From Pyrococcus horikoshii OT3 (GTDB lineage Archaea > Methanobacteriota_B > Thermococci > Thermococcales > Thermococcaceae): a stretch of DNA of 64,000 nt. Under the pieces are notes generated by a model. That model was not told the DNA's origin. It saw nothing but the letters and a program-made list of their open reading frames with translations, and did no database searches. The stretch covers positions 1,102,662 to 1,166,661 of the forward strand of contig NC_000961.1 of the NCBI RefSeq assembly GCF_000011105.1, in the 5' to 3' direction. This document shows, piece by piece, positions 1-64,000 of the stretch. Each line of letters opens with the position of its first letter. The first letter of the stretch is position 1. Both the position numbers and the translations under genes were made by a program.

Positions 1-727
1 GCCTTACCCCTTGAGGGAGAATTACCGCACTCCTCTCGGCCTTTGCTAGTGGTTCTGTGTAGAATGTAAGTCTATTTAGGTGACCGAAAAGATCTATATA
101 CTCAAACTCTCCCTCCCATGGAACTTTCTCTCTTCTTATCTGAGGAGGTAAATCGAAGATGAAAGCATCAACTCTCTTTTTATAAGCCTCATAAACCTTA
201 AGGGGACTTGGAAGTAGATCCTCAAGGTTTCTCTCTGGAACCTCCGGAGGACGAGCAGGATCCGAGAATATCACATCAGCATCTATTTTCTCCACGACTT
301 CAGGGCTCAAGGAATCTCCAACCATAAACTCGACTTTGACCCCATATTTTTCGGCATTTCTCCTTGCAAACTCTATCTTAATTGGATCAATATCAACTCC
401 CACGCTTCTTATTCCATGCTTAGCAAAGAATATAAGCTGTATTCCAACCCCACAAGATACATCTGCTATGCTCTTTATTCCCTGCTCTTTGAGCCTTTTA
501 CCTCTGTAGTCGGCAACGGCTTCATGAGTAGCGTATCTCAGCCCTTCAAGATTGAACCAGAGATCATTCCTTGAGAATTTATCTTTTGCCTTGATTCTAG
601 CTCTAGCAACTTCCAAGGCTAGCTTAAAATCATTTTCAGGAAGCTTAAGGAGTGACCTTATTTTCTTCTCACTATATCCCTTCCTAATAAGTTCCTCTGC
701 AAGTTTCACGCTTTCCTCGCTTATCAT
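1..727 (-). CDS. Class I SAM-dependent methyltransferase, THUMP-like type (3' end outside window)
   Basis: The gene runs off the left edge; 242 N-terminal residues are visible. After a helical N-terminus there is a Rossmann methyltransferase core with motif I near residue 88 (ADVSCGVGIQLIFFAKHG), an acidic motif II (GVDIDPIKIEFARRNA) and a motif IV-like SDPARPPE. This layout fits archaeal RNA-type methyltransferases that carry a THUMP-like domain at the C-terminus, but that part is not visible and the substrate is unknown. The ATG (727-725) overlaps the stop of the upstream gene (ATGA), so the two are translationally coupled. Identification as a SAM methyltransferase is firm; RNA as substrate is inference. 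Confidence 0.8.
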   Translation of the reverse strand, partial: MISEESVKLAEELIRKGYSEKKIRSLLKLPENDFKLALEVARARIKAKDKFSRNDLWFNLEGLRYATHEAVADYRGKRLKEQGIKSIADVSCGVGIQLIFFAKHGIRSVGVDIDPIKIEFARRNAEKYGVKVEFMVGDSLSPEVVEKIDADVIFSDPARPPEVPERNLEDLLPSPLKVYEAYKKRVDAFIFDLPPQIRREKVPWEGEFEYIDLFGHLNRLTFYTEPLAKAERSAVILPQGVR

Positions 728-1191
728 TTTCTCTCCCCAGGATCGAGTTTCTTTATAACTTCAAAAAGGTTGGGTATAAATCTAGGAACGCGTGAAGCAT
801 ATTCTTCCCATTCTTTTCCAAACCTTACATGAAGGAATCTCTCTTCTTCTTCAATGTAGTATAGAATTGAAATCCAGTAGACTACAGGTAATCCAAGCAT
901 GAACCCTCCAATCACAAGAGAAAAGCCCGGAAGGATCAGGACCCCCCAAATCGTATATATTGGGTGTCTAACAACTGAGTAACATCCACTTTTAAGTAAT
1001 TTTCCCGCTTTATAGGCCTTGGAGACTTGGAAGTAGCAGATAGCCCATAGCACAATACCTACAAAGACTAGTATTCCTCCGATCCTAGGAAAAGAGAAGT
1101 CAAAAGTGAAGAGCCTTTCTAACAATGCTGAAAATGCAATGTAAAGAAAAGAAACCTTAGCAACCTTGGGTACTATACCAAGGAAGTTCAA
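724..1191 (-). CDS. ICMT/PEMT-like integral membrane methyltransferase
   Basis: A small membrane protein of about 155 residues with four hydrophobic segments and the family signature GCYSVVRHPIYTIWG, followed by an acidic EEEERFLHVRFGKEWEEY stretch. Both are typical of isoprenylcysteine carboxyl methyltransferase and phospholipid methyltransferase relatives, which use SAM at the membrane; the archaeal substrate is not known. I place the start at TTG 1191, preceded by GGTGAG and overlapping the stop of the upstream NifX-like gene. The longer frame from ATG 1245 would overlap that gene by 58 bases and adds only a charged, non-conserved leader. It lies between the NifX-like gene and the methyltransferase gene in one minus-strand operon. 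Confidence 0.75.
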   Translation of the reverse strand: MNFLGIVPKVAKVSFLYIAFSALLERLFTFDFSFPRIGGILVFVGIVLWAICYFQVSKAYKAGKLLKSGCYSVVRHPIYTIWGVLILPGFSLVIGGFMLGLPVVYWISILYYIEEEERFLHVRFGKEWEEYASRVPRFIPNLFEVIKKLDPGERK

Positions 1192-1601
1192 AACTCGCTC
1201 ACCTTCATCGGGATCTTTTTCTTCTTCTCTTGAACTTGATTCCATAGGTCATCGAAGTTTTCTATTATCCTCTGAATTGCCACATTTAAATCTCTTGTCC
1301 GTGTAAAGAAAGCTACCTTATTCGTCTTATCTCGAATCCTTAGGAAGTTTGGTCCCATTCTAAAGGCTGCCAGAACGTCAACATCAAGAAGCTGACCTAC
1401 CACGGCCCTGAACTTCCTAGGATCTCCATGTCCCTCATCCTCTTCTTCAAGATCCTTAGCCTTGTTGTTCCTTTTCTCAAGGAGCTTTACGCTACCGTCT
1501 TCACAGATCTCATAGATCGCGAAAAACTCTGAATCTCCGTAGTGAGCGTCTATGAGATGTTCATCATCCTCCATTCCAAAGGCTACCTTGAGGCACCTCA
1601 T
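1188..1601 (-). CDS. NifX/NifB-like dinitrogenase Fe-Mo cofactor domain protein
   Basis: A 137-residue protein that reads as a single NifX/NifB-C type domain (MRCLKVAFGMEDDEHLIDAH at the N-terminus, then FFAIYEI and VVGQLLDVDVLAAFRMGPN), the fold used for binding iron-sulfur or metal clusters. It has an acidic insert (KDLEEEDEGHGD) and a charged tail. No nitrogenase genes are visible, so a generic cluster-binding or scaffold role is more likely than nitrogen fixation. It heads a minus-strand operon and lies back-to-back with a second NifX-like gene at 1719, with both promoters in the 117-base gap. Confidence 0.75.
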   Translation of the reverse strand: MRCLKVAFGMEDDEHLIDAHYGDSEFFAIYEICEDGSVKLLEKRNNKAKDLEEEDEGHGDPRKFRAVVGQLLDVDVLAAFRMGPNFLRIRDKTNKVAFFTRTRDLNVAIQRIIENFDDLWNQVQEKKKKIPMKVSEF

Positions 1602-1670
1602 AACTCCTCACCCGGAATTAGGTGGCCCTAACAAGTTATATAAGGTTTATTAGAATTAGGCCAGTCGAAA

Positions 1671-1715
1671 ACTTTATATATCTGTGCATATGCACAAAAT
1701 TTTGAGAGGTGGTGA
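1671..1715 (+). promoter_or_regulatory. Promoter with TATA box, start-site palindrome and strong RBS for the NifX-like gene
   Basis: A TATA box (CTTTATATA) lies at about 1671-1679. A perfect 14-base palindrome, TGTGCATATGCACA, spans 1683-1696, where the transcription start would be expected (about 25 bases after TATA). A strong ribosome site (GAGGTGGTGA) precedes ATG 1719. A palindrome between TATA and start is a classic repressor position in archaea. The elements are seen; repressor binding is inferred. Confidence 0.6.
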
Positions 1716-1718
1716 TAA

Positions 1719-2288
1719 ATGAGGATCGCAGTTCCAACTAACGGTGGAGGTTTAGAAGATACAGTTGCTCCCGTATTCGCAAGAGCACCTGCATTCGCGA
1801 TAGTTGATGTTGAGAATGGTGAAATTAAAAACGTTAGGGTAATTCAAAATTCGGCATCAACAGCAGCAGGTGGAGCTGGGCCAATGGCCGTGCAAATGCT
1901 AATAAATGAGGGAGTTGATACTATAGTTGCTCCCCAGGTAGGTCCCAATGCCATGGGAGCTATCCAGGCAGCGGGAATTAGAGTGTACACCGTACCCCCA
2001 GGAACTAAAGTTGAAGATGCCGTGAAAAGTGCAATTAGCGGTTCAGCACCACAAACTACCGCTCCAATTCAAGTGCAAGCTCCCACTCCAGCAGTCTATA
2101 CTCCCGCTCCCGCTTATCCACCGAGGTACTACTGGGCCCCAAGATGGGGCTGGAGAGGAGGCTGGGGAAGAGGATGGGGCCGTGGATGGGGAAGAGGAGG
2201 AAGAGGCTGGGGTGCCAGGCTCGGTTACTGTCCATGGACTGGAATGCCAAGTAGAAGAACCCTGAGATGGCTCTACGGCTGGTGGTGA
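1719..2288 (+). CDS. NifX-like protein with Pro/Ala linker and Gly-Trp-Arg-rich tail
   Basis: Residues 1 to about 105 form a NifX/NifB-C domain (MRIAVPTNGGGLEDTVAPVF, VDTIVAPQVGPNAMGAIQAA). A Pro/Ala-rich linker (residues about 112-135) follows, then a tail of about 50 residues dominated by Gly, Trp and Arg with repeated GWGRG units, ending in WLYGWW. The domain family binds iron-sulfur or metal clusters; I know no function for this tail, which could bind nucleic acid or membranes. A small membrane protein with a similar Gly/Arg-rich N-terminus follows 41 bases downstream and is probably cotranscribed. The start is fixed by the strong ribosome site. Confidence 0.8.
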   Translation: MRIAVPTNGGGLEDTVAPVFARAPAFAIVDVENGEIKNVRVIQNSASTAAGGAGPMAVQMLINEGVDTIVAPQVGPNAMGAIQAAGIRVYTVPPGTKVEDAVKSAISGSAPQTTAPIQVQAPTPAVYTPAPAYPPRYYWAPRWGWRGGWGRGWGRGWGRGGRGWGARLGYCPWTGMPSRRTLRWLYGWW

Positions 2289-2329
2289 TTTTCCATAATC
2301 TTTTTAAATTTTAAGAGAGTGGAAATCCC

Positions 2330-2545
2330 ATGCCAAGAGGATTTGGAAGAGGCCCAGGAAGAGGTTATTATTACGGCCCTGGAGTAGGATTCATAGTGGA
2401 CATTATCTTCATTCTAATAATCCTATACCTATTATTTAAGCTGTTCCTAGTTGCAGCTCCCTACGTCATAGCCCTTGTAGTTGTTTACATTATCTGGAGG
2501 CTTATTAGGCCGTACAGGAGGCCTCCCTGGGGCCCCTGGTTTTGA
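2330..2545 (+). CDS. Small Gly/Arg-rich membrane protein
   Basis: A 71-residue protein with a Gly/Arg/Tyr-rich N-terminus (RGFGRGPGRGYYYGPG), two adjacent hydrophobic helices (about residues 19-38 and 41-57) and a basic, Pro/Trp-rich C-terminus (RPYRRPPWGPWF). The GRG and PPW character echoes the tail of the NifX-like protein directly upstream, and the close spacing suggests one transcript. No family is recognised. A membrane anchor or partner for the upstream protein is a plausible inference only. Confidence 0.65.
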   Translation: MPRGFGRGPGRGYYYGPGVGFIVDIIFILIILYLLFKLFLVAAPYVIALVVVYIIWRLIRPYRRPPWGPWF

Positions 2546-2603
2546 ACTTTTTTCCTAATTTTCTTAAGCATCATACTTAATTAATAGACCTTAGGTGATT
2601 GTA

Positions 2604-3572
2604 GTGATCGTTAGAACACCTAGGAGACTTCATCTAGGAATAATAGATCCAACGGGTAGCTTGGGAAGAAAGTTCGGTAGCATTGGAGTTGCACTTGAAG
2701 GAGGTTACGACATCAAGGTAACACCGGCCGGTTCTTTAACGATAGAGGCCGATAAAGAAGATAGGGAGGTTATAGAGAAGATAGTAAAAGAGCTAAATCT
2801 AGAGTACGAAACGGGACTGGATTATTACATAGAAGTGAGAAAGAGCATCCCCAGGCACATAGGACTCGGCTCCACCACGCAATTAACTCTAGCAATAGCT
2901 TCGGCGATCCTGAGGATCGCAAAAAAAGACATTCCCATAGAGGAGGTAGCCTTTTCCCTGAAAAGAGCCAGAGAGAGCGGAGCGGGTCTTTACATCTTCA
3001 AGTTCGGTGGCTTTGTCGTCGATGGGGGAGTTAAAGATACCTATCCCCCTCTAATAATGAGGCATGATTTCCCAGAGAATTGGGCCTTTATACTCGTGAT
3101 TCCCAAGGTAAAGAGGGGACTAAGCGAGGAGGAAGAGGAAGGAATAATGTTTGGGAGCAACTTTGGCAACGTCAATATTGCTAAGGAGATAACGTATAGG
3201 CTAATGCTGGGGTTAGTCCCATCCTTAATTGAGAAGAACATTGAGAAATTCGGAAGATTTCTAACGGATATCCAAGAGCTCGTTGGAAAGCACTTCGCAA
3301 CATTTCAAGGAGGAACATTTAGGGAGGACATTAAAACCGTCGTGGAGATCTTAAAGGAGACGACGTACGGAGCAGGCCAAAGTAGCTGGGGCCCGACGGT
3401 TTATGGATTAATAAGAAAGGAGGAATATAATTCAGTTAGAGTGAAGGTTGCAGATCTTCTTGACGATTATGGGATAAAGGCCGAGATAGAGCTTGGAATT
3501 CCCAGGAATAAAGGAGCTGAAGTCCTGGGCGAGAACCTCTTCCTTGAAAGGCTCATAAGTGGTGTGAAATGA
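2604..3572 (+). CDS. Beta-ribofuranosylaminobenzene 5'-phosphate synthase-like GHMP protein
   Basis: About 322 residues of the GHMP kinase superfamily. Near the N-terminus is [19 protein letters not shown], and near residue 90 the glycine-rich loop [11 protein letters not shown]. Both match archaeal beta-RFAP synthase, which joins 4-hydroxybenzoate to PRPP in the first step of methanopterin synthesis. Pyrococcus is not a methanogen but makes modified pterin C1 carriers, so a role there is reasonable; a MptE-like gene lies at 14422. I start at GTG 2604, which follows GGTGA at 2594-2598; GTG 2595 is the alternative. The end overlaps the AGOG start by 4 bases. Confidence 0.8.
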
Positions 3573-4288
3573 TAGCGGAATTAATCAGAGAAATTGGGAT
3601 CGAAGGTGCAAGGTTCATAGAGGAGAATATTGATGAACAGTTTAAGGCCCTCTCATATTTAAGTGAAGGGATGGACAGGGTAAATTTCGTGAGACTTGTT
3701 ATAGCGAATGCCTTAGTCAGCTACCAACTTACTGGGAAAGGAGAGATGTGGTGGTGGGAATTTGCAAAGTACTTTAAGGGGAAGGAAGTTAAAACAATAT
3801 ACTCAGCGTATAAGGAGTTTCTACCCAATTCAAAGTTTAATAGAAGGTTAATACAGCAAAAACTTCTGAGGATAAAGAAGATAGAGCCTTTCCTTTCCAC
3901 GCTCACGGAGGAAAGTATAGAAAGGTATTACGAAGATATGACCCTCCTATGGAAGGCGATAGCGAAAGTGCTGAAGGTTGACAGGGAATCTAAAACCGTT
4001 GTTTTTAGCGTTAAAATGTTTGGTTATGCTGCTAGAATAGTCCTTTCTAAGTTCAACCCATATCCAATGGAGATACCAATCCCGGAGGATGTTAGGATAA
4101 TTAAGTTAACCAGGAAGCTTACAAACGAGAGACCTAGGGATTTCTGGATGAAGATCGCTAAAGAATCCAACGTCCCTCCACTTCATATAGATTCCATACT
4201 CTGGCCTCTCCTGGGAGGTGCTAGGGTAGAAGAGGCCCCTCCAGAATTAAAGGAGAAGCTAGAAAAACTAATAAGAGTTATAAGGTAA
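3569..4288 (+). CDS. Archaeal 8-oxoguanine DNA glycosylase/lyase (AGOG)
   Basis: A 239-residue protein of the AGOG family, a branch of the helix-hairpin-helix DNA glycosylases that removes 8-oxoguanine and cleaves the abasic site. The catalytic lysine lies in [11 protein letters not shown] (about K149) and the catalytic aspartate in [13 protein letters not shown] (about D174), the arrangement known for AGOG. The Trp-rich segment [12 protein letters not shown] near residue 60 also fits. It overlaps the upstream GHMP gene (ATGA), suggesting cotranscription, although the two functions are unrelated. Confidence 0.9.
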
Positions 4289-4308
4289 ACACTTAACGGG
4301 GAAAAGTT

Positions 4309-5070
4309 ATGATAATAGTTGAAAACCTCAGAAAGAAATTCGGATCAAAAGAGGTACTAAAGGGGATCAATTTCACGGTTAATGATGGGGAGATATACGG
4401 ACTTCTAGGGCCGAATGGAAGTGGAAAGTCAACTACTATGAGGATACTTTCCGGGATAATTACCGATTTTGAAGGTAAAGTAATGGTGGCTGGAGTGGAC
4501 GTCTCAAGAGATCCAATGAAGGTTAAGGAGATCGTGGGTTATGTTCCGGAAACCCCCGCACTTTATGAGAGCTTAACCCCAGCAGAGTTTTTCAGTTTCA
4601 TAGGAGGAGTGAGGAGGATTCCTCAAGATATTCTCGAGGAGAGAGTTAAAAGGCTCGTAGATGCGTTTGGGATAGGTAAGTACATGAACCAGTTAATAGG
4701 AACCTTGAGCTTTGGGACGAAGCAAAAAATTTCCCTAATCTCGGCTTTGTTACACGATCCTCAAGTTTTGATACTAGATGAAGCCATGAATGGCCTTGAC
4801 CCTAAAAGTGCTAGAATATTCAGGGAGTTACTTTTTGAGTTTAAGGAGGAAGGTAAGAGTATAGTATTTTCAACTCACATCTTAGCCCTAGCTGAGGTTA
4901 TGTGCGATAGGATAGGTATAATATACGAAGGGAGGATAGTAGCCGAAGGAACTATAGATGAATTAAGGGAGATCGCAAGGGAAGAGAAGCTTGAAGATAT
5001 ATTCCTAAAGCTAACTCAAGCGAAGGAAGAGGTTTCTCAGATAGTTTCAGCACTAAAGGAGGCCCTTTAA
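4309..5070 (+). CDS. ABC transporter ATP-binding protein
   Basis: A 253-residue ABC ATPase with Walker A GPNGSGKST (residues 34-42), Walker B VLILDEAMNGLDP, and an H-loop in STHILALAEVMCDRIG. The signature loop reads LSFGTKQK rather than the classical LSGGQ, as in many exporters of the CcmA/NatA branch. It is paired with the 483-residue permease that starts inside its stop codon, so the two form one exporter. The substrate cannot be read from the sequence. Confidence 0.9.
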   Translation: MIIVENLRKKFGSKEVLKGINFTVNDGEIYGLLGPNGSGKSTTMRILSGIITDFEGKVMVAGVDVSRDPMKVKEIVGYVPETPALYESLTPAEFFSFIGGVRRIPQDILEERVKRLVDAFGIGKYMNQLIGTLSFGTKQKISLISALLHDPQVLILDEAMNGLDPKSARIFRELLFEFKEEGKSIVFSTHILALAEVMCDRIGIIYEGRIVAEGTIDELREIAREEKLEDIFLKLTQAKEEVSQIVSALKEAL

Positions 5071-6521
5071 TGCTCTGGGAGATAATTAGAGTTACTTACA
5101 GAGAGCTTCACTACAGGATGATAAAGGAAAACGTGAGCATTTCGAGGAATGAAAAGAAGCTTATGAATAGCTTAAAGTGGCAAGGAAATATTAAACTTGC
5201 AGTTGGACTTCAGAGCCTTGCCTTCATGCTTTTGGGCTTCATGATAGGATTATCAATTTACTTAGCTCCCAGGGATGTCAGGGGAATTCTATTCGCTCCA
5301 AACCTCATAGTCCCATTCATATATTCCATATACACAACAAGTCTCATGGTGGCCTATCTAAAGTCCGGAAAAGTTCTTGAACCCTTAAAGTCACTTCCAA
5401 TTCCAAGGCTTGGATTGATACTTTCAGTTTTAATATTAATTGATACCCTTCCAGGATTCTTTCTCCTCCTCCCCTCTACTTTCTTTTTAGGTGGAATTGG
5501 TGAGGATCTTTTAGGTATTGGCTGGCTAATTTTAGCTGTACTAATGGGCCATTCATTAGCATTAGTATTCCAAGTTAAATTTGGGGGGAGCTACGTTGGG
5601 AGGGGAAGTATACTGAAGAACCTCGCAAAGGCATTTGGGATACTCCTCATGATAAGCATATATCTCCTAATTCAGGGAATTGTCAAGTTCGTTAAAGAGA
5701 ACGTCGAGATGTTGACCCCAATATTTAAGGAATACGAGGTAGTTTTTCCAATGGTGGCATCAACAATTTACAACCCCCTCAAATCCTTCATGTTCTTGAT
5801 TATCTACGCTATTCCTTTTGGAATGCTCTACATTTACGGGATAAGAAGATTATGGGAAAGCCTAGAAGTGGAGAAGGTAGAAGGTAATGTAAAGGTTGAA
5901 TACTCCATAAGATCAATGAATTCCCTAGTCAGCTTAGTCTTCAAGGACTATAAAATTATATTTAGAAGAACTCAGCTTCTCGGAGGTTTCTTGGCCCCCG
6001 TTTACATGGGCTTGTGGTGGATCTACATGGTGGGAAAGGAAGGCTTCCCCCTAAGATCTACGGGAATGCTCATGATAACCATAGGGATCTTGGCCTCGAT
6101 AACCCTTGACGCGGTATTTAAGATGGAGCTTGAGGGATTTGAGACCCTGAAAAGTCTACCAATAAGCAAGAAGAGATTTCTACTTACCAAAGGTCTTGTA
6201 ATGTCAACCATACCCATATTCCTTAACCTAACTCTCCTGGCATTATCCCTTATATTCAACGGAACTAAGGCCCTCTATATATTCCCTCTTGTGCTTTCCC
6301 CTCTCTTAGCCTCAGGGATAAGTATGAAGTATGTGAGCAAAAAGATTAATGATGTAGAGATGCCCAATTTGGGATTAAGCGATGGGATAGTGATACTCAT
6401 CTTAAACTTGATCCCAATAGTAATAGGGGGAATCTTGCTTTTCGCGATTAAAGATCCGATAAGTTACATCGTAGTGGATAGCATGATTATAATTGGTTCC
6501 CTGATACTTTGGGGGTGGTAA
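5070..6521 (+). CDS. ABC exporter permease subunit
   Basis: A 483-residue polytopic membrane protein with about ten hydrophobic segments in two groups, separated by a charged central loop (about residues 255-300). The ATG shares its first base with the stop of the ATPase gene (TAATG), giving tight translational coupling. It has the size and layout of the large permeases that partner a single NatA-like ATPase in archaea. Substrate is unknown. The EF-Tu-domain gene begins 2 bases after its stop. Confidence 0.8.
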   Translation: MLWEIIRVTYRELHYRMIKENVSISRNEKKLMNSLKWQGNIKLAVGLQSLAFMLLGFMIGLSIYLAPRDVRGILFAPNLIVPFIYSIYTTSLMVAYLKSGKVLEPLKSLPIPRLGLILSVLILIDTLPGFFLLLPSTFFLGGIGEDLLGIGWLILAVLMGHSLALVFQVKFGGSYVGRGSILKNLAKAFGILLMISIYLLIQGIVKFVKENVEMLTPIFKEYEVVFPMVASTIYNPLKSFMFLIIYAIPFGMLYIYGIRRLWESLEVEKVEGNVKVEYSIRSMNSLVSLVFKDYKIIFRRTQLLGGFLAPVYMGLWWIYMVGKEGFPLRSTGMLMITIGILASITLDAVFKMELEGFETLKSLPISKKRFLLTKGLVMSTIPIFLNLTLLALSLIFNGTKALYIFPLVLSPLLASGISMKYVSKKINDVEMPNLGLSDGIVILILNLIPIVIGGILLFAIKDPISYIVVDSMIIIGSLILWGW

Positions 6522-6522
6522 G

Positions 6523-6828
6523 ATGTTTAAGTTCTTTAAAAGAAAGGGTGAGGATGAGAAGGATGTAACCGGAAAACCCGTCGGTAAGGTTAAGGTTGAA
6601 AGTATACTTAAAGTTGGATTTAGGGATGTCATAATATGCGAGGTTCTCGAGGGGATAGTTAAAGTTGGATACAAGGTTAAGAAAGGGAAGAAAGTAGCGG
6701 GAATAGTGAGTATGGAGAGGGAGCATAAGAAGATAGAGTTTGCAATCCCTGGAGATAGAGTTGGAATGATGCTAGAGAAAAATATAAACGCTGAAAAGGA
6801 TGACATCTTGGAGGTGTACCTCGTATGA
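6523..6828 (+). CDS. EF-Tu domain 2-like beta-barrel protein
   Basis: A 101-residue protein. After a charged N-terminus (FKFFKRKGEDEKD), the remainder resembles the second beta-barrel domain of translation GTPases: GKVKVESILKVGFRDVIICE, GIVKVGYKVKKGKKVAGIV, then IEFAIPGDRVGMMLE. There is no GTPase domain. Stand-alone barrels of this type occur in Thermococcales, but I know no assigned function. It is packed between the exporter permease and the TatD-like gene, whose start overlaps its stop. Confidence 0.65.
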   Translation: MFKFFKRKGEDEKDVTGKPVGKVKVESILKVGFRDVIICEVLEGIVKVGYKVKKGKKVAGIVSMEREHKKIEFAIPGDRVGMMLEKNINAEKDDILEVYLV

Positions 6829-7664
6829 TAATCCTGGATAACCACTTCCACGTCGATCCCATTAACGGATTATTCCTGGAAGCAGTGAAGCAGTTCCATA
6901 GGGCTGGAGGTACTCACCTCGTAGTCGTTTACAAAAGCGCCCATGACTATGGATTCGGGGGAATGAAGGGAGAAGACTTCATGAGGGCCATGGATTTCCA
7001 CGTTGAGCTTGTGGAGATAATAAATAAGGAAACACCTGTAAAGGCTTATGCCGTCGTAGGCGTCCATCCGGCCGAGTTCGATTATCTAGCGAGAGCTAGA
7101 GGGATCGAATATGCCAAGAGGGAGGTAATGAAGGCCCTGGAGCATGCCCAAAGATTATGCCTGGATGGTAAGGCTATTGGAATAGGAGAAGTGGGAAGGC
7201 CTCACTACCCAGTTCCTGAGGAAATATGGGAAGCAAGTATAGAGATCATGAAGTATGCAATGGCCCTAGCTAAGGAAGCAGATTGTGCAGTTCAGTTACA
7301 CACCGAAAGTTTTGATGAGGAGAAGTTCAGGGAACTTGGAAGGTACGTGAGAGAAGTGGGGATAAAACCCTATAGAGTTGTTAAGCACTTTTCTCCACCT
7401 CTCGTTAAGGTTGCAGAAGAAGTTGGAATTTTTCCTAGTATAATAGCGAGCAGGAAGAACATAGAGGAAGCCATAAAGCAGGGAACAAGGTTTCTCATGG
7501 AAACGGATTACATAGATGATAAGAGAAGGCCTGGGGCCGTTTTAGGACCAAAAACCGTTCCCAGAAGAACTAAGGAGCTCCTCCAGAAAGGAATATTAAC
7601 TGAGGATGACGTCTATAGGATACACGTTGAAAATCCTGAGAAAGTCTACGGAATAGAGCTATAA
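6825..7664 (+). CDS. TatD-related metal-dependent hydrolase
   Basis: A 279-residue TIM-barrel hydrolase of the TatD/amidohydrolase group. The metal-ligand motifs appear in order: DNHFHVDP at the N-terminus, VGVHPAEFD, IGIGEVGRPHY, QLHTESFDEEKF, VVKHFSP and LMETDYIDD. In other organisms relatives are DNases or phosphoesterases; the archaeal substrate is uncertain. The start overlaps the preceding gene by 4 bases, and the end overlaps the convergent ABC ATPase gene by 6 bases. Confidence 0.85.
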   Translation: MIILDNHFHVDPINGLFLEAVKQFHRAGGTHLVVVYKSAHDYGFGGMKGEDFMRAMDFHVELVEIINKETPVKAYAVVGVHPAEFDYLARARGIEYAKREVMKALEHAQRLCLDGKAIGIGEVGRPHYPVPEEIWEASIEIMKYAMALAKEADCAVQLHTESFDEEKFRELGRYVREVGIKPYRVVKHFSPPLVKVAEEVGIFPSIIASRKNIEEAIKQGTRFLMETDYIDDKRRPGAVLGPKTVPRRTKELLQKGILTEDDVYRIHVENPEKVYGIEL

Positions 7665-8411
7665 TCCGACTAGAGGAATTACCTCCCCCTCTACCCTTGC
7701 AACCCTAATCTTGACTCCATACGTCTCGCTCAAAATCTTTTCCTCAAGCTCTTCCCTTGTTAATAATCCAGTGCTCCTACCATCTTTAAGGAAGAGAAAC
7801 TCTTCCCCAAACCTGAGGGCTAGGGTCAAGTCATGCATAACGGTAACCACGGTCTTACCCCTCTTTACGAGATCCTTTATTATCTCCATAACTTCAATCT
7901 GACTCTTAGGATCGAGATTGTTAGTTGGTTCGTCAAGGAGGATAACAGGAGTTTCCTGGGCTATGGCTCTAGCTATAGCAACTTTCTGTAGTTCCCCACC
8001 GCTTAAAGTTTTCATAATTCTATCTTCAAGCCTCTGAATGCCGAGTAACCTAAGTGCATCCTCCACAGCTTTTAAATCCTTCCTCCCTGGGTTTAAACCC
8101 ATATATGGTTTCCTCCCCAGGAGAACGAAATCAAAGACCCTTAGGAACCCTGGCTCTATCCTTTGGGGAACATAGGCTAATAGCTTTGCAAGCTCGATCC
8201 TACTTAACTCCTTTATGTCGTTTCCCAGAACTTTAATGCTTCCTTTATATTTGAGTATCCCAGCTATGCATCTGAGTAATGTTGTCTTTCCAGCGCCATT
8301 TGGACCCAGGATAATTAGAAAGCTCCCCTTGTCAATTTCAAAGTTTATATCGTGCAGTATCTCCCTCCCATTATGTGAGAACTTCAAGTTTTCAACCTCT
8401 ATCCCCTTCAT
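7659..8411 (-). CDS. FecE/BtuD-type ABC importer ATPase
   Basis: A 250-residue ABC ATPase with Walker A GPNGAGKTTLLR, signature LSGGELQKVAIARA and Walker B VILLDEPTNNLDP. It is the ATPase of a type II importer for iron complexes, haem, cobalamin or molybdate. The start overlaps the permease stop (ATGA). It is the last gene of the four-gene operon FmdE, binding protein, permease, ATPase, which appears to be driven by a promoter with a SurR-like site at 11296-11312. Confidence 0.9.
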   Translation of the reverse strand: MKGIEVENLKFSHNGREILHDINFEIDKGSFLIILGPNGAGKTTLLRCIAGILKYKGSIKVLGNDIKELSRIELAKLLAYVPQRIEPGFLRVFDFVLLGRKPYMGLNPGRKDLKAVEDALRLLGIQRLEDRIMKTLSGGELQKVAIARAIAQETPVILLDEPTNNLDPKSQIEVMEIIKDLVKRGKTVVTVMHDLTLALRFGEEFLFLKDGRSTGLLTREELEEKILSETYGVKIRVARVEGEVIPLVGL

Positions 8412-9439
8412 TCCCTTCCCTCCATTCTAATTAACAAGTACAGGAACATTGGAGCTCCCAAAAATGAGGTAACAACTCCAACTGGAAGTATCATCGGTGA
8501 GAAAATTAACCTAGCAAACGTATCCGCTACTAGAAGTATTAAACCCCCTAAAAGGGTTGATAAGGGGATTAGGAACCTGTAATCTCCTCCAAAGATGAGC
8601 CTCACTATGTGAGGGGCTATTAATCCTACGAACCCTATCACCCCAACGAAAGCGACAGTAACGGATGTTACGTAGGTTGAGAGTACTGCAGATATTAGCC
8701 TGAACTTTTCAATATCAACCCCTACGGAAAGGGCTACCTCATCACCAAGCGAGGAAGCATTTAAATCCCATCCCTTCAGAAGGAAAAAAGCAAGTATTGG
8801 GATCAAAGAAAGAATCATTATAGCATTTTCAAACCAATAAGGTCTACCCAGGTCACCAAAGCTCCAGTAAACCATTGCTGCTAATTGTATTTCATTCGCA
8901 AAGTACTGAATTAGTGTTGTTAAAGCTACAAAGAGGGAGCTCATGGCAACTCCTGCAAGTATCATCGCTTGAGGGCTTAACCCTTTAAGCTTTGCCAGGA
9001 GAATTATCACTACCGTGGAAGTCATGGCCCCAGCGAAGGCAAAGGCCACTATAATGTAGGGATTATCTACGCTGATCTTTCCCGAGCTCTCGGCATAGCC
9101 GGCCCCTAAGAGTATCGCCAAGGATGCTCCAAACATCGCCCCGTGAGAGACTCCCATGGTGAAGGGAGTTGCCAATGGATTTCTCAAGATTCCCTGAAGA
9201 ACTGCACCTCCAAGGGCTAGGGATGCACCAACGATTATTGAAGCTATTATCCTAGGTAGCCTTATGTTCCATACCGCTTCCCTTGCTGAAGGATTTCCCC
9301 TGGTGAAGAGGGCAAGAATAACTTCTTTAGCTGAGAGAGGGTAAGCTCCCTTAGTTAAGGAAAATATAGCTAAGGTTATAATTAGGAGTAAAAGAAAAAG
9401 GATTGCTAAAATCCTTTTCCTCACGTATTCCTCGTACAT
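8408..9439 (-). CDS. FecCD/BtuC-type ABC importer permease
   Basis: A 343-residue permease with about ten membrane segments and the family hallmarks RLPRIIASIIVGASLALGG, GILRNPLATPFTMGVSHGA and GFVGLIAPHIVRLIFGGD. One permease gene is present, so the transporter would be a homodimer, as in BtuC2D2. The start lies 6 bases after the stop of the binding-protein gene. Known substrates of the family are iron chelates, haem, cobalamin, and molybdate or tungstate in MolB-like members; the sequence alone does not decide. Confidence 0.9.
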   Translation of the reverse strand: MYEEYVRKRILAILFLLLLIITLAIFSLTKGAYPLSAKEVILALFTRGNPSAREAVWNIRLPRIIASIIVGASLALGGAVLQGILRNPLATPFTMGVSHGAMFGASLAILLGAGYAESSGKISVDNPYIIVAFAFAGAMTSTVVIILLAKLKGLSPQAMILAGVAMSSLFVALTTLIQYFANEIQLAAMVYWSFGDLGRPYWFENAIMILSLIPILAFFLLKGWDLNASSLGDEVALSVGVDIEKFRLISAVLSTYVTSVTVAFVGVIGFVGLIAPHIVRLIFGGDYRFLIPLSTLLGGLILLVADTFARLIFSPMILPVGVVTSFLGAPMFLYLLIRMEGRE

Positions 9440-9445
9440 AGCTCA

Positions 9446-10546
9446 TCACGGATTCTGGGGTAGTGAATAAGCAACTTTACCGTTTTCTAGGTCTATTTTC
9501 CCAAATCCACCGAACTGCTCAGCGAGAACCTTGTATACTGGTTTTCCTACGAGGAAAGAGTATATCTCATCGGCCTTCTTCTCTGGATCAACATCCTTAA
9601 ACTCCTCCGGGTATAGAACCTTTCCTATGAAGTAGGCATCCGCTATCGCTGTTCCTATGTTCGTTGAATAGAAGTTGTAAGGTAGCAAACCGTAAAGTTT
9701 CCCCTCTTTAACTGCTCTCAAGGATCTATAGAATTCAGGATTCTTCTTATAGTCATCTAGGATAAGCCTAAGTCCCCCTTCATCAATGAATATGTACTCG
9801 GGTTGCCACTTAAGGAGGATCTCCTTATCGATGAACTTGTGCCCCTTTCCTAGAGCGCTAGCAACATTGTAGGCACGCAAAACCTCGAAGGGAGGATAAT
9901 CAGCTTTCGTGCTTTCAATTCCATGAGCTCCTTTGTAGCCTATCCCTCCAACGTAAACTTTTTTCGGTTTAACTTTTTCAGTTCTCTTCCTTAGATCTTC
10001 TTCAGCGGATTTTATGAAGGAAATAATGTCCTCAGCCCTCTTCTCCCTTCCCAGTATCTTACCAGCTAATCTTAAGGAGCTAAAGAATTCTTCATCGGTA
10101 AAGTTAGAGAGCTCACCGTAACTCAAGACTACAACTGGAATACCCGTCTTTTTCTGTATGTCATTTGCCGTTTTTTCATCTATGTATGTGGCAAATATTA
10201 TATCCGGCTTGAGCTTCATTATCGCTTCCAAATTTGGAAGCTTCCCGGGACCTCCGGGGCCTATTGAGGGTAAGTTTTTCAGCTCGGGGTGGGCGATTAT
10301 GTAAGGCCTTCCAAACGAGTATCTCTTTTCGAAATCTTCAACACCAACTACCATGTTAGTAGCGTTTAAATAAACGATGATCCTAAGGCATCCCGGCCCT
10401 ACTGCGACTATCCTGTGAACTTCCTTAGGAACATCAACAGTCCTTCCGAGCATATCCTTTACGGTTACTCCAGTTGTAGAAGTTTGTCCAGTATTTATAC
10501 AACCCAAGATGAAAGCTATCAAAATTATTGAAAGTAGCCTTTTCAT
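9446..10546 (-). CDS. Periplasmic-binding (FecB/BtuF/MolA type) lipoprotein
   Basis: A 366-residue solute-binding protein. It has a hydrophobic signal and a lipobox-like cysteine ([13 protein letters not shown]), so it is probably anchored outside the membrane. The body has the TroA-type features [30 protein letters not shown] and [10 protein letters not shown]. This class binds metal chelates, cobalamin or oxyanions. The start overlaps the FmdE stop (TTATGA). An FmdE gene beside a TroA-type binding protein recurs in archaea and hints at a metal or metal-cofactor substrate. Confidence 0.88.
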
Positions 10547-11238
10547 AACTTAACCTCCTCCAGCTCGACTATTCCCCTACCTATTACGCCAAGTATCTCC
10601 TTTCCAGCACAAACCTTACAGAACGGTTTCCCGTTTATATAAACAGCCTTAGGGGCCATTACGAGCTCTCCACATCTACTACATCTAACGCTTTCGAAAA
10701 TGGGAGCTTGCTCTATTGGGGAAACCTTAACCTTCTTTACCTCGAAAATCTCCTTAGGAAGATAAAGGAACTTTCTTCCAGTCTCCTCCCAGAGCTTACT
10801 AAGTTTCCTCTTTTCCTCGGGTGTCCCTTCTCTTCTTTTGATAACTTTTTCAAAGAGCTCTATAGCTCCTGGGGGGTAATAATCTTTGAGCTTCTCAGCA
10901 TCAACGTACACCCTTACTCCTTCCCAGTTACCCCTCTTAACTAAGGTTAATGCAGTTTTTCCCGTATCAAGGAAGATTAGAGAGTTATTACCAAACGTGC
11001 ATCCCGTGGTAACTTGAACCCCATCGGCAAAACAACTGTTCGTCTCCACTATAGCTAAAATGCTTTCATCAACACTTTCCTCAAGGCCGAGCCTGTTTAC
11101 GCTTAGTTCTTCCATCGCTATAAGGGAAGACCTAATTCCAAGGGCTAAGTATGGGCATATATGACCATGGAATACCTTTGCATATTCAAGTATTACATCA
11201 AACTTCTTTTCCTTTATAGCTAAATTTAAATTCTCCAT
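10543..11238 (-). CDS. FmdE-family protein with C-terminal zinc ribbon
   Basis: A 231-residue protein. The N-terminal FmdE domain shows [15 protein letters not shown] (about residues 23-37), [19 protein letters not shown] and a long helical segment. The C-terminus has a zinc ribbon with CSRCGEL and CKVCAG. FmdE is named for a formylmethanofuran dehydrogenase-associated protein, but no Fwd/Fmd genes lie here, and the family is often linked to metal uptake. It is the first gene of the FecBCD-type importer operon and sits right behind the SurR-like promoter. Confidence 0.85.
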
Positions 11239-11278
11239 TTTTCACACCAATTTCAGAAAAAGTGTTACAGCTTTTAAC

Positions 11279-11312
11279 AATTTTTAAAAGTTTTAGTTTT
11301 CAACTTTAGGTT
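11279..11312 (-). promoter_or_regulatory. Promoter of the FmdE/FecBCD operon with extended SurR motif
   Basis: The plus strand at 11296-11312 reads GTTTTCAACTTTAGGTT, an exact match to GTTn3AACn5GTT, the extended site known for the sulfur-responsive regulator SurR of Pyrococcus furiosus. On the minus strand it lies a few bases upstream of the TATA-like CTTTTAAAAAT (about 11280-11290), with the FmdE start at 11238. A site just upstream of TATA is compatible with activation. Motif and layout are seen; SurR control is inferred. Confidence 0.6.
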
Positions 11313-12025
11313 TACATGAGAATCCAGGCACCTATTCCGATTAGGAGAATTCCCGAAACTACTGAAAGCTCCCTGGAATGCTTAACTATCGTTCTTGAAA
11401 AGCTTTTGCTATCCGTTAAGCTTCCCATTCCAAATAGTATTACAAATAGGGGAAGGACAAATATAAGATTGTAGAGGGCAAGCATTAGGTAGGCTAATAA
11501 TTTCATCTTGGAGACGATAGTTGCGTAAACAACGTAAGGACCCATGGAACATGGTAAGAGTGTTAGAGAGACCATGAACCCAAGAATTAACCCACCTACC
11601 ATAGTTCCCTCGACTGAAAATGCAAGTTTCCTCAATTTACCTTTACCCACGGTTCTAGACTTTTCAAGAATTCCAGTCACTATATTATAAATTCCAAGGA
11701 TCACTGCTAGATAGCCGGCCCAACTTACCGGGATCTTCCCGGTAATAATGACAAGGCCGACGCCCAGGGAATAATAGGAGATATAAACTGCAACTATAAA
11801 GGCTAAGCCAACAATGTATAAGCTCTTCTTGGGTAAACCCTTAACAGAGAGAGCGATTAAGAAGATCGTATAGACTACAAACGTGCATGGGTTTATTGAA
11901 TCTAGAATAGCTAATGAAAAGAACTGAGGAATAAACTTTGAGAGGCCGAGTAAACCCAAGGATAGGGAGCTCAGACCAAAGGCAATCCCTATGATAATTA
12001 GTAGATATTTAATCTCCCTCTTCAT
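11312..12025 (-). CDS. CcdA/DsbD-like thiol-disulfide membrane protein
   Basis: A 237-residue polytopic protein of the CcdA (cytochrome c biogenesis/DsbD core) family. Two membrane segments carry the reactive cysteines, in ILDSINPCTFVVY and SLTLLPCSMGPYVVY. Such proteins move reducing equivalents from cytosolic thioredoxin across the membrane. No c-type cytochrome genes are seen here, so the acceptor is probably an external thiol protein. The gene ends 73 bases before FmdE on the same strand, and its promoter carries its own SurR-like site (12077-12093), pointing to redox or sulfur control. Confidence 0.85.
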   Translation of the reverse strand: MKREIKYLLIIIGIAFGLSSLSLGLLGLSKFIPQFFSLAILDSINPCTFVVYTIFLIALSVKGLPKKSLYIVGLAFIVAVYISYYSLGVGLVIITGKIPVSWAGYLAVILGIYNIVTGILEKSRTVGKGKLRKLAFSVEGTMVGGLILGFMVSLTLLPCSMGPYVVYATIVSKMKLLAYLMLALYNLIFVLPLFVILFGMGSLTDSKSFSRTIVKHSRELSVVSGILLIGIGAWILM

Positions 12026-12058
12026 GACGATCTTTGAAAAATAGAAAAGGGCTTTTAG

Positions 12059-12093
12059 GAGTTTTTAAAATAAAAGGTTAAAAACTAAAAGTT
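12059..12093 (-). promoter_or_regulatory. Promoter of ccdA with extended SurR motif
   Basis: The plus strand at 12077-12093 reads GTTAAAAACTAAAAGTT, again an exact GTTn3AACn5GTT. On the minus strand it lies directly upstream of a TATA-like TTTTAAAAAC (about 12059-12068), with the ccdA start at 12025. It overlaps the last bases of the upstream gene. AT-rich chance matches are possible, but the orientation and spacing are the same as at the FmdE promoter. Confidence 0.55.
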
Positions 12094-12474
12094 TAACCTC
12101 CTCTCCTTTGGAATGTAGTTTTTAACGACACCATTTACTAACTTGCCACCTCCAAGCCAGAAATCCCTCCACTTCAGTATTACCCATCTGTTTCCCTCCT
12201 CATTAACCTCGATGTCCTCCCCTCTCATCCATGATTTAGCCCTCTCATCATCAACCTCTATTACGTTCCTCTTAGCATTAGGTCCTATTATGAAAGATCC
12301 TTCTATCGTTAGTCTTATCCCATCCTTTTCTATAGCCCCTATGTAAATTCCATTATGACCGTTCTCGGGAAAATCGCAGGGCTTATATGCATAGATCTTC
12401 TTTCCCTTAACTTCCAGAATCAAGCCTTCCGGAGCGTATCCATATTGCTCAATGAGCATTTCCCTAATGTCCAT
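12085..12474 (-). CDS. Small protein with possible PUA-like domain
   Basis: A 129-residue soluble protein. The pattern GKKIYAYKPCDFPENGHNGI, then a beta-rich middle (DGIRLTIEGSFIIGPNAK) and a conserved-looking WVILKWRDFWLGGGKLVNG, suggests a PUA-like barrel as found at the C-terminus of some archaeal RNA methyltransferases. I cannot name the family with confidence. It lies 9 bases downstream of a minus-strand acidic hypothetical gene, so the two probably share a transcript. Confidence 0.65.
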   Translation of the reverse strand: MDIREMLIEQYGYAPEGLILEVKGKKIYAYKPCDFPENGHNGIYIGAIEKDGIRLTIEGSFIIGPNAKRNVIEVDDERAKSWMRGEDIEVNEEGNRWVILKWRDFWLGGGKLVNGVVKNYIPKERRLNF

Positions 12475-12483
12475 GTAATCACC

Positions 12484-12987
12484 TCAAAGGTATTTCATCA
12501 GCATGTTTAAGGCCCAGTCAAAGGCTTCTCGGTCTTCAACGTCAATCACATGGTCAAGGTACTCAAGGGCCAAGAGGTTTATTATGAGGTAAGCTTCTCC
12601 CCTTTTTAGGCCAAGATCATATGCTTCATAATATACCCTTTCCTCCCCCAATGCTTCATTCATTAGATCAACGAAGTATTTCACGTCATCAACGCTGAGT
12701 TCATCCCACTTGCTTTCAAGTTCATCAAAGTATTTCTCCAAGGTAAACAACTTTTCTGGCTCTAAATTAAGGGTACCCTTAACCCACTGGAACTCTCCAA
12801 TCCTAAAGACTTTGATATCGTCGTTATCTCTGATTCCAACGGTATCCCACAGTATTACACCCTCAATTACGTTTCCTCCTCCATACCTCTGAGAGAGCTC
12901 GCTGAAAATGTCGAAAGCTGTCTGCATCTCTTCTATAAACTCCTCCTCATCTTCAAATCTCACGATCTTGCTCACGCTACCCCTCAT
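12484..12987 (-). CDS. Hypothetical acidic protein
   Basis: A 167-residue, strongly acidic soluble protein (for example RFEDEEEFIEEMQTAFD and LSVDDVKYFVDLMNEALGEE), predicted mostly helical. No catalytic motif or membrane segment is visible and I do not recognise a family. It is divergent from truA with only 48 bases between the starts, and is followed closely by the PUA-like gene on the same strand. Confidence 0.65.
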   Translation of the reverse strand: MRGSVSKIVRFEDEEEFIEEMQTAFDIFSELSQRYGGGNVIEGVILWDTVGIRDNDDIKVFRIGEFQWVKGTLNLEPEKLFTLEKYFDELESKWDELSVDDVKYFVDLMNEALGEERVYYEAYDLGLKRGEAYLIINLLALEYLDHVIDVEDREAFDWALNMLMKYL

Positions 12988-13035
12988 CTCGCAACCTCCC
13001 GAGATTTATTAAGGATTAACACTTGATTTTTAAAT

Positions 13036-13824
13036 ATGAAGGTAGCCCTTAAAATAGCATATGATGGAACTAAGTTTCATGGATTCCAGAGGCAACCAAA
13101 TGTGAGGACTGTGGAAGGCGAGATAATTAAAGCATTAAATAATTCTGGAATAATGTTTAATGAATTAAAGAGCGCATCAAGAACTGATAAAGGTGTTAGT
13201 GCCCTCGGCAACGTCGTAGCTATAACAACCGAAGATGAAAGGATAACAAATCCGATGATACTAAATGCGAAGCTTAAAGATGTATGGGTACTCTCAGCGG
13301 TTAAAGTCCCATCAGATTTTCACCCCAGGTTCTGGGCGAGGTCAAAGGTTTATAGGTACTACCTCCCCTCCTTCGATCTTGACGTCGAGAAGGTCAAAGA
13401 ATGTTCTAAGCTCTTCCTTGGAGTTCATGACTTCTCAGCATTTTCAAGGGTAGATGGGAGAGAAACCGTAAGGAGCATAGATAGAATTGAAGTTCTGGAT
13501 TTGGGTCCAGTTCTTGCAATAGAGGTTGAAGCAAAGAGCTTCCTTTGGGAGATGGTGAGAAGAATAGTGAAAACCCTAGAGCTCTGTGGCCTTGGAAAGC
13601 TAAGCTCAGAGGAAGTAAGGAAGATGCTACGAGGAAAGTTTGAGAAGAGCAGAAAGGTACCACCAGCCCCGGCCGAGGGATTACTCCTAGTTGAGGTTAA
13701 GTATAAAGGAATAGAGTTCCCCATCCATGATAAGGCCCTTGAGAAGTTCAGGAAAGATATGGAGAAGAGATTTAGGGAAAAAATTGCGAGGGCTTACCTC
13801 CTGTGGGATATGACAAAGATTTAA
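13036..13824 (+). CDS. truA: tRNA pseudouridine synthase A
   Basis: A 262-residue TruA-family enzyme. The catalytic aspartate is D51 within SASRTDKGVSALGNVV, and the N-terminus MKVALKIAYDGTKFHGFQRQ is the standard family opening. HDFSAFSR and FLWEMVRRIV also match. It forms pseudouridine at positions 38-40 of tRNA anticodon arms. The ATG lies a few bases after an AT-rich stretch without a clear ribosome site, so the mRNA may be leaderless. Confidence 0.95.
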   Translation: MKVALKIAYDGTKFHGFQRQPNVRTVEGEIIKALNNSGIMFNELKSASRTDKGVSALGNVVAITTEDERITNPMILNAKLKDVWVLSAVKVPSDFHPRFWARSKVYRYYLPSFDLDVEKVKECSKLFLGVHDFSAFSRVDGRETVRSIDRIEVLDLGPVLAIEVEAKSFLWEMVRRIVKTLELCGLGKLSSEEVRKMLRGKFEKSRKVPPAPAEGLLLVEVKYKGIEFPIHDKALEKFRKDMEKRFREKIARAYLLWDMTKI

Positions 13825-13858
13825 AAGGAAGTCTCTGAGTGGTCTTAGGTGAGAGCAG

Positions 13859-14326
13859 ATGAAAGTTGAAGGATTAGTCTCAAGTTTGAGGAACGCTGAG
13901 ACAATCGAGGATTTATTTTCCATCCTAAAAAAGAAGGGAGCTCCCATAATTGATTTAGAGGGGATCAAGAAGCTCATAATAGTTGAAGGAGACTTCGAAG
14001 GTAAACAGTTCTATACTGAAATAAACGGCATGAAGGCTAACTTAGCCCTTGGTGATGCAATGCTAAATTCAGCAAACGTTCCATTTAAGTGCAAGAAACC
14101 TTTCACGGGTGGAAATCTGATACTCGTGGATCTCACCAATATTGAGAGTAAAGAATTCGTATTAGCTTACAGGGACGATGTGGGAGTTTACTTCCACGTA
14201 AAAGAGGGAGAAGCTAAGGAGATAAGTAAGGAGGAATACGATAATCTGAAGAACAAAATGCCAGAATTTATAGTTAAAGGGTTAAGTGAAGAAGAGGCCG
14301 AAAGCATGGGTGCCTTCTTTGGATGA
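13859..14326 (+). CDS. Hypothetical protein
   Basis: A 155-residue soluble protein with GGTGAG ahead of its ATG. It contains alternating beta and helical stretches (KKLIIVEGDFEGKQFYTEI, GGNLILVDLTNIESKEFVLA) and an acidic C-terminus (KGLSEEEAESMGAFFG). I do not recognise the family. It follows truA by 34 bases. Its last two codons overlap, on the other strand, the 3' end of a C/D box RNA candidate (14325-14382). Confidence 0.65.
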   Translation: MKVEGLVSSLRNAETIEDLFSILKKKGAPIIDLEGIKKLIIVEGDFEGKQFYTEINGMKANLALGDAMLNSANVPFKCKKPFTGGNLILVDLTNIESKEFVLAYRDDVGVYFHVKEGEAKEISKEEYDNLKNKMPEFIVKGLSEEEAESMGAFFG

Positions 14327-14382
14327 CCTCAGTAGTGGTAGCTTTCATCATCCTTCAGGGCCGGGCTCGTTCCTCATCGGCC
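14325..14382 (-). ncRNA. C/D box guide sRNA candidate
   Basis: Read on the minus strand, the elements are a C box ATGAGGA (14377-14371), a 12-nt guide ACGAGCCCGGCC, a D' box CTGA (14358-14355), 3 nt, a C' box ATGATGA (14351-14345), a 12-nt guide AAGCTACCACTA and a D box CTGA (14332-14329). Spacing is exactly that of archaeal 2'-O-methylation guides; only the C box has one mismatch to RTGATGA. It sits between two plus-strand genes, overlapping the end of the first in antisense. I could not assign targets. Confidence 0.75.
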
Positions 14383-14421
14383 CAAACATTTTTCTTTGTC
14401 TCATGTTTTAACAGTTATTGT

Positions 14422-15123
14422 ATGAAGTGGGAAGAGTGGAAACCATTCTATGAAAGGATCGTCAGGGTGATGGGTTACTCGATGGAAGATGATGAAAAGG
14501 CCGCGGAAGTTTTGAGATCCATATTAATTGAAAACGATAATTACATAATTAAAGAAGAAATTAATTCAATAATTATGGAAAGAGTCTATATATTTGGGGC
14601 TGGTCCAAATTTGGAAGATGAGATAAGGGGAAGAGACTTTTCAGATGGAACAAAGATAGCGGCAGATGGAGCGACCTCAGCTCTTTTGAAAAATGGGATA
14701 ATTCCAGATATTGTTGTTACAGATCTGGACGGTAGGATAAGAGATTTGCTAGAGGCTTCAAAGAAGGCCGTGATGGTTGTCCATGCTCATGGGGATAATA
14801 TTGACAAATTACCTATAGTTACTAACTTCCCCTTAGTCTTAGGAACTTGTCAGACAAAACCCTTGGATATAATATATAACTTTGGAGGCTTTACAGATGG
14901 TGATAGGGCCGCTTTCCTCGCAGAGGAGCTAGGAGCCAAAGAGATAATTCTCCTGGGCTTTGATTTTTCTGGAAAAGTTGGCAAGTGGAGTAAACCCTGG
15001 CTTACTAAGCATGTGGAAGCCTGGGAGGAAAAGAGAAAGAAGTTAGAGTTTGCAAGGGAACTCATAAAATGGCTTGCTAAAAACGGAAAGGCCAAGATAT
15101 TCCTAGGAAATAAGAAGATCTAG
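14422..15123 (+). CDS. MptE-like 6-hydroxymethyl-7,8-dihydropterin pyrophosphokinase
   Basis: A 233-residue protein of the archaeal MptE (DUF115) family, which activates the pterin for joining to the aromatic ring during folate or methanopterin synthesis. Supporting segments are VYIFGAGPNLEDEIRG, AADGATSALLKNGIIPDIVV, TDLDGRIRDLLEA and GFDFSGKVGKWSKPW. I start at ATG 14422 (MKWEEWKPFYERIV) because the frame upstream reads through the C/D box RNA and has no family resemblance. With the beta-RFAP synthase-like gene at 2604 it suggests a methanopterin-like C1 carrier pathway. Confidence 0.85.
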   Translation: MKWEEWKPFYERIVRVMGYSMEDDEKAAEVLRSILIENDNYIIKEEINSIIMERVYIFGAGPNLEDEIRGRDFSDGTKIAADGATSALLKNGIIPDIVVTDLDGRIRDLLEASKKAVMVVHAHGDNIDKLPIVTNFPLVLGTCQTKPLDIIYNFGGFTDGDRAAFLAEELGAKEIILLGFDFSGKVGKWSKPWLTKHVEAWEEKRKKLEFARELIKWLAKNGKAKIFLGNKKI

Positions 15124-15143
15124 AGCTCTTTATATTTTATCTT

Positions 15144-16309
15144 CAGCTAATTCTATTTTAGTCTTATTGGAACGAGTATATAGAAGTGGGCAGTGAGTAT
15201 GTCCCAATATCTTTCAATTCTATTTTAGTCTTATTGGAACAATCGTATGAGGTTCCTGCAGTTACGTCGTGAGTGACTTTCAATTCTATTTTAGTCTTAT
15301 TGGAACAAACTTCCTATATCGCCAGCAATATCAATCACAATTTCTTTCAATTCTATTTTAGTCTTATTGGAACGCAGCCCCTGCCTTTCCAGGTGCAGCT
15401 GCCCAGTCAGCTTTCAATTCTATTTTAGTCTTATTGGAACGTGGTCATGGTCTGGCGATGATGTTCCACTTTTAACTTTCAATTCTATTTTAGTCTTATT
15501 GGAACAGTAGCCCAATTGGAGCGCGATTATGACTATGCTTCTTTCAATTCTATTTTAGTCTTATTGGAACTCGCCACCAAGCACTCCATCTCCTTGATAG
15601 TCCAGCCCTCTTTCAATTCTATTTTAGTCTTATTGGAACGATTCTTAGTTCATTAGCCCCAACCTGCCACTCTTGTCTTTCAATTCTATTTTAGTCTTAT
15701 TGGAACTAGAACAAATCAAGGAACAACTAAAGAACCTATCCCCTTTCAATTCTATTTTAGTCTTATTGGAACCTGGGGTTAAAAGACAAGTTCAACCTCA
15801 GCAAAAATGTCCTTTCAATTCTATTTTAGTCTTATTGGAACGGATGAACTGAAGTTTCTACTGAGCGAGCTCATAAAGCTTTCAATTCTATTTTAGTCTT
15901 ATTGGAACCATCCGCAGGCTTCACGTACCAGGAGAACCTGTTCGTCTTTCAATTCTATTTTAGTCTTATTGGAACATATTATATACGCTGAACCAGTTTG
16001 TGAATGACGCTCTTTCAATTCTATTTTAGTCTTATTGGAACTTGGATGTCATAAGATTTACGGACTTCACACCGAGTACTTTCAATTCTATTTTAGTCTT
16101 ATTGGAACTATCCAGTCCACGACCTTTATGTGTCCCGTATCCTGTCTTTCAATTCTATTTTAGTCTTATTGGAACACTTCTCAATTCCACGTGCCTCTAC
16201 AAATGGACAAGCCTTTCAATTCTATTTTAGTCTTATTGGAACCCACAACCTCTGAACGAATTATTTCTCCAGCAGAAACCTTTCAATTCTATTTTAGTCT
16301 TATTGGAAC
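15144..16309 (-). CRISPR. CRISPR array: 18 repeats of 30 nt, 17 spacers of 35-39 nt
   Basis: Seventeen perfect 30-base repeats (plus strand beginning CTTTCAATTC, ending TTATTGGAAC) start at 15211, 15277, 15344, 15411, 15476, 15541, 15610, 15677, 15743, 15812, 15879, 15946, 16012, 16079, 16146, 16213 and 16280. A degenerate copy lies at 15144-15173, altered in its first few bases. In Pyrococcus the crRNA is read from the complementary strand, giving the 5' tag ATTGAAAG. So the leader is on the high-coordinate side and the degenerate repeat marks the old trailer end. All spacers look distinct. Confidence 0.98.
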
Positions 16310-16792
16310 AGGAGCCAATTTTGCTTTATTTCTCTACTAGAGTTACTATATTACTCAAATTTTATAAGACTTTTGGGCATTCCCTTTACTATAACTTTAT
16401 ATTTGTAGTGATTAAGAAGAGGATTGAGGGAAATTTCCTTACTCATATTTTCCTTTCTACGAGGAGTATTTAATTCTATTAATTGGAACACTACAAGACC
16501 ATAACACTCAGCTCTTCATATTTAGTGTTTAAAAACCAATATTCTAAAAATGGTCAGATAATTACAGATTTTTTAGAGTTTTCCGATCTCATAAACTTAA
16601 CTTCTTATTTTTGAAATTTTTTCGTGATAAAATACTATTTATTTTGTAACTTTTTGCAAAATAATAACAAGTAGTTAGTAAACATACCATGCCAAGCGAG
16701 AGAGAAGAGTACATTCATTAAAACTATCTAATTCCTTTATGCGATGAAAAGGATTATAACATCTTATATCGAATAATTTTCGGTGCATTGTT
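16310..16792 (-). promoter_or_regulatory. CRISPR leader and intergenic region shared with cas2
   Basis: A strongly AT-rich stretch of about 480 bases without a credible gene, between the newest repeat and divergent cas2. It should hold the array promoter (minus strand) and the cas2 promoter (plus strand; TATA-like CTTATATCG near 16763). At 16471-16489 TAATTCTATTAATTGGAAC resembles the repeat with its centre deleted. Leader function is inferred from position and repeat orientation. Confidence 0.75.
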
Positions 16793-18529
<1,737 letters not shown>

Positions 18530-18542
18530 AGGTCTTCACCAC

Positions 18543-20717
18543 TTAAATAATATCCCCCTCAAGCGGTTTCCTTAAGAGGCCTAGCTCAGGTGAATATTCG
18601 AGTTCCGCCACCAGCAAATACTTCCCGGGTCCCTTATCGGATAATCTGTGGAAGTTTTCTTGTTCTGCGAAGAATAGCCAGTAAGGGATAGGAACCAGGT
18701 ATTTGTGAACCTCCATGTACTGACCTTTGTTCAAAAGGTCTTCCACGACATGTTGGTATGTTCCTGGAATGGCCTCAATTCCTCCAAATAATTTATAAAA
18801 TTCCATTTCTCCCTCAATGTAGTTGTCCATTGGTCTTATTTCTTTAAATAATCTCATGGCATACTCTTTATGCTCGAGAACTTTATCCACTATTTTATTC
18901 TCTTCCCTTCTGTAGGCTTCCGTTATTAAATAGGGTATTAATGATTCCCTAAGCTCTTTTCCATTAATTTCCCTAAGTATCTTTACAGTCTCTTCAACAA
19001 CATCATACGGTCTGTATACATTTTTGTCATCTTCACTTCCCTTTGTCAGAACGTAAACATCTCTAGGCTTGCCAAACCCTCTCCTATTTACCCTGCCAAA
19101 CCTCTGAATTAGAGCATCAAGGGGAGCTGGTTCCGTAATAATGCTCCCAAAGTCTATATCCAGGGAAACCTCAATTACCTGAGTTGCCACGACGAAGTCG
19201 AAATCGCTTAATGAATTCATCAGCATCTTCTCTTTATCTTCCCTGTCTCCGTAGGTAAACCTACCGTGAATTAGCATGACGTTCGCTCCGCTTTCTTTGA
19301 GTTTTGAATACACTTCGATGGAGGTATTCACGGTGTTACATGCAATCAATATAGGCCTTGGCCCAGGGAATTCTTCCGAATCTAAGGTTCTTATATCCCC
19401 ATCTATCACGTTCACTCTATGCCTTGTGAATTTATCCGCTTCCTCTGGAGGAGTTTTAAGTTCTTTTGGATTTAAAATCGACTTTATTAGCTCTTCCAGG
19501 AACTTTGGAAAGGTTGCCGTCATTACAAGGGCTTTTGCCCTTTTCTCCTTCAGTAGCTCTAACATGGCCAATATAATTCCCAAGATATTTGACTCATAGG
19601 CATGGATCTCGTCAAAGATCAAAAGTGAGTTAATCAGCTCTACTAATGTGATTTCAAAGAATCCAACACCAAAGAATGCCTTCATTATCTGGAAGGGGGT
19701 AGTAATCTTTATTGGGGAATAGATCTTCCCGTAAAGGGAGAGCAACCTCTTGTACTCCAAAGAAGAAGAGTACAGGTAAATTCCCGATGAACTGTGAAGT
19801 AGGCCAACCAATCCTGGGTCTTTAAACATTTCCAGTAATCTTCTGTGCATGGCATTTATACTAGCTTTGTATGGAAGAATGTAAAATATTCTACTCGATA
19901 TTCCTTTCTTAGTTCTGTGAGCGTTTTTATTCGCCCATAAAAGGGCTGCTTCAGTCTTTCCATAACCTGTGGGGGCATAGAGAATTACATCTCCCTCTGT
20001 CATCGAGGAGCTTAATTGAAGTGGTCTCCACTTCTCCCTCGGAATTTTCATCTCCACAAACTGCTCTATGTCTGGTAGAAATCTTATTGAGCTCTCTCCT
20101 GCGGAAGCTAGGTGATCACAGGCATTTAATAGACCCTTTAAAATTATCATTTCATCCCTCAACCTGTTTACATTTTCCTCATACCACTTCAATAGATCTT
20201 CAAAGTGAAAGTCCCTTACATCCTCCTCCCAGTTCTTTGGTAGCTCTAGTAACTTTTTCTTTTTCCCAAATACGTAGATTTCCCAAAGAGGGATCTTCAA
20301 AAAATACATTTCAATGTATTCCTTATTTTCGAGGAGCTCTTCGACTCTCGCTTCATATTCTCCCCTGTATTCTCCAATAGGGATATAGTTTTTCACCTCG
20401 CTTATTGGCTTATGGTGGGTGAGAATTGACAATCCCACTAACATTTTATGCTCATCTTTAAGGTCTAAAAATTGAATGAAGGGCGTGGAGAGAATTTCAT
20501 GTCTGTATCCCCACGTTTTTGGATTTTTCTGGAAACCAAGGGCACATTTTCCAAGGTCATGGAGGATGATGGTGTAAAACTCTAATTCCCAAACTTCGGG
20601 GAAGATCTCCTCCAGCCAAGGAAAAGCCCTTTTCATGCTTTTGAGAACGTTAATAGCATCCATAACGTGGCATTCCAGGAAGTCATGCGGATTGAATTTT
20701 GCAAAGCATACCTTCAT
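18543..20717 (-). CDS. cas3: CRISPR helicase-nuclease Cas3
   Basis: A 724-residue fusion of an N-terminal HD nuclease (HDLGKCALGF near residue 50; RHEILSTPFIQ) and an SF2 helicase: Walker A APTGYGKTEAALLWANK, DEIHAYES box, MTATFPKF motif III and QRFGRVNRRGFGKP motif VI. It is recruited by Cascade to degrade target DNA. The start at ATG 20717 overlaps the cas5 stop (ATGA) and has an AGGTGG site; GTG 20726 is less likely. Confidence 0.95.
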   Translation of the reverse strand: MKVCFAKFNPHDFLECHVMDAINVLKSMKRAFPWLEEIFPEVWELEFYTIILHDLGKCALGFQKNPKTWGYRHEILSTPFIQFLDLKDEHKMLVGLSILTHHKPISEVKNYIPIGEYRGEYEARVEELLENKEYIEMYFLKIPLWEIYVFGKKKKLLELPKNWEEDVRDFHFEDLLKWYEENVNRLRDEMIILKGLLNACDHLASAGESSIRFLPDIEQFVEMKIPREKWRPLQLSSSMTEGDVILYAPTGYGKTEAALLWANKNAHRTKKGISSRIFYILPYKASINAMHRRLLEMFKDPGLVGLLHSSSGIYLYSSSLEYKRLLSLYGKIYSPIKITTPFQIMKAFFGVGFFEITLVELINSLLIFDEIHAYESNILGIILAMLELLKEKRAKALVMTATFPKFLEELIKSILNPKELKTPPEEADKFTRHRVNVIDGDIRTLDSEEFPGPRPILIACNTVNTSIEVYSKLKESGANVMLIHGRFTYGDREDKEKMLMNSLSDFDFVVATQVIEVSLDIDFGSIITEPAPLDALIQRFGRVNRRGFGKPRDVYVLTKGSEDDKNVYRPYDVVEETVKILREINGKELRESLIPYLITEAYRREENKIVDKVLEHKEYAMRLFKEIRPMDNYIEGEMEFYKLFGGIEAIPGTYQHVVEDLLNKGQYMEVHKYLVPIPYWLFFAEQENFHRLSDKGPGKYLLVAELEYSPELGLLRKPLEGDII

Positions 20718-21343
20718 TTCTTCCACCTGTGCAGGTAAACTCCTATATTGAGTTCAGGATCGTAGAGAGCTCTAACCATTTGCCTCTTTCTCTCACCTTC
20801 ATTTCTTGGGAAGAGGGTAATCACGAAAGGTTTAATGAGCCTTGCCTTCCTGGGAATCGTTGAGTAATCGTATTCAACGACTAATGTATGAACTATTCCA
20901 GGTATACCTAGCTCTATTGGGACTACGGTTCCCCCTACTGGGGCTTCCCTCTCTTCAAGCTCCACCTTCTTTATCTCTTCTAGGGTGGCAAGATCGCTTG
21001 ACCTTCCCAGGAGGAGTTGATACTTAGGTTTTCTGAAATATTCTTTCCAATCATCTGGAAGGTAAAGATAGAGCTCTGCATCGTAAAGAATTTCTCTCGC
21101 TATGACATCTGTTTCTTCCTTTGAGAGGGAATGGATCCTTTCTAAGTCAATCCCTTTCCCTTCACTTCTGAAAACGTAGCCAATATACTGGAGTTCCGAT
21201 AAATAAACGGGCTCCCCCCTTGCACAGGAGAGTATTCCTTGGATAGTGAAAGGAGGGGGAACTGGAAGGGTAGGCTGATACCCAGCTTGAAATGTAGGAT
21301 AACGAAATGAAGCCGTCCAAGATTTTAATTTCACCCTGATCAT
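20714..21343 (-). CDS. cas5: Cascade subunit Cas5 (Cas5t type)
   Basis: A 209-residue Cas5. The N-terminal MIRVKLKSWTASFRYPTFQA is the conserved first strand and loop, followed by LPVPPPFTIQGILSCARGEP and a glycine-rich APVGGTVVPIELGIPG. Cas5 caps the crRNA 5' handle in the complex. I place the start at ATG 21343, directly after GGTGAGGA, because the longer frame overlaps cas7 and has no family resemblance. Order and sequence match the Cst (Tneap, type I-B) module of P. furiosus. Confidence 0.93.
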   Translation of the reverse strand: MIRVKLKSWTASFRYPTFQAGYQPTLPVPPPFTIQGILSCARGEPVYLSELQYIGYVFRSEGKGIDLERIHSLSKEETDVIAREILYDAELYLYLPDDWKEYFRKPKYQLLLGRSSDLATLEEIKKVELEEREAPVGGTVVPIELGIPGIVHTLVVEYDYSTIPRKARLIKPFVITLFPRNEGERKRQMVRALYDPELNIGVYLHRWKK

Positions 21344-21353
21344 TTCCTCACCT

Positions 21354-23746
<2,393 letters not shown>

Positions 23747-23767
23747 GTTCAACAAGCCTCCTACGCT

Positions 23768-23863
23768 CTAAGAAAGCACACTAAAGAAAGCCTCAATCTC
23801 TTGTTCCCTCTGGTTATCTCTTGCAAGGGTTATAAGCTCTATTTCAAACTCTACTTCATACAT
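23768..23863 (-). CDS. Possible 31-codon leader ORF upstream of cas8
   Basis: Between cas6 and cas8, an ATG at 23863 opens a 31-residue acidic reading frame (begins MYEVEFEIELITLARDNQRE) that stops 21 bases before the cas8 start. An AT-rich promoter-like stretch (TTTAATTATATC) lies upstream, so cas8 and the genes after it may have their own promoter. The frame could be a short leader peptide, a remnant or chance; nothing shows that it is translated. Confidence 0.3.
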   Translation of the reverse strand: MYEVEFEIELITLARDNQREQEIEAFFSVLS

Positions 23864-23981
23864 AAATTATCACTAATTCAAGATATAATTAAAGCATTTA
23901 TATCTTTTAACTTTTTCTTGAATCATAATAACCTAAAAATACGAAAATAAAGAGAGTAATTTTTTAAATTTTATTAAGTAA

Positions 23982-24785
<804 letters not shown>

Positions 24786-24854
24786 CTAATTGAAACTTAT
24801 CAACTACCATTAGTCGTCAGAACTTAAAAAACTTATCATCCCACAAATTGTCAA

Positions 24855-26459
24855 TTATACTATGTAAACACCAAACCTCTCCAAAAGTAGAACGTCGAGT
24901 TTTGCTGATTTAGCAGTTCTTATGGCATCTAAAGGTGAGCAAACTATTGGTTCTCCATGCATATTAAAGGAGGTATTGAGGACTGCTCCCACTCCAGTTC
25001 TTTTTTCGAACCTCCTTATAATCTTATAATATGTTCCAAGATCCTTTGGAACGCTCTGTGGCCTAGTAGTTCCGTCAATGTGAACTACTGCCGGTGCAAC
25101 TTCCATGAATTCCTCACTTGCTAAGTAACTCATCGTCATAAATCTGTTCGGTTCACCAGTTAAGTCCTCAATATAGTCGGGAAACCTTTCTTCTAATATT
25201 GAAGGGGCGAAGGGCTGGAAGACATCTCTCCTCAATGCTAAATTTAGTTTTTCCCTAACTTTCTCATTCCTGGGATCGGCAAGTATTGATCTGTTCCCAA
25301 GGGCCCTTGGTCCATACTCCAACCTTCCCTGGAATAGGCCAACGAGCTTTCCCTCCACCAAGGAATCCGCAACGAAAGAAGGAACGTCAACCTCTTCGTA
25401 CTCAAGCCCTTCCCTCTTGAGGATTTCCTCTATTTCTTCGGGAGAATAAGAAGGTCCCAGGAAGACGTGTTTAAGCTTAAAGGGTTTCCACTTACCAAAG
25501 AGCAACTCCATTTGAGCTTTGACATAAATTGCAGCGCCAAACGCTAATCCGGCATCATCCATAGCTGGAAAGATCCAGATATCCCCGAAGATCCTCCTTA
25601 GAATTGCATTGGCTTTTACGTTCTGAGCAACCCCTCCAGCGTACGCTATTGGGAGTTCATACTTCTTTAGCTCGAGCCCCATTTCTTCTATAAGCCTTTC
25701 TAAGTGCGCTTGAGCACTTGCTGCTATCTCTATTGCCTTCTTCTCGAGTTCATTATCCATGATACCCCTCTTAAGATTTGAGGATACTTCTTTGGCCTTT
25801 TCTAAGGGAAATTCAAAAAACTCTGCTAGCTTTTTCGTAGCCTCAGTACCTATTACCTTAAGCTTATTCTCGAACGTTAGACCGTTTAGCTCTATGATCG
25901 CTGAAAGTTCGTATCTTGGATTCCCGTAAGCAGCTAAACTCATAACCTTCCCCTCATGCCTCATAGGCTTAAAACCAAGCAACTCCGTTACTGAAGCATA
26001 GAAATCACCCAAGGAATCTATGTACGTTGACTGGGCTATTCTAAACATCTGACCATCTTTGGCTATACTTACAGTGGAGCTCAGCCCATCTCCAGCTGCA
26101 TCTATCGTTAAAACTACAGCATCCCTAAGGCCTGAGCTATAGTATGCCGAGGATGCATGGGCAAGGTGATGTTCAACAAAAATAGCTTTTTCCTTAAATT
26201 TCGGACCAAATATTGATTTTAATTTATGTTCAAGCTCTAATAATCTCTTTTGCCTCCTGAAGAGACCAGCAATTGCAATTACATCTACATCATCAGGCTC
26301 AGTCCCCGACATTTCAAGAACTTTTCTAATGCTCAATTCTGGGAATCCTCTATACTTCTTTACCCTATTTAGCCTCTCCTCATTAACAGCGTATATCTCC
26401 TCATCATTAAGAAGCACGGCCCCAGCGTCGTGACCGTCATGAATTCCAAGGATTATCAT
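24855..26459 (-). CDS. NodU/CmcH-family carbamoyltransferase
   Basis: A 534-residue protein of the NodU/TobZ/CmcH family, which transfers a carbamoyl group from carbamoyl phosphate via a carbamoyl-adenylate. The N-terminal Kae1-like domain shows IHDGHDAGAVLLNDEEIYAV and the metal-binding EHHLAHASSAYY; LPIAYAGGVAQNVKANAILR and YGPRALGNRSILADPR also match. The C-terminal part is the YrdC-like carbamoyltransferase-C region. The acceptor is unknown; cell-surface sugar or a cofactor is possible. A carbamate kinase at 49962 could supply carbamoyl phosphate. Confidence 0.88.
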   Translation of the reverse strand: MIILGIHDGHDAGAVLLNDEEIYAVNEERLNRVKKYRGFPELSIRKVLEMSGTEPDDVDVIAIAGLFRRQKRLLELEHKLKSIFGPKFKEKAIFVEHHLAHASSAYYSSGLRDAVVLTIDAAGDGLSSTVSIAKDGQMFRIAQSTYIDSLGDFYASVTELLGFKPMRHEGKVMSLAAYGNPRYELSAIIELNGLTFENKLKVIGTEATKKLAEFFEFPLEKAKEVSSNLKRGIMDNELEKKAIEIAASAQAHLERLIEEMGLELKKYELPIAYAGGVAQNVKANAILRRIFGDIWIFPAMDDAGLAFGAAIYVKAQMELLFGKWKPFKLKHVFLGPSYSPEEIEEILKREGLEYEEVDVPSFVADSLVEGKLVGLFQGRLEYGPRALGNRSILADPRNEKVREKLNLALRRDVFQPFAPSILEERFPDYIEDLTGEPNRFMTMSYLASEEFMEVAPAVVHIDGTTRPQSVPKDLGTYYKIIRRFEKRTGVGAVLNTSFNMHGEPIVCSPLDAIRTAKSAKLDVLLLERFGVYIV

Positions 26460-26497
26460 CGAATAAGTATATTAAAAAAAAGAATAATAAAGATAAC

Positions 26498-26704
26498 TCA
26501 AGCTCCAGCCTGCTTTATAAACCTAACTATCTTAGCCTCTTCCCTTGTAACTAGCTCCTTTTCCCTTCTAATAACCCTAAGCAGAGAAACATTTTTTATC
26601 CTTTTTTGCCTTATCATCCTGGCCAACCTAGCTTCTTCCAAAAGTAGGGCCTCCCTCCTTCTTCTAACTATGTCCAACCTTTTAAGTAAGAGGTCGAGCT
26701 CCAT
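26498..26704 (-). CDS. Small basic helical protein
   Basis: A 68-residue, highly charged protein predicted to be almost entirely helical (ELDLLLKRLDIVRRRREALL, then EEARLARMIRQKRIK). The ATG follows a good GGTGA site. The pattern faintly resembles the first helix of AroQ chorismate mutases, but the usual active-site spacing is not obvious and I would not assign it. It is divergent from the AK6 gene, with a palindrome between. Confidence 0.55.
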   Translation of the reverse strand: MELDLLLKRLDIVRRRREALLLEEARLARMIRQKRIKNVSLLRVIRREKELVTREEAKIVRFIKQAGA

Positions 26705-26750
26705 GTATTGTCACCTTATACATTTATTCCCCTAAGGATTTATAAACTTC

Positions 26751-26786
26751 TCGTTGAACGTTGTATCAATGTTCGTTAATCAACGA
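26751..26786. promoter_or_regulatory. Nested inverted repeat, candidate operator
   Basis: The outer arms TCGTTGA (26751-26757) and TCAACGA (26780-26786) are perfect inverted copies. Inside, AACGTTG-TAT-CAATGTT is a second near-perfect palindrome with one mismatch. It lies between the divergent small helical protein gene and AK6, upstream of the AK6 TATA-like CTTTAAAAC near 26801. Binding of a dimeric regulator is inferred. Confidence 0.45.
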
Positions 26787-26840
26787 TATTAGATCCATAC
26801 CTTTAAAACCTAGGTATTAACTTTTACCGATGGTGGGGAC

Positions 26841-27383
26841 ATGCTCATAGCTATAACCGGCACTCCTGGCGTTGGAAAGACTACCGTGGCCAAGCTTCTA
26901 GCCAAGAAGCTTAACTATGAGTACGTGAGCCTTAAAGACTTCGCCCTTGAGAAGGGTTGCGGGAGGAGGGTAAACGATGAAGTTGAGGTTGAGATCGATG
27001 AGCTAGCTTACTTTATCGAGAGGGAACTTAAGGGGAAGAATGCAGTTTTAGATGGACATCTAAGCCATTTAATGCCGGTTGACCTTGTCGTAGTCCTCAG
27101 AGCCCATCCAAAACTAATAGGAGAAAGGCTCAGAGAGAGGGGTTATGACAGAGAGAAGATAGGGGAAAATGTTGAAGCTGAACTCGTAGATGCTGTACTT
27201 ATAGAAGCCATCGAGGAACACGAAAATGTTATAGAGGTTGATACTACTAATAAATCTCCGGAAGATGTTGTTGAGGAGATAGTAAGCCTAATCAATTCAG
27301 GCATTAAAAAGAGGGTAGGTATAGTGGATTGGAGTGAGGTGTATGACGAGATAATACCCTATCTAAGGCTTGGAGGTGAGTAA
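26841..27383 (+). CDS. AK6/Fap7-type adenylate kinase-like NTPase
   Basis: A 180-residue P-loop protein. [20 protein letters not shown] is the Walker A region, and [20 protein letters not shown] the AK6-type Walker B region with a conserved His. Archaeal and eukaryotic AK6/Fap7 works in small ribosomal subunit maturation as well as having adenylate kinase activity. It is followed at once by htpX, whose ribosome site lies in the last codons of this gene. Confidence 0.9.
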
Positions 27384-27384
27384 G

Positions 27385-28254
27385 ATGGGTTTAGGTCTTT
27401 GGATAAGAACTGGAATTTTAATGACCCTTCTAACTGTAGTATTAGTGGGGATAGGTTATCTTCTAGGCGGAACTGGCGGGATGATAATAGCTTTCACGCT
27501 GGCCCTTTTCATGAACCTCATAAGCTATTGGTTCAGCGACTCTATTGTTCTTAATTGGTATAACGCGAGGATAGTTAGCGAGGAGGAAGCCCCCGAGCTC
27601 CATTATATCGTAGAAAAGCTTGCTAGACAAGCCGGAATTCCAAAGCCAAGGGTTGCCATAGTCCCAACTATGGTCCCAAATGCATTTGCAACTGGGAGGA
27701 GCCCAAGAAATGCCGTAGTTGCCGTAACTGAGGGTTTACTACAGCTACTAAATAAAGATGAGCTTGAGGGAGTTATAGCCCATGAGATAAGTCATATAAA
27801 GAATAGAGACACACTAATTCAGACTATAGCAGCAGTCTTGGCTGGGGCCATTATGATACTCGTTGATTTTGCTAGGTGGTCACTTTGGTTTGGAGCCTAT
27901 GATGACGAGAGAGATTCGGGAAGCGTAATAGGATTAATTCTCGCTATAATCTTAGCTCCACTTGCTGCAACCTTAATCCAGCTAGCTATAAGCAGATCAA
28001 GGGAGTACCTAGCCGATGAAACTGGGGCTAGGATAAGCGGGAAGCCTCACGCCCTTGCTAGTGCCCTCATGAAAATAGAGGAGGCCGTGAGGTACAGACC
28101 CCTTAGGAGGGGTAACCCAGCAACGGCCCACATGTTCATAATTAACCCATTTAGGGGAATAGACTTTGCGGAGTTATTCTCCACCCATCCACCAACCGAG
28201 AAGAGGATAGAGAGGCTTAGGAAGATCGCCCTTGAGATGGGTATAATCTTCTAG
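27385..28254 (+). CDS. htpX: Membrane zinc metalloprotease HtpX
   Basis: A 289-residue M48 protease. Two N-terminal membrane segments (about residues 8-50) precede the catalytic zinc site [12 protein letters not shown] near residue 131. A second hydrophobic pair follows, and then the third ligand region [15 protein letters not shown]. HtpX degrades damaged membrane proteins. The start is ATG 27385, preceded by GGAGGTGAG. Confidence 0.93.
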
Positions 28255-28298
28255 AAACTTTTATAAATACCCTGACAACTCAAGGATGGGGAGGTAAA

Positions 28299-28496
28299 AT
28301 GGTGAGGCTCAAGGCGATCATAGTAAGGGATAGGGATGGCGAGGAGTTCTTAAGGTGCCCGAGGTGTGGGATGGTCTTCAAGAGGAGGAAGGATTACATA
28401 AGGCACGTTAACAAGGCTCATGGATGGCTCTTTGGAAGGGGAAAGCCGAAGGGGAAGAGGTTAAAGAAGAAGTATGCAAAGCTCCTTTCTAAGTGA
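28299..28496 (+). CDS. Small C2H2-type zinc finger protein
   Basis: A 65-residue basic protein with one C2H2 finger ([20 protein letters not shown], then a second His in VNKAHGW) and a very basic tail ([18 protein letters not shown]). Archaeal single-finger proteins like this probably bind nucleic acid. A GGAGGT site precedes the ATG. It is short but well supported by composition and motif. Confidence 0.8.
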
Positions 28497-28504
28497 TTTT
28501 TATT

Positions 28505-28564
28505 TTTAATGATGAAACAGCCAGGACCCTGATGGGATGATGAGTGGTGGGCTTAGCTGATGTT
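28505..28564 (+). ncRNA. C/D box guide sRNA candidate overlapping the dph6-like gene start
   Basis: In order: C box ATGATGA (28509-28515), 13-nt guide AACAGCCAGGACC, D' box CTGA (28529-28532), 4 nt, C' box ATGATGA (28537-28543), 13-nt guide GTGGTGGGCTTAG, D box CTGA (28557-28560). Both C-type boxes are perfect RTGATGA. The C' box ends one base before the GTG used as the start of the next gene, so RNA and coding region overlap. Target sites were not identified. Confidence 0.78.
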
Positions 28565-29227
28565 GCGGTACTCTATTCTGGAGGAAAAGATTCCAATTAT
28601 GCACTTTATTGGGCCTTGAAAAGTGGGCTCAGGGTGAGATATTTAGTTTCTATGGTAAGTGAAAATGAAGAGAGCTACATGTACCATACGCCAAATGTAG
28701 AGCTTACTTCCCTTCAAGCTAGGGCCCTTGGAATTCCAATAATTAAGGGATTCACGAAAGGAGAGAAAGAGAAAGAAGTTGAGGATTTAAAAAATGTTTT
28801 AGAGGGGTTAAAGGTAGACGGAATTGTTGCTGGAGCATTAGCAAGTAGATATCAGAAAGAAAGGATAGAAAATGTAGCCAGAGAGCTCGGCCTAAAGGTT
28901 TACACTCCGGCCTGGGAAAAGGATCCGTACCAATATATGTTAGAGATAATAAAGCTTGGGTTCAAGGTAGTATTCGTTGCTGTTTCCGCTTACGGTTTAA
29001 ATGAAAGCTGGCTCGGGAGGGAGCTTAACTATAAAAACCTAGAGGAGTTGAAAAAGCTCAGCGAAAAGTATGGAATTCACATCGCTGGGGAAGGAGGAGA
29101 ATTCGAAACCTTTGTCCTTGACATGCCGTTTTTCAAAGCTAAGATCGTCATAGATGATGCAGAGAAATTCTGGGATGGTCTCTCGGGAAAATTTATAATC
29201 AAGAGAGCTCACTTAGAGTGGAAATGA
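28544..29227 (+). CDS. Diphthine-ammonia ligase family ATP pyrophosphatase (Dph6-like)
   Basis: A 227-residue PP-loop ATPase: [19 protein letters not shown] at the N-terminus, [19 protein letters not shown], and [20 protein letters not shown]. These match the archaeal Dph6/DUF71 family that amidates diphthine on elongation factor 2. The PP-loop begins within ten residues of the GTG at 28544, so translation cannot start far downstream. This means the 5' end must overlap the C/D box RNA. The stop overlaps the next gene. Confidence 0.87.
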
Positions 29228-30456
29228 GGGGGAAGATAACCAAGATCAACGAAAATGGCCTTGGAGTCCTAGGAAATATCCTAGTACCGTTTGCATACCC
29301 TGGGGATGAAGTTGAAGTAACTGAAACGAGGGAAAGATTCGGAAAGATTATAGCAAGAGACTTTAAGCTAATGACTCCTTCTCCCCTGAGGATCCCTGGT
29401 AAATGTAGCCATTTCGGTAAGTGTGGTGGGTGTTTGTGGCAGGGATTAAGGTATAGAGAGCAACTCAAGTTAAAGGAGGAAATTTTCAAGAGGATAACTG
29501 GAATTGAGGCCGAAATAAAAGGCTCTCCCAGGATATGGTATTTTAGGAACATCAGCAATTTCATAATAACCGTGAACGGGATAGGATTCAAAGAGTTCGG
29601 AATGCCAAAAACAGTAGTTAACATTAGGGAATGTCCAATTTTTTCCGAGAGAACTCCAAAGTATCTAAAAGCTTTGAAAGATTTCTTGAGAGAATCTAAC
29701 CTAAAACCATGGAACTGGAGGGAAGGAGACGTTCACTACCTCCAGGTTAGAGAGGGAAAGTTTACTGGCGAGGTTATGGTAAATATAATAGCCCACGTTC
29801 CCCTTAACTATAGGGAAGCTCTTATGGAGGCTTTTAACTTCGCGGATTCAATATATTGGAGCTTAAAAGCTGATAAGAAGGATGATCCACGAGGCTTCCC
29901 AACCTTAGTTTTGGGTAACGAGGTGATAAGGGAGAAAGTTGAGGGAATAACTTACCTTATCCACCCTTCCGTTTTCTTCCAAACGAATAGCTATGCTCTA
30001 CCCCTTCTACTGAAGAGCGTGGAGAAGTTTTGTGAAGGTTCAAAAGTTCTCGATCTTTACTCGGGAATAGGCACCCTCTCACTTTACCTTGCGAAGAGAG
30101 GATTCGAAGTTACAGGGGTTGAGGTAAATGGAACCTCAGTAGAGATGGCAAAAAGGAGTGCTGAAATAAATTCGATAAATGCAACTTTCATTCAAGGAAA
30201 AGCTGAAGATGCTGAGCTAGAAGGTTACGAAACCCTAATAGTCGACCCACCCAGGAAAGGATTAAAAGAGTTCTCCAGGAGGATCGTGAAGAAAGGCCCC
30301 AACACTCTTATATATGTTTCTTGCAATCCGCTAAGGTTCATCCTTGATTATAGGAACTACCTCTCAGAGGCTTACAAGGTGGATGACGCTCTATTAATAG
30401 ACATGTTTCCCCACACTCCCCATATTGAAGCTGTAATTAAGCTCGTTAGAAGGTGA
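29224..30456 (+). CDS. RNA m5U methyltransferase, RumA/TrmU54 family
   Basis: A 410-residue enzyme. Cysteines for a [4Fe-4S] cluster are in [13 protein letters not shown] and NIRECPIF. The SAM-binding core has [18 protein letters not shown] and [15 protein letters not shown], then VDPPRKGL and the catalytic cysteine YVSCNPLRF. Thermococcales have two such paralogs, one acting on tRNA U54 and one on 23S rRNA; I cannot tell which this is. The start at ATG 29224 overlaps the preceding stop (ATGA). Confidence 0.88.
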
Positions 30457-30462
30457 TCAAGA

Positions 30463-31581
30463 GTGCAGAAGCTAATAATACTTATATTGATAAGCTTAGG
30501 ATGGATATTCAACTACTCTCACAGGATGGCCGTTCCCTCCCTTGCTCCAATACTCATGAAGGAGTTAAGCATTAACAATACTGAGGTTGGCCTTCTAATG
30601 ACGGCTCTGCTATTACCTTACTCTTTAATTCAAGTACCTGCTGGGTACATTGGAGATAAAATCGGGAGAAAAAAGTTGCTGACTCTCAGTATACTTGGAT
30701 ATTCAATATCTTCTGCTTTAATAGTTCTTGCAAGAAATTACTGGGATTTAGTGGCCATCAGAGCTTTATATGGCTTCTTTGCTGGCCTCTATTATGCTCC
30801 TGCAACTTCCCTAATAAGCGAGCTTTTTAGAGAGAAGAAAGGTTCTGCTTTGGGCTTCTTTATGATTGGGCCTGCTATAGGCTCAGGAATAACACCTTTA
30901 ATAGTTGTCCCAGTTGCTCTAATGCTTAACTGGAGGCTTTCCTTCCTAGTTCTCTCGATAATGAGCTCTATAGTTGGCGTTCTCCTCGTGCTAACCGTTA
31001 AGGGAGAACCCGTAGAAGTTGAGAGGGCTAAGTTCAGCATTCCCAAGGGAGTCCTTCTATTAAGCTTAGCGAACTTCCTGGGACTTGGGGCTTTCTTTGC
31101 CATGTTAACCTTCTTGGTTTCCTACTTAGTTTCTAAAGGGGTAGATATAAAGGAGGCCTCCCTCATGTTCTCCATACTTTCCTTGGTGGGAGTCTTCGGA
31201 TCAGTGACAGCGGGTTTTCTCTATGATTATGCTGGAAAGGTCAGCGTCTTCCTCGCTTACCTACTTAACTTTCTCTTGACTTTCTTGATAATAGTTTTTC
31301 CAACTCCTTTACTCCTAATACCTTTGGGCTTAGTCTTATATTCAGTTGGGGGAATAATAACGGCTTATACAGCTGAAAAAGCTGAAAAAAGTAATCTTGG
31401 AGTTGTAATGGGCTTTGTAAATATGGTTGGCTTTTTTGGAGCCACTACAGGCCCCTATGTAGTGGGATTTCTGATAGATAAATTAGGGTACTCGAGGGCC
31501 CTACTCTCAGTTCCGCTAGCTTATTTAGTCTCGGCCCTAATAATAATAGTCGACATAAGGAAAACTTCATATAAGAGTTAA
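30463..31581 (+). CDS. Major facilitator superfamily transporter
   Basis: A 372-residue protein with about 11-12 membrane segments. The first cytoplasmic loop carries the MFS motif GYIGDKIGRKKLLT, and a GFLYDYAGK loop is the matching site in the second half. It starts with GTG, 6 bases after the methyltransferase stop. The substrate is unknown. It is short for the family but seems complete. Confidence 0.85.
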   Translation: MQKLIILILISLGWIFNYSHRMAVPSLAPILMKELSINNTEVGLLMTALLLPYSLIQVPAGYIGDKIGRKKLLTLSILGYSISSALIVLARNYWDLVAIRALYGFFAGLYYAPATSLISELFREKKGSALGFFMIGPAIGSGITPLIVVPVALMLNWRLSFLVLSIMSSIVGVLLVLTVKGEPVEVERAKFSIPKGVLLLSLANFLGLGAFFAMLTFLVSYLVSKGVDIKEASLMFSILSLVGVFGSVTAGFLYDYAGKVSVFLAYLLNFLLTFLIIVFPTPLLLIPLGLVLYSVGGIITAYTAEKAEKSNLGVVMGFVNMVGFFGATTGPYVVGFLIDKLGYSRALLSVPLAYLVSALIIIVDIRKTSYKS

Positions 31582-31604
31582 CTCAACGTTTAGATGGTGA
31601 TCTT

Positions 31605-33458
31605 ATGGTTGAGGATCCCTACATCTGGATGGAGAACCTCCAAGATAATAGGGTTAGAGAGATAATTGAAAGGGAAAATAAGAAGTTCAGAGAATTCATT
31701 GGAGAGCTTAGCGACAAATTATTTCCCGAAGTTTGGGAATACTTTTCAATCCCCACAGTAACCATGGCCAAGATAACGAAGAGGGGAATTATAGTTTCAT
31801 ATAACGAGAAAGATAGGAGCATTATAAGGTGGCTTGATGGTGATGTTATAGTCGATTCAAAGGAAATAGAGAGGGAAGTTGGAGATGAAGTCTTACTCCA
31901 GGGATTCACAGCAGACGACGAAGGTGAAAAGCTGGCTTACAGCTTTTCAATTGGAGGTGCTGACGAGGGAATAACGAGGATAATCGACCTCAAGAGTGGA
32001 GAAGTTATAGAGGAGATAAAGCCCTCCATTTGGAACATATTATTCTTAAAGGATGGCTATTACTTTGCAAGGTTCTATAGGAAGGAGAAAACTCCTGATG
32101 GAGTTGATCCTCCGGCTGAAAGGGTATTCTGGAAGGATAAAGAAGGAGAGAAGATGGTGTTTGGAGAGGGGCTAACATCCGGATACTTCATGACTCTCAG
32201 AAAGAGCTCAGATGATAAGTTTGCAATGCTAACCTTGAACTATGGATGGAATCAGGGAGAAATATACGTTGGCCCCATTGACAAGCCCCAGGAGTGGAGG
32301 AAGGTTTACTCTGCTACTGTTCCTGTGGAACCCGTAGATATAGTTAACGGAAAACTCTATATCCTTACCAGGGAAGGAAGAGGAATGGGGAAGGTAATAG
32401 CAGTAAAGGATGGCGAGATTGAGGAAGTGATTCCAGAGGGGGAGTTTCCATTAGAGTGGGCCGTAATAGTTGATGATAAAATAGTAGCGGGAAGGCTCGT
32501 TCACGCAAGCCACAGGTTGGAGGTTTATACATTAAAGGGGGAGAAAATTGAAGAAGTCACTTTTGACATTCCAGGGGCACTGCATCCATTAGATAAAAAC
32601 AACAAAGAAGTTCTCCTCAGGTACATCAGCTTCACGATCCCTTACAGACTCTATGAGTTCAAAGATAAGCTAAGAATTATAGAGGAAAGAAAGGTTGAAG
32701 GGAAATTTAAGGTTGAGGAGGACTTTGTCGTAAGCAAAGATGGAACGAGGATTCATTACTTCATCATTAAAGGGGAGAAGGATGAGAAGAAGGCGTGGGT
32801 CTTTGGATACGGAGGCTTTAACATAGCCTTAACCCCCAGGTTCTTCCCCCAGGTTATACCATTCCTCAAAAGGGGAGGAACATTCGTTATGGCCAACTTA
32901 AGAGGAGGAAGCGAATATGGCGAGGAATGGCATAGGGCCGGAATGAGGGAAAACAAACAGAATGTATTTGATGACTTCATAGCAGTTCTTGAGAAGCTTA
33001 AGAAAGAGGGTTACAAGGTTGCGGCCTGGGGGAGGAGTAATGGTGGGCTTTTAGTTTCTGCAACTTTAACCCAGAGGCCAGATATTATGGATGCTGCATT
33101 GATCGGTTATCCAGTGATAGATATGTTGAGGTTCCATAAACTTTACATAGGAAGCGTTTGGATTCCAGAATATGGGAATCCAGACGATCCTAAGGATAGG
33201 GAGTTCCTACTGAAGTATTCTCCCTATCACAATGTCGACCCCAACAAGAAATATCCCCTGACGCTCATCTATACAGGTTTGCACGATGACAGGGTTCATC
33301 CAGCACATGCACTAAAATTCTTCATGAAGCTTAAGGAGGTTGGTGCTCCAGTTTACCTAAGGGTGGAAACTAAGAGCGGGCACATGGGAGCTTCACCAGA
33401 AACTAGGGCTAGGGAGCTTACAGATCTTTTAGCTTTCGTTTTAAAGTCCCTCTCTTGA
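31605..33458 (+). CDS. Prolyl oligopeptidase
   Basis: A 617-residue S9 serine peptidase. The N-terminal half is a beta-propeller that opens with DPYIWMENLQDNRVREIIER. The C-terminal alpha/beta hydrolase holds the nucleophile in AAWGRSNGGLLVSATL, the aspartate in GLHDDRVHPAHA and the histidine in KSGHMGASPETR. It cleaves small peptides after proline in the cytoplasm. Length and sequence fit the characterised P. furiosus enzyme. The end overlaps a convergent ATPase pseudogene by 18 bases. Confidence 0.94.
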   Translation: MVEDPYIWMENLQDNRVREIIERENKKFREFIGELSDKLFPEVWEYFSIPTVTMAKITKRGIIVSYNEKDRSIIRWLDGDVIVDSKEIEREVGDEVLLQGFTADDEGEKLAYSFSIGGADEGITRIIDLKSGEVIEEIKPSIWNILFLKDGYYFARFYRKEKTPDGVDPPAERVFWKDKEGEKMVFGEGLTSGYFMTLRKSSDDKFAMLTLNYGWNQGEIYVGPIDKPQEWRKVYSATVPVEPVDIVNGKLYILTREGRGMGKVIAVKDGEIEEVIPEGEFPLEWAVIVDDKIVAGRLVHASHRLEVYTLKGEKIEEVTFDIPGALHPLDKNNKEVLLRYISFTIPYRLYEFKDKLRIIEERKVEGKFKVEEDFVVSKDGTRIHYFIIKGEKDEKKAWVFGYGGFNIALTPRFFPQVIPFLKRGGTFVMANLRGGSEYGEEWHRAGMRENKQNVFDDFIAVLEKLKKEGYKVAAWGRSNGGLLVSATLTQRPDIMDAALIGYPVIDMLRFHKLYIGSVWIPEYGNPDDPKDREFLLKYSPYHNVDPNKKYPLTLIYTGLHDDRVHPAHALKFFMKLKEVGAPVYLRVETKSGHMGASPETRARELTDLLAFVLKSLS

Positions 33459-34808
33459 TTTTTGCTTTACTATCTCTTCAAAATCTTCTAGATCCCAAAC
33501 AAGATATCCATCCTCTATTAAAGGTTCTTTTCTTTTAATTTCCCTGGCTATTAATCCATAGTACTTTTCCCATCCTTCCAAACCAAGAAGTTTGGATTTT
33601 TTATTTAAAACCTCTAAGATTTCCCTTGCTTCTCTCTCCTTTAGCGTCTTCCACTTTACTTCCACCAATAGACCTTTTTTCTCCCTTTCATTGAGGGCTA
33701 CTATATCAATTTCTTCTTCCTTGTACCACCATCTTCCGATCTTTTCAAACTTAAATGGTAGCTTATTGATCTTGTTTAGTTCGATCAAGAATTGCCTTGC
33801 AATTTTTTCAAATACCCATCCCAAGTATCTCGGATACTCTCCTTTTATTTCATCCACGTTAAAAATTCCTTCTTCGATGCGAGATAAGTTTGGATAAATA
33901 AAGCGAAACCAAAATGCTAGAAAATTGTCTAAAACGTAGTACCTTCCTTTCTTGGACGTCTTTTTTTCAGTAATGGGGACTTCTCTAACTATAAGATCAG
34001 CTTCAATTAAATTCCTGAGATAAGGTGTTATATCCGAGTTCCTTAGCCCTGTGAAATCCTTTATCTCCTTTAGTGTCGTCTTTCCAAGTGCTATTGCTTC
34101 TAAAATTCTCTTATAAGTTGTTACTTCGCTGAATTCATAACGGAGAAGGAAATCTACTTCATCCTTAAAAAAGCTGATTGGATTTTTAAGTTCCTCTTCA
34201 AGCAACTCCCAAAATGGTGGTTTTACTTGGATTATGTAGAAGGGAATACCATCTGTCATTCCGTAAATTTCTACAAGCTCTTCCCAGCTACAGCTCGGGA
34301 AGAACTCCCTTAATGTAAAGAAGTTCATAGGCCTAAGCTTTAAAGAGCCCGTTCTTCTTCCGTATAGAGGGCTTTTATAGCTTAGCACTTTTTCTGTGAT
34401 CATGCTAACTGAAGATCCTAGGAGGATTAGCTTAGTGTTTGAGTTTGACAAGTCAATATCAACGCTCCTTTGAAAAATTGAAAGTATCCTTGGATCTTCC
34501 TTAATTAGGTTTGGGAACTCATCAATTATGATTATTCTTTCCCTTAACGCATGCAACGTCCCCTCCCAGTCCTCTCTGGAGTACTTAACTTCAGGGAATC
34601 TCTCTTCTGCAATTCTTCAGAAGTGTCTCAAGTTGTCTCCCTCAACAGCTAAATAATAAACATGAGGATAGTTTTTCACAGCTTCAAGAACGAGACGCGT
34701 TTTACCGACTCTCCTTCTTCCATAAACCACTATAAGCTCGAAACCCTTCTTTTCGAGTCTCTTCTTGAGTGCATTAAGCTCTGCTTTCCTGTCAATAAAT
34801 GGAAACAT
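33441..34808 (-). pseudogene. Archaeal AAA ATPase with DUF234 domain, interrupted by in-frame TGA
   Basis: From ATG 34808 the frame gives a P-loop ATPase (FIDRKAELNALKKRLE, then VVYGRRRVGKTRLVLEA) that stops at a TGA at 34619-34617 (codon 64). The same frame then continues without further stops: RIAEERFPEVKYSREDWEG, Walker B IIIIDEFPNL, sensor LILLGSSVSM, and a C-terminal winged-helix and nuclease-like DUF234 part with DIVALNE and GLLVEVKWKTL. Apart from one stop, the length (about 455 codons) and domains are complete. Such ATPases are multicopy in Thermococcales and of unknown function. Confidence 0.85.
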
Positions 34809-34849
34809 GTAATAATCACCATTATCATAATTCAGATTATCATTTTAAA

Positions 34850-35098
34850 CTATTTACCCCTCTTCCTAAATTCCGCAAGTAGCTCTTTAACGGCCTTTAC
34901 TAACTCTTCAAGAGAGGCCTTTTCATGGCTTATCCCTATTGTTATCCTCATATCAGTTGTTGCAAACGAAATGTACACGGTATTTCCCTTGCTATGCGCG
35001 AAGAATTGTTCTACAGTTTCCTCGCCTCCTTCAATCTCCTCTTCAGCACCGGCTGGGATCTCGGGGTTATCTTCAAGTATCATTGGTCTCGGTTCCAT
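34850..35098 (-). CDS. Small conserved-looking protein
   Basis: An 82-residue protein with an acidic N-terminus (EIPAGAEEEIEGGEETVEQF), a beta-rich middle (GNTVYISFATTDMRITIGI) and a terminal helix (LEELVKAVKELLAEFRKRGK). I do not recognise a family. The start is ATG 35098 behind GGGAGGG; the GTG at 35113 lies inside that ribosome site. It is divergent from the L34e gene. Confidence 0.6.
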   Translation of the reverse strand: MEPRPMILEDNPEIPAGAEEEIEGGEETVEQFFAHSKGNTVYISFATTDMRITIGISHEKASLEELVKAVKELLAEFRKRGK

Positions 35099-35190
35099 AT
35101 TTTTCCCTCCCACTTATTTTCCATGACTAAGGTTAAAATGTTGGTTAAATTTAAAAAGACTTGGTTTTAGCGTAATCCGAGGTGGAGAGC

Positions 35191-35466
35191 ATGAAGCCAA
35201 TGTACAGGTCAAGATCATGGAGAAGGAAGTACGTAAGAACCCCTGGGGGAAGGGTCGTAGTACACTTTGAGAGAAAGAAGCCAAAGATAGCCCACTGTGC
35301 GATCTGCGGTAGGCCCTTGAATGGGATTCCAAGGGGAAGACCCGTTGAGATGAGGAAGCTACCCAAGACAAAGAAGAGGCCCGAGAGGCCTATGCCGTAC
35401 CTATGCCCAAGATGCATGCGCAGGGTAATGAAGGAACAGATAAGGTCTCAGATAATGAAGGGGTGA
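35191..35466 (+). CDS. rpl34e: Ribosomal protein L34e
   Basis: A 91-residue basic protein with the L34e N-terminus ([20 protein letters not shown]) and two zinc-ligand pairs, [12 protein letters not shown] and [16 protein letters not shown]. It belongs to the large ribosomal subunit. A GAGGTG site precedes ATG 35191. It begins the L34e-cmk-L14e cluster, an order conserved in Thermococcales. Confidence 0.96.
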
Positions 35467-35469
35467 ATC

Positions 35470-36048
35470 ATGCCAAAGGACAAGCTAGTGATAACCGTTA
35501 GCGGATTAGCAGGCTCCGGAACTACAACACTTTCAAAGAAAATAGCTGAACATTATGGCCTTAAGCATGTCTACGCTGGGCTGATATTCAGACAGATGGC
35601 CAAAGAAAAGGGAATGAGCCTTGAGGAGTTTCAGAAGTACGCTGAACTTCATCCAGAGATAGACAGAGAAGTAGACAGGAGACAAATAGAAGCAGCGAAA
35701 GAAGGGAACGTGGTTATAGAAGGAAGATTAGCCGGATGGATGGTTAAGAATGCTGACCTCAAAATCTGGCTTGATGCTCCAATAAGGGTTAGGGCTGAAA
35801 GGGTTGCCAAGAGGGAAGGTATAAGCGTCGAGGAAGCTTTTATGAAAATAGCTGAGAGGGAAATGCAAAACAGGAAAAGATATTTAAACCTTTATGGTAT
35901 CGACATCAACGATTTGTCCATATATGATTTAATAATAAACACGTCGAAATGGTCTCCTGAAGGTGTATTCGCTATAGTTAAAGCCGCTATAGACCACCTC
36001 GACCCCGTCGGCGACGCGGGGTCGAAAAAAGAGAAGGAGGTGGGATGA
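35470..36048 (+). CDS. cmk: Cytidylate kinase
   Basis: A 192-residue archaeal CMP kinase. The P-loop is VSGLAGSGTTTLSKKIAEHY. The substrate and lid regions are VVIEGRLAGWMVKNADLKIW and IRVRAERVAKREGISVEEAF. It phosphorylates CMP and dCMP. It sits 3 bases after L34e and ends just before L14e. A strong GC hairpin is encoded near its 3' end (36000-36024). Confidence 0.94.
   Translation: MPKDKLVITVSGLAGSGTTTLSKKIAEHYGLKHVYAGLIFRQMAKEKGMSLEEFQKYAELHPEIDREVDRRQIEAAKEGNVVIEGRLAGWMVKNADLKIWLDAPIRVRAERVAKREGISVEEAFMKIAEREMQNRKRYLNLYGIDINDLSIYDLIINTSKWSPEGVFAIVKAAIDHLDPVGDAGSKKEKEVG
36000..36024 (+). other. GC-rich hairpin in the 3' end of cmk
   Basis: CGACCCCG (36000-36007) and CGGGGTCG (36017-36024) form a perfect 8-base stem around a 9-base loop, followed by an A-run and the L14e ribosome site. 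It is within codons for DHLDPVGDAGSKKE. It could time ribosome passage or expose the L14e start; chance in coding sequence is also possible. Confidence 0.4.
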
Positions 36049-36297
36049 ATGCCTGCAATAGATGTTGGAAGGATCGCCGTTATTATAGCTGGAAGAAGGG
36101 CTGGGCAGAAGTGCGTTATAGTTGACATCATAGACAAGAACTTCGTTTTAGTAACTGGGGCAGGGCTTAACAAGGTTAAAAGAAGGAGGATGAACATAAA
36201 GCACCTCGAACCTCTTCCCGAGAAGATTGACATCCCGAGAGGCGCTAGTGACGAGGAAGTTAAGGCCGCCTTGGAAAAAGCTGGTATTTCTCTTTAA
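36049..36297 (+). CDS. rpl14e: Ribosomal protein L14e
   Basis: An 82-residue KOW-type protein: [37 protein letters not shown] and [14 protein letters not shown] match archaeal L14e. It is the last gene of the L34e-cmk-L14e cluster, starting directly after the cmk stop with GGAGGTGGGAT as ribosome site. Confidence 0.96.
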
Positions 36298-36342
36298 CCC
36301 TAATTTTTATATATCAGATCTTGCATAATATTCTAGGTTCAT

Positions 36343-37350
36343 ATGATTGGAGAGATCTATTATTCCAGGAAGTTTCTCCTACATAAACCTAAAAATTATC
36401 ATCCTGAGAATCCAGGAAGGCTATGGATTATTCTTACAGCTATTAGGGAGTTAGGACTTGAAAATCAAATTGTCGAGCCCTTACCCATAGATGAAGCCCA
36501 GATATATAAGATACATGATCCGGAATACGTGAAAAGGATAAGGGGGCTCTCCCTTAATGGAGGAGGATACTTAGATGCTGATACATACGTTAATCAAAGA
36601 ACATGGGAGGTCGCTATGCTAGCCTTAGGGGCTTCCAGGTTAGCAACCCTCTCTGCACTGGAGTATGGAGGACTTAATATGGCCCTCGTTAGGCCTCCTG
36701 GACACCATGCAGGGAGGAGAGGAAGAGCTCTAGGAGCACCAACCCTGGGATTTTGTATATTTAATAACTCCGCTATGGCCGCTTTAACATGTAAAGAGGA
36801 AACTGGGGAAGCATTGATCATAGACTTTGATGCCCACCATGGTAACGGAACCCAGGAAATATTTTGGAACGATCCTGAGGTAGTTCATGTAGATCTACAT
36901 GAGAGGGATATCTATCCCGGAAGCGGAGATGTTAACGAAATTGGAGGGTATAATGCTCGGGGAAGTAAAATAAACATCCCAATGCCCCATTACTCCGATG
37001 ATGGAGATTATATCTATGCATGGAATGAAATTGTGCTTCCGATAGTTGAGAGAGTTAAACCTAAGGTTATTATAGTATCCGCAGGTTTTGATGGTTTTAA
37101 GGGAGATGGATTGACAACATTAAAGCTTACCGAGATCTTTTATTCTTACGCTGGAGTTACATTAAGGAAGTATCCTTTGGTATTGATATTAGAGGGAGGT
37201 TACAGCTCTGGATTAAAGAGAGGTTTTCCAGCTTTTATTATGGGCTACGAGGAAGATAAAATCAAAAGAGATGAAGGGCAGCCCAGCTATGAAACCCTAA
37301 AGGTAGTTGAGGAAGTTAAGGATATTCTAAGTCCTTGGTGGCCCTTATAA
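36343..37350 (+). CDS. Histone deacetylase-family hydrolase
   Basis: A 335-residue arginase/deacetylase-fold protein. The family sites are all visible: YHPENPGRLWIILTAIRELG, VRPPGHHAGRRGRALGAP, LIIDFDAHHGNGTQEIFW with the zinc ligands, and VSAGFDGFKGDGL. It may deacetylate proteins, acetylpolyamines or another amide in archaea. A TATA-like TTTTTATATATC lies about 35 bases upstream of the ATG, so the mRNA is probably nearly leaderless. Confidence 0.9.
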   Translation: MIGEIYYSRKFLLHKPKNYHPENPGRLWIILTAIRELGLENQIVEPLPIDEAQIYKIHDPEYVKRIRGLSLNGGGYLDADTYVNQRTWEVAMLALGASRLATLSALEYGGLNMALVRPPGHHAGRRGRALGAPTLGFCIFNNSAMAALTCKEETGEALIIDFDAHHGNGTQEIFWNDPEVVHVDLHERDIYPGSGDVNEIGGYNARGSKINIPMPHYSDDGDYIYAWNEIVLPIVERVKPKVIIVSAGFDGFKGDGLTTLKLTEIFYSYAGVTLRKYPLVLILEGGYSSGLKRGFPAFIMGYEEDKIKRDEGQPSYETLKVVEEVKDILSPWWPL

Positions 37351-37388
37351 CTAGAAAGTCTTTTATCCTTGTAGGTGTACCTCCTATT

Positions 37389-37934
37389 ATGAAATCCTTG
37401 ATACCTATAGTCCTAGCTACCCTCGTAATCCTTGGGATGGGGTGTATAGGAGGAGGTGAAGAGAAGATGTCCCTTAAGGTAAGCTCAGTCTTCGGAAACA
37501 ATGAGTTTATTCCTGCTAAGTATACATGTGAAGGAGTGGACATAAACCCTCCCTTAAAGATAGAGGGATTAAGCGATAACGTGAAGAGCCTAGTAATCAT
37601 AGTTGACGATCCAGATGCACCAATGGGAACCTTCACTCATTGGATAGCCTGGAATATTCCTCCTGTTACCGAAATCCCAGAGGGAATTCCTAAGCAGGGA
37701 GAAGTAGATAAACCAATTCACATAATTCAAGGAAGGAACGATTTTGGAAGGATAGGGTACAATGGACCATGTCCCCCCAGAGGACATGGAGTTCACCACT
37801 ATCACTTCAAGGTCTACGCTCTTGACACGACATTAAACTTAAAACCAGGAGCCAGTAGAAAAGAGCTTGAAAAAGCTATGGAAGGGCATGTGATTCAGTA
37901 TGGTGAATTAGTTGGATTATACGAGAGAAAGTGA
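37389..37934 (+). CDS. PEBP/YbhB-family lipoprotein
   Basis: A 181-residue protein. Residues 1-18 form a signal peptide ending in a lipobox-like cysteine (LVILGMGCIGGGE). The rest is the phosphatidylethanolamine-binding/Raf-kinase-inhibitor fold: VKSLVIIVDDPDAPMGTFTH, WIAWNIPPVTEIPEG, GYNGPCPPRGHGVHHYHFKV. Archaeal members have been described as protease inhibitors. I choose ATG 37389 because it gives a proper signal peptide; the frame extends upstream into the HDAC-like gene. Confidence 0.88.
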   Translation: MKSLIPIVLATLVILGMGCIGGGEEKMSLKVSSVFGNNEFIPAKYTCEGVDINPPLKIEGLSDNVKSLVIIVDDPDAPMGTFTHWIAWNIPPVTEIPEGIPKQGEVDKPIHIIQGRNDFGRIGYNGPCPPRGHGVHHYHFKVYALDTTLNLKPGASRKELEKAMEGHVIQYGELVGLYERK

Positions 37935-38056
37935 TCTTTATCTATTTTCTTTAAAGGATTATTCTTTCGTACCTAGGGAGTACAAGCAACCACAAGCTAA
38001 AGCTCCAGAACCCTTTTGAATTTAAGGGCACGAAATTCAAGTTCAAGCAAAAATTC

Positions 38057-38134
38057 TGGTGGGCCCGCGGGGCTTCGAACCCCGGACCTCCCGCTTATCA
38101 GGCGGGCGCTCTAACCAGGCTGAGCCACGGGCCC
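38057..38134 (-). tRNA. tRNA-Ile (GAU)
   Basis: The minus strand folds as a full cloverleaf with a GGGCCCG/CGGGCCC acceptor stem and an encoded CCA end (38059-38057). The anticodon loop CTGATAA in a CCCGC/GCGGG stem gives anticodon GAT. The T-loop is GGTTCGAAGCC. No intron is present. It lies 3 bases from tRNA-Glu and probably shares its transcript. Confidence 0.97.
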
Positions 38135-38137
38135 ACA

Positions 38138-38215
38138 TGGTGCCCCGGCCGGGATTTGAACCCGGGTCGCGGGATCGAGAGTCCCGCATGATTGACCGGG
38201 CTACACCACCGGGGC
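38138..38215 (-). tRNA. tRNA-Glu (CUC)
   Basis: On the minus strand the acceptor GCCCCGG pairs with CCGGGGC, and CCA is encoded (38140-38138). The anticodon loop CTCTCGA in a CGGGA/TCCCG stem gives anticodon CTC. The T-arm is CCCGGGTTCAAATCCCGG. A TATA-like TTTTTAAAT lies upstream near 38245, likely the promoter of both tRNAs. Confidence 0.97.
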
Positions 38216-38482
38216 ACGTCCAATACTTTTCCTGAAGATTGGATTTAAAAAGTTTTCGTATCAATGAACTTCCTAGAGCAAAATCTATAGATTTAATAAT
38301 TTTTGATTCTTCGAGATTAAATGGAAAGAATCATTGTATAAAGATGTAATAAAAGTTCTATGAGAAACGTGAAAGTGTTAAGATAACTCCAAAATATGGG
38401 CTTATAACGAAACAGAACAAAAAGAACTTAGAGAAAGTATAGACTTATAAAGCTTTAACACTTACGCTATAAGGTGACAATC
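38216..38482. promoter_or_regulatory. Intergenic region between tRNA-Glu and the EamA gene
   Basis: About 267 AT-rich bases. On the left is the tRNA promoter (minus strand, TATA-like near 38245). On the right is the promoter of the EamA gene (CTTATAAAGC near 38443). In the middle is a loose inverted pair, GATTCTT and AAGAATC, near 38305-38333. I see no coding frame. Confidence 0.5.
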
Positions 38483-38896
38483 ATGCAAGCCTATCTCATC
38501 TATGCAGTTCTCGCAGCTTTCTTTGCTTCCTTAGTTCCTATCTTTGGAAAGATTGGACTCAAAGACGTTGATCCAACAATGGCAACCACGATTAGGGCTA
38601 TAATAATGGCCATATTCCTCGTGACTGTAACTTTCTTTGTAAAACCTAAAATGAGCGGAATAAATAGGTACTCAATTCTTTTCATAACGCTCTCCGGAGT
38701 GTCAGGGGCCCTATCCTGGCTCTTCTATTTCATGGCCATAAAGAATGGAAGAGTTCCTGCCGTTGTAGCCATAGATAAGACTAGCGTTGCTTTAGCGATC
38801 TTCCTCTCTTGGCTGGTACTTGGAAGTGAGATGAATATAAAAACCGTTATAGGGGCATTACTCATAGTTCTCGGCGCTATCCTTGTTTCCCTCTAA
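38483..38896 (+). CDS. EamA/DMT-family small membrane transporter
   Basis: A 137-residue protein with about four to five membrane helices, equal to one EamA repeat (YAVLAAFFASLVPIFGKIGL, then VVAIDKTSVALAIFLSWLVL). Single-repeat members work as dimers. Substrate is unknown. The start is ATG 38483, 5 bases after GGTGA. The stop overlaps convergent aglB by 4 bases. Confidence 0.82.
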   Translation: MQAYLIYAVLAAFFASLVPIFGKIGLKDVDPTMATTIRAIIMAIFLVTVTFFVKPKMSGINRYSILFITLSGVSGALSWLFYFMAIKNGRVPAVVAIDKTSVALAIFLSWLVLGSEMNIKTVIGALLIVLGAILVSL

Positions 38897-41169
38897 TTAT
38901 AACTCAACCTGAATACTCCCCTATCAACTACTTTCTTACCCCGCTTAAGCACATACCTAGCAACACTTGCATTAACCTTTGGAACTATGAATTCGTTTTT
39001 ACCTTTAACATTGTACCACTTGCTAAGCACCATCGTTCCGTTATCTAGGAAGAAGTACAACCCTAAACTTGTTCCATTTTCAAAATTTAGAATTACGTTG
39101 CTTTCCCTTCTCTCTACCTTAACGTTTGGATGCTCTAGCTTAAAGATCTTTATTAACCCACCGTCTGAGTAAACAAGCTTATAGGGCTTTTCGGGGGTAA
39201 TGAATAGCCTAACTAAGGTTGTATTAAATGCATTCCCGTTCATAAATATTGCATATCCGTAGTTCAAGTTGACGTAAAGATATGTGTTCGAGTTGCTCTC
39301 CGGGGGCTTTATTTCCTGCACCCCTTCTTTATGCTCTACGTACAACTTCCTAGGATAGATCATCTGACCATTATAGATTATTACTGCATTCCAGCTTTTG
39401 TCGTGCCTAACTATTGCCCTATATCCCCTATTCTCAAATATTAAAGCTCCAGTAGATGCCCTTAATGGAAGAACCACCAACCCATAACCCCTTATGTTAT
39501 ACCTCTTACTGAGATTCGCCGTGCTGAGTATGGCACCAAATTTAAGGAAATCATAATAGGATACTATGACGTAATCAACACCTAAGTTAATGGCCCAATT
39601 TTCGTTAAGCTTTCCAAGGAGATATAAAGCCACTCCAACGCTTGGGCCTCCCTGGGCTATGGGGCTCCTTCTAGCGTAGTACGTTATGAAATGTCCCCAA
39701 TCCCACCATGCTAAAATTACATCATTCTCATTTGAATTATTCTTCAACCATTTTAGGGCCCTTTCCCAAGCTTCATTCATTTCCGGATGCAAGGAGCAAA
39801 CTTCTTTAAATGAGAGTCCAGCAATAACACCGGGTAAAATTACCAGGGTAATTATTCCGGTAGCTAAGGCTTTCTTTCCATTTAATCTCGGCTTTATAGC
39901 CTCATATAGCTCTACAATTCCAATTCCGCTCATAATAGCTATGGCCATAGAGCCTATAAAGAGAAATCTCGTCCACGTCTTTAACATGTAAACGCTTGGA
40001 ATTATTAAACCCAAGGTCAAAAAGTCTTCAACTCTTGGCTTTTTGAACCTAATAAAGAATAGAGGAGTTAGGAAAAAGCTAAGCGAGAAAGCGGCCCATA
40101 GATCTTTAAAGCTAGTGGGTTGAGTCTCAAGTATTGGAGCTTCCTTAAATATTCCAAAACCAGTTGACAGTTCCTTTAGGGCTTCAAACCTCTTGAATAG
40201 GATAATTATCCCAATAAATGAAGCAATTCCCAGGAATAAGCTCCTAATCCTTATATCCTTAGTCAGAAATCCAAGTAGTATTAGAACTAGGACAAAGGAT
40301 AAACTTATCGGGACTAGATATTTCAAATGAAGTATCAAATAGACATCTTTTAGGTACCCAAATTCGAGTCCTAATTTCTTAGCAACGCTCTTTCCAAGCC
40401 ACTTAGCATATCCAAGCATTCCATACCCAAATATTCCTCCCAGGTAATTGGCCAGTAAAACCCCAAACGCTGTTGATAGAATTAAAATAATGGAATCCAA
40501 CAAGTACTTATCTTTTTTGAGTATAAAAGCCCCAACGGCCAATAATAGTGCATTTGAGAGGAGGAATGCAAAGATCGGGTAATAAGCCTGCCAGAATATG
40601 GCCGAGAATCCGCTGGCGAGGACTGGAAGGGTATAAAAGATTAGCCTCTTGTATTTCCATTTTCCCTTTTTAATTCCCAGGGCCAACGAAATTCCTAATA
40701 AGGCCACGGAATACCAGAAAAGCATATAGTTGTCTCCCCTATAATAATTGGCCATGGAACGAAATACATGCCCATAACTAATTGCAAGGAAAAAGCCCCC
40801 AAAGAATGCTCTCTTTTCATCATAAAGCTTTAGTAGAGACAAGTAGAGGAATATAACCGTCAATACTCCAAATATTACTGGAGTTATCTTAAAGGTTGTT
40901 GTAAGGGAAACTCCAAAAACCTTCAGGAGCTTGTACAGATAAAGCGGTGTCATCCAGAGCCCCAAGGGGTGGAACAGCTTAACTTGATATCCCCAGGGAC
41001 CACCTGCAAACGTCAAGAAGTTTATCCACTTCCCAACCTTATTAACTTCCTCTATATAGGCTAGGTGAAAGTAGGGATCGTAGCCTAGTAGGTACTTAAA
41101 TCTAAATGTTATCATCCTGTAAAAGATGGCCACCAGTAAGATGATCAAAATTGAGTACCTTCGCTTCAT
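38893..41169 (-). CDS. aglB: Oligosaccharyltransferase AglB (STT3 family)
   Basis: A 758-residue protein. An N-terminal membrane region of about a dozen helices has the first external loop LLGYDPYFHLAYIEEV, with a catalytic DxD-like site. The periplasm-facing C-terminal domain carries the STT3 signature WWDWGH (in NDVILAWWDWGHFITYYARR). It transfers lipid-linked glycan to Asn in N-glycosylation sequons. Size suggests one of the shorter of the AglB paralogs found in Pyrococcus. It lies 2 bases downstream of a DUF2118 gene. Confidence 0.92.
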   Translation of the reverse strand: MKRRYSILIILLVAIFYRMITFRFKYLLGYDPYFHLAYIEEVNKVGKWINFLTFAGGPWGYQVKLFHPLGLWMTPLYLYKLLKVFGVSLTTTFKITPVIFGVLTVIFLYLSLLKLYDEKRAFFGGFFLAISYGHVFRSMANYYRGDNYMLFWYSVALLGISLALGIKKGKWKYKRLIFYTLPVLASGFSAIFWQAYYPIFAFLLSNALLLAVGAFILKKDKYLLDSIILILSTAFGVLLANYLGGIFGYGMLGYAKWLGKSVAKKLGLEFGYLKDVYLILHLKYLVPISLSFVLVLILLGFLTKDIRIRSLFLGIASFIGIIILFKRFEALKELSTGFGIFKEAPILETQPTSFKDLWAAFSLSFFLTPLFFIRFKKPRVEDFLTLGLIIPSVYMLKTWTRFLFIGSMAIAIMSGIGIVELYEAIKPRLNGKKALATGIITLVILPGVIAGLSFKEVCSLHPEMNEAWERALKWLKNNSNENDVILAWWDWGHFITYYARRSPIAQGGPSVGVALYLLGKLNENWAINLGVDYVIVSYYDFLKFGAILSTANLSKRYNIRGYGLVVLPLRASTGALIFENRGYRAIVRHDKSWNAVIIYNGQMIYPRKLYVEHKEGVQEIKPPESNSNTYLYVNLNYGYAIFMNGNAFNTTLVRLFITPEKPYKLVYSDGGLIKIFKLEHPNVKVERRESNVILNFENGTSLGLYFFLDNGTMVLSKWYNVKGKNEFIVPKVNASVARYVLKRGKKVVDRGVFRLSYN

Positions 41170-41171
41170 CC

Positions 41172-41663
41172 TTATTCCTCCGGAAGTATGTAGTAAACGT
41201 AGTGGGGCCTATTCGTGAACTCGTCTATGTAAACTACAGTACCAGGTTTTGGTGGCTTTAAGTAGTGAACCTCCCCCTTTCTGGTCGTTATAGCTGCAAA
41301 TGGATCCCCTTTCCTAACCCTGTTCCCAACGTCGGCTATCAGAGTAACAACGTAACCTTCAACGGGTAACAGCATTAACTCATCTCCTTTCCTTAAGTAC
41401 ATCTTCGTTCTTCTATCGGGATACACTATTATCGCGTCAACCCTCATCTTGTGCTCGTATTGATCAACGTAGAAGTGGAAGCGGTCGTAAATTTCTTTAG
41501 CTAGGAATTTGGCCCTTTCAATGTTTATGAAATCTGGAACTCTTTCTCCTTCTTTCAGCTTAACTTCAATGTTATCCTGAATGATTATACACTCGTACTT
41601 GACCTTATCCCCTTCAAGGCATTCTTCTCTCTCAACCTCAACGAAAAGCTGGGGAAGTCTTCC
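41172..41663 (-). CDS. DUF2118 protein, biotinyl/lipoyl-like fold
   Basis: About 163 residues. The C-terminal half (GYVVTLIADVGNRVRKGDPF, then TRKGEVHYLKPPKPGTVVYI) resembles a biotinyl/lipoyl barrel but lacks the attachment lysine motif. The family is archaeal and uncharacterised. I use ATG 41663 because the TATA-like CATTTAAAAAG near 41700 would place transcription start inside the longer frame; ATG 41684 is the alternative. It lies between aglB and the divergent FOR gene. Confidence 0.75.
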   Translation of the reverse strand, partial: GRLPQLFVEVEREECLEGDKVKYECIIIQDNIEVKLKEGERVPDFINIERAKFLAKEIYDRFHFYVDQYEHKMRVDAIIVYPDRRTKMYLRKGDELMLLPVEGYVVTLIADVGNRVRKGDPFAAITTRKGEVHYLKPPKPGTVVYIDEFTNRPHYVYYILPEE

Positions 41664-41809
41664 CATCTTCCCTCCCCTCTTCATTAGATCTCCGCTCTTT
41701 TTAAATGAACATGTAAACATTTAGATTAACTTTCATAATTACTGTTAAACGGATTTCATTCCAAAATATTTATGAAATTTAGTTTAAAAATGTCAAGATG
41801 GTGAACTTC

Positions 41810-43675
41810 ATGAAAGGATGGTGGGGCAGGATTCTGAGGGTTAACTTAACTACAGGGGAAGTTAAAGTCCAAGAATATCCCGAAGAGATCGCGAAGAAGT
41901 TTATTGGTGGAAGAGGCCTAGCTGCATGGATTCTTTGGAACGAAGTTAAGGGCGTTGACCCTCTAAGCCCAGAGAACAAGCTCGTTATTGCTGCGGGACC
42001 CTTCAACGGCCTTCCAACACCAAGTGGTGGTAAGCTCGTAGTGGCCGCTAAGAGTCCGCTAACTGGAGGTTATGGCGACGGTAACTTAGGAACCATGGCC
42101 TCAGTCCACCTAAGAAGGGCCGGGTACGATGCTTTAGTCATCGAGGGAAAAGCTAAGAAGCCAGTCTATCTCTACATTGAGGATGATAACGTGAGCATTC
42201 TAAGTGCTGAGGGGCTTTGGGGGAAAGGAACCTTCGAAACAGAGAAGGAGCTAAAGAAGATCCACGGTAAGAACGTTGGAGTTCTAAGCATAGGACCTGC
42301 TGGAGAGAACTTAGTTAAGTTCGCAGTTGTTATATCCCAAGAAGGGAGAGCAGCGGGAAGACCTGGAATGGGTGCGGTAATGGGAAGCAAGAAGCTCAAG
42401 GCTATCGTTGTAAGGGGAACTAAAGATATTCCCGTTGCGGATAAAGATGAGCTGAAGAAGCTTAGTCAAGAGGCCTATACCGATATACTAAACGCTCCAG
42501 GATATCCATTCTGGAAGAGGCAAGGTACTATGGCAACTATTGAGTGGGCGAATGAAAACTCCGCACTACCAACCAGGAACTTCAGCGATGGAATCTTCGA
42601 GCTTGCAAGGCCTATCGATGGATACACCATGGAAGGTATGAAGATCAATCAGAGGGGATGTCCATACTGTAATATGCCCTGTGGGAACGTAGTCCTTGAT
42701 GCCGAGGGGCAGGAAAGTGAATTGGACTATGAGAACGTCGCATTGTTAGGATCTAACCTCGGAATCGGGAAGCTTAACGAAGTTGCCGTTCTCAACAGGA
42801 TAGCTGACGATATGGGTATGGATACCATAAGCCTTGGAGGAGTTCTGGGCTTCGTTATGGAAGCTAAAGAGAGGGGATTAATAAAGGATGATGAAGCCCC
42901 AGAGTTTGGAGACTTCAAGAAGGCCAAAGAACTAGCCTTGAACATAGCTTATAGAAGAACAGAACTTGGAAACTTTGCTGCGGAAGGAGTTAAGAGGATG
43001 GCCGAAAAGCTTGGAGATGACAGCTTTGCAATGCACGTGAAAGGGCTAGAGGTCAGCGGTTACAATTGTTACATCTACCCAGGAATGGCCTTAGCCTATG
43101 GAACGAGCTCAATAGGAGCTCACCATAAGGAAGCTTGGGTTATAGCTTGGGAGATTGGAACTGCACCGATAGAAGGAGAGCAGGCCGAGAAGGTTGAATA
43201 CAAGATAAGCTACGATCCAATAAAGGCCCAGAAGGTGGTTGAACTCCAGAGGCTCAGGGGAGGACTCTTCGAGATGCTCACCGCATGTAGATTACCATGG
43301 GTTGAAATTGGATTAAGCCTGGAGTACTATCCGAAGTTGCTTAAGGCTATAACTGGAGTTACCTATACATGGGATGACCTATACAAAGCAGCTGACAGGG
43401 TTTACGCATTAATAAGGGCTTACTGGGTTAGAGAATTCAACGGTAACTGGAGCAGAGAAATGGATTATCCACCAAAGAGGTGGTTCAACGAGGGATTGAA
43501 GAGTGGCCCATACAAGGGACAGCACTTGGATAGGGATAAGTATGATGCATTACTTTCGGAGTACTATAGAATTAGGGGATGGGATGAAAGAGGAATTCCA
43601 AAGAAGGAGACACTTAAGCAACTCGAGCTAGACTTCGTGATTCCAGAGCTTGAAAAGGTAACTAAGCTCGAGTGA
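41810..43675 (+). CDS. for: Formaldehyde:ferredoxin oxidoreductase (tungsten)
   Basis: A 621-residue tungstopterin enzyme of the AOR family, very close along its length to recalled P. furiosus FOR. The N-terminus [20 protein letters not shown], pterin-binding segments such as [11 protein letters not shown], and the [4Fe-4S] cysteines [14 protein letters not shown] with a later [13 protein letters not shown] are visible. It oxidises short aldehydes with ferredoxin. I start at ATG 41810, 5 bases after GGTGA; ATG 41798 is upstream. The gene is monocistronic with a TATA-like AAAATATTTATG. Confidence 0.95.
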
Positions 43676-44981
43676 TTGCTTTGGAGTACTCCCTCCTTTT
43701 CTTATTTATAGGAGCGATGACATTCTCGTAAAACTCTATTAGCCTTATTGTATGTTCTTCCACCCACTCCCCTTTAACCTTTGTTCTGGCAACCCCCTCC
43801 TTCATAGCTTCCTCCGCAACCGCTCTGGCTTCTCTCGCGTAGACTATAGGATTTAGAGGGGATGGTATTATGTTTTCTTCGCTTGGCTCCTCAACGATGC
43901 TAGCTATGGCCTTAGCTGCAGCTATTATCATACTATCCGTTATCGTTCTAGCCCTTACATCTAAAGCTCCCCTAAAAATCCCTGGAAATCCTAGGAGGTT
44001 GTTTATTTGATTCGGGTAATCGCTCCTTCCCGTGGCCACTATTCTAGCTCCAGCTTTCTTTGCTTCCTCAGGTAAAATTTCAGGAACTGGATTTGCTAGA
44101 GGAAAAACTATTGCATCTTCATTCATTTTCTCTATCCATTGAGGCTTTATTACACCAGGGCCTGGTCTTGTAAAGGATATGAGCACGTCTGCATCTTTGA
44201 GGGCTTCCTGGGGACCTCCCTCTATGTTCTCACCGTTCGTCTTCTTGAGCAGCCATCCCCTGTATGGGAACAACTTTTCTAAATCAAGATCGCTCGTTAG
44301 AATCCTGGGTTTCCCATTAACGAGTTCAACAACCCTAACGTTCTCTGGCTTAACTCCGGCTTCCGTTAGTATTCTCAGTGTAGCGAATCCAGCAGCACCA
44401 GCACCAAACAATGCTAGTGTTATCTCACTTATCTTTTTCCCAACAACTTTGAGAGCGTTTAAAAGCCCCGCAAGAACTACAGCTGCAGTTCCCTGTTGGT
44501 CGTCGTGAAATACGGGAATATCAAGTTCCTCCCTTAATCTTTCAAGTATGTAAAAGCACTTAGGCGATGCTATATCTTCGAGGTTTATTCCACCAAAGGT
44601 TGGGGCTATTGCTTTCACAATATCTATGAACTTATTTGGCTCTTGTTCTTTAATCATTATCGGGAATGCATCAACTCCTCCAAACCTCTTGAAAAGCAGG
44701 GCTTTTCCTTCCATGACTGGAAGGCCCGCAAGTGGCCCTATGTTTCCGAGACCAAGTATTCTACTTCCATCGCTAACCACAGCAACCAGGTTACCTTTGC
44801 TGGTGTACTCATAAACCTTCCCGGGATCTCTAGCTATCTCCTTACAGGGTTCAGCGACTCCAGGAGTATAAGCGAGCGTGAGCTCTTCCCTACTCTCAAG
44901 GGAAACCTTTGGAATAACTTCTATCTTTCCATTTCCTGGGAAGTTATTCTTATGAAATTCTAAGGCCTTTTCCCTTATCAT
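43662..44981 (-). CDS. NAD(P)-dependent malic enzyme (malate oxidoreductase, decarboxylating)
   Basis: A 439-residue malic enzyme: [40 protein letters not shown], and [20 protein letters not shown] for the metal and catalytic site. The nucleotide fold is [17 protein letters not shown]. It converts malate to pyruvate and CO2. It starts within the stop of the Ldh2-type dehydrogenase gene (ATGA), so two malate-handling enzymes form one operon. The end overlaps convergent FOR. Confidence 0.94.
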
Positions 44982-46060
44982 AAACCTTCAACTCCAACTC
45001 TTTTTGCTATCTCGTTAAGCTCTTCGAGAACCTTCCTATAGATCGGAATACCGAGCTTAAGCCTAGTCTCCATGGTTAAAAATCCCTTCTCCCCATGGAT
45101 CCATATCCTCTCAAATTCAGGATGCTTTCTCGAACTCTTTATTTCCTCAATCATCTGACTTATCTTCTCCTTAAATTCTTCTAGAGGTATGAAATGCTCT
45201 ATGTCTATGACCATGAAGAAGTGACAAACATTACTTCCCTTCTCACTGGTATTCTTAACGTACTTACTCCATGTTCCACCAGAGAGTATTCCGGAAAGTA
45301 TATCGACCATTAAACTTAACCCATAACCTTTATGTCCTCCAAGTAGCTCTCCAAACCCTCCAAGGGGTAGAAGGGCCCCTCCATTGAACACCTCTTCGAC
45401 CTTAGTAGTTATATTCCCTTCTCTATTTATGGCCCATCCCTCAGGGATATCCTTTCCTTTTCTTCTGTAGACTTCGAGTTTACCTATCGGAACTACGCTG
45501 GTTGCCATGTCAAGTAAAAAGGGCTTATCCTTCGTGGGCGCTGCTAAAGCTATTGGATTCGTGCCAAGGATCCTTTCAATTCCTCCTGTTGGAGCAACTA
45601 GTGGCCTAGAGTTCGTCATGCTAATTCCGATCATCCCCTCTTCAGCGGCCATCAAGGCGTAGTATCCAGCTATCCCATAGTGGTTACTGTTCCTAGCAAT
45701 GACGATCCCAATCCCAGTATCCTTAGCCTTCTTAATTGCGAGTTTCATAGACCTATATCCAACTACTTGGCCAAGGCCTTCATCCCCATCTATAAGGGCA
45801 TAGGAAGGGCCTTCTCGGATAACCCTTATTTTAGGATGAAGGTTTACCCCACCGCTAATTATCCCATCCACGTACCTCTTTAATCTCTGAACTCCATGAC
45901 TCTCCACCCCTCTCAGATCTGCCATCACCAAGTTATCTGCAACTATCTTAGCATCCTCCTCTGGAACTCCTAGTTTAGTTAGTACCCTGACTATGAAAGA
46001 GAAAAGTCTATCCTTGGGAACTCTGATGTAGTTCTCATCGACATAACCCTTTTCAAACAT
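44978..46060 (-). CDS. Malate/L-lactate dehydrogenase, Ldh2 family
   Basis: A 360-residue member of the Ldh2/YlbC family, which is unrelated to the classical MDH fold. Signature parts are LRGVESHGVQRLKRYVDGI, VIARNSNHYGIAGYYALMA, TNSRPLVAPTGGIERILGTN and GELLGGHKGYGLSLMVDIL. Pyrococcal relatives are described as malate dehydrogenases. The operon with malic enzyme supports a malate-oxaloacetate-pyruvate role. Confidence 0.92.
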   Translation of the reverse strand: MFEKGYVDENYIRVPKDRLFSFIVRVLTKLGVPEEDAKIVADNLVMADLRGVESHGVQRLKRYVDGIISGGVNLHPKIRVIREGPSYALIDGDEGLGQVVGYRSMKLAIKKAKDTGIGIVIARNSNHYGIAGYYALMAAEEGMIGISMTNSRPLVAPTGGIERILGTNPIALAAPTKDKPFLLDMATSVVPIGKLEVYRRKGKDIPEGWAINREGNITTKVEEVFNGGALLPLGGFGELLGGHKGYGLSLMVDILSGILSGGTWSKYVKNTSEKGSNVCHFFMVIDIEHFIPLEEFKEKISQMIEEIKSSRKHPEFERIWIHGEKGFLTMETRLKLGIPIYRKVLEELNEIAKRVGVEGL

Positions 46061-46105
46061 TTCAAATCCCCATGAAGAATTAAAGGTTAGAGAATAAAGC
46101 CTTAA

Positions 46106-47197
46106 CTAAATTCCAAATTCCTTGGCCCACTTCTCATATTTTTTAACATCACTCTTCGTTATGGGACTCTTTATCTTGGCCATTGCGTACCTAAAGTCAT
46201 CCATCGTTAGAGGTCTAGTCGTCAGATCCTTTCCCTTTAGCGTAGCCACTCTTAGGGGATCTACGAGCTCGGGATTCATTTCCTCGAGCATCTTCATAGT
46301 TGCTAGCTTTACAACATTTGCGATTTCCCTTCCAGAGTACAACTTTTTAACGGCTTCTTTAGCTAGCTTGTTCAGCGATACCTCATGGGGAATTCCCCTT
46401 AGATGGATTCTAAAGATCTCAACAGCAGAGGGTATATCCGGAAGGGGGACGTAAATTCTAATTGGCAACCTAGAAAGCATGGCCTCGTCAAGATCCCAGG
46501 GGGTATTTGTAGCTGTAAGTACAATCACCTTTCTCCTTTTATCTTTGAATCCATCAATTTCAGCTAATAACGTCCCAATCATTCTTCTAGCGGCATCATC
46601 CAGGCTTGACCTTTTCATGGTTAGGGAATCAACTTCATCTATAAATATAACACTTGGACTTAGTTGTCTGGCCAAGGAGAAGAGGGCTGAAACCAACTTT
46701 GAAGATTCCCCAAAGTACTTGCTGAGAAGGTCACTTGCCTTCACGCTAAAGAATGTTGCATTCAAACTGTTTGCAGTAGCACTTGCAAGTAAGCTCTTTC
46801 CAGTTCCTGGAGGGCCAAATAGAAGTATTCCCTGGGGTGGATCTATAGGAGATTTTGCAATGCTTAATCCAACGGCTTGTGCAATTAACTTTTTAGCTTC
46901 TTTTAACCCTCCAATGTCATTCCAAGTTACAGTGCTCTTCTTTATTAGAACCTTTAATCTATCAAAATATTCATTCCTGGCTTCTTTCTTTTTTCTGATA
47001 TTTCTGGCTTTATCTTCCCACTTCTTTGCCTCTTCGAGGAGTATATGAGAGAGATCTAAATTTTCAGAGGCTAGATTCCTTAACAATTCGGAGCATCTAA
47101 GTGCTATTAACCTAGCCTTATCATACTGACCTAGGGCCATGGCTTTCTCGAATTCCTCGTGGCATTTCTGCACTTGAAGGATTTGGAGCCTGTGCAT
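46106..47197 (-). CDS. Vps4/katanin-like AAA ATPase with MIT-like N-terminal helices
   Basis: A 363-residue single-AAA protein. Residues about 1-75 are helical and rich in charged heptads (KCHEEFEKAMALGQYDKARL, then LIALRCSELLRNLA), reminiscent of MIT domains. The AAA core has TVTWNDIGGLKEAKKLI, Walker A LFGPPGTGKSLLASATA, Walker B VIFIDEVDSLTMKR and the second region of homology ATNTPWDLDEAMLSRLPIRI. It looks like CdvC/Vps4, but no ESCRT-III gene is in the window. A tail-anchored small protein is divergent from it at 47422. Confidence 0.85.
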   Translation of the reverse strand: MHRLQILQVQKCHEEFEKAMALGQYDKARLIALRCSELLRNLASENLDLSHILLEEAKKWEDKARNIRKKKEARNEYFDRLKVLIKKSTVTWNDIGGLKEAKKLIAQAVGLSIAKSPIDPPQGILLFGPPGTGKSLLASATANSLNATFFSVKASDLLSKYFGESSKLVSALFSLARQLSPSVIFIDEVDSLTMKRSSLDDAARRMIGTLLAEIDGFKDKRRKVIVLTATNTPWDLDEAMLSRLPIRIYVPLPDIPSAVEIFRIHLRGIPHEVSLNKLAKEAVKKLYSGREIANVVKLATMKMLEEMNPELVDPLRVATLKGKDLTTRPLTMDDFRYAMAKIKSPITKSDVKKYEKWAKEFGI

Positions 47198-47421
47198 TGT
47201 TCATCCTGCCCTCCTGGTAAATTTTTGAGCCTTCAAGATATTGTATAAGAATTAACCAATTTAAGTGCTTCGATTAGAAATTCTTTACAAAACTTCTGCT
47301 ATAATTGATGTAGAGAGATGAAGAATTCGATCTTGTAATATATTCAACTTTAATTCAATAATTAAATAATTAAGTAATAACTTAAAAATCCTTAAAAGAT
47401 CCAACATTAAAAATCTAGTCT

Positions 47422-47595
47422 ATGCCAATCGATCAGTATACGATTTCAAGATCTGAGAGGCTCGCAGAAGACAAGGTTAGAACTTATCAGAAGGAAGCTC
47501 ACGAGCTTAGAAAATATTCAAAACTTGAAACTCTTTTTGTTGTTATAATCTTGATTATAATCCTAATCCTAGTTGCTTATATTCTCAAGTCATAA
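47422..47595 (+). CDS. 57-residue tail-anchored membrane protein
   Basis: An ATG at 47422 opens a 57-residue frame. It has a charged, helical N-terminus (MPIDQYTISRSERLAEDKVR, then TYQKEAHELRKYSKLE) and a single C-terminal membrane helix (FVVIILIIILILVAYILKS). A TATA-like CTTAAAAATCC lies about 40 bases upstream. The amphipathic-helix plus tail-anchor layout is a clear protein-like signal. It sits between the AAA ATPase (divergent) and hel308 (same strand, 33 bases on). Confidence 0.6.
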   Translation: MPIDQYTISRSERLAEDKVRTYQKEAHELRKYSKLETLFVVIILIIILILVAYILKS

Positions 47596-47628
47596 ACACT
47601 ATAAACCTAGATAAGGACTGCGTACATA

Positions 47629-49776
47629 ATGAAGGTCGAAGAGTTAAGGATTGATGAAAGGATAAAGGAAGTCCTAAAGAAAAGGGGAATTAGTGAGCTT
47701 TATCCCCCTCAAGCTGAGGCACTAACCTCCGGTATCCTTAAAGGAGAAAACGCCTTAATTGCAATACCAACGGCCAGCGGAAAGACCTTAATAGCTGAGA
47801 TAGCCATTGTAAATAGGCTTTTGAAGGAAGGTGGAAAGGCCGTCTATCTAGTTCCTCTAAAAGCCCTAGCAGAGGAGAAGTTTAAGGAATTTAAAGATTG
47901 GGAAGAGCTCGGACTAAAAGTCGCCATGGCAACCGGAGATTACGATTCTAAAGATGAGTGGCTAGGAGGATACGACATAATAATAGCAACGGCCGAAAAG
48001 TTTGATTCTCTTTTAAGGCATGGTTCAAGTTGGATAAGGAATGTGAAAGTTTTAGTGGTTGATGAGATCCACCTAATAGGTTCTAGAGATAGAGGAGCAA
48101 CCCTAGAATTTATAATAACCCAGATGTTAAATAGGGCTCAAATAATAGGCCTCTCAGCAACGATAGGGAATCCAGAAGAGCTTGCGGAATGGCTAAATGC
48201 AAAGCTCATAAAAAGTGATTGGAGACCAGTAAAGCTTAGAAGAGGAGTTTTTTACCAAGGATTCGTTTTTTGGGAAGATGGAAAGACAGAGAAATTTAAC
48301 TCCTGGGAGGAGTTAGTTTACGATGCGATAAAAAGAAGCAAAGGATCCCTAGTATTTGTGAATATGAGAAGAAAAGCCGAAAAGACAGCACTGGAGCTAT
48401 CGAAAAAGATAAGAAATTTTCTAACTAAAAAAGAACTTAGGGAACTAAAAGAACTCGCTGAATCCCTTGAAGAAAATCCAACAAATGAAAAATTAGCGAA
48501 AGCTCTTCAGGGAGGAGTGGCCTTCCATCATGCTGGTCTGGGAAGAGAAGAAAGGGTTCTAGTCGAGGAGAACTTTAAGAAAGGATTGATAAAGGTAGTA
48601 GTTGCAACTCCAACTCTTTCGGCCGGCATAAACACCCCTGCATTTCGTGTCATAGTTAGGGATACCTGGAGATACTCGGAGTTCGGAATGGAGAGGATCC
48701 CTATTCTAGAGATTCAACAGATGATGGGTAGGGCTGGAAGACCGAAGTATGATGAAGTTGGTGAAGCGATAATAGTTTCAACAACTGAAGAGCCCTCAAC
48801 GGTTATGGAGCGGTATATAAAAGGAAAACCCGAAAAACTTTTCTCCCAACTTTCAAATGAGAGTATTCTTAGGGGGCAGATCTTGGCTCTAATAGCGACC
48901 TTCAATTTTTCAAGTTTTAGGGAGATATACGACTTCCTGGAGAGAACTTTCTATGCCTATCAGGGGAAAGACCCCTACACGCTTGAGGATAGGATAAGAG
49001 ATATAGTGTATTTCCTACTCGAGAACGAGTTCATAGAAATAACGCTAGATGATGAAATAAAGGCCCTTCCATTGGGAATTAGAACGGCCAAACTCTATAT
49101 AGATCCGATGACCGCTAAGATCTTCAAGGATACCTTACCCAAGATAGAGAAAGATCCTAATCCCCTGGGGATACTCCACGTTATCTCTCTAACACCAGAT
49201 CTAATACCCTTACCCTATGGGAAGAAGGAGCTCCCAATGCTTGAAGATGAATATTATAGCTTTAAGGATAGGCTATATTTCGAGCTCGACTGGGAGGACG
49301 AAAGGAAATTTTTAAGGGCCTTTAAAACTGCTTTAGTTCTAAACGCTTGGATAAACGAGGTTCCAGAAGGGGAGATCGTTGAAAAGTTCAACGTTGAGCC
49401 GGGAGATATTTACAGGATTGTAGAGACGGCTGAGTGGTTAGTCTACTCACTTAAGGAGATAGCAAAAACTCTGGAATATTCCCAGGATGTTATAAATTAC
49501 CTTGAAACTCTGAGAGTTAGGGTTAAACATGGGATAAGGGAAGAGTTAATACCTCTAATGGAACTTCCAATGATTGGAAGGAAGAGAGCTAGAGCACTTT
49601 ATAATGCCGGATTTAGAGATCTTGAGAGCATTAAAAACGCGAGGCCAGCTGAGTTATTGGAGGTTGAAGGGATAGGAGCAAAGATAGTTGAGGCGATATT
49701 AAAGCACCTCGGGAGGGAAGTTAAAATAGTGCAAAAGCCCAGGAAAGGAACCCTTGATTATTACCTACATCCATAA
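47629..49776 (+). CDS. hel308: DNA repair helicase Hel308/Hjm
   Basis: A 715-residue SF2 helicase. Motifs in order are PPQAEALTSGILKGENALIA (Q region), Walker A IPTASGKTLIAEIA, DEIH box, GLSATIGNPEELAEWL, FHHAGLGREERVLVEENF and QQMMGRAGRPKYDEVG. The C-terminus has winged-helix and ratchet domains and ends with helix-hairpin-helix segments (LPMIGRKRARALYNAGF, EVEGIGAKIVEAIL). It unwinds stalled-fork structures in archaea. Sequence and length match Pyrococcus Hjm. Confidence 0.95.
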   Translation: MKVEELRIDERIKEVLKKRGISELYPPQAEALTSGILKGENALIAIPTASGKTLIAEIAIVNRLLKEGGKAVYLVPLKALAEEKFKEFKDWEELGLKVAMATGDYDSKDEWLGGYDIIIATAEKFDSLLRHGSSWIRNVKVLVVDEIHLIGSRDRGATLEFIITQMLNRAQIIGLSATIGNPEELAEWLNAKLIKSDWRPVKLRRGVFYQGFVFWEDGKTEKFNSWEELVYDAIKRSKGSLVFVNMRRKAEKTALELSKKIRNFLTKKELRELKELAESLEENPTNEKLAKALQGGVAFHHAGLGREERVLVEENFKKGLIKVVVATPTLSAGINTPAFRVIVRDTWRYSEFGMERIPILEIQQMMGRAGRPKYDEVGEAIIVSTTEEPSTVMERYIKGKPEKLFSQLSNESILRGQILALIATFNFSSFREIYDFLERTFYAYQGKDPYTLEDRIRDIVYFLLENEFIEITLDDEIKALPLGIRTAKLYIDPMTAKIFKDTLPKIEKDPNPLGILHVISLTPDLIPLPYGKKELPMLEDEYYSFKDRLYFELDWEDERKFLRAFKTALVLNAWINEVPEGEIVEKFNVEPGDIYRIVETAEWLVYSLKEIAKTLEYSQDVINYLETLRVRVKHGIREELIPLMELPMIGRKRARALYNAGFRDLESIKNARPAELLEVEGIGAKIVEAILKHLGREVKIVQKPRKGTLDYYLHP

Positions 49777-49961
49777 AATTTTCGACATAATATGGACTAT
49801 CAAATATCCCCAACCTACAGAACCTTTATATACCTATATCTGAACCTTTATAATTTTAAAAATAATGTCCAAGAAAGCTCGGAGTTTTTTCAGAAAATTA
49901 AGGGTAAAAACTAACAAAGGCTTTTATTAAAGCTTTTCCACAAAGTTCTTGGTGAAATCTC

Positions 49962-50906
49962 GTGCCCGAGAGAGTTGTTATCGCCCTGGGAGGAAACGCA
50001 CTCCAGCAGAGAGGGCAAAAAGGGACTTATGATGAGATGATGGAGAACGTAAGGAAAACGGCTAAACAGATAGCTGAGATAATTGCGAGGGGTTACGAAG
50101 TCGTTATAACTCACGGTAACGGACCTCAGGTTGGGACGATTCTCCTTCATATGGATGCGGGACAATCCCTTCATGGAATACCAGCCCAACCCATGGATGT
50201 TGCCGGGGCGATGAGCCAAGGATGGATAGGTTACATGATTCAACAAGCGTTGAGGAATGAACTCAGGAAAAGAGGGATAGAAAAGGAAGTTGTCACTATA
50301 ATAACTCAAACGATAGTTGACAAAAAAGATCCAGCATTTCAAAATCCAACGAAGCCTGTAGGCCCATTCTATGATGAAAAAACTGCAAAGAAACTTGCAA
50401 AGGAGAAAGGATGGGTTGTCAAGGAAGATGCAGGAAGGGGATGGAGAAGGGTTGTCCCAAGCCCAGATCCCAAGGGACACGTCGAGGCTGAAACGATAAG
50501 AAGACTCGTCGAAAGTGGGATTATAGTTATAGCAAGTGGGGGAGGAGGAGTCCCCGTAATTGAAGAGAATGGAGAAATAAAAGGCGTTGAAGCCGTGATA
50601 GACAAAGATCTAGCTGGCGAAAAATTGGCCGAGGAGGTTAATGCAGATATACTTATGATACTAACGGATGTCAACGGGGCCGCCCTATACTATGGAACGG
50701 AGAAGGAAACTTGGCTTAGAAACGTTAAGGTGGAAGAACTGGAGAAGTACTACCAAGAGGGGCACTTTAAGGCTGGAAGCATGGGTCCTAAAGTTCTTGC
50801 AGCAATAAGGTTCATTAAAAATGGAGGAAAAAGAGCAATAATAGCTCACCTTGAGAAAGCTGTTGAAGCCCTTGAAGGAAAGACAGGAACCCAGGTGACT
50901 CCCTAA
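49962..50906 (+). CDS. Carbamate kinase (carbamoyl-phosphate forming)
   Basis: A 314-residue carbamate kinase: [20 protein letters not shown] at the N-terminus, [20 protein letters not shown], and late [20 protein letters not shown]. In Pyrococcus this enzyme was known as a carbamate kinase-like carbamoyl-phosphate synthetase because it can make carbamoyl phosphate. It uses a GTG start. The stop overlaps the convergent small membrane protein gene by 4 bases. Confidence 0.94.
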
Positions 50907-51154
50907 TTCTTCCTTCTATTATCATAGAAGTATTTCCCCATGGCTTCACCGTAAGCTTCATAATATCTTCCCGCTATAAGCATTCTCATAGCTATCAGCA
51001 AAGCCAATCCGGCTCCAAGTCCTAACACTCCGAGTCCACTTATCATCTTTAAGAGTCCAAACATTACATAACCTATGAGCCCGAATATTCCAATGAATAT
51101 TACAGCTAGAAGGATTTTGTATCCGTATTTCTCCATAAAGAGTGCGAAATCCAT
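50903..51154 (-). CDS. Small membrane protein near the decarboxylase pump
   Basis: An 83-residue protein with two hydrophobic helices ([20 protein letters not shown] and a second around [20 protein letters not shown]) and a charged tail ([14 protein letters not shown]). The start is ATG 51154. It lies 69 bases downstream of the methylmalonyl-CoA decarboxylase beta gene on the same strand and could be an accessory, but I know of no such subunit. Confidence 0.6.
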
Positions 51155-51223
51155 ACTCAATCCCCAATATAAAAATAAAAGATCAGGAAGTTAAAAAGGG
51201 TTATGCAAAAGAAGCAAGAAAGA

Positions 51224-52426
51224 TCATCCAAGGGCCGAGAGGAAGACCCCAGCGACGACTGCTGTTCCTATGACTCCAGCAACGTTTGGGCCCATTGCAT
51301 GCATTAATATAAAGTTTCCAGGATCTTCTTCACTAGCAAGCCTCTGAACAACCCTAGCGCTCATTGGAACTGCTGAAACGCCAGCAGCTCCAATCATGGG
51401 ATTAATTTTACCTCCAGAAATTTTCATCATGAGCTTACCAAAGAGTACTCCTCCAGCGGTTGCTGAGGCAAAGGCAACAACACCTAAGGTTAAGATCATT
51501 AATGTTTTAGCTGTCAGAAAGCTCTCAGCCCTCATTGTTGAGCCAACACCTAAACCAAGGAATATCGTGACTATGTTCATTAGCTCCTCCTGCGCGGCCT
51601 TACTGAGCCTTTGAACGACACCGCTTTCCCTAAAGAGGTTACCAATCATTAACATTCCAATCAAGGGTGCTGCCGATGGAACAAGCAATCCAATGACGAT
51701 CATGCTGACGATTGGGAATAATATCTTCTCCCTCTTTGAAACTGGCCTCAATTGTTCCATCCTAATTTTTCTCTCCTCTGGCGTCGTTAAGGCCTTAATA
51801 ACCGGAGGCTGGATTAGGGGAACTAGGCTCATGTAACTATAAGCTGCTACGGCCGTTGCGGAAAGTATGTGGGGAGCTAGTTTCGTCGTTAGGTAAATCG
51901 TGGTTGGACCGTCGGCCCCTCCGATTATACCTATTGAAGCGGCCTCTTTTAAGTTGAAGCCTAATGCTAAGGCAACTAGCATTGCGACGAAAACTCCAAT
52001 TTGGGCCGCTGCGCCCAGGAGAGCGGTCTTCGGGTCAGCTATCATAGGTCCAAAGTCCGTCATCGCCCCTAAACCAAAGAAAATCAATAGTGGTACTACT
52101 TCTGTCTTTATCAAGAGGTAGTATATCAAGTCAAATAATCCTGGAGGACCATACTGTTTGTTCAAGTAGCTTAAGGTTGCGAAAATATTACCCTGGACAT
52201 CTGGAGGGAGCTGTGGAGCCAAGGGCCAATCAGCAATGTGAGAAAGGGGTAGATTAACTAGAACGGCGCTAATTCCAATTGGAAGTAAGAGTAGGGGTTC
52301 CATCTTATACCTTATGGCAAGGTAGACTAGAGTTAAGCCAACCAATATCATGACGATATTCCCAATAGTAAGGTTCAACAAGCCCATATGCTCAAAGAAA
52401 TCAATCAAAGCCTGTTCAAATCCCAT
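51224..52426 (-). CDS. mmdB: Methylmalonyl-CoA decarboxylase beta subunit (Na+ pump)
   Basis: A 400-residue polytopic protein of the OadB/GcdB/MmdB family with about nine to eleven membrane segments. The conserved Na+-channel motifs are [40 protein letters not shown] and [18 protein letters not shown]. It couples decarboxylation of carboxybiotin to Na+ export. It starts 6 bases after the biotin-carrier gene, at the end of the A-D-C-B operon. Confidence 0.93.
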
Positions 52427-52432
52427 TTGATC

Positions 52433-52873
52433 TCACCCCAATTCTATTAGTGGTTGTCCTGTGTCGACTGCTTCTCCTTCCTTGACTAGTATTCTCTTGA
52501 CAACACCATCCCTTGGTGATGGAATCTCATTCTCCATCTTCATGGCTTCAAGAACAAGCAAACCCTGACCAACCCTAACCCTATCCCCAACCCGAACAAG
52601 AACCCTCAAAACCTTACCAGGCATAGGAGCAGAAACAACGTTCTCTGAAACCACAGTTTTAGAGGATGGCGCAGGTGCAGGAGTGGGGGTGGGCGCAGGA
52701 GCTGGAGTTGGAGCTGGAGTGGGGACTTGAACCTGCTTAGGCGAGGTTACAAAGCCCGCACTGGTTTCAACCTCATATGTTTCTCCTTCAAGAGTGACCC
52801 TAAACTTTCCGGGCATTACCTCCTCAACCTCAACCTCATATTCCTTCCCGTTAACTACAACTTTCACTTTCAT
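52433..52873 (-). CDS. mmdC: Biotin carrier subunit of methylmalonyl-CoA decarboxylase
   Basis: About 146 residues. A short N-terminal domain (MKVKVVVNGKEYEVEVEEVM) is followed by an Ala/Pro/Thr linker of about 30 residues, then a biotinyl domain with the attachment lysine in LVLEAMKMENEI. The linker lets biotin swing between carboxyltransferase and membrane subunits. I prefer ATG 52873 for its spacing to GGTGA; ATG 52879 overlaps the preceding stop. Confidence 0.92.
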   Translation of the reverse strand: MKVKVVVNGKEYEVEVEEVMPGKFRVTLEGETYEVETSAGFVTSPKQVQVPTPAPTPAPAPTPTPAPAPSSKTVVSENVVSAPMPGKVLRVLVRVGDRVRVGQGLLVLEAMKMENEIPSPRDGVVKRILVKEGEAVDTGQPLIELG

Positions 52874-52878
52874 CCTCA

Positions 52879-53205
52879 TCACCTATAATTGAAATTCTCA
52901 ATTTCTTCAATCTCCCTCGTCAAGCTTGAAAGCCACCAATTATGGGAGGGTTTAACTTTAATTGGAACTTCTTTGGGAGTTCTCTTGCTCAAGTACGTTA
53001 AAATTGCTGCTGTTATTACGGCTACCTTTTCGTAGTCTTCGGTTTTTTCAACTTCCTTTACCTCTTCTGGCTTCTTTTCTTTACCTACTGTTCTCCTCTC
53101 AAACTCCCCAATCCCATACATAACTGCAGCGAGGATTGAAAGTACAATAAACACTATGGTTACGCCTAAAATTGTAATGTAAAGGCCCTCGAGGAGAGCT
53201 CCCAT
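52879..53205 (-). CDS. mmdD: Methylmalonyl-CoA decarboxylase delta subunit (OadG-like)
   Basis: A 108-residue protein with one N-terminal membrane helix (GLYITILGVTIVFIVLSILA), a charged linker and a helical part with a conserved tail (AVITAAILTYLSKRTPKEV, then SHNWWLSSLTREIEEIENF). Small OadG/MmdD subunits hold the carboxyltransferase to the membrane pump. Position between mmdA and mmdC supports the call despite low sequence conservation in this family. Confidence 0.82.
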   Translation of the reverse strand: MGALLEGLYITILGVTIVFIVLSILAAVMYGIGEFERRTVGKEKKPEEVKEVEKTEDYEKVAVITAAILTYLSKRTPKEVPIKVKPSHNWWLSSLTREIEEIENFNYR

Positions 53206-53214
53206 GTTCTCACC

Positions 53215-54783
53215 TCACAGTGGAATGTTTCCGTGCTTCTTTGGTGGTAGTTTAACCCTCTTATTCTCTAAAGCCTCAAGGGCCATGACGATCTTTGCCC
53301 TCGTTTCAGCTGGGTCAATGACATCGTCAATGTACCCTCTAGCTGCAGCTACATATGGATTTGCAAACTTCTCCCTGTACTCCTGTATCTTCTGCCTCCT
53401 GAACTCCTCCGGGTTCTCAGCCTTCGCAATCTCCTTTCTAAATATTATATTTGCTGCCCCTTCTGGTCCCATTACCGCTATTTCAGCCGTAGGCCATGCA
53501 AAGACGAAGTCTGCCCCTAAGTGCTTGCTCCCCATGGCCAAGTAAGCTCCTCCATAGGCTTTCCTTAATATAATGGTTACCATTGGGACGGTCGCTTCTG
53601 CATAAGCATAAAGAACCTTAGCTCCATGCCTTATTATTCCCCTGCTCTCCTGGTCAACTCCAGGTAAATAACCTGGAACGTCGACAAATGTCACTATTGG
53701 AATGTTAAACGCATCACAGAACCTCACAAATCTAGCTATCTTATCAGAGCTATCTATGTCCAGGACTCCGGCTAGGTGAATTGGGTTGTTGGCAACTATT
53801 CCAACGGGTTGGCCGTTTATTCTTCCAAATCCAATTACAGCATTTGGAGCAAAGTAAGGTTGTAACTCTAGAAAGTCAGGATTTCCATTCTCATCTCTAT
53901 CGACGATTGTGTATATCACCTGTCTAACGTCATAACCCTTGTTGGGGTCATCGGGTACTATATCGTAAAGCTCGGGAGTTCTCCTGAATGGCTCATCCTT
54001 AGGTTTCACCCTTGGAGGTTTCTCCATGTTATTTGAGGGTAGGTAGCTTAAGAGCTTCTTTATTAGCATTATAACCTCCTCGTCACTCTTTCCTATTAGG
54101 TGAGCTTGCCCACTCCTTTGTGCATGAACCATTGCACCACCGAGCTGAACTGGTGTTACCTCCACACCCGTAACGGCCTTGACAACCTGGGGCCCTGTGA
54201 TGAACATGAAGGTCGAAGGATTGTCAACCATAAGTATGAAGTCTCCAATTGCAGGGCTATAGACTGCTCCTCCCGCACAAGGACCCATTATTGCTGTTAT
54301 TTGGGGTACCACTCCACTAAGAATCGTATTCATCTTAAATATCTCCCCATAACCCTTTAGAGAGTCAACACCCTCTTGAATCCTTGCACCTCCAGAATCG
54401 TTTAATCCTATTACTGGGGCTCCCGCCTCTAGGGCGAGCTCCATTATTCTCTTTATCTTCATGGCATGCATTTCTCCTAGTGAACCCCCCATCACTGTAA
54501 AGTCCTGGGCATAAACGAAGACCAGTCTTCCATTTATGGTTCCGTATCCAGTTATCACACCATCTGCTGGGAGCTCCCTCTTATCCATACCAAATTCAGT
54601 AGCCCTGTGCTTAACGAACATTCCAATTTCAACAAAGCTTCCCGGATCAAGAAGAAGTTCAAGCCTTTCTCTGGCCGTGAGTTTACCCTTTTCATGTTGC
54701 TTCTTTATAGCTTCCTCGCCTCCCATTTGGAGGATCTTTTTCTTTCTCTCATGAAGCTCTTCAACCTTCTCGATCATCCCCAT
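53215..54783 (-). CDS. mmdA: Methylmalonyl-CoA decarboxylase alpha (carboxyltransferase) subunit
   Basis: A 522-residue biotin-dependent carboxyltransferase made of two crotonase-like halves. Characteristic parts are GKLTARERLELLLDPGSFVE, GLNDSGGARIQEGVDSLKGY, IMGPCAGGAVYSPAIGDFIL and, in the second half, FVDVPGYLPGVDQESRGIIR and RKAYGGAYLAMGSKHLGADF. It moves CO2 from the acyl-CoA to biotin. ATG 54783 follows GGGGGGAG; the frame extends upstream without family resemblance. It is first in the operon. Confidence 0.94.
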   Translation of the reverse strand: MGMIEKVEELHERKKKILQMGGEEAIKKQHEKGKLTARERLELLLDPGSFVEIGMFVKHRATEFGMDKRELPADGVITGYGTINGRLVFVYAQDFTVMGGSLGEMHAMKIKRIMELALEAGAPVIGLNDSGGARIQEGVDSLKGYGEIFKMNTILSGVVPQITAIMGPCAGGAVYSPAIGDFILMVDNPSTFMFITGPQVVKAVTGVEVTPVQLGGAMVHAQRSGQAHLIGKSDEEVIMLIKKLLSYLPSNNMEKPPRVKPKDEPFRRTPELYDIVPDDPNKGYDVRQVIYTIVDRDENGNPDFLELQPYFAPNAVIGFGRINGQPVGIVANNPIHLAGVLDIDSSDKIARFVRFCDAFNIPIVTFVDVPGYLPGVDQESRGIIRHGAKVLYAYAEATVPMVTIILRKAYGGAYLAMGSKHLGADFVFAWPTAEIAVMGPEGAANIIFRKEIAKAENPEEFRRQKIQEYREKFANPYVAAARGYIDDVIDPAETRAKIVMALEALENKRVKLPPKKHGNIPL

Positions 54784-54969
54784 GATGCTCCCCCCGGTCT
54801 GGGTTGATGTTTGTAAAGCCCTCTTAAAAGGATTTTTATTTAACAGTATGACCAATATATGTGAAGATAGGGCGTTTACCTTTGAAATTATTATCAAAAA
54901 TGCAGAGGAGAACTTAAGGTTTAATCCCTATAGAATGCTTTCCTGGGCTTTTCTTTGTTGTATTACTGC

Positions 54970-56286
54970 TCACAACAATAGAGATAGCGCGATTCTCCTA
55001 TAAATTTCGGGCATCTTCCTGAGAGAATCTACTTCAACGTACTCATTAGGCCCATGAATGTTCCCTCCCCTGGGTCCTATGTCTATAGCTTTGACTCCAA
55101 GGGGAGTAAAGTATCTTGAATCCGAGGCTCCCGGACCTTCTATAGGTTCAACGTCTTCCCCTAGCTCTTTTAAGATCCTAAGAGTAACTCTAACAAGCTC
55201 GTCATCGGGGCTCGTAAATAGATAACCAGCCTTCTCGTTCTCCTTGATGATTAACTCTGCTTCAGGGAGATTAAAGTTAAGAACTTCCCTCAGCGTTTTT
55301 TCAATATCATCCTTTGAGTAACTCATAGCCCTAACGTCAACCTTTAGCACGTGACTTCCATCAAAGGAGTAAACATTTGGAGTTATCGAAACTCCGTAGT
55401 CACTATACTTCTCTGCTTTAATCGGGGCCCTAACAATTGGAACGATGGCTTTTAACAAAGCAGTCAAACTTAGATCTCCTTCAACTTCCTCTCCTTCCCC
55501 AGGTTCGACGTATTTCAGCTTAACTTTTCCTGGAATAACGTTACCCTTAATGAAAGCCCCATCCAGGGATATTGCTACTGCATTTGAATTCCTCAGGAAG
55601 TGAGAAAGTGCTACCATCGGATGAGTATCAACTCCCGGGAGGAAGTAAGCTGCATGTCTTGTCTCGACAACTGGAGTTTTAGGTTCGAACTCTATTTCCC
55701 TTACCCTCCCCTTTACCTTCACTTTTCTTGGATAAACTTTAATCTCCACCCCGAATCCCTTTCTTCTGCGTATAATGGGTTTCATTCCTATTCCATCAGC
55801 ATTAATCATGTACTTGGGTACTTTACCCTCCTTTGAAAGCTTTTCAGCTATGTGCATTGCCATTGCTCCTCCTATTTCCTCATCTCCAGTAAATGCAAAA
55901 ATTACCCTACCATTTAGCTTTTCTTCTTTGGAAAGCTCCTTTAACGCAAGCATGACCGCAGCCACGTTACCCTTGTCGTCAGCACTACCCCTTCCGTACG
56001 CTTTGTTTTCCTTAATCGTTAGCTCGAAAGGATCGGTTTCCCATTCCTCAAGATTCACTGGAACAACATCGAAGTGGGCCATAAAGAGAAGCCTAGGAGT
56101 ACCATCTCCTATTTCCCCATAAACTGCATAGTAGCCGCTTCTCTCTATGATCTCAGACTCTATATCCCAGGAGTCCAGCTGGTCTTTAATAAACCTTGGG
56201 CACTCTTTAGAAGGCTTAATCCCTTTATTAGGGTCATTGACGGTGTTAAAGGAGACCAATTCGGAAAGGAGCTCCAGTACATCCAT
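54970..56286 (-). CDS. M20-family metallopeptidase/deacylase (Sapep/ArgE-like)
   Basis: A 438-residue M20 enzyme. The metal-binding residues are in LLFMAHFDVVPVNLEEW and AYGRGSADDKGNVAAVML, with the catalytic pair in FAFTGDEEIGGAMAMH. A dimerisation lid and a final EGPGASDSRYFTPLG and NIHGPNEYVEV complete it. It probably hydrolyses peptides or acylated amino acids. The start at ATG 56286 follows GGTGA, with a TATA-like ATTTAAG near 56320. It is divergent from the hydrogenase operon. Confidence 0.88.
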   Translation of the reverse strand: MDVLELLSELVSFNTVNDPNKGIKPSKECPRFIKDQLDSWDIESEIIERSGYYAVYGEIGDGTPRLLFMAHFDVVPVNLEEWETDPFELTIKENKAYGRGSADDKGNVAAVMLALKELSKEEKLNGRVIFAFTGDEEIGGAMAMHIAEKLSKEGKVPKYMINADGIGMKPIIRRRKGFGVEIKVYPRKVKVKGRVREIEFEPKTPVVETRHAAYFLPGVDTHPMVALSHFLRNSNAVAISLDGAFIKGNVIPGKVKLKYVEPGEGEEVEGDLSLTALLKAIVPIVRAPIKAEKYSDYGVSITPNVYSFDGSHVLKVDVRAMSYSKDDIEKTLREVLNFNLPEAELIIKENEKAGYLFTSPDDELVRVTLRILKELGEDVEPIEGPGASDSRYFTPLGVKAIDIGPRGGNIHGPNEYVEVDSLRKMPEIYRRIALSLLL

Positions 56287-56372
56287 ACTTTTCACCAAAT
56301 AAAAGGTCAAGGTGCGGGGCTTAAATATATTTATCATATATAATCATCAAAGCTTGGTCTTTGAAAAAAAGA

Positions 56373-56410
56373 GTTCTCAACCTTTGGTTTTCAATTTTCG
56401 GGTTTAAAAA
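56373..56410 (+). promoter_or_regulatory. Sulfhydrogenase promoter with extended SurR site
   Basis: GTTCTCAACCTTTGGTT (56373-56389) is an exact match to the extended SurR motif GTTn3AACn5GTT. TATA-like GTTTAAAAAC follows at 56402-56411. In P. furiosus SurR activates this operon and lets go when its disulfide forms in the presence of sulfur. The spacing here, site just upstream of TATA, is as expected for activation. Confidence 0.8.
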
Positions 56411-56497
56411 CGCTTTTTTATCCTGGACTTTAACTCGTTATCGAGGATCAGGGATGAGCATCATGGTTAATCCTGTTCATTAATGGAGGTGATATTG

Positions 56498-57601
56498 TTG
56501 AGGTACGTAAAATTACCAAAGGAAAATACTTACGAATTCCTGGAGAGGTTGAAGGAGTGGGGTAAGCTTTACGCTCCCGTAAAGATATCTGAGAAGTTTT
56601 ATGACTTTAGGGAAATCGATGACGTTAGGAAAGTTGAGTTTCACTACACAAGGACGATAATGCCGCCCAAGAAGTTCTTTTTTAAGCCAAGGGAAAAGAT
56701 GTTCGAATTCGACTTATCAAAACCTGAATACAAGGAAGTAATCGAAGACGTTGAACCCTTCGTTCTCTTCGGTGTCCATGCCTGCGACATCTACGGTCTA
56801 AAGATACTGGACACGATTTATCTTGACGAATTACCGGATAAATACTACAAGATCCGCAGGGAGAAAGGAATAATCATAGGGATAAGCTGCATGCCCGATG
56901 AATACTGCTTCTGCAACCTTAGGAAGACGGATTTTGCAGACGATGGCTTTGACCTTTTCCTTCACGAGCTACCAGATGGGTGGCTCGTTAGGGTTGGTTC
57001 TCCAACGGGACATAGGATAGTCGACAAGAACATAAAGCTCTTTGAGGAGGTTACAGACGAGGATATTTGTGCTTTTAGAGAGTTTGAAAAGAAAAGGCAG
57101 GAGGCCTTTAAATACCACGAGGATTGGGACAACCTTAGATATCTCCTAGAGCTTGAAATGGAGCACCCAATGTGGGAAGAAGAAGCCAATAAATGCCTAG
57201 CATGTGGAATATGCACTCTAACTTGTCCGACATGCAGATGTTATGAAGTCCAGGATATAGTCAACCTTGACGGAATTACTGGATATAGAGAAAGGAGATG
57301 GGATTCTTGCCAGTTTAGGAGTCATGGACTCGTAGCAGGTGGTCATAACTTTAGACCAACAAAGAAGGATCGCTTCAGGAATCGTTATCTCTGTAAGAAC
57401 GCTTACAATGAAAAGCTTGGATTAAGCTACTGTGTCGGTTGCGGAAGATGTACAGCATTCTGCCCAGCTGGAATAAGTTTTGTAAGAAACCTGAGGGTAA
57501 TACTCGGATTTGAGGAACAAAGATGCCCTCCAAATGTTAGTGAAGAGATCCCCAAGAAGGGATTTGCATATTCTCCTGGAGTAGGGGGTGATGAGGAGTG
57601 A
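56498..57601 (+). CDS. hydB: Sulfhydrogenase beta subunit
   Basis: About 367 residues; iron-sulfur subunit of cytosolic NADP-linked hydrogenase I, closely matching recalled P. furiosus HydB. Two [4Fe-4S] sites are visible: [16 protein letters not shown] and [14 protein letters not shown], with further cysteines in CMPDEYCFC. It passes electrons between the flavin and hydrogenase halves and reduces sulfur or polysulfide in vitro. I prefer TTG 56498 as start because GGAGGTGAT lies just before it; ATG 56483 overlaps that ribosome site. Confidence 0.94.
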
Positions 57602-58476
57602 ACCTACCTAAGGATGTTATGATGCCAAACGATAACCCTTATGCTCTCCACAGGGTTAAGGTCCTCAAGGTCTACGATCTAACTGAGAAGGAGAAGCTCT
57701 TCCTATTTAGATTTGAGGATCCTAAGCTTGCCGAAACTTGGACATTTAAACCAGGCCAATTCGTTCAGCTAACGATCCCTGGGGTTGGTGAAGTTCCAAT
57801 AAGTATATGCTCATCTCCGATGAGAAGAGGATTCTTCGAGCTCTGCATTAGGAGAGCTGGAAGGGTAACTACGGTAGTCCACAGACTTAAACCAGGCGAC
57901 ATCGTCCTTGTAAGAGGACCCTATGGCAATGGCTTCCCCGTTGACGAATGGGAGGGAATGGATTTACTCTTAATAGCAGCGGGCCTTGGAGCAGCTCCGC
58001 TAAGAAGTGTGTTCCTCTACGCCATGGATAACAGATGGAAGTACGGGAACATAACCTTCATAAACACGGCCCGTTATGGAAAGGATCTCCTCTTCTACAA
58101 AGAGCTTGAGGCAATAAAAGATCTAGCTGAAGCCGAGAACGTTAAGATAATTCAGAGCGTTACAAGGGATCCAAACTGGCCTGGGTTGCATGGAAGGCCT
58201 CAGCAATTCATAGTTGAAGCCAACACCAATCCCAAGAATACTGCAGTCGCAATCTGTGGGCCTCCCAGGATGTATAAATCAGTATTTGAAGCCCTGATAA
58301 ATTACGGTTACAGGCCAGAGAACATCTACGTGACCCTTGAAAGAAAGATGAAGTGTGGAATAGGAAAGTGCGGTCACTGCGTTGTTGGAACGAGCACGAG
58401 TTTGAAGTACATCTGCAAAGATGGACCCGTGTTCACGTACTTTGACATAGTATCAACGCCTGGGCTTCTGGATTGA
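57598..58476 (+). CDS. hydG: Sulfhydrogenase gamma subunit (FAD/NADP)
   Basis: A 292-residue ferredoxin-reductase type protein. The FAD domain is marked by [20 protein letters not shown], the nucleotide domain by [19 protein letters not shown] and [17 protein letters not shown]-terminal [2Fe-2S] site reads CGIGKCGHC. It exchanges electrons with NADP(H). The GTG start overlaps the hydB stop by 4 bases. Confidence 0.95.
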
Positions 58477-58486
58477 GGTGGGGGAA

Positions 58487-59278
58487 ATGGGAAAGAAGAA
58501 AATTAGAATTGGATTTTACGCCCTAACTTCCTGCTATGGGTGTCAGTTACAACTAGCTATGATGGATGAGCTTTTATTACTACTCCCGCATATCGAGCTA
58601 GTCTGCTGGTACATGGTTGATCGGGATAGCATAGATGATGAACCCGTTGACATAGCCTTTATAGAGGGTAGCGTTTCAACTGAGGAAGAAGTTGAACTCG
58701 TCAAGAAAATAAGGGAGAATTCAAAGATCGTTGTTGCAGTTGGAGCCTGTGCCGTTCAAGGAGGGGTTCAAAGCTGGACGGACAAGTCGCTTGAGGAGCT
58801 CTGGAGGACAGTTTATGGAGATGCAAAGGTCAAGTTCAAGCCAAAGAAAGCCGAACCAGTTTCTAAGTATATAAAGGTTGATTATAACATCTACGGTTGT
58901 CCACCCGAGAAAAGGGACTTCTTATATGCATTAGGAACGTTTCTAATCGGTTCATGGCCAGAGGATATAGATTATCCAGTCTGCCTTGAGTGCAGGCTTA
59001 ACGGATATCCATGCGTTCTTCTTGAGAAAGGTGAGCCTTGCCTAGGCCCAGTAACGAGAGCAGGATGCAATGCAAGATGCCCAGGATTTGGAATTGCTTG
59101 CATTGGTTGCAGGGGAGCTATAGGGTACGATGTTGCCTGGTTCGATTCTCTAGCTAGGGTATTCAAGGAGAAGGGGCTAACAAAAGAGGAGATAATCGAA
59201 AGAATGAAGATTTTCAACGGACATGATGATAGAATCGAGAAGATGGTAGAGAAGATATTCCAGGGGGTGAAAGAATGA
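58487..59278 (+). CDS. hydD: Sulfhydrogenase delta (small) subunit
   Basis: A 263-residue [NiFe]-hydrogenase small subunit. Its cluster-binding cysteines appear in [43 protein letters not shown] and [20 protein letters not shown]. It relays electrons from the NiFe site to HydB. I start at ATG 58487, since GGTGGGGG lies immediately upstream; GTG 58478 is the alternative. It lacks a twin-arginine signal, as expected for a cytosolic enzyme. Confidence 0.95.
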
Positions 59279-60564
59279 AGGAAATTTACATTCCTATCAC
59301 TGTCGATCACATAGCGAGGATCGAGGGAAAGGCAGGAGTTGAGATACTCGTTGGAGAGGATGGAGTCAAGGAAGTAAAGCTAAACATAATAGAGGGACCA
59401 AGGTTCTTCGAGGCAATAACGCTTGGCAAGAAGCTCGAGGAAGCCCTTGCAATTTACCCCAGGATATGCTCATTCTGTTCTGCTGCACATAAGTTAACGG
59501 CCCTGGAAGCCGCTGAAAAAGCTATAGGTTTTACCCCTAGGGAGGAGATTCAGGCTTTAAGGGAGATCCTTTACATTGGGGATATTATAGAGAGTCACGC
59601 CCTCCACCTTTACCTCCTCGTGCTTCCAGACTACCTTGGGTATTCAAGTCCACTCAAGATGGTAGACGAATACAAGAAAGAGCTTGAAACTGCAATTAAA
59701 CTCAAAAACCTTGGAAGCTGGATAATGGATGTCCTCGGGGCTAGGGCGATCCATCAAGAAAATGCCATTCTTGGAGGCTTCGGAAAACTGCCCTCCAAAG
59801 AGACCCTGGAAAAGATTAAGGATGAGCTCAAAAGCGCATTACCTTTGGCCGAATACACCTTTGAATTATTCTCCAAGCTTGAGCAATACAAAGAAGTTGA
59901 GGGAGAGATAACGCACTTAGCCGTTAAACCCAGGAAAGATGCTTACGGAATATATGGAGATCGTATAAAAGCTTCCGATGGGGAAGAGTTCCCAAGTGAG
60001 GAGTACAAGAATTATATAAAGGAATTCGTCGTTGAGCACAGCTTTGCAAAGCACAGTCATTACAAGGGAAGACCCTTCATGGTAGGTGCAATCTCAAGGC
60101 TCGTGAACAACCATAAACTCCTTTATGGAAAGGCAAAGGAGCTCTACGAAAATAACAAAGACTTGCTAAGGCCCACAAATCCATTTGCAAATAACTTAGC
60201 TCAAGCCCTTGAGATAGTATACTTTATGGAAAGGGCCATTGATCTAATTGATGAGGTCTTAGCTAAGTGGCCAATCAAGCCGAGAGATGAAGTTAAGGTG
60301 AGGGATGGCTTTGGAGTCTCAACTACCGAAGCTCCCAGGGGGATACTAGTTTACGCCCTGAAAGTTGAAAATGGAAGGGTAAGCTATGCAGACATAATAA
60401 CGCCAACCGCATTCAACTTAGCAATGATGGAAAGGCACGTGAGAATGATGGCCGAAGAGCACTACAAAGACGATCCAGAAAAGTTGAAGTTACTAGCAGA
60501 AATGGTTGTCAGGGCGTACGATCCGTGCATCTCGTGCTCTGTCCATGTGGTTAAGCTTCAGTAA
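59275..60564 (+). CDS. hydA: Sulfhydrogenase alpha (large, NiFe) subunit
   Basis: A 429-residue [NiFe]-hydrogenase large subunit. The two cysteine pairs that hold the NiFe centre are [18 protein letters not shown] and, at the C-terminus, [14 protein letters not shown]. The few residues after the histidine are expected to be removed by a maturation protease. The start overlaps the hydD stop by 4 bases, completing a tightly coupled B-G-D-A operon. Confidence 0.96.
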
Positions 60565-60596
60565 AGTTTTTATCCCTTCTCTATTATTTTATCCCT

Positions 60597-60887
60597 ATGA
60601 GCACGAGAGGGGATCTTATAAGAATATTGAGCGACATTGAAGAGAAAATTAACGAGCTGAAAATGGACGGTTATCGGCCAGATGTTATACTTTTTGGCAA
60701 AGAAGCCTACAACTTCTTCTCAAGCATCGTTAAAGTAGAAACCGGAGAGGAGGGACCCTTCACTGAAGTCTCAAATTTAAGGGTGGAAATCCTCTCAGAG
60801 CTTGGTAAAGATGCCGTAATAATAGACTCCAAGCTTTTAGGATTGAGCCCAGGAGCCGCGAAGAGAATCAGGATTATTAAGGAGTAG
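60597..60887 (+). CDS. DUF1884 protein
   Basis: A 96-residue protein ([20 protein letters not shown], then [20 protein letters not shown] and [20 protein letters not shown]). It matches the Thermococcales family DUF1884, for which, as I recall, a P. furiosus structure resembled the HK97 capsid fold. No virus genes are nearby. It is 32 bases downstream of hydA with its own TATA-like TTTTTAT, and ends 2 bases from the convergent tRNA-Leu. Confidence 0.8.
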
Positions 60888-60889
60888 CA

Positions 60890-60977
60890 TGGTGCGGGGG
60901 CGGGGATTTGAACCCCGGAACCCCTACGGGACGGGACCCTCAATCCCGCGCCTTTGACCAGGCTCGGCAACCCCCGC
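60890..60977 (-). tRNA. tRNA-Leu (GAG)
   Basis: An 88-base class II tRNA on the minus strand with acceptor GCGGGGG/CCCCCGC, encoded CCA (60892-60890) and a long variable arm (around TCCCGTAGGGG). The loop TTGAGGG in a CGGGA/TCCCG stem gives anticodon GAG. The T-arm is CCGGGGTTCAAATCCCCG. No intron is present. Confidence 0.96.
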
Positions 60978-61031
60978 TCCGTCCCGAGGATATTTCCCTA
61001 TACCGAATCTTATAAATTTTTCGTAATTGGA

Positions 61032-61090
61032 AAAGTCAGATACCCTGGGCGTCATCACCTCTCAGTTCTAGCGAACTTCATCATCCCAAC
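61032..61090 (-). ncRNA. C/D box guide sRNA candidate
   Basis: On the minus strand: C box ATGATGA (61084-61078), 12-nt guide AGTTCGCTAGAA, D' box CTGA (61065-61062), 3 nt, C' box GTGATGA (61058-61052), 12-nt guide CGCCCAGGGTAT, D box CTGA (61039-61036). All four boxes are perfect and both guides are the preferred length. It lies between tRNA-Leu and the glt gene, outside any coding frame. Targets were not identified. Confidence 0.85.
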
Positions 61091-61404
61091 TAATCTTGTA
61101 CCTTATAACCTTATAAATCTCCTTTTGAAAACTTCAGCTATAATATAGCCTGAGAGCAGGAAGGCGAAAATAATGATCTTGAACGGAAAGTAGGGATAGC
61201 TGGAGGGAAGGTCTTCTCAGAGTTTAAATGAGAAGACGGCAAGGGCTTATCAAGTTAACCCTCACCATTCACAAGGGGAAAGAGTCAGCTCATAAAATGG
61301 CAAAAATTAAATCTTTGGCAATATGCAAAAATAAGGCGAAAATAATTTAACTCCTAATTTACCTATTTATCATTTGACAAACTTCAAATGGAGGTGTTCA
61401 ATAG
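61091..61404 (+). other. Intergenic region upstream of glt with hairpin and direct repeat
   Basis: No coding frame is credible in this 314-base stretch. GTCTTCTCA (61211-61219) and TGAGAAGAC (61229-61237) form a perfect 9-base stem with a 9-base loop. A 14-base direct repeat AAGGCGAAAATAAT occurs at 61161-61174 and 61333-61346. GGAGGTG precedes the glt ATG. The hairpin may lie in a transcribed RNA or long leader, but I see no known riboswitch. Confidence 0.4.
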
Positions 61405-62682
<1,278 letters not shown>

Positions 62683-62766
62683 GTTATTTTTCTCCTTTTC
62701 CTTTCATTTTTATATGTAATACTTGGATCCAATTCTCTCCCCGATATGGGGCTTTTTAAAACGTTA

Positions 62767-63120
62767 TCAAGTTTTATTGTAGGCGATAAATCCCTCTCTA
62801 AACCAGCTGGGATAGGGAGCCAAGCTTTCTCCACATAGAGCCTCTCTCTTATACCTCTCCCAAAGATCATCTCTTTTTCGCTTTCCCCTTCTCCACCTCA
62901 AGATACAAATACCATAGTAAATTCGAAGAGTTCTTCTTTACAAGTAGAAAAGCCAACTATCTCTCTTCGCTTTGAGAGAAAATTCACGAGCAATAGAAAT
63001 ATATTCTAACGGAGGATGAAGTAGTGGAGCTTCATCTATCAAATACTACTAACCCCACTTCAGCTAAGCTTCTTACTATCTTTAGATGCTTTTTCTGCTG
63101 AGGTTAGTTTCATATTAATA
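62767..63120 (-). pseudogene. Degraded coding remnant, family not recognised
   Basis: On the minus strand one frame shows protein-like text broken by stops. Near 63035-62944 it reads LIDEAPLLHPPLEYISIARE followed by FSLKAKRDSWLFYL; after a TAA (62940-62938) the same frame continues with RRTLRIYYGI, RRGKRKRDDLWERYKREA and APYPSWFREGFIAYNKT, ending at 62767. Upstream the text shifts frame (HLKIVRSLAEVGLVVFD). Several stops and a shift point to an old, decayed gene. I cannot name the family; a mobile-element or ATPase origin is possible. Confidence 0.4.
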
Positions 63121-63297
63121 ACCACTGGAACTTTCTCTCTAAGCGCGAGTTTAAAAATTTGAGCGTGATATTTCCTTTCCCTCGAAACGGATCACTAAGA
63201 GTGGATACCCTTATGGGAGTAATTGTCAAACCCTCCTTTATTAGACCACTAAGAGGCCTTTTGATAAGGGATGCCTTTGATGGGTTCCAGTTTATGA
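63121..63297. other. Unassigned stretch
   Basis: This 177-base stretch between two gene remnants holds a minus-strand frame of moderate quality (around RYLINWNPSKASLIKRPLSG), continuing to about 63350. It has no clear start or ribosome site, and I cannot relate it to a family. It is probably part of the same decayed region. Confidence 0.3.
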
Positions 63298-63609
63298 GAT
63301 ACCGAGCTACTGCAGGGACTGATTCTAAGTGAAATAATTGACAAGGCAAGCTCTTTCGAGGGGAGCGGAAACTGGCACGAGAGGAAGTTCTTCCTGATGT
63401 ACGATTTAAGTAACGAGGAAGTCAAGGAATCGCTGAGAAAGGTGAAGCCCCTCGGCTTTAAGGGAGTTATCTACGCGACAACAGCTCCAAACTCTCTGAC
63501 CATGAAGCTCAACGAGCTTATAGAGGAGTGGCTTAAGAAGGATGCCTACTTCCGCCAGCTCAGGAGGATGAAGAAGGGGCCGTGCCTGAATATTGAGGGG
63601 TCTGGTTAG
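63298..63609 (+). pseudogene. 5'-truncated gene, DUF3783-like C-terminus
   Basis: The frame following a stop at 63295-63297 has good coding character but no start before ATG 63397: LILSEIIDKASSFEGSGNWH, ERKFFLMYDLSNEEVKESLR, GFKGVIYATTAPNSLTMKLN, then ELIEEWLKKDAYFRQL. The segment from HERKFFLMYDLS on resembles the C-terminal DUF3783 domain of archaeal proteins, from memory. The N-terminal half is missing and replaced by unrelated text, so this looks like a deletion or recombination scar. Confidence 0.5.
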
Positions 63610-63612
63610 ATT

Positions 63613-63921
63613 TCAATTAGATTTCAAGGTGTATTCCTTCGGTTTTATAATTCTTATGAAGCTGTCGTTCCTCTTTTTGAATTCCTCTGGCTTGATGAGC
63701 ACGGGGCTTATTAGCTCTACGTACCTAAGAAGGACCTCTGTTACCAGCTCAATTACTCCCTCAAAATCAACCTCCCCAACTATCAGAACATCAATGTCGC
63801 TCTCCTTATCGTAGTCATCCCTGGCATAGGAACCGAACAAAAAGAGCCCCTCTATCGAGCTTCCAAAGCGTTCCTTTTAAAGCTTTAAAAACTCGTTAAG
63901 GGCCTGGGCCTTTTTGTCCAT
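63613..63921 (-). pseudogene. MNT nucleotidyltransferase antitoxin with in-frame ochre codon
   Basis: From ATG 63921 the frame reads MDKKAQALNEFLKL, then TAA (63879-63877, codon 15), then KERFGSSIEGLFLFGSYARD and DYDKESDIDVLIVGEVDF. The catalytic GSX10DXD site of minimal nucleotidyltransferases is intact after the stop. Restoring one base (TTA for TAA, giving FLKLLKERFG) would make a normal protein of about 102 residues. A TTG at 63840 is the only restart and cuts into the fold. It overlaps the upstream HEPN gene. Confidence 0.75.
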
Positions 63922-64000
63922 TTTTAACCTCCTCCAGAACACTTTTAATTCTCTCCAGGAAGCGCTCAGCACTTTCAACAACGTTTTCAGCTTCCTCATA
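63896..64000 (-). CDS. HEPN-domain protein C-terminus (partial, probable toxin)
   Basis: The last 34 codons of a minus-strand gene enter from the right edge: YEEAENVVESAERFLERIKS, then VLEEVKNGQKGPGP. It is helical, and its stop lies 25 bases inside the MNT gene. HEPN genes are regularly followed by an overlapping MNT gene in archaeal toxin-antitoxin pairs, so the neighbour supports the call. The catalytic RX4-6H motif would lie outside the visible part. Confidence 0.5.
   Translation of the reverse strand, partial: YEEAENVVESAERFLERIKSVLEEVKNGQKGPGP

Follow-up and report, generated by a model that had tools for sequence, protein, structure and literature searches.

Conserved SurR-type sites at the promoters of a putative nickel-import operon and a ccdA-like gene in Pyrococcus horikoshii and other Thermococcales

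The fmdE-fecBCD operon and the ccdA-like gene of Pyrococcus horikoshii OT3 each carry, upstream of a TATA-like box, an exact extended site of the type read by the sulfur-response regulator SurR. The sites, their position, their conservation and the gene context of both promoters were observed in the 64,000-nucleotide stretch of DNA analysed here (the window, to which all coordinates refer) and in related genomes; judged by sequence, both promoters are very probably SurR-controlled. From these features we infer SurR binding, the direction of control, the cargo of the importer and the role of CcdA, and the resulting reading, in which two promoters of the SurR regulon are activated without sulfur, fmdE-fecBCD imports nickel and CcdA is co-induced, appears fairly probable.

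In the proposed mechanism, when sulfur is absent, reduced SurR would bind GTTn3AAC, together with a third half-site, some 19 bp before the TATA-like box and activate transcription, as it does for the genes of hydrogenases and their maturation; when sulfur is present, oxidised SurR would release the DNA and expression would drop. The fmdE-fecBCD products would bring in nickel, free or chelated, for the SurR-induced [NiFe] hydrogenases, with NikR as a putative second, nickel-sensing control on the operon. CcdA would be co-induced and would probably draw reducing equivalents from thiols in the cytosol and hand them to a thioredoxin outside the cytoplasm, a role that in this setting is our guess. 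If correct, this reading would identify a likely importer of nickel in Pyrococcus species, in which NiFe hydrogenases and NikR are present, often without any recognised nickel transporter, and would place metal supply under the same sulfur switch as the metal-using enzymes. Neither a metal importer nor a CcdA-like protein is among the SurR targets named in the literature outside the primary SurR papers, and the novelty of fmdE and ccdA as targets is provisional.

Table 1. Features of the window discussed in the text.
Feature	Position	Strand	Remarks
SurR-type extended site, ccdA promoter	12077-12093	-	coding strand AACTTTTAGTTTTTAAC; core in 8/8 Pyrococcus, 52/56 Thermococcus s.s.
Second candidate TATA-like box of ccdA	12063-12070		TTTTAAAA
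TATA-like TAAAAG of ccdA	12052-12057	-	19 bp downstream of SurR core; conserved
ccdA-like gene	11312-12025	-	polytopic membrane protein; one Cys in NPCT, one in LLPCS
SurR-type extended site, fmdE-fecBCD promoter	11296-11312	-	coding strand AACCTAAAGTTGAAAAC; core kept in 52/57 genomes
TATA-like TAAAAG of fmdE	11271-11276	-	19 bp downstream of SurR core; aligned A/T-rich block conserved
Candidate NikR-type element GTAACAC-N14-GTGTGAA	11241-11268	-	between TATA box and fmdE start codon
fmdE	10543-11238	-	FmdE domain PF02663, 4e-40; C-terminal zinc finger PF01258, 3e-7
fecB	9446-10546	-	Peripla_BP_2 substrate-binding protein, PF01497; putative lipoprotein signal
fecC	8408-9439	-	FecCD-type permease, PF01032, 1e-89
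fecD	7659-8411	-	ABC ATPase, PF00005
Fourth exact extended motif	8380-8396	-	within fecD (ABC ATPase) coding region; probably chance
Exact extended SurR-type site, sulfhydrogenase operon	56373-56389	+	upstream of operon; internal control

Promoter sites and their conservation

Both fmdE and ccdA lie on the - strand, and the coding-strand reading of each site is AACn5GTTn3AAC. The fmdE-side site directly touches the ccdA stop codon (11312), and the ccdA-side site overlaps the 3' end of an upstream ORF (12085-12474). As the initial annotation had reported, the exact motif GTTn3AACn5GTT occurs in the same orientation, on the + strand of the window, at the fmdE, ccdA and sulfhydrogenase sites, with the first two upstream of TATA-like boxes; its assignment of the third to the sulfhydrogenase operon is likewise consistent with the gene that this copy precedes, which encodes a 4Fe-4S (Fer4_22) protein that fits the sulfhydrogenase beta subunit.

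The window proteins were used to survey 94 Thermococcales genomes, which yielded ccdA in 89 and fmdE in 57 (fmdE is absent from about a third of the genomes), and the zone 25-110 bases upstream of the start was scanned alongside shuffles and control patterns of like composition. GTTn3AAC stands ahead of fmdE in 52/57 genomes (3.5 in shuffles), the full AACn5GTTn3AAC in 38/57 (0.03 in shuffles), and GTTn3AAC ahead of ccdA in 59 of 85 promoters (3.8 in shuffles), counts that take related genomes as separate and are non-independent through shared ancestry; control patterns stayed near background in both promoter sets. The fixed motif bases are kept, with variation in the outer flanks and at most positions of the spacers. 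By genus, the core precedes fmdE in all five groups (g1 8/8, g2 3/3, g3 32/37, g4 8/8, g5 1/1, with g1 taken to be Pyrococcus and g3 Thermococcus s.s.) and ccdA in 60/64 genomes of g1 and g3 together (8/8 and 52/56), which bears out the expectation that the motif would be kept at orthologous promoters.

Two broader elements of the initial annotation were not supported as worded. Control of ccdA does not appear to be general, as the core is missing in g4 and g5 (0/20) and in two g2 genomes (0/2) among those with upstream DNA read. Nor do all the parts form one locus, the adjacency of ccdA and fmdE being confined to Pyrococcus; elsewhere the genes lie far apart, with their own promoters. Outside the Thermococcaceae, the 17-mer was found in none of 38 fecB operons (among 42 with upstream DNA read), as expected of a site that a regulator of the Thermococcales recognises.

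The importer and its cargo

The proposed identities of FmdE and FecBCD are confirmed by Pfam matches to FmdE, Peripla_BP_2, FecCD and ABC ATPase families, and a single operon supplies the binding protein, FecCD permease and ABC ATPase that make up a FecCD-type ABC importer; FmdE, FecB, FecC and FecD are kept together in most loci examined. Solved relatives of FmdE are 2gvi, 3d00 and 2glz. For FecB, the nearest solved chain is 2etv (E 5e-157) and the next HI1472, and sequence alone thus cannot name the cargo.

Genomic context agrees with the metal import suggested at the outset and narrows the metal to nickel, the most likely cargo. The nikR gene stands immediately before fmdE in nine genomes and immediately after ccdA in three Thermococcus genomes, and several of 53 loci of FecB relatives, Thermococcaceae included, have NikR, Ni-CODH (CooS), a CooC-like ATPase or CbiM nearby. 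FecB relatives also occur in many anaerobic bacteria, beside a methyltransferase, a TrmO-like protein, a CooC-like ATPase or a TonB receptor. Across the order, cbiM promoters carry AACn5GTTn3AA[N] in the place of the SurR site, often with extra half-sites; the last C is often changed, and a NikR-like repeat follows.

The NikR consensus, GTGTTAC-N13/14-GTAACAC, comes from delta-proteobacteria (PMC545781), and the fmdE and cbiM elements are close to it. In a search that used mononucleotide shuffles and permitted three relative half-site orientations, an element with at most 3/14 mismatches was found in 51/57 fmdE promoters (0.3 in shuffles); such an element follows the TATA box in 34/40 cbiM promoters and 0/85 ccdA promoters. 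At fmdE the left arm is clear, the right arm is variable and coincides with the ribosome-binding site, and the fit to the consensus is poorer than at cbiM; the fmdE element is accordingly labelled a provisional candidate. Its half-site orientation varies between genera.

In a published survey, NiFe hydrogenase was present in 4/4 Thermococcales, one of which had a known nickel transporter (PMC2667541). Neither CbiM nor NicO was found in P. horikoshii, and NicO, considered as an alternative nickel transporter, had no match in the 94 genomes. Complementarity with CbiM was dropped as proof of nickel, the distributions of fmdE and CbiM not being significantly complementary (Fisher p = 0.28); five genomes are without both, and four of those have hypF.

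The nikR, CooS, CooC-like and CbiM neighbours, together with the shared NikR-like element, favour nickel over the other cargoes that could be combined with SurR control, namely molybdate or tungstate, an iron or heme complex, or vitamin B12. Such a cargo is unlikely, even though FecB resembles a molybdate-binding protein and putative iron-binding proteins, and HI1472, second to 2etv among its solved relatives, is what we take to be the MolA molybdate/tungstate protein. The best NCBIfam match of the permease is BtuC, under its cut-off, and a cobalamin riboswitch occurs in two loci of FecB relatives, though in the 38 loci scanned no metal or cobalamin riboswitch reads into fecB. The fmdE operon is best read as encoding a nickel importer.

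Direction of control

The core lies 19 bp from TAAAAG in both window promoters, and the hypF, hypC, nfn-like and surR promoters have a similar layout. The third half-site is found upstream of the core at fmdE and at Pyrococcus ccdA and downstream of it at most Thermococcus ccdA genes; as it moves, the kept features are the core and its spacing to the TATA box. Published SurR-activated sites lie upstream of the TATA box and repressed sites on or below it (PMC12162507, PMC12401011). With the core upstream, as in the activator layout, activation would be expected without sulfur, and the geometry of the sites points to such activation at both promoters, a direction that the initial annotation had not fixed. 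The transcriptome of Pa. pacificus, in which nickel/cobalt transfer genes and hypF are up with sulfur (PMC6981617), speaks against simple SurR activation in that organism.

For ccdA, the opposite sign, in which SurR would repress the gene without sulfur and sulfur would induce it, is distinctly unlikely. It draws on Thermococcus s.s., where the third GTT, placed downstream of the core, touches the purine-rich block that precedes the TATA box, such that the half-site (GTTTTAGAAA) would reach the BRE, and on mbs, where a SurR site overlapping the BRE/TATA brings repression (PMC12401011). Nevertheless, the hypF and hypC promoters are arranged alike, hydrogenase genes are SurR-activated when sulfur is absent, and both fmdE and Pyrococcus ccdA have their third half-site on the upstream side of the core, away from the TATA box; activation of both promoters remains the preferred reading.

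Copies of the motif in the window and the genome

The extended motif had been called rare by chance, and the window indeed holds four exact copies against 0.29 expected from shuffles (largest shuffle count 2), the copy within fecD having gone unnoticed in the initial annotation. The core GTTn3AAC by itself is not enriched there (18 vs 12.9 expected), and motif density was therefore set aside as an argument. The whole P. horikoshii genome contains 17 exact copies of GTTn3AACn5GTT against 9 of a reversed control pattern; intragenic copies occur in about the chance number, and most non-coding copies adjoin known or expected SurR-controlled genes (pdo/surR; nfn-like and hypC-hypD; hypF; SHI; trxR/mbh; a second nfn-like gene), with the fmdE and ccdA copies in addition. 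A non-coding copy that lies some 190 bp from a purT-like gene seems incidental. The unenriched core and the several genome-wide copies in coding DNA, at background frequency, would suit a motif that arose by chance in AT-rich promoters or that serves a different regulator, a highly improbable reading given the fixed position and bases, the variable spacer, the spread over several genera, the background level of shuffled and control patterns and the absence of the motif from relatives outside the Thermococcaceae; chance origin was rejected on the order-wide conservation.

The ccdA-like gene

The name ccdA, given in the initial annotation, stands only through intermediates. Neither Pfam nor NCBIfam gives a direct match to the window protein, a profile search of PDB and Pfam returned nothing significant, and a structure model (pLDDT 75, moderate confidence) gave no PDB fold match under E 0.001. 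The orthologue from genome G078 matches DsbD_TM at E 0.0025, and profile A1, built from CcdA orthologues, matches at 1e-29 a protein of genome G093 that itself exceeds the DsbD_TM cut-off; these two links suggest membership of the DsbD/CcdA superfamily. Both cysteines are invariant in 11 aligned orthologues, and NPC[TA] is present in 85/85.

In many Thermococcus genomes, the gene for a secreted lipoprotein thioredoxin (CPHC) lies just upstream of ccdA; in many Thermococcus s.s. genomes 65-75 bases separate the end of this gene from ccdA, with the SurR-type site between. In g4 and g5, the thioredoxin gene overlaps ccdA by a few bases and its own promoter is likewise without the site, and in P. 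horikoshii it is located elsewhere, apart from ccdA. A SurR-type site before the ccdA-linked thioredoxin gene is mostly absent, with a few isolated cores, and none stands at the P. horikoshii copy. One extension, tentative and rather doubtful, would have SurR set both the making of NiFe hydrogenase and the supply of nickel, with a CcdA-type reductant exporter taking part in that supply; in sulfide-rich water it might, for instance, prevent extracellular nickel or the binding protein from becoming unusable.

Comparison with known systems

The 17-base site is shared with the SurR regulon (P. furiosus PF0095; mbh, SHI, mbs, nsr, pdo, surR), and its place relative to the TATA-like box with the hypF, hypC, nfn-like and surR promoters; unlike the named SurR targets, those described here are a metal importer and a CcdA-like protein. 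NiuBDE of Helicobacter pylori, a FecCD-type nickel ABC importer, has in common the FecCD-class permease, the ATPase and a class III binding protein, and its control by NikR at ceuE (niuB) would find a parallel in the candidate NikR-type element at fmdE (PMC5140060). No FmdE partner is described for NiuBDE (PMC5140060), whereas the archaeal operon adds a sulfur-redox site and its metal is predicted from context. NikMNQO/CbiMNQO systems with a NikR site (PMC545781, PMC2667541) share the nickel demand of hydrogenases and a NikR-like promoter element, provisional at fmdE, but are unrelated ECF transporters, and P. horikoshii is without CbiM. Likewise, CcdA/DsbD transmembrane reductant carriers are polytopic, with two conserved cysteines, and the lipoprotein thioredoxin neighbour in many Thermococcus extends the likeness; in contrast, the window protein falls under Pfam detection and its model has no significant PDB fold match.

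The fmdE and ccdA promoters are two clean, conserved promoters suited to SurR and NikR binding tests. Elsewhere in the window, a CRISPR-like repeat array (CTTTCAATTCTATTTTAGTCTTATTGGAAC) runs from about 15140 onward and is followed by cas-like ORFs.
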